Positions 1-25,143 of a stretch of DNA of 25,143 bases are shown here, piece after piece. The translations under genes were made by a program, and so were the position numbers. Each line of letters opens with the position of its first letter. Within the stretch, counting starts at the first letter, position 1. The stretch spans positions 1 to 25,143 of the forward strand of contig JAABOA010000080.1 of assembly GCA_015680635.1 (NCBI GenBank), given 5' to 3'. Below the pieces are notes generated by a model that searched no databases, was not told the origin of the DNA, and was given only the letters and a program-made list of their open reading frames with translations. The stretch is from Lunasporangiospora selenospora (taxonomy: Eukaryota > Mortierellomycota > Mortierellomycetes > Mortierellales > Mortierellaceae).

Positions 1-94
1 AAAAAAAGTAGCACTAGAGAGGCCAACACACACAAGCCACTTGGTTTAGGCGCAGCATTTTTTTTTCTTTGGGACGGTAGTTTCGAAAAATTGA

Positions 95-3000
95 ATGTGG
101 AAGAGCAACATAGAAATGGCCTTCCCAGCACCACAGCTCTTCCAGTCCCAAGACACCGGCGTTGAGCTGATCATCGAGCATCATAATACTGATTCCAACA
201 CCTCCAGGCACGATAGCCGTCCGCCGGTGGCGATGATGACGAAGTCAGCATTAAAAACTGGAGGTCGTGTTCGGTGTCACTGGGGCATATTCTCCACGGC
301 GATTTCAACTTTGATTGCGACGGTAACTCGGAGAACCTGACGCAACGCATTGTTGAACTGCTTGACACTCAGCAACGTTCAATGGCAGATCTGGTCGAGA
401 TGCTGTAATCGGCAGTGCACAAGAAAACGTTGATCGTAAGTTACACCGCTGTGTCAATGTTAAAACTTGTAAGATGGTATCTAACTTTACCTTGCTTATT
501 CTATGGCACCAAAGGTTGTCTTGACCTGTATGAACTGCTCCCGGAAGGGTTCTTCGTCCCAGAGAAAGATTGATACCTTGATATATCTCCTATTCCCAAG
601 GAACTCCAAAAGATGATCGAGGACGGCAAAGAGGACTATCATCAAGATATTGTGTACTTGTTCTCACAAAATCACTTGTCAAAAATTGTCACCCAGTTTT
701 CTGGTCGCACGGTTGCCAAGGCCGTATCACCCTCGTCAGGTTTGACGGCAGCAGAGAATAGCCCTATCATCTCACCCAAGGACAGTGCAGACCACCCTCA
801 CTGGAGCAATCTTTCTTTTTACTGTCCAGTGAATCTGAAGAATGCCCATTGTTCTCGACAAAAGATGGTACGACGAGGCTTCAAGAAGCTCACCTTCGCC
901 AGAGTGCTACCATGATATCCAACATGTGGGAAGGAGTCGGATACCAAAAGCCTTGGCCACCTTTTGAGGTTTTTATTCAGGTATCATCTTGCACCGAACC
1001 GAGCAGCCAGTAACAAATCAAGTGCTTCCAAACATGCAAAGATGAAGAAAGAAAAAGAGGTAAAGAAGGAAATGCAGAGGAGGCAGTCAGGCCTGACAGT
1101 CTCCCACTGGCGATATACCATGAAGAAGGAGTGCGACCATCTGTGCGAAAGTCTTCAGAAGAGTCAGGAAATGGCCATCAGACGCTTTATTCTCAACATC
1201 AAACGACCGAACAACATGAAGCCTGCACCTGGTGACCATGACACTTCTGTAATTAGGCCATTGCCGCCGATGTCCGCCGTCGAAACATGCTTGACCAACA
1301 AGAGCTGGAAGAGTGGGACGAGCAAGAACTGAGTGATCTGGATGAAGAATATGAGCTCAAGATGCTTGAGTTAGACACTTCACAAGACCAGCTCATGGAT
1401 GTTGATGCACCAAGTATCCTGGCAAACCCGACCCCTGCAGACACAAAAGTCACGGAGCCAGATCGCAAACGCCTCGCGTCGGCTGACTACTCCCTTGAGC
1501 ATGTCCGTGAATCAGCTTTTGAAGACAAGGATTTTACCGACAAAGAGCTTTCCGTAGTAATGAGTATCGTTAATTGCCTCCGGCCCTATGTCCCTAGGCG
1601 GTACAAAGCTCCAGACGAAGAAAATTACCGTCAATATACTCGATATAATGCACTCGACGCGCCTCTGATCCTAATATCAAATGCTATACTTGGACTATTG
1701 GGGCATAAGGCTTACACACGCAAGATTTGCCCGCACATGGCGACAGGAAGACTTCATGGCCTTCTTCTAGGCGCACCACAGCTTTTCGAACCCCTATGTA
1801 ACAAGAAGCCATGCCATTTTGATATTTTTGACGTCCGGGACCAGCCTCTCACCAATGGGAAGGATGTCACAAGCCCAGAATCGAACAAGGCCCGGGTGTT
1901 CAAATCGTTCATTGATTGGCACAAGTTAGAAAAGACCTGTGCAGAGGGCAATCGGTAAGTACCGAGGTTTTTTTGTTACTATGAGAACGCTCACTTGTTA
2001 AGGCTGGTCCAATTTAACTTACACTCTTTCTCTCTCTCATTGTAGCATGGTGTATATCAACAAAGGAATGGTTCAACTTCCTGGACCGCAGATGTCTGCT
2101 GGCACACGGCAACCTGTCGTCAGCGCATATGAAAACAAAATCAAGGCTACTAGAGGCACTGCAGACACTGGTCGTTGGAAGCGTGCATCCTTGCAATGCG
2201 GTCTCACGAAGGAGGAGGTTAAAGCCAAGATTGACGCTGCAAAAGTCGCATGCAATGATCTAAAGAATACAATGGATGATCCAAGAAAGGTCGTTCGCAC
2301 CTTGCGGAGACGTTGCACTGTCTCCATACGCGTATTTAGACAGAATGCACAAGGAGAGTATTGTCACCGACTCTGATTGCTTAAAGAACAACAGCATCAA
2401 CTGCGGATCGAAGAGCAAAAGCTCAAGAAGCTGGAGGACGCATATGCACAAGCGAAAAAGGGTTTGAATTTTTGGTCCCGGATGCTCACCGGAGCCAAGA
2501 GTACTGCTTGGAACTCTTCTAAAGCAAGACTGCGCCAATTCTCACCATCCCGACATGGAGCCACAGTCGAGCAGAGGACACACCTCAAAGCATCGGTCCC
2601 ACTAACCTGGCGTCATCACACACGACAAAGTCTCAAACAGGAAGGACTCGAGTGGTGGCCACCTGGGCCGAAGATCCTGGGCTAGTCAAGATGTCGGAAA
2701 ACTTATCAGTGACCATTCCCGAAATCCAGGCTGCAGTGAACCGCTTCCACGTTTTGGAAAGTAAGTTTATGCAAAGAAAATACTTCAATGGGTTTGCTTT
2801 GCCAATTTCAAGCCCATTCTCATTCTATTTTCTTCACCATTTAGGTCTTGAGGACAGTGATGTTGATCTTCCACTACCTCAGCCAAGAACTCAGGAGGAG
2901 AAAAAGCAGATCCGGATGGAGGCAAGGGCGTTGAAGTTGCCAGACACCATCACCATCACCGCCCGACAACTGAACGAGGTGTCAAGGACCCGAAAACTCG

Positions 3001-3599
3001 TCCAAGTCCGACAGGACCTCTTGAAACACAAGAAGAATGAGCATGTAAAACAGGCACTGGACAGCATATCGACTGCAGATGCATCGTTTGCAAACGCCTC
3101 GACAATCAGTGCTGTGGATACTGCCCAATCAGCCAGGGTATCGGTAACGGCGCCATTGCGCGATTTTAACCAGACCCGATCTCTCATCAAGGCCAAGAAG
3201 ACTCTGCCAATTTTCTCTAGAAGAGTCCAAGCAGCGCTCTGCAGTACAGTTCGGCGTCAAGCAGCTGAACGTGTCATCCAGTCGCTACCACCACAGGCAC
3301 ATGGTGTGGCTTCGGTCGACAAAGACAGCGGTTACTGCAGCCGTTGTTGCCGGTTTGAGTTTCAGAAAAACTCATCGACAAGGTTCTGCCACCCAGACTA
3401 CTGCACGAAGACCCAGCCTGACGTGCGATATGTCGGATTTGTAGGTGCGGTGGGATCTGCCGTCGGATCACGCTTGGGAGGCCACGCCCACAGAGGGGGT
3501 AAAAAGATCCGCGCTGAGCACAGACAGCACGGTGTGGTGTGTATCACGGATGAATTTATGACCTCGAAAACCTGTCATTTATGTTTTGCAGAGATGTGA
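95..3599 (+). pseudogene. Decayed, 3'-truncated Fanzor-type (TnpB-like, RuvC) nuclease gene
   Basis: Fanzors are eukaryotic TnpB relatives, RNA-guided DNA nucleases usually carried by transposons. Coding pieces follow one another on the plus strand: 95-230, 232-435, 515-915, 838-888 and 912-1010 in other frames, 964-1250, 1257-1954, 2046-2290, 2276-2375, 2377-2520 and 2523-3596. Two introns are clean: 1955-2045 (GTAAGT..TTGTAG, joins CG|C in frame) and 2761-2844 (GTAAGT..TTTAG). Diagnostic parts are a RuvC-I-like segment with A-E-D-P-G-L-V (Asp codon 2673-2675) and a C-terminal block with G-x-V-G-S-R-L-G-G-H, then D-E-F-M-T-S-K-T-C-H-L-C (about 3435-3590). The second CxxC of the zinc ribbon and the last RuvC Asp are missing because the frame stops at 3597-3599. 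In-frame stops at 406, 571 and 1254 and at least six frameshifts rule out a working protein. Family assignment is from motif recall; an IS607-type TnpB relative is the main alternative. Confidence 0.68.
1955..2045 (+). other. Intron preserved inside the Fanzor relic
   Basis: A 91-nt intron with donor GTAAGT at 1955 and a pyrimidine-rich acceptor ending TTGTAG at 2045. Removing it joins CG with C to give Arg and continues the reading frame into M-V-Y-I-N-K-G. Its preservation shows that the gene was once spliced in a eukaryotic host and is not a recent bacterial import. A second one of 84 nt lies at 2761-2844; being a multiple of three without a stop, it can also be read through. Confidence 0.75.
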
Positions 3600-5092
3600 C
3601 TGAATCCTCTGCCAACGATCAAGGGACTCACTACCCAAATCCAGGCCACCCATCCTCAATTAAACGTAAAGATCGGATCCATCTGGAACAGGCTCAGGGA
3701 GTTTTTCACCTCTGGCGATGCCGCTTCTTTCTCGGGTATCGACCAGATAGCCGATATTCAGACCCTCGCTCAGAGATTCCAGGCCGAACCATCGATTGAG
3801 GACAACCAGCCCGCCCTATCTCAAGCTAACAAGGCGCCTGAGTTAGCCGCCTCTAGTACTTCCAGCACTAGTGTACCTATTCCTGCTTCAAGTGCCCAAA
3901 CCCCCAAGTTCGGTACGGCAAGTGGTAGTGGAAGCAGTGGAAGCAGTGGAAGCAGCAGCAGCAGCACTGGTACTTTGTCTCAAAGAGGGATCGTGGCGAT
4001 GAAGGCTGAGTTCAATCGCAACTTTACCTCTTTCCGTGGCGAAGCCTGGAAACTCTCATCTGGCGCCTGTTTAGATGATATTGTTGCGGAGTATGTGCAA
4101 AGAGATGTCATTACATTCATTTGTCATCGATGATCCGGCCGTTGTCCTCGCTCTAGTTTCGGATCCTGAGGATAGGACTGTCTTGGAGGACGTTCTCGTA
4201 AAGCAAGAACGCACTAACCTAGTGAATACCAATGAACAGAACTACCTTCGGTGCTTTGATAAAGAGCCTGCCAAGATCAAGGAGATGCTTGCACAAGGAT
4301 GGCATCATGTTAACGAGGAGGATGACCAACTTCCTGATGAAGCTTTCCGTGAGGCGGCTCATATAGCCTTGCTGCACTTGCATGTGGTATATCGAAGCAC
4401 ACAGTTCAGGCTACCAGAAGCAGCCTCAGAGTCTTTCTACCTGCAGACTCTCTGGAGGTTTCTCAATGCCCTAGTTCTATGTGATGAGATGCTCAGCTTT
4501 CGGCCCGCGGAGGCACACTCACAGGCTTCCGCCCTACGCAAGAACAGGGATCGCAGGTTGGAAGGCTCTGCAAAGCAGGCTGTTGGTCGAGAAGTCGATG
4601 GCCTTGTTGTGGCCAACAAGACCCTCCTCGAGCTCTGCGTTCTTGAGGCTGCACGAAAGGATCGGGGTCCCAATGGATACCAAGGCCCTATCGGATACGC
4701 GAAAACTGGCAAAAGTACTCAAAGACACTCTCGACGCCATTTGTGCTAAGGCCTGTACTGATATCAGCTCCCATCTGGCTGTTTATGGCGTTCGTATCGC
4801 TAGTCCGTCTATAACGTTTTACAGCATGCGAAAGTGCCCAGGACGACTGTACCAAATGGTAAATGACGGGTCTGTATCCTTCCCTGTACAGTGGGACCAA
4901 TCCACCACAATCACGATCTTGACCATTATTGCCTCAGTGCTGGCTCTCCGAGGACGCGTCTCCGAAATGGCAAAGAAGATCACAAAATGGACGTCCTTGT
5001 CCTCTGAACTCCTCAATACTTCAAATTGCCCCAACATGCCCCCGACATTGACCACACCACCAGGCTCACCCCGTCTCACATCTCGCCCGTAA
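3600..5092 (+). pseudogene. Copy 1 of a repeated family with nuclease-like D...E motif, frameshifted, 5' end missing
   Basis: The sense frame starts abruptly at 3600 (L-N-P-L-P-T-I-K-G) with a stop codon directly upstream and no ATG, so the N-terminus is missing. It runs through a Ser/Gly linker (about 3910-3975) to a stop at 4132. The frame moves at about 4098, where 11 nt present in copy 2 are absent, and continues from 4100 to 4749. It moves again by an extra base at 4675-4678 and finishes at 5092. The C-terminal half contains G-R-E-V-D-G-L-V followed by L-E-L-C-V-L-E-A-A-R-K, a D...E-x3-K layout that recalls PD-(D/E)XK nuclease folds in multicopy Mucoromycota and Mortierella proteins. That link, and a possible relation to Crinkler-type proteins, is inference. 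The last part (R-G-R-V-S-E-M-A-K) looks like a natural C-terminus. Confidence 0.55.
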
Positions 5093-5194
5093 CCACCTTG
5101 CACCCTGTCAATTGTATATAGCTTCCAATAGCAAGAGAAAATGGTGTTTATTGCAATCCATAAACTAAACCAACACCCTCACCTGAGTCGCATC

Positions 5195-5450
5195 CAGATA
5201 TATTGTGTTTCCTACAGTATCTATCCTTTTGTTAACACCTAAACTGTTGGAATCAGCTCTTTGGGAAAACTCTTTCTCCAAAAAGTATCCTAGCTGGCTT
5301 TAAGTTCGCGCCCTGGCACTCTACGTATTTACCAAACACGCGACCAAATGTTGTCGTTCACTAACAAGATGTATCTGAAATAGAAAAGGGTAATGATTAA
5401 TGATTTGTGAACAAACGCGACCATACAACCTCCTTGATGCAATTACCCTC
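5195..5450 (-). pseudogene. Old, diverged cousin of the minus-strand relic at 8307-8510
   Basis: The stretch aligns by eye with 8310-8560. Shared landmarks in the same order are a block around TTGGAAYCAG and CTCTTT, the string CACGCGAC (5337 and 8475 areas) and TAATGATTAATGAT against TAACGGTTAATGAT. Read on the minus strand it has several stops, so nothing can be made from it. It follows copy 1 of the D...E family just as the better preserved relative follows copy 2, so the two units were probably neighbours before the duplication. Family unknown. Confidence 0.4.
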
Positions 5451-5573
5451 CAAATGAAGAGGCCCCCGTCACCCAAGGCGAAAACAGCCGCAGCCAGGCG
5501 GAGACTCACGGTCACCACATCCTTCTCAAATAAGACAGCTCTGATTGCTGCACCTCCATGAAAGTCATAGACA

Positions 5574-6058
5574 GGTCATATGAAGAGACAGGCAGCGCCC
5601 AGGCTACACCTATGCGCCTCTTATGGACCCAAGGAGCAAACAGATGTATTGATCAGGATCAACAGCACCATCCCACTATCCTTGAAGTGATATGGATCTC
5701 AGCTATTCCTAGCGAGAGGTGAATCCAAGCGATGAGGTCATATTGAGGAATACTCTCTGCTTGCCATCACCTTTCCTCATGGACCCACGAGTCTGATGGA
5801 GAAAAGACTACACGAATTGCAACACCACCATGGACAAGATGGCAAAGTATCTTGCCATGGAGAGGCCATATGGAGAGACAGGCAGCGCCCAGGCTTCACC
5901 TATGTGCCTCTCATGGACCCAAGGAGCAATTGAATGCAGCAGATCAAATCCAGCACCACCCCACCCAAAGAGATTCACACTTTGACTGAGGTGAGGTCAA
6001 ATGGAGAGACAGGCAGCGCCCAGGCTACACCTTTGTGCCTCTCATGGACCCAAGGAGG
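5574..6058 (+). repeat. Tandem array, period about 130-160 bp, with a conserved 66-bp core
   Basis: Four units start at 5574, 5736, 5864 and 5995 with GGTCATAT-like sequence, giving spacings of 162, 128 and 131 bp. Units 1, 3 and 4 share a near-identical core of about 66 bp (5574-5639, 5864-5929, 5995-6058) that includes GGCAGCGCCCAGGC unchanged and ends CTYATGGACCCAAGGAG. Unit 2 is degraded and keeps only the start and CTCATGGACCCA. Between the cores the spacers are diverged, with a weak shared CAACACCACCA-like patch. No open frame spans the array. It is a minisatellite or the inside of an unidentified repeat element. Confidence 0.75.
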
Positions 6059-6201
6059 ACCCTGCTCGCATCGATTTGAAATCCGTACACAACGCCATGC
6101 TTGTTCTCCATCATCACCATTACCTTGAGCACGCACACCAGGACTAGAAATCGCCTTGATTGGTGAGTAGGGAAGACTTTTTTTTTTTTTGGTCAGGCAC
6201 T

Positions 6202-6544
6202 TTATTCAGTCTCGATGAAGACATGGAGCAAGCCAAAATGCCACCCAATCGAATTACAAGCCACAGTCCTGCAGCTATCACGCCCTCACCCAGAGAAAGA
6301 GCTAGACCATTTAGTCTTGCCTCTAGTCCAGTATCGTTACTTCTCATGAAAGTACTTACTGAGATTCTGAACTGCAAATCATAAAGGCCACAGGAAGGTC
6401 TTTTCGAATGTAGCGATCTCTGGCGATTAGCGTGAAAACAGATACTTTCTTGAATGATATGGAGGAGCTGCGAGCTGGCCGAATGTCCTTGACGGCACTG
6501 TGGGTGGAGTCCATGCACACGATGTTTGTATTATCTGTGAGTAC
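6202..6544 (-). pseudogene. Mutator-like (MULE) transposase fragment
   Basis: On the minus strand a TTTTTTGCAG acceptor opens an exon at 6544. It reads V-L-T-D-N-T-N-I-V-C-M-D-S-T-H-S and, later, L-P-V-A-F-M-I-C-S-S-E-S. This is the layout around the first catalytic Asp of MULE transposases (D-x-T-H/Y, then G-x-P-V-A-F and S-S-E). The exon ends at 6360 with a GTAAGT donor. A second piece from 6268 joins in frame (Q-T-V-A-C-N) and meets a stop at 6204-6202. The remaining catalytic residues and the rest of the transposase are absent, so this is a relic. A run of T (6179-6190) follows. Upstream on the same strand (6545-6660) I see no convincing exon. Family call from motif resemblance only. Confidence 0.5.
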
Positions 6545-6599
6545 CTGCAAAAAAAATAAAGAAAATGTCAAAGAGTGTATCAGGTGTAAAAGATTAACC

Positions 6600-6999
6600 C
6601 CCCTTCACATTATCGAGATTCCTTAGGCCAAGAAGAAGTCCTTGGTCGTTTCTTATGGTCACTGACTACCTCCTCTCTTTTAGAGTCATACTCCAGTCTT
6701 TACCCTCATTCATCCTTGTTAATCTTCAGTCAAGACTCTTAGTCTAGTCATGAGTCCCTAGCCCTCTGACCCTTTGAGAAGTACCTCAACTCTTTCACAT
6801 CGAGCCTCTACATCTGATGATCATAGTTTGAGGTTCCTCGCCATCAGTTAAAGCCACATTAGCCTCCTTTATTCTCAATATCCTCGAACCATAGCATGAT
6901 ACTCTTCACGACATCCTTGTCCTTCTGCGACAGCGTCGTTCCCACTGCCAAGTCTCACAAGCATCGTTCATTTTCATTGCTCATAACACAGCTGGCTCC
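6600..6999. other. Stretch without a recognisable gene
   Basis: No open frame of note and no repeat link to the rest of the window. The last 100 bases before 7000 are pyrimidine-rich with short CATTG and TCATT motifs. They could be the former promoter and leader of the XPG-N-like fragment that begins at 7000, which would explain why its ATG and first codons survive together. Confidence 0.4.
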
Positions 7000-7131
7000 A
7001 TGGGTGTCCTTGGACTGTGGAAGTTCATCCGCAAGAAAGGGTACTCCCCAGAAGCCCACCACCCCTGCCCCACTCCTCTAGCGCCAATCTCAAGAATCCG
7101 AGTTGAGTCCAAACTTTCCCGACTCGTGTAA
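7000..7131 (+). pseudogene. N-terminal fragment of an XPG/FEN1-N-like protein
   Basis: An ATG at 7000 opens 43 codons starting M-G-V-L-G-L-W-K-F-I-R-K-K-G-Y and ending at TAA 7129-7131. M-G-(V/I)-x-G-L-W at the very N-terminus is the hallmark of the XPG-N domain of structure-specific flap nucleases, where the initiator Met is removed and Gly2 lies near the active site. Members of this family have several hundred residues, so only the tip remains. After about 7135 the sequence is unrelated, and by about 7172 the second copy of the D...E family begins. In my recollection XPG-N-like genes of this type are multicopy in Mortierella and related fungi. Confidence 0.45.
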
Positions 7132-7171
7132 CCATGAGTTGAAGCTTTTTTGGACTCATGGGAAACACTAC

Positions 7172-8306
7172 ACCAGTGTACCCATTCCCATTTCAAGTGC
7201 CCAAACCCCCAAGTCCACTACGGCAGGTATCAGTGGAAGCAGTGGAAGCGGTGGAAGCGGTGGAAGCAGCAGCAGTACTAGCACTTGTCTAAAAGAGGGA
7301 TCGTGACGACGAAGGCCGAGTTCAATCACAACTTTACCTCCTTCCGTAGCGAAGCCTGGAAACCCCTGACTGGCGCCTGCGTAGATGACATTGTTGCGGA
7401 GTATGTGCGTGTATTTAGCAAAGAGATGTCACTACATTCTTTTGTCATCGATAATCCGGCCGCTGTCCTCGCTCTAGTTTGGATCCCGAGGATAGGACTG
7501 TCCTGGGAGACGTATTCAAAAAGCAAGAACGCACAAACTTAGCGAACACTGTGGTAGACCAGAGCTATTGTAGACACAGAAATAGGAACCTGAAAGAGCC
7601 TGTGGAGATGTTATACGAGGTCTGCAGTTAACCTGTATACAGCATTCTATTCCTCTGCGGGCTTTTCAGGAACAGTATAAATACTGACCCCAGCCCTTGA
7701 ATAAACTACATCATACTAAATCCTTCCTTTTTACCATAATCACCAATGAGCAAGACTACCTTCGGCGCTTTGATAAGAAATCCGCCAAAAAAAACATCAA
7801 GGAGATGCTTGCACGAGGATGGCATCATGAAGCTCTCCGTGAGGCGGCTCATATAGCCTTGCTGCACTTGCATGTGGTATATCGAAGCACACAGTTCAGG
7901 CTACCAGAAGCAGCCTCAGAGTCTTTCTACCTGCAGACTCTCTGGAGGTTTCTCAATGCCCTAGTTCTATGTGATGAGATGCTCAGCTTTCGGCCCGCGG
8001 AGGCACACTCACAGGCTTCCGCCCTACGCAAGAACAGGGATCGCAGGTTGGAAGGCTCTGCAAAGCAGGCTGTTGGTCGAAAAGTCGATGGCCTTATTGT
8101 GGCCAACAAGACCCTCCTCGAGCTCTGCGTTCTTGAGGCTGCACGAAAGGATCCGGGTCCCAATGGATACCAAGGCCCTATCGGATACGCGAAAACTGAC
8201 AAAAGTACTCAAAGATACTTTCGACGCCATTTGTGCTAAGGCCTGTACTGATATCAGCTCCCATCTGGCTGTTAATGGCGTTCGTATCGCTAGTCCGTCT
8301 ATAACG
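7172..8306 (+). pseudogene. Copy 2 of the D...E family, split by a solo LTR and frameshifted
   Basis: It is homologous to 3870-4816 and begins inside the Ser/Gly linker, so everything upstream is missing. The frame from 7285 includes the 11 nt lost in copy 1 (V-R-V-F-S-K-E-M-S), then shifts at 7480, where one C present in copy 1 is gone. A solo LTR interrupts it at 7550-7738. Downstream it lacks a 30-nt in-frame block (V-N-E-E-D-D-Q-L-P-D in copy 1) after H-H at about 7828. It carries the same extra base at 8165-8168 as copy 1. Homology stops dead at 8306, 276 bp before the equivalent of the copy 1 stop. No functional product is possible. Function as for copy 1: unknown, with a D...E-x3-K motif. 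Confidence 0.6.
7550..7738 (+). mobile_element. Solo LTR (189 bp) of a retrotransposon
   Basis: It is found by comparing the two gene copies: copy 1 runs straight through where copy 2 has 189 extra bases. The insert begins TGTGGTA and ends TACCATA, terminal inverted repeats with one mismatch (the usual TG..CA with the final C now T). It is flanked by AACAC (7545-7549) and ATCAC (7739-7743), a 5-bp target-site duplication with one change. Inside, TATAAATA (7676-7683) lies 17 bp before AATAAA (7700-7705), the expected promoter and poly(A) signal, which set the orientation as plus. No internal retrotransposon sequence is present, so the rest was lost by LTR-LTR recombination. LTR size and duplication length fit both Ty1 and Ty3 types. 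Confidence 0.75.
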
Positions 8307-8510
8307 ACAATACACATCCGGATGCGCTTAGCTTCTTGTAGCGTCTATCTTCATGCCAATATCTATACCATTGGAACCAGTTCTTTCGAGGACATTCATT
8401 TTTTGGATAGGTTTCCTGTAGAGCTGCTAGCCCAATGTCAAGACCTTGTCCCAGCAGTCCACAGATTTGCCGAGCACGCGACAGAATAGCATGTTCATTC
8501 CCAAAAGTGT
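8307..8510 (-). pseudogene. Exon-like coding relic of an unknown protein family
   Basis: Read on the minus strand, a TATTTTAG acceptor (8511-8512) opens an exon with 66 uninterrupted codons in one frame: T-F-G-N-E-H-A-I-L-S-R-A-R-Q-I-C-G, then N-W-F-Q-W-Y-R-Y-W-H-E-D. The composition (amphipathic, Trp and Tyr rich, no low complexity) looks like real protein. It ends at the exact point where homology of copy 2 stops and the two are head-on. A diverged, stop-ridden relative lies at 5195-5450. I do not recognise the family; a transposase or another multicopy Mortierella protein is possible. Confidence 0.4.
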
Positions 8511-8514
8511 CTAA

Positions 8515-9780
8515 AATAGATATAAAGTAACGGTTAATGATCCAGGAACAGGGCTACAGTCTCTATTAATCTATTTGTTACTCCAGAAAACTGGGTAATT
8601 CATACCATGGTCTCAACTCAAACTTATCTAAACCCCAGTGCTACTCAAACGACAACCCCATTTCTTCTCTTTGTTCTTAGTGGGCTAGGAAGCTAAATTA
8701 CGGATTCGGATCCAATCTCGACCATTTCAACAAACAGGCTCTGACGCGATCGACATGGCTTATTGGATTAACACTGGCAACTGTATTCAACATATCATAG
8801 AGAAATTCGCTCCGTTTGTGCGATCATCAGGAATGGCAAAGTAACGATCCGTGATCGACAACCCTGTCATTTACAAAACTATTGATGGTGTAGTTCAAAC
8901 GCCTTTGGATTCATTATTTCACGAGAGATGTGCAAAGCGCACTAGCGCCTTCAGAAGAGCATCTAAGAATAAAATTGGACAAAGAGTCATGACCATAAGT
9001 CTAAAGTGTTTGCCTTTTTTCCTCGGCATGCTTGATGACGGTACCCTAGCACGCGAGCCCGCTTTGCTCCGATAAGAAGCTGAGAATGTGTATCCTTCGC
9101 AGCTAGAACTTTGAGTGTACACTAACAGTGAAACAGAATGTAGGCTCTCAGATGTTGGGAACGTGGGCGTATTTTTTTCTTTTTCGGATGAACGACTTCC
9201 ACTTTTTTTTTTAGAGCTCTGCGCCCAAGAAGAAATATTTCTATTTTGCTTTGATGGAGTTCTGGTGCTTCGTTGCTCCACCTAGCTTGTGCAACTAGGG
9301 CTGATGACGTCCACTCTCGGGTAATCTGCACTTTCTAGAATAAGTAGTAGCAGCTGGAGCGACTTTACTGGGAGCAAACGTAATAAAAATCTCCCTCCAC
9401 ACCCTTGGGGGTCCGAACAGGTTGAAAAGGTGAAAAGGAGTCTTGATGCAACAGAGAGAAATGAGTCCAAGTACCTTCCGCACTCGGTCATTGTCTCCCC
9501 CCCCCCCTTGACCATCCTGCAAACTCGAGCCACAGGTGAGGAGAAGGGGAGTATCCCGCATCCCTTTTTTCCGTCCCATGAGTTATGACTGGAAAACAAA
9601 AATAAGCCTGAATGTGTAACATTGTAATGCAACCAACTAAATGTTCGTGCAGCCAATGGTTGAAGGGCGAATAGAGTGAGGACGGCTGTTGTCTCCCCAT
9701 ACGGAAAGTGCCCGAGGGCCGAGGGCTTGCCCTTGGTGCCTGAGTTGAATATTTATCTGCAACAGAGTGTAGTGTACTAG
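8515..9780. other. Stretch without an identified gene
   Basis: Short frames only. One at 8851-9075 (plus) has no ATG start and no recognised domain, although 8700-8790 and 8851-8920 have protein-like composition and may be exon relics. There is a run of C at about 9498-9508 and T-rich patches at 9170-9213. A CCAAT box is at 9653-9657 and a TATA-like ATATTTAT at about 9747, both on the plus strand and compatible with the promoter of the channel gene that starts at 10395. Confidence 0.4.
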
Positions 9781-10394
9781 CACCACACTGTCCACACACA
9801 CTTGAGAGCATGGCGTGGCCTGGTGGTGTCACGGACAGTGCTCTCTATTTCTCGCCGCCTCTTCTCTCTGTATCTTTTTTTTTCTTTCTTTTTTTCTACT
9901 TCACAACGCTGTCGCTGTTGTCCATCTGAACACACACACACTCCCACCACTCCCCTCGTCATTTCGACTCATCATCTCTGGTGGTTGTTCATCAGTCCGT
10001 TGCATCATCTTTTCCAACCACTGCTCGTTCCTGACCAGCCCCAAGTCTCAGAAAAATCTAATCAGCCTTAAACTCCCTTGACCCCTGTTTCGCGCCAAGT
10101 AGTCCTTTTCAGCCAACCACGACAATCTTCCATCTGTTCAGCTACATTTCGACGGTTGGAGAACCAGCCTCATCATACCTCGCCCCATCCTCTCATCTCC
10201 TTGTTGTGCCATCAGTCATCTCCATTCCTCATCTCCTTTGTCTCTCGACTCTTCTCACGACCAACACACCAACCACGCTCATAGGGATCCAACACAGCAT
10301 CACTCTGTCAGCTCTTGTTTCCCTTACCTCATTCTTCACAGCCATCACTAGGAACGACAAACACCACACTAGTGCTAGATAGTGAGCTACAACC
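9781..10394 (+). promoter_or_regulatory. Pyrimidine-rich leader and promoter of the channel gene
   Basis: About 600 bases upstream of the channel start codon are strongly C/T biased (CTTCTCTCTG, a T-rich run at 9878-9898, repeated CCACC and CATCTCC), as is common around transcription starts and in 5' untranslated leaders of fungal genes. The start context at 10395 is ACAACCATGG, a good eukaryotic initiation context. Open frames in this stretch (from 9802 and 9815, for example) are low-complexity and would be upstream ORFs at most. The transcription start itself cannot be placed from sequence. Confidence 0.45.
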
Positions 10395-13300
10395 ATGGCA
10401 TCTTATGTGCGGCCATTGGAAGAGCTGCAGCCCACAGCTCTGGCCATCAACTTGGGCACCAATATCGTCCTCTCCCTCGCCACTCTTGGTGCCTTTTGTT
10501 GGCTCCGACCAAGAAATGGAGGTAAAGTCGCGAGTCTCATGAAAAAGTGGCCAGTTGCCCCAGTGACAACCCCAGCACCTCCTCTCACCCATCTATTCCA
10601 TCTTTTATCCGAGGAAGAGTTGTCCTTGCCAAAGGGGGGGGGGGGCACTATTTATTTACCTCCGAGGCGGCCAAAAGGCCCTGTTGAAACGAATGATCTG
10701 GGTAGTATAATTATTATTCCTGCATGTCACTCAAATTGCTATCCTATCCTGGTGATCCTCCTCTTATCATAGTGATTTATGCACGCAAATACAGGACCTC
10801 ACCTGCTGAGTATGTAACCGTCTGTTGTGTAGCCATCCCTTTTTCTCTATTTGGATCAACTCTTTAATTCTGCTTTCCCCATCTAACCACGCTGTACTCC
10901 CTTTCTACTCGTGACCAACAAATGACAGAAAGCGTGCACCTAAGCTCGCTGCTGGCTACTTCTCTTGGATGGGTCCAGTCTGGAGTTGTCCTGACAAAGT
11001 GCTTGTGGATAAAATAGGACTGGATGCCGTCGTCTTTATTCGCTTCATCCGCATGTGCAGGCACCTTTTCCTTGTCTTGGCCATCCTAGGCTGTGGTGGG
11101 CTCATCCCTGTAAATGTGATTGCGACAATTCGGGGGAACGGAGGAGTCGCTCCTGCGGACAAGATTTCCATGCTGACAATGTCCGGTATTAAGGATATCC
11201 TTTGGATTTGGGCCCATACCGGGGCCATTTGGTGCTTCTCCCTGATCATGATGGCTTTCATCTACCACGGCTACGACACATTTCTCAAATTCAGGATTCA
11301 GTACTTTGAAAGCGACTCGTACCAAGAGGATATGGCCTCTAGAACTGTCATGTTGGCTGGATTGCCTGGCTCATTGCAGAGCGATGAAAAGCTGATGAAG
11401 TTCATGAACAGCCTTGGACTCGCAGACAAGCCAATCCAGGCAATGGTTGGACGCAAGGTCGAGAAACTTCCAGAGCTTTTGGAGGAGCACAAAAAAATGG
11501 TGACCGCTCTCGAGAAGGTCTTGACAAAGTACTACGCTGGTAAGTGCATCCTATTTAATCATTTTGGGATCGCAATCCGGAAAAGAAAATTAAAAAAAAA
11601 TAGCCTAACCTAGAGTGTCAACTTTAGATCCGAGCAACCCGCCAGCACAAAGACCCACCGTTACAATTGCAACAGGATTGTGTGGCTCTAACAAGGTGGA
11701 TGCTGTCGACTATTACTCTGAACGAATTGAGCAAATCACGGATCAGATTGAGAATGTGCGCCAGGAAGTCTCAAAGTCCCAGACGACCAACTATGCCTTT
11801 GTCTCCTACGCTACCATCCCGGCTGCTCACCGTGTAGCAAAACTGTTGTCCAACCCAGTGATATTCCGTACACGGTCCAAGATGGTCGACCCACCAGAGT
11901 TGTTCCTTTCGCCTGTACCCAAGGACGTCATTTGGTTCAACGCCGCCAACCCAAAATCAGTCCGCAACTCTCGCCGTCTGATTGTGAATGGTCTTTTCAT
12001 CATTGGATCTCTGTTATTCTTCATCCCTATGGCCTCACTGACGACACTTGCCAAGCTGGACACAATTACTGGTCTGGTTCCTCAGAGCGCAGATTTCTTT
12101 AACAAAAACCCGGTGATTACGGGCATTGTCCAATCCTTGCTTCCTATCCTGTTTATGGATGTTCTTTTCCTGATCATCCGCAAGTTTATTGTTTACCTGG
12201 CTTTCCTACAAGGAAATATCACCAAATCTTCAGCCGATCGTTCAACACTCTCAAAGTTCTATCTGTTCTTCACCATCAACAACTTGCTCATCTTTGGACT
12301 TTCAGCGACTATTACCGGATTCTTTGGCAACATCAAAAGCATCCTCGTTGAAACTTCGATCTCTTCCGCCTCATGGGACGCGATCAAGAAATACGTTAGC
12401 GAGCAAGACAATATTGTCGAGCTTTTGGCAGAGCAGATTATCAAGTTCAGCTTGTTCTGGGTCAACTACATCTCGCTCCGCAACTTTGGTGCTCTCTTGG
12501 ACTTGTTCCAGATCGTGAACCTCTTTTTCCACTGGCTCAAAAGGACAGTTACTCCTCGAGAAAAGCAGGCTTTGGATGAAGCAGAAGTCTTTGAGTTTCC
12601 AACATTCTTTTCGGCCCATCTTTTCTTGTTGACAGTTGCATTGCTCTATTCAGTCATTGCCCCACTGGTCCTCTTTTTTTCCGCCGTCTATTTTGCACTG
12701 GCCTCACTCGTTTACAAGTACCAGCTGATGTATGTTTTCCAAACCAAGATTGAGACTGGAGGGCGTCTCTTCCGCGTCGTCTTCAATCGCCTCATTGCAG
12801 CTCTGATACTCTTCCAAGTGGTTATGATTGGAGTCCTGAATCTCAAGGCGGCCCATAAGCAATCGATTGCCGTTATTCCACTGCCAATCATCGCAATTCT
12901 TTTCAAGATCTTTTTACGCAATCACTTTGATCCAAGGATCGACTTTTACGACTATGGCTCAGATCACCACCGGCGCCACAGTGCTCAACTGAGCTCCAGC
13001 TTCGAGAACCCGGCTTTGAGAGCAAAAATGATCACAGCCCTTGTCCCAGACTCGGCCAAGAAGCTCTTGAGCAACAAGGTCTTGAACGGTGGGAACGATC
13101 ACGCAGATCGTGGAAGAGGACGGAGCGGAAGCCGGAGTGGGAACAAGAACAAGAGTCGCGCTGGATCGCGCAAGGGCTCATCATCCCATGGACGCAAGTA
13201 TGCTGCAGACGATGATATGCCGCAAAATGAAATGGAGACCATTGAGATGAACCACTTTTCCAAAGCCGACATCCCTCGACCCGCTTATGCAAAGACCCTT

Positions 13301-14437
13301 GAAACCAAGCCTAGTTATGACAGTCTGCGTGGTCAGCGTCACCAGCAAAATTCGACACCAACCCCTGCCTACGATGAGTATTCTTCGCCACATATTCTTG
13401 GGGATGATCTCGCGGATAGCTATTATGATGACCAGAAGGAGAGCTTGACAAAGTCGGTGGCGAGGAACTATGATGACACCTATCGGACCCCTTCGCCCTC
13501 AACCCAGTCTCAATCTTCACAATCACGCTACCAACACCAGCAGAAGCCTTCCTATGGAAGCAACGTCAGAGTGTATGGAGAACAAGACATGACCTCGTTC
13601 ATCGCTGGGCGATATAGAGCTGACAAGACCAACGATATTTATTCGTACAGCAGCCGAAACAACAGCAGTGCCAATGTGGGCCATGGCTCTGTCGATCGAG
13701 GCGATGCTACCAACGAGAGCGCTAGTATTGGAGCCACTCCTTCCAAACCCTCCTATAGGGAAATGGCCAAGATGTATCAATCCGAAGGCTACAAGACCAC
13801 TGGAAAGACAACCCAGATTGAAGAGAGGAATGCTTTGCAAGCACTCCATCTCCCAAGACCCAAGCACAATCGAAGACAGCGACAGGACACTGCTACGCAG
13901 CAACAGAGCCTGGATGATCCCTTCCAAGAACCCGCTCTGCAACAGCAGCTGCAACAAGAACAGGTTCAGCAGCAGCAGCAGCAGCAACAACAACAACAGT
14001 CGTTGGAAGACGATGCTTACGCTCATTACGATGATCTGTTGCGCACTCCACAGCCGGCGACGACGACAATTAATTATGAGCCCACACCTCCTTCGGGACC
14101 TACTCCGCAGATCGCGCAGGCGGTGCGGAGCACTCCACAGGCACGCCCCCACTCTCCCTCAATGCGGTCCGAGTCCTCGCCAGCATTGTCCTCGGTTGGG
14201 TCCCCATCCTCGTACGCTCCCAGTACACCATCCACCTCACCTCAGGCCTACAAGCCCATGTCGCGCGCTCAGACCCAAGGAAATCTCAACGCCTATGGGA
14301 ACAATGCTGGGACGGGAATGCAGAGTAAATTAGATACTCGAGGAGGCGAGTATGGGCAGACACATGCGTCTTCTGCAAATACTAGGTATCAACAAGGGGC
14401 AACCAACTATAACAACCATAATGGGTCCTACATGTAG
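10395..14437 (+). CDS. CSC1/TMEM63/OSCA-family (DUF221) stress-gated cation channel
   Basis: Four exons: 10395-10521, 10773-10809, 10929-11539 and 11628-14437. Introns of 251, 119 and 88 nt have GTAAAG, GTATGT and GTAAGT donors and AG acceptors; all joins keep frame and give 1194 residues. The N-terminal membrane part includes L-R-P-R-N-G-V-I-Y-A-R-K-Y and G-Y-F-S-W, typical of fungal RSN1/CSC1 proteins, with membrane spans to about residue 170. A cytosolic PHM7-type region follows (about 190-370, V-M-L-A-G-L-P and Y-A-F-V-S-Y). The RSN1-7TM pore region lies at about 375-690 and ends near N-H-F-D-P-R. Relatives are osmo- or mechanosensitive cation channels of the plasma membrane or endomembranes. 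The tail of about 500 residues (RS/basic patch about 750-780, polyQ about 1036-1050, Ser/Pro-rich end) is long for the family. Orthology to CSC1, PHM7 or RSN1 is not resolved. Confidence 0.9.
13959..14000 (+). repeat. CAG/CAA tract coding for polyglutamine in the channel tail
   Basis: After Q-E-Q-V, CAG codons and then CAA codons encode about eleven consecutive Gln residues, in a wider Gln-rich stretch starting near 13935. The mix of CAG and CAA makes it less slippage-prone than a pure tract. On the opposite strand it yields a spurious Leu-rich frame. Confidence 0.85.
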
Positions 14438-14909
14438 ATTTTTTTTATGCATTTAGAAATATTATTATACCAATTTTTTTTTTTTATAAAACAAAACCTC
14501 AAGGTCAATTTTAATCCCCCCCCCCCCGTCATGCTGGTTGCTTTCCTGTAGCTGACATTGAACCCCTAAAAAAGTATTCCTGTTGCAGCCTGTCGAACAA
14601 GGAGAAGTATATGTTGGGAGGGGAGAAGCATCTCACTTGGCACAACATTCTTTTTTTTCTTTTCTTTTTCTTATTTATTCAACTACTAACCCAGGAGCTT
14701 TCGATTAACTCAACAAATGAACATGGTCTTCTTGCTACCTCCTCTATAAATGTTGACCAAGAAAAGCCCAAGGGAGGCCCCAACAATTAAAAAAGAAAGA
14801 AAGATACCATCCAAGTCGATGCCTCATTTGCATATGGGTGACCTCTCTCATAATAAGGAAGGACTAAATCCATTCCTCCCTTCCTTTTTTAAGAGTATTG
14901 ATAATCCAC
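14438..14909. other. Convergent 3' region between channel and delta-COP genes
   Basis: The two stop codons face each other 472 bp apart. The stretch is rich in T and A runs (14441-14447, 14474-14485) and has a C run at 14517-14527. For delta-COP, the minus-strand AATAAA (TTTATT at 14674-14679) is a possible poly(A) signal about 230 nt after its stop. For the channel, TTTTATAAAAC at about 14483-14492 is the only signal-like A/T element close to the stop. No gene seen. Confidence 0.5.
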
Positions 14910-17900
14910 TTAGACAACGCTGTACTCGGCTGGCGTGAGAATGCTCTGCTTCGAGTACACCACCTCGGATCCATCCCCAACTTGTGTGACCGAGAGAACC
15001 TATTTAAAAAAAGAAGGAAAAGAGTGAGTGATCTGTTTTGACTCTGAGAAAACTTTGGCCTTGGGTCTAACCAAGTTGGCCACCCAATGAAGCATCACCC
15101 CATAAAGATTTTTTTTTTTAAAAAAAAAAAAAACTTACATCAACATCGCAGATGAGACGCTCGCTCTCAAACTGAACAGAGACGGGGAAGAAGCTCTCCG
15201 TGTCCTCTCCCTGGCAGTTGAATTCCAAAGATCCAGAGGGGTTTGAAGAGTCAATCGAGGGCAATTGCCAGATCAATACTCCTTGCTGGCGATCCACCAT
15301 GTATTCTCCGTCAATTTCTCCGACCGTGGGGCTAGCACCTTGGCTAATAGTCGGGAACCCAGCACCAAAGGTTAGAGGGAGAGGGAAAAAAGCACATGTC
15401 AGCTCAAACACATTTTCTGGTAGCTCCTTCAAAGGGAAAAAGCATGAATGAGCCTTCAAGTAAAATCAAAAGGCCTTACGGAAGAGGAATGATAATGTTG
15501 ATGTTCTTGAATGACATTTCTGTGTTCTCCAACTGGTACTCGATATTAACATCACTCGATCCATCTCCAGCGGGGGATGGCCAGCAGTTGACTATTTAAA
15601 TCATACAAAAAAAGGGAGGCATCAGCATTTTAGCAATACGCCTCGGTTATAAAGAATAAGGCCCATTGCAACAAAAAGAAAAAAAGATGCTGCTTACTGG
15701 AAAGAGGGATGGAGCTCTCATCCTTGCTGATAAATCTCCAGCGTAATACTCCTGTGGGTGTGTTCAATGGGAACTCCTTGGAAGAGTCTCTGAAGGCAAT
15801 CGTCTTTTCGTTGTTGAATAGCACCTTGTTCACGTTGGGGTGGGTCTAGAGATCGGTTATCGAAGTGAAGAAAAAAAAAGTTAGTCTCCAGTCCAATGTT
15901 TTCTCCATTCAAACTCTTGAGTTCTCCAAATTATCTACCTTGAACTGGATGCTGGGATCGTCAAGGTGGTTGACAGAAAGGCTAATCTTTGCAAATGCTG
16001 GGTCAGAGACGCGAAGCATCAAGTCACCCTTAACCTCCATGTTCTCGAGTCCACCGTCTCTGTTGGCAACCACAGTGATCTTTTCTTCAATTTGAACATG
16101 AACGCTCTCCATATGAATATCTGACACAACAGGTGCAGCAGCAATGGCGGGACTAAATGTCGGCTGAGAGGCACCAGTAGAGGATGGTGTACGTGCCATC
16201 TCGACTTCTGAACGAAGAGACTCGAACAGATCTGTGTTGTTCTGTTTGCGTCCAAGCTGCATACCGCGAGCCTTTGTTGCAGGAGCCCTTGGAGCGGCAC
16301 TACAAAGAAAAGTCCGAAAAATAAAAAGTAGATGTCAGAACCAAAGTGTCCCTGAATACAGTGTTCTCCAATAAGTAATGGTACTGTAACAGGCGGTATT
16401 GGGTATTGGGGGGGGGGTGCCTTACTTGAATCTGGAGTCGTCCGAGGGAGTGGGCGAGTCGAAGCCCTGGTTTCCTCCCATGCCACCCATGTTGTTCGAG
16501 CCACCCATGCCACCCATGCCACCCATACCACCCATGCTCGATGACTGTCCGCTGAAACCCATAGGGCTGCCATATCCTCCCATGCCTCCCATGCCGCCCA
16601 TACCTCCCATACCTCCCATGCCGCCCATGCCGCCCATCTGCTTCCTCTGTTCTTTCCGCTGATCGTCCAAAAGTTTGGCCTGTCTCTTGAGGACCTCCTT
16701 TGCTTCGCGCTCCTTGTTCTATTGTTACGAAATTTGATCCAACGCACGTTCATGTCAATTTTTTTCTTATCTTTCTAGCGTATTTCCAAAATAGATAATA
16801 GCAAAAAAAGGGGCGTGGAGGGGTCGCTTATTACCTTCTCGATCATCTCTTGGATCTTCTCTTCGTGACTCTCCATCTCGGAAATAGAGCCGATCTGAGC
16901 CAAGTTGACATTCTCGCGGTATCCCAGAGAAATGATCTCGTCAAACGAACTCAACAGCTCGAATGCATTCCTGTCAATCTCACGCGCGTCCGTTGGCCTG
17001 CATGTCGAAGAAACCACGCGAGACACCAACTGCAAGGTGTCAATATCTGACAACATTAAAAATTGAAATTGTAAAATCAAGGGCCATTGTGTTGCGGTTG
17101 TCGTGGGATGTTGTCATGGCCAAACACAAGCCCGTGGTGGATCCGGTTGGTGAGATGGAAATATCACGGGAGAAGATAAGAGAGACAGAGACAAAGAGAG
17201 AGAGAGCGAGAGAGAGAGAGAGAGAGAGAGAGGAGAGTTAATATAGTGGCAATACGTCGATATTTCTTAAAAGTTGGAGATCAGCACATCCTGGTTGCTA
17301 CAATGGCTCAGTCCATCAAAGGGAGGATCGCTTTACCTTGCAAGATATTGGACTGCTTGTTGGTAATCAGGACAATGAACAGCTCCTCGAGTGGTTGGTA
17401 TACATATCGGACATGCTCCGTCTCGATGGTGGTGTGCTGTTGACCCGAGCTAGTCAGCTTTGGGAAGGAGGCGATCAAACCCTCGATACGGGCACGGGTC
17501 ATTTCGCGAAACTGGCGCGAAATCAGAGCTGAATAGAGGTTGCATTCCACAGGATAGGGTACATGTGAGTGCCTGGACCAACAGCAGTGATGTGCATGTA
17601 GACGAATGCATCTTTCATTGGAGATGCAAAAAGTATATCTTACCTTTGCCGCTCTTGGTGCAAATGGAGATGGCGAGAACAACCTAATGTTTCGGAAAGG
17701 ATGGAAACAGTGGCATCGTCAGCATGAACATGCAAGAATGTGATCCAGCGAGATGTAGATTTGGTCCTGTGGATGGAAGGATGAGAGATTCCCAGTCTTG
17801 ATGGTCATCCTCTCCAATCAAGATATGATGGCGACAATGGTAGAGATCGCGTCACTGTAGTAAATCCACTGCTGTCTTGAGTCTAAATCTCTCAAAAGAT

Positions 17901-17938
17901 ACTCAGTATCTCGACTGGATGCATTGAATCATTACCAT
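14910..17938 (-). CDS. RET2: Coatomer subunit delta (delta-COP)
   Basis: Delta-COP is the medium-chain-like subunit of COPI coatomer, which coats Golgi-to-ER vesicles. Ten exons read downward: 17938-17936, 17683-17644, 17528-17337, 17046-16835, 16718-16426, 16299-15939, 15845-15698, 15591-15480, 15343-15139 and 14999-14910. All junctions are GT..AG and in frame, giving 551 residues, the usual size (yeast about 546). The N-terminus [20 protein letters not shown] and the following longin domain (1-140) are highly typical. A basic coiled segment (about 150-175) leads to a linker with 13 Met-Gly-Gly repeats (about 175-240). The mu-homology domain covers about 290-551 (G-E-I-D-G-E-Y, L-I-W-Q-L-P, G-S-L-E-F). 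The first exon contributes only the ATG; this start is chosen because Met precedes V-V-L-A in fungal relatives. Exon 9 starts at 15343, not at the longer frame upstream. Confidence 0.93.
16492..16637 (-). repeat. ATGGGCGGC-type minisatellite coding for Met-Gly-Gly repeats
   Basis: Within exon 5 of delta-COP, 9-nt units encode M-G-G seven times (about 16578-16637), then four and two times after short G-Y-G-S-P-M-G-F and S-N-N spacers. The Gly codons vary (GGC, GGT, GGA), so the array is old enough to have drifted while keeping its protein sequence. The opposite strand reads as a spurious M-P-P-M-P-P frame. Confidence 0.9.
17186..17236. repeat. (AG)n microsatellite in delta-COP intron 3
   Basis: An almost pure GA dinucleotide tract with a few C and A interruptions, inside the 290-nt third intron (17336-17047), the longest of this gene. 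On the sense (minus) strand it reads (CT)n, upstream of the exon 4 acceptor. It is likely to vary in length between strains. Confidence 0.85.
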
Positions 17939-18330
17939 GGCGTCTACGTTCAATGATTTGGTGTATTGTTCAGCACGCGCGAGATGTCGCTTGAAGACGA
18001 GGATGAAAGTGGGTCGATGAAACAGAGATGGCGAATCCAAGCAGTGATGAAAGACACTCCTAGTCAAGTGTCGGATGAATGGATAAGCAAGAGGCAAGGG
18101 GAGAGAGAAGAGGCTGCAAAGTCCTGATAAGCTTGCTGGCTGGAGATGTGATGATGGAGAGATGATGATCCCTTTTTTCTAAAATTGCGCTTCGACGTGG
18201 CGCGCCAAATGGAGGGCTGCTCTCTATTTTCTTTGTAAACGGAAAACTATGAATTTTCTGATTAGAGAGGCGAATCAACGTGGGACCATTGGCCACGTGA
18301 GCTCCTTTACAGTGGAGGATTGTCACCTCT
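17939..18330 (-). promoter_or_regulatory. Upstream region of delta-COP with CCAAT and CACGTG boxes
   Basis: On the minus strand a CCAAT box (ATTGG at 18288-18292) lies directly beside a CACGTG E-box (18294-18299), about 355 bp before the ATG. A GACGTGG element (18194-18200), resembling the core of unfolded-protein-response elements, is about 260 bp before it. Secretory-pathway genes are often controlled by such elements, but matches this short occur by chance and function is unproven. Confidence 0.35.
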
Positions 18331-19238
18331 CATGGTGGCCCAAGCTAGTTTATCGATTAGCAGTGCCTACATGGCTATTTCATTGGTTTTTTTTGAAAAA
18401 AAAAAAAAAAAGTTAGTAACGTGTACTTTTGTTGTGGTCAATAAAGCGACTTGACTTTGGCCAGAAAGAACTTGTCTATATTTGAATTTTCGGAATGTAC
18501 CAACACCAAACTGGGCAGTGACGACCTAACTGAATCTATTCGAACAAAAAAAAACAGGATATGCAATCTATGAGGGGAAATATGAGTGCAAATCCAAGGT
18601 CTGTCAAAGGATGGTAAGCTGGCGTCAGTTTGACAATCATCAGGATCAAAAGAATCCTGGAGTGCAATACCGGAATAGGAGGGTGGTAGACTGAGGAGGA
18701 ATGTGTGGCAGATCGTGAGAAGGTACCTTGCACATACAAGATAGGAACAGGAGTTTGAAGCTACCCTATCTCCTCCACCCTCCCTGGCCCAAAGTAAAGC
18801 ATGTGGGAACTTCTTCCCTTCCCCTTCAAAAATGAGAGATATTTATGAGGGGAGGGGAGGGGGGCAAAGTGTGAGTCAAGCATCCATGGTAATGTATCTC
18901 TTGTCCCGCTCTTTGTTGAGAAATGCTTGATTGGCGGATTGCCCATATGCTTCCAAAACATGCGAGTTGATCACAAGAGAAACTGCACTAACAAAGCTGG
19001 TATTCTTTTTTCTGCATGGCAGTAAAAAGAATTGACCCGGTCCGAAAGGAGCTCTCCAACTCTTGTTATCAACTAGATGGCATAGGTTAGAAATCAGAGT
19101 TTTGAGAACAAAAACAATAGTACGAGACTCTGGCGCCAAGAGAAACTTGAGTGCCGTCTTCGTAGATTCCGGGTAGAGAATCCCTCAAGAGCACATCAAT
19201 TAAATTGGACATGCCCTGGCTATTATGTATTATCCTTT
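18331..19238. other. Intergenic stretch without an identified gene
   Basis: Between the delta-COP upstream region and the 3' end of the LRR-like gene. Frames are short and show no domain. It holds a T8-G-A16 inverted run (18387-18411), a plus-strand AATAAA at 18440-18445 with no obvious gene to serve, and a G-rich run (18847-18863). Confidence 0.5.
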
Positions 19239-19240
19239 CT

Positions 19241-19260
19241 TTTATTTATTTATTTATTTT
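19241..19260 (-). terminator. Tandem poly(A) signals directly after the LRR-like gene
   Basis: The plus strand reads TTTATT repeated with a 4-bp step, so the minus-strand transcript carries overlapping AATAAA signals (AAAATAAATAAATAAATAAA) that start 1 nt after the TGA at 19264-19262. Cleavage would then give a very short 3' untranslated region. Confidence 0.55.
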
Positions 19261-19261
19261 T

Positions 19262-22200
19262 TCATTCAAATTCTATGTGGCATTCTTCTAATATCTCCTT
19301 TACACTCTCCTGAAGTTCCATTTTTGCGGTATCCGACAAGCTAGAACTACTAAGTATGATTCGTTGTAAACATTTGGCTCCAGATCTTGGCTCCTCGTCG
19401 TATTCTTCAGATATTTCCATCGATAATGAAGGTGAAGCTCCAGGTAACACTGTCCAGCCATCCTCTTCATTTTCGCCCTGTACATACTCCAGTAACCGTG
19501 AAATTTGCCCAGACTCAAAGTTTGACCCTACAAAGCTCAATTCGTTCAAATCTGTGAAAGGGATCGCCTCGAGTATCATATTCCATGAGCGCATTGTCAA
19601 CATGAACTGGTGAAGGTATAGCCGTCTCAGATGAGAGCATCCCTGGAGAATACGAGCCAAGTTATCTGTACCACTTGACTCAAGGTGTTGTGAGTCAAGG
19701 ACAGTGGCAGTCTCGGAAGCAGACTCGGGGTGGTAGATCACGACCAATTCTTCCAAGGACCCCAGCATTCTTTTAACATGCCCCATGGCAAACTGATCCT
19801 GCTCTAGTGCTTCCCAGAGTTTAGAGAGCCATCCTTCCGTATTGAGACTAGTGATCCAGAGAGTTCTCATCCGCTCCAAGTACTTCATGATAAACCCAAC
19901 ACGCGCAGAGCCTTCCTCGCCATCGTACGATAAATCGACTGCAAGCTCAAGTCTACCTAGCTCATCCAATTGATCTACTACATCTCCCAAAAGGTCAAGG
20001 TGTCTCGACGTAGGTGTGTTCGACATCGCCACCGAGAGTTGCTCAAGTCCAGATATCCTTTCGTCTCCGTGCTTTGCAGTGAGCTTGCCCTGGCGACGTC
20101 TGCTCACCGCTAAAACTCCCGCTAGTTCCTCGAGTACATCGCACTCTACATTGTTCGGAATGACCACTTTCTTTAAGGAGCTAGGGTACTCGATCTCACC
20201 AAGGGAAGAGAGAAGTTCGCCCAAATGGTTTGTGCTGATTTCTGTCAAAAAAATATCCGCATTGATCGATAACTCGGGCTTGTAGTTGAATTTAGCCATC
20301 AGGGAGTTGCAGGATGGATCCTCAAGACGTAATACGAGCGCCTGCGTGGACGACTTTTGAGAAACTACATCTGCAATCTGTCCATATATCGTTCCAAACC
20401 CACATGCTGGACAATTAATTGCCACTTCCGACAACACTTTGGCATCCAAGATGAGAGTAGAAAAAAAGGTTGGCAACCCCCAGCGTTGATCGACATTCAA
20501 TTCCGATAGCTGTGATAGTCGAATTGAGCGCAACTTGTTGAGGTTCGACGTGGTAAAAGCCGAGCTTTTTAGAGAGCTCGTATCGACATCCACGGACAAA
20601 ATTATCTTGTGATCTTTCCCATCGTTGCTAGGCCCAAACACAATCAAACCTCTAGAGTCGCCAGCAAAGCCCTCATCGGCGCTCTTCACAACCTCGAATC
20701 GGGTCAATGCCTCATGCAATCGAGCCGAGTTGAGCAAGTATTTGTAGACGGAGCTAAGCATCGTCTTCACATCTCGCACACGCAGCTTAAAGTCTTGCAA
20801 ATTCGGATAGACCCTCAGAAGGGCTTCGCAGTAAGACTCCTGTCTTGACCAGCTCGACACTCCAAGATCCAGTTTCTGTAGCTTATCTTGCCTTTTTCCT
20901 GTACTATCCTCAATGATAAAGTCATCATAGCCTGTCTGCGTGAATTCGGTGAGTTTCTGGTTGCTCATGATCTCGGTAATGATTTGGTTTCGATCCTTTG
21001 GTGATATTGAGACTGTTTGTGTTGAGTACGAGAGTGAAGCTGATGACTGAGACCAGTCAAGCTGTAGAATGACCACGGATGACCTTACAATGGCGTCCTG
21101 GAGCGCCTTCAATGTCGCCAGTTCGATATCCCATGGCAATACGATTTGAAGCTGACGAATCATGGTTGTCTCCCTGAGAAGAACAAAAAATTGATTGGAG
21201 AGTCCTGGTGTCCTAAGAGCGAGGTGGATCGATGCTGATTGAGGATTGTAGACGCCTCCGCTCATTTTAACTGCGTCGATTAGCCAGTCCGTAACAAGCC
21301 TGCTCTTGGTCACCCGAAAGTGTTCAAGACACACAAATTGATGCCGATGGACGTCGTCGATGATGCGGCGAGTTTTTCCCTGATCCTGTTTGGATTGTTG
21401 CTCGAGTGTCGGGAGTTCAATGGGCCAGTCATTCTCGTCTGTGGAGAGCCTCCTGTCGTCGTCAAGGCAAGTCGAAAGTAACTTCAAGTCAGCGCCGTTG
21501 ATTGGTTTCTTGTTCTTTAGACCAGGATAGGAATTGATCAGGAGTTTGGACCTCTCCAGCCATGCTCTTTGGGAATCGTCACAATGAACTAGCAATCGAT
21601 TTATCATCTGTTCAACGTGGCACGCAAACACAGCCATCACCTTTGCTAGTGAGCTCTTTCGTAGTAGAATACCCTTGGAAAATTTGGGAAGGTGCAATAA
21701 AAAGTCCCTCGACCTGTGTTGACCACTCGGCGCCTTGGGCTGCACGCCGCCTGTGCAGATGAAGTACAGTCGAAAGCTGCAGTTTACTGGATTTCCATCG
21801 AGCTTGTCATGAAGGAAGATAAGATATTCGGAAAAGAAGTACCCGCCATACTCAAAGATCATTGGGGGGGCAGTCTTTGATGAGCCCTGCTGTGTCGCCT
21901 CTGGCTGTTGCTGCAACGACTGCTGTTGGTCAGACTGCCCTTGGTCTCGGGCGCAGGCTTCCATCGAGGGAGTCGGTTGCCCCTGAGGACTGATTTGGTC
22001 ATCTTGCTGCGGGGGGTCAGCATGGCCGGCTATAAACTCAAACTGATCATGGCTCTGTGCTGCGCTCCTAAAAGAAAGAAAGGAAAAAGAAAATGCATAC
22101 GGTTTGTAAAACGACTTGCAGTCTCTTGGTTTCATTAGCTGAGCAATACTTGACGACTTACAGCTTTTCTTCCAGGGAACCTCCGTCACAATCTGCTGGG

Positions 22201-22889
22201 ACATTTAAACCTGGGATGCTTGTTAGATATCCTTGACTTTTGGGATAGGGCAAGTAAGCCTGGCTATCCACCATGCCAGAGTAACCAAGGTTACGGATCG
22301 CCAATTCAAGGTCTGATGGATTCATGGGATTAGAAGGGGGTAAGCCGAGGTAGGGATATGCTCCGTATGAAGGCAAAGGTCCAAATATAGGAAGTTGGGA
22401 CTGGATGGGCGTTGGAGCAAAGAAGGGCAAGGACTGTGGAGAAAAGGCCAAAGGTGACGGCAAAACAGGCTGTGGTATTGGTATTGAAAAGGTAGAGAAG
22501 GAAGACTCCGAGGAGGAAATTCCAATAGGGTAGAAAGGATACTGAGGAAATCCAGAAACGGAAGGAGTCGACCCCATTGGAAGCACAAGAGGCATATTTG
22601 AATCGACAATGTGTCTCATGGTTCCTGTGGGGACTGCCAGCTTGTTGCTTTGAGATGCTCCACCGTACAAAGGGTTTATCCCAGTTGCAATTGGTTGAAT
22701 GCGAGGATTCGATTGGGACTGACCCCGAAGTGAAGCGAATTTCGCATGGTCTAGTTCGGAAAAAACAGTTGCTGATGCCGTGGAATTGAGATTAGGTCCA
22801 GGTTGAGCTTTTCGATGTGAAGATTGGCGGGAGTAGCTGCTTTCTGTTCTGCGACGATGTTTGGGGCGTTTTCCTCGTTCTGGAGACAT
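19262..22889 (-). CDS. Large leucine-rich-repeat-like protein, function unknown
   Basis: Two exons, 22889-22162 and 22067-19262, around a 94-nt intron (GTAAGT..TTTTAG) that joins CT|G in frame; 1177 residues. The ATG at 22889-22887 is the first in frame; the longer frame begins with GTG. Residues 1-243 are disordered and Pro/Ser/Tyr rich, with a basic K-R-P-K-H-R-R-R stretch at 7-14 that could be a nuclear localisation signal. A Gln-rich patch lies at about 265-300. From about 310 a folded-looking region starts (F-E-Y-G-G-Y-F-F-S-E-Y). The last 400 residues show irregular leucine-rich repeats (L-R-S-I-R-L-S-Q-L-S-E-L, L-R-R-L-Y-L-H-Q-F) and an acidic C-terminus. I associate this architecture with a large unnamed Mortierellaceae family; no catalytic motif is visible. 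Confidence 0.82.
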
Positions 22890-23586
22890 GGCAAGCACTC
22901 TGACAAATGGGCCTGGATGGAAAAATGACTGAATGCAATGATGAATACTTCAGCAGAAATGGTTTCACTCCGCCCTCAAGAGGCTTAGAGCTAGAGCAAT
23001 GGCGAAGCTACACTCCCACTCTACCGCCTTTTGCTTTTACCTTTGCTTTGCTTATCAACCAGCAGACAAGGGGCAAGGCCATTGATCCTTTTTCTTTTTC
23101 TTTTTCTTTTTCTTTTTTTTTGACCGAATAGTCAATGCTTCAAACAGGACCCCCCTTCTGAAACTGCCGAGGGTGTATATGAAGTTTTCCAAGATTTATT
23201 CCTGTCTCAATTATTTGCAAGTTTTTGATGCGGTTTTCCAAGGGGGAAACTTTAATAAAGGATGCAGAGTATTGAACTAGACTTGACTTCAGTTGTGGCA
23301 AGTGCATTTTCCGCTTTGCTTGAAACATTAACCTTGCGGTATTGACATTCGGGAGGAGACCCTCTTTTGGAAGTTTAGCCTTACCTTTGAGCTGTCAATC
23401 TGCCAATCCGATATGAAAAAAATGCCTCCCTCCCCCCCCCTATGCAACACATAACATGTTCCCTGGATCGCGCATTCAATACAAGGAGAAACTGCGAAAG
23501 CTGCTGCGGTATAGTGGAGATATAGGATAAAGGCATGAAAGTTGGTTATCAGAACAATGGTACCCGTGGACCGTCAAGAGGCGGAT
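22890..23586. other. Upstream region of the LRR-like gene, no gene seen
   Basis: Minus-strand promoter candidates cannot be singled out. A TTTTTC hexamer repeat (about 23089-23121) stands 200 bp upstream of the start codon; on the transcribed strand it is purine-rich (GAAAAA)n. A run of C occurs at about 23432-23440. Short frames here have low complexity. Confidence 0.45.
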
Positions 23587-23883
23587 CTAGAGGCGGAGCG
23601 CAAGCTGGCCTTCAAAGGGGAAACAATGGCCATCTCCACCGATACCAGAACTCATAGAAAACTTGGACATGAACTCAGTGCACACAATCCAACCAATGAT
23701 GAGTAATGTGGGAATGGCAGAGTTCCACCAAATAACTGTGATGGGCCTAGAGAGTCGCCTTGCACGGTAGATTTTCACTTGATCTACCACCATACCCTCC
23801 CTGAATCCTGCCTGATTCCGCCTTTCACAAAATGCTCCTCCCCCTCCCCCTTCATCACCCTGTGAACCATTTGCTTGAAGCAC
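23587..23883 (-). other. Doubtful minus-strand frame with a membrane-like segment
   Basis: A 98-codon frame opens without ATG (GTG at its start; the first ATG falls about 30 codons in). It contains one hydrophobic stretch (W-W-N-S-A-I-P-T-L-L-I-I-G-W-I-V-C) long enough to span a membrane, preceded by basic residues. It has no visible splice partner with a start codon and no recognised domain, so it may be an exon of an unseen gene or chance. Confidence 0.2.
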
Positions 23884-25143
23884 TTGATTGAGATATCAAA
23901 GATAGAGATATCCGCTTTATTTAAAGGTCAATTGCCCATATCTGCGTCTTCAGCAAGCCTATGAGAGTCCCAACCAATTATAAACAATCGCTCTTCATCT
24001 TCATCTATGACAGGCAACCCTATGGGCATTACTGTTCTTTCATCCATCGAACAACCCAACATCGTATTCTTAGTCAATGTCATTTGACCAGCTCCACGCG
24101 GCAGATATATTTAGGGGTACAACCCTTGATTAGGAATAATTTCTCCCTCCAAGCATTTTTGTCTAAAGAACTTGTTGGGGATGAACTTTTTGGTTGAGGC
24201 TCTACGTTGTAAGAATGAAGGCCACCCTTTGTCAGATGTTTTAGGTTATCAGACAAAAAAACTCCATTGTAAGGGAGCCTCACCTGTATTGTGCTACAGC
24301 TCATGGTGTGCAATCCGCCTGCTTCACTTGCCCCACCTTCGCCCACAATGCAACAGCTCTGTCTCCAACATTGAAAAGGCTAGGGGAAATAAGGGGTTTC
24401 TGTCATGCCAGAATTAGCAGTGGTCTTCGCGCGGGAAAAGTAGAGGATGCTTGAGGCACAGAGACAGGGGCCAGTAGGAGCCAGGGGGTAAACCAAGAGA
24501 CCTCTGTTGCAATGGAGCAGAAAGAGTGACGTGCACAAAGGGTTCTCTTTTCTACTCTAAAAAACTTTGCTATTCAACTCATCGACATCTACTCTAAAAG
24601 TCAACCTGCTCATCGCGCATTGATACATTCAAGGATGAGGTAACCTTTGGTATAAGTGTGATATCTTCCTAGCCCTGACCGACTTCTCGCCACTGTCTAC
24701 TATATCCCTTCAAACACTCGACTATTGTCACCCACATACGCACAAAACGAGATGCATTGTTAGTATCTTTTTCCTGACCCACCCGCTGCCCATCACATTC
24801 AACTTTGCCTTGTCAATGACACACTATAACCTCTGTATGACTTTGTCGACATCTGCCATCTTTATGCATCCTTCATTAAGTTTCGCTCACTGTGGCAAAC
24901 CCTATAGGTTTTCGAGACATCCTATGGCCTTGTGCCATTGATCTTGGATTGTATGCCTCTCAAATTCGAGATTCATACGTTGGCTCAAGTGGTTGCCTAG
25001 AGTGTCACACTGTACTCCTCATAAACCTACTGCTCCGCGTGCCTATATCGCAGGACATTCTACCTATCCTAGTCGCAATATGCTATCCACTAATCTATGC
25101 AGACTGCACCTTCTGCTCCACGTGCATCCATCCATCCATCTTT
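23884..25143. other. Right end of the window, no identified gene
   Basis: No frame longer than about 90 codons and no recognised motif on either strand. From about 24540 the plus strand becomes C/T rich with CATC and CACCC motifs, like the leader upstream of the channel gene, so a plus-strand gene may begin beyond the window. The last bases form a short CATC repeat (25126-25142). Confidence 0.35.

What the first reader, a model, noticed from the sequence alone, without database searches (positions are those of the whole stretch)
95..3599. Relic of a Fanzor (eukaryotic TnpB-like) nuclease gene with introns
Seen: coding pieces in order on one strand, two clean introns, an A-E-D-P-G-L-V segment at the place expected for RuvC-I, then G-S-R-L-G-G-H and D-E-F-M-T-S-K-T-C-H-L-C. 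Known: Fanzors are RNA-guided nucleases spread by transposons in fungi, algae and viruses; their zinc ribbon follows a (D/N)E-x-x-(T/S)S motif. Inference: an active, spliced Fanzor once worked in this lineage. The Glu in D-E-F may be the relocated catalytic Glu described for this superfamily.
Basis: partly seen in the sequence, partly recalled or inferred. Interest (0 to 1): 0.75.

Follow-up and report, generated by a model that had tools for sequence, protein, structure and literature searches.

The report
Dead Fanzor-like nuclease gene, Mortierellaceae fungus
A broken gene in a soil fungus turns out to belong to an unnamed family of large proteins that carry the active-site signature of Fanzor, the RNA-guided DNA cutter of eukaryotes, so this copy is dead but at least one relative with the signature complete exists in a sister fungus.

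Summary
Window 232-3587 aligns in four ordered blocks with residues 439-1488 of a Mortierella alpina protein (P0002, EC968_007570). The window is the locus of Lunasporangiospora selenospora hypothetical protein BGW38_010177: 1,121 of its 1,122 residues lie in exact window segments. The copy is dead: four in-frame stops, two unexplained frame changes, and a break at about 3597 that removes the second zinc-ribbon half and last catalytic Asp and joins it to an unrelated gene. Both introns are supported. P0002 carries the full published TnpB/Fanzor motif with the relocated Glu six residues before CxxC; 0 of 20,000 shuffles reproduce it. Profile comparisons with TnpB/Fanzor are in register (E 1.2e-4, 1.5e-4, 0.0069), roughly 20- to 1,700-fold better than their reversed controls, yet HH probabilities stay at 4-65%. 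Differences from Fanzor1: P0002 has 1,695 residues, 107 more than SpuFz1 between the first two catalytic residues, an extra conserved C-x2-C...H-x3-C cluster, no TDG motif, no Pfam hit over cut-off. I call it a divergent Fanzor-like lineage, a new variant of a known kind; named hits are all from Mortierellaceae. RNA guidance and cleavage are inferred; structure prediction failed.

The parts
232..1215 (+). N-terminal coding pieces (frame 1) homologous to P0002 439-738; in-frame stops at 406, 571, 913
   Evidence: tblastn E 2.6e-40; stops
1257..1954 (+). open coding piece (frame 3), homologous to P0002 840-987 from 1488 onward
   Evidence: tblastn E 2.5e-39, 49% identity
1955..2045 (+). intron 1, 91 nt, GTAAGT...TAG
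   Evidence: not in P0002
2046..2508 (+). coding piece (frame 1), in its relative P0003 predicted as a long helical hairpin; in-frame stop TGA at 2374; frame change 2509-2534
2535..2760 (+). coding piece (frame 3) with RuvC-I motif TWAEDPG (2661-2681; Asp codon 2673-2675)
   Evidence: DPG in 5 of the 6 homologues, other than the window's own gene model, that cover the site
2761..2844 (+). intron 2, 84 nt, GTAAGT...TAG; fragment P0007 reads on from the same place
2845..3596 (+). coding piece with helical linker, extra C-x2-C...H-x3-C cluster (3336-3404), Gly 36 residues before the Glu, relocated Glu (codon 3552-3554) and first zinc pair CHLC (3573-3584)
3597..3606 (+). break: stop codon, end of Fanzor-like similarity; second zinc pair and RuvC-III Asp missing
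3600..5092 (+). unrelated gene family; the annotated model BGW38_010177 runs into it (to 4746); second, partial copy at 7166-8306
   Evidence: no Pfam family over cut-off for two window frames and two longer own-genome frames

Best explanation
A dead copy of a gene from a divergent TnpB/Fanzor-type RuvC nuclease family of Mortierellaceae fungi. In relatives where it is complete, the protein probably binds a guide RNA made beside its own gene and cuts matching DNA with a split RuvC site: Asp of DPG, Glu six residues before the zinc ribbon, Asp of RD after it. Shown here: homology, motif order and spacing, introns, decay. Inferred from family knowledge: RNA guidance, cleavage, and spread with transposons. 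The window copy cannot work: frame broken, third catalytic residue and half the zinc ribbon gone.
For: Homology to P0002 over 1,050 residues (E 3.4e-145, 41% identity) and 10 further proteins found by profile. Published motif D-X(125,275)-[TS][TS]XX-C4-X(5,50)-RD (PMC3627910, abstract and section 6) met by P0002; D-to-TS gap 267 in both P0002 and the spliced window; 0 of 20,000 shuffles. Relocated Glu (ExxxxxxCxxC; PMC10711439, passages) in 8 of 14 sequences examined; the 6 without are 5 fragments that do not contain the segment and the gene model that skips it. Gly 36 before that Glu, the spacing of Fanzor1 G500/E536 in PMC3627910, invariant in the 10 rows of A6, which I had chosen. hhalign: family against five own-genome canonical Fanzor-like pieces E 1.2e-4 (reversed 0.19, 0.21); against 26 viral-contig TnpBs E 0.0069 (reversed 0.15, 0.25); against 73 pooled sequences E 1.5e-4 (reversed 0.011, 0.033); the last two in register through RD.
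Against: No Pfam family over cut-off for 13 of 13 proteins, PF07282 only 15.0 bits against 26.3 in P0002; NCBIfam 0 hits for the 3 proteins tried; PHROGs best E 0.031, unknown function, for 10 members. hhalign probabilities only 4-65%; against two bacterial TnpBs that have the relocated Glu only E 0.011 (reversed 0.15, 0.35). No relevant PDB sequence hit. AlphaFold models poor (mean pLDDT 52.7, 49.3), no Foldseek match at E <= 0.001. TDG motif absent. Unusual zinc ribbon (C-x2-C-x27-C-x4-C). P0003 lacks DPG; by eye, own-genome copies C381 and C107 read DYG and no Asp there.
Confidence: 0.82

Rival explanations
1. The family descends from a Fanzor but is domesticated: the DNA-cutting fold is kept for another job (chromatin or RNA binding) and guide RNA use is lost.
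For: Few copies seen (5 other places in the 8.2 Mb held, one of them weak); a long N-terminal region without Pfam match in P0002; divergence from known profiles.
Against: All three catalytic positions and four ribbon cysteines are kept in P0002; the own-genome copies that I read are broken, as for decaying mobile elements.
Confidence: 0.2
2. An unrelated nuclease or zinc-ribbon protein whose motifs resemble Fanzor by convergence.
For: No family over cut-off in the libraries scanned; weak profile probabilities; failed structure prediction.
Against: Order, spacing and relocated Glu all fit; 0 of 20,000 shuffles; profile register runs through TS..C..C to RD with reversed controls worse.
Confidence: 0.13
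3. The locus is a working gene as annotated (BGW38_010177, 1,122 aa) with a new fused domain.
For: A database gene model joins both halves in nine window segments.
Against: The model leaves out 3537-3671 with DEFMTSKTCHLC and other conserved coding stretches (323-600, 868-1256), skirts all four in-frame stops, and runs through a chimeric junction.
Confidence: 0.03

Closest known systems
Fanzor1 (SpuFz1 of Spizellomyces punctatus and relatives)
   Same: DPG at RuvC-I, Glu six residues before CxxC, Gly 36 before that Glu, TS motif, zinc ribbon then RD; in fungi
   Different: P0002 1,695 aa, 1,050 of them shared with the window, against about 600-800 for Fanzor1 in PMC11423790 (passage) and PMC10711439 (section 28); 265 residues from Asp to Glu against 158 in SpuFz1 (D383, E541; PMC10432273 passage); extra C-x2-C...H-x3-C cluster; C-x2-C-x27-C-x4-C ribbon; no TDG motif
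Canonical Fanzor-like loci of the same genome (PF07282; contigs C174, C125, C73, C45 over cut-off, C196 just below)
   Same: (N/D)E-x-x-TSKKCPxC core; same genome; some copies with stops (3 of 9 matches)
   Different: 4 of 9 matches pass the PF07282 cut-off; link to TnpB strong (E 8.4e-11); no extra cluster in 5 of 5 pieces, though two of these start too late to show it
Bacterial and phage TnpB
   Same: TS..CxxC...RD core in register
   Different: Of 55 viral-contig loci scanned, 26 gave a usable frame and 26 of 26 have F, W or T at the relocated-Glu place; 21 of 26 show D-(L/F)-G, 5 no such match

Membership tests
TnpB/Fanzor superfamily | D-X(125,275)-[TS]-[TS]-X-X-C4-X(5,50)-RD (PMC3627910) | tested here: met
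   Met in relative P0002, 0 of 20,000 shuffles; the window copy has only the part up to CxxC
Fanzor (1 and 2) | DPG at RuvC-I (PMC10711439) | tested here: met
   Window and 5 of 6 other homologues covering the site, the window's own gene model P0001 not counted; P0003 lacks it; by eye own-genome copies C381 DYG, C107 no Asp
Fanzor (1 and 2) | Catalytic Glu six residues before CxxC (PMC10711439) | tested here: met
   8 of 14 sequences examined; the other 6 do not contain the segment. Own-genome copy C90 has the Glu but not the Cys pair
Fanzor1 | Conserved Gly and Glu 36 residues apart (G500, E536; PMC3627910) | tested here: met
   Invariant in 10 of 10 rows of A6, rows chosen by me, copy C381 left out because it is broken there; P0002 residue E-36 is G
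Fanzor1 | TDG motif in the WED domain (PMC10711439, section 28) | tested here: not met
   Absent from 13 of 13 proteins, 3 of which (P0001-P0003) are long enough to judge, and from window frames up to 3600
Fanzor1 | Paired kinked REC2 helices and RuvC fold | tested here: inconclusive
TnpB/Fanzor superfamily | PF07282 zinc-ribbon domain | tested here: inconclusive
   P0002 15.0 bits, P0013 10.8 bits, the other 11 proteins none at E <= 1; cut-off 26.3
Fanzor2-like TnpB (search pattern of PMC10711439) | DPGx(120-160)ExxxxxxCxxCx(12,18)CxxCx(4,8)D | tested here: not met
   P0002 has 262 residues there, then C-x2-C-x27-C-x4-C-x11-RD
Fanzor | Guide RNA from the 3' end of the locus; RNA-guided DNA cleavage | not testable with these tools
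   3' end lost in the window; no DNA of the M. alpina locus and no transcripts at hand
Fanzor | Carried by a transposon with defined ends | tested here: inconclusive
   Copies C90 and C447 share 73-87% DNA identity over parts of the gene, no ends defined; the contig starts just before the relic

The most novel reading that the evidence does not exclude
Mortierellaceae fungi hold a separate class of Fanzor-type nuclease, over 1,000 residues long, with an enlarged RuvC segment that carries an additional zinc knuckle just before the second catalytic strand, a long helical hairpin before the first one and no TDG motif. It would be a third eukaryotic TnpB lineage that profile searches miss, complete in at least M. 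alpina and decaying in L. selenospora.
Probability: 0.35. Interest if true: 0.7.

Novelty: new variant of a known kind. Interest (0 to 1): 0.5.

Why it matters
It points to a lineage of eukaryotic TnpB-like nucleases that the Pfam, NCBIfam and PHROG models, as scanned here, do not recognise, with testable candidates in culturable soil fungi. If active, it would widen the known size and domain range of Fanzors and offer a new scaffold for RNA-guided cutting; if domesticated, it would be a eukaryotic counterpart to TnpB repurposing. It also shows an annotated hypothetical protein that is a pseudogene fused to a neighbour.

Full report
What the window is. A read-through of the broken gene, with X at the breaks, retrieved three proteins. 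P0001 is hypothetical protein BGW38_010177 of Lunasporangiospora selenospora (Mortierellaceae); 1,121 of its 1,122 residues lie in nine exact segments of the window, so the window is that locus. P0002 is hypothetical protein EC968_007570 of Mortierella alpina (1,695 aa, 41% identity, E 3.4e-145). P0003 is an unnamed 700-residue protein (source code lgn, which I take to be Logan). A profile search with six sequences added ten more; the named ones are from Modicella reniformis (2; Mortierellaceae), Mortierella antarctica and Mortierella sp. GBAus27b (Mortierella placed in Mortierellaceae from recall). Both searches scored only the roughly 8,000 candidates sharing most words, so distant relatives may be missed.

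The observation. tblastn of P0002 against the window gives four blocks in order on the + strand, together covering P0002 439-1488 and window 232-3587. The quoted motifs are at 2661-2681, 3465-3485 and 3549-3584. The two introns are 1955-2045 and 2761-2844, both GTAAGT...TAG; P0002 has no residues for either, and the fragment P0007 reads on from what looks, by eye, like the second donor. The copy is dead: in-frame stops at 406, 571, 913 and 2374, frame changes in 1216-1488 (an unrecognised intron is possible there) and 2509-2534, and a stop at 3597 just after the first zinc pair. What should follow, seen in P0002, P0004, P0006, P0011 and P0013 (second Cys pair, then RD), is missing; a tblastn of that tail from own-genome copy C90 finds nothing in the window.

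The break. From about 3600 begins another gene family, present as longer open frames elsewhere in this genome (531 and 587 aa) and as a second, partial copy at 7166-8306 of the window. The database gene model joins the relic to this gene and leaves out 3537-3671, with the DEFMTSKTCHLC stretch.

Is it a Fanzor? [quoted passage not shown] I read the abstract, outline and sections 5 and 6). P0002 meets it; the gap from Asp to TS is 267 residues both in P0002 and in the spliced window. In 20,000 shuffles of P0002 none met the motif; in 20,000 shuffles of the window piece none met DPG-x(120-275)-E..[TS][TS]..C..C, and 75 met the loosest form. Fanzors differ from most TnpBs by DPG and by a Glu six residues before the first CxxC (PMC10711439; passages and section 28). 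The Glu is present in 8 of 14 sequences examined, the other 6 not containing that segment. DPG is present in the window and in 5 of 6 other homologues that cover the place, leaving the window's own gene model aside. PMC3627910 also names a Gly and a Glu, 36 residues apart, as extremely conserved in Fanzor1; here both are invariant in the 10 rows that I aligned.

Profile evidence. Five canonical Fanzor-like pieces of the same genome all match Pfam PF07282 (5 of 5 at E <= 0.01, best 5.4e-13) and match 26 TnpBs from viral contigs at E 8.4e-11. The family under study is much further off: E 1.2e-4 to those five (6e-5 with the shorter alignment A6, no control run), 0.0069 to the 26 TnpBs, 0.011 to two bacterial TnpBs with the relocated Glu, and 1.5e-4 to 73 pooled sequences. 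The alignments run through TDE..TS..C..C and, for the 26 and the 73, on to RD in the right register. Reversed controls, in the same order: 0.19 and 0.21; 0.15 and 0.25; 0.15 and 0.35; 0.011 and 0.033. These are single-comparison E-values with HH probabilities of 4-65%: support, not proof. PF07282 itself reached only 15.0 bits in P0002 against a cut-off of 26.3.

What differs. From Asp to Glu there are 265 residues in P0002 against 158 in SpuFz1 (D383, E541; passage of PMC10432273). Part of the excess is a conserved C-x2-C-x(14-15)-H-x3-C cluster directly before the RuvC-II strand: found in 7 of 12 rows, absent in P0013, one Cys lost in copy C90, and not covered or cut short in P0005, P0009 and P0011; 0 of 5 canonical pieces have it, of which two begin too late to show it. 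Whether other published Fanzor1 proteins have such a cluster was not tested. The zinc ribbon of P0002 is C-x2-C-x27-C-x4-C with RD after eleven residues. The TDG motif named as characteristic of Fanzor1 is absent from 13 of 13 proteins, three of which are long enough to judge. P0002 has 1,695 residues, of which 1,050 are shared with the window; the papers give about 600-800 for Fanzor1 (PMC11423790 passage; PMC10711439 section 28). I therefore hold back from filing it as Fanzor1 proper.

Relatives in the same genome. The family has five other places in the 8.2 Mb held: C90, C447, C381, C107 and, weakly (E 3.9e-4), C122; such counts are lower bounds. Those that I read in three frames are broken. 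At the RuvC-I place, found by eye, C381 reads GTDYG and C107 lacks the Asp. C90 keeps the RD segment (GRDKSAAMAIA).

How it most likely works. Inferred for intact relatives: the helical N-terminal half and the part before RuvC-I hold a guide RNA transcribed across the 3' end of the gene; base pairing to DNA next to a short motif opens the RuvC pocket, where Asp (DPG), the relocated Glu and Asp (RD) cut the strands; repeated cutting of empty sites helps the element to persist. Only homology, motif geometry and decay are shown here.

In print. A search for Fanzor together with Mortierella gave 0 papers. With Mucoromycota (2024 on) none of the 15 papers listed of 46 holds that word; with Mortierellomycota none of the 7 listed of 7 holds both it and Fanzor1 (listings only). 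Table 1 of PMC3627910 names Rhizopus, Mucor and Phycomyces with Fanzor1 but no Mortierella. Most subscription papers are not in that library, and supplements were not searched.

Noticed in passing
window 3866-4816 and 7166-8306: A duplicate of an unnamed gene family in the window; one 300-base stretch is 99% identical while other stretches are 82-94%, as after local gene conversion. Longer open frames of 531 and 587 aa on contigs C307 and C87; no Pfam family over cut-off.
   Followed up: partly
L006-L011 (contigs C174, C125, C73, C45, C196, C10): A second, canonical Fanzor-like set in the same genome with PF07282 (4 of 9 matches over cut-off; 3 of 9 with a stop in the matched stretch); C174 keeps an open zinc-ribbon exon.
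   Followed up: partly
window 5566-6060: Three copies of a 74-base unit, the other two 91% and 82% identical to the first, spacing 290 and 131, between the duplicated genes.
   Followed up: no
window 10915-14437: Two consecutive long frames with RSN1/PHM7 channel domains (PF13967, PF14703, PF02714 over cut-off), probably one gene with intron(s).
   Followed up: partly
window 15912-17718, minus strand: Pieces of an adaptor-type coat subunit (PF00928 over cut-off in one of three pieces), by recall coatomer delta, with a Gly-Met-rich repeat tract at 16422-16718.
   Followed up: partly
window 19265-22204, minus strand: A 980-codon open frame without a Pfam family over cut-off.
   Followed up: no
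P0002 residues 1-440: A long N-terminal extension of the M. alpina protein without a Pfam match; it may be a fused neighbour in the gene model or a real extra domain.
   Followed up: no
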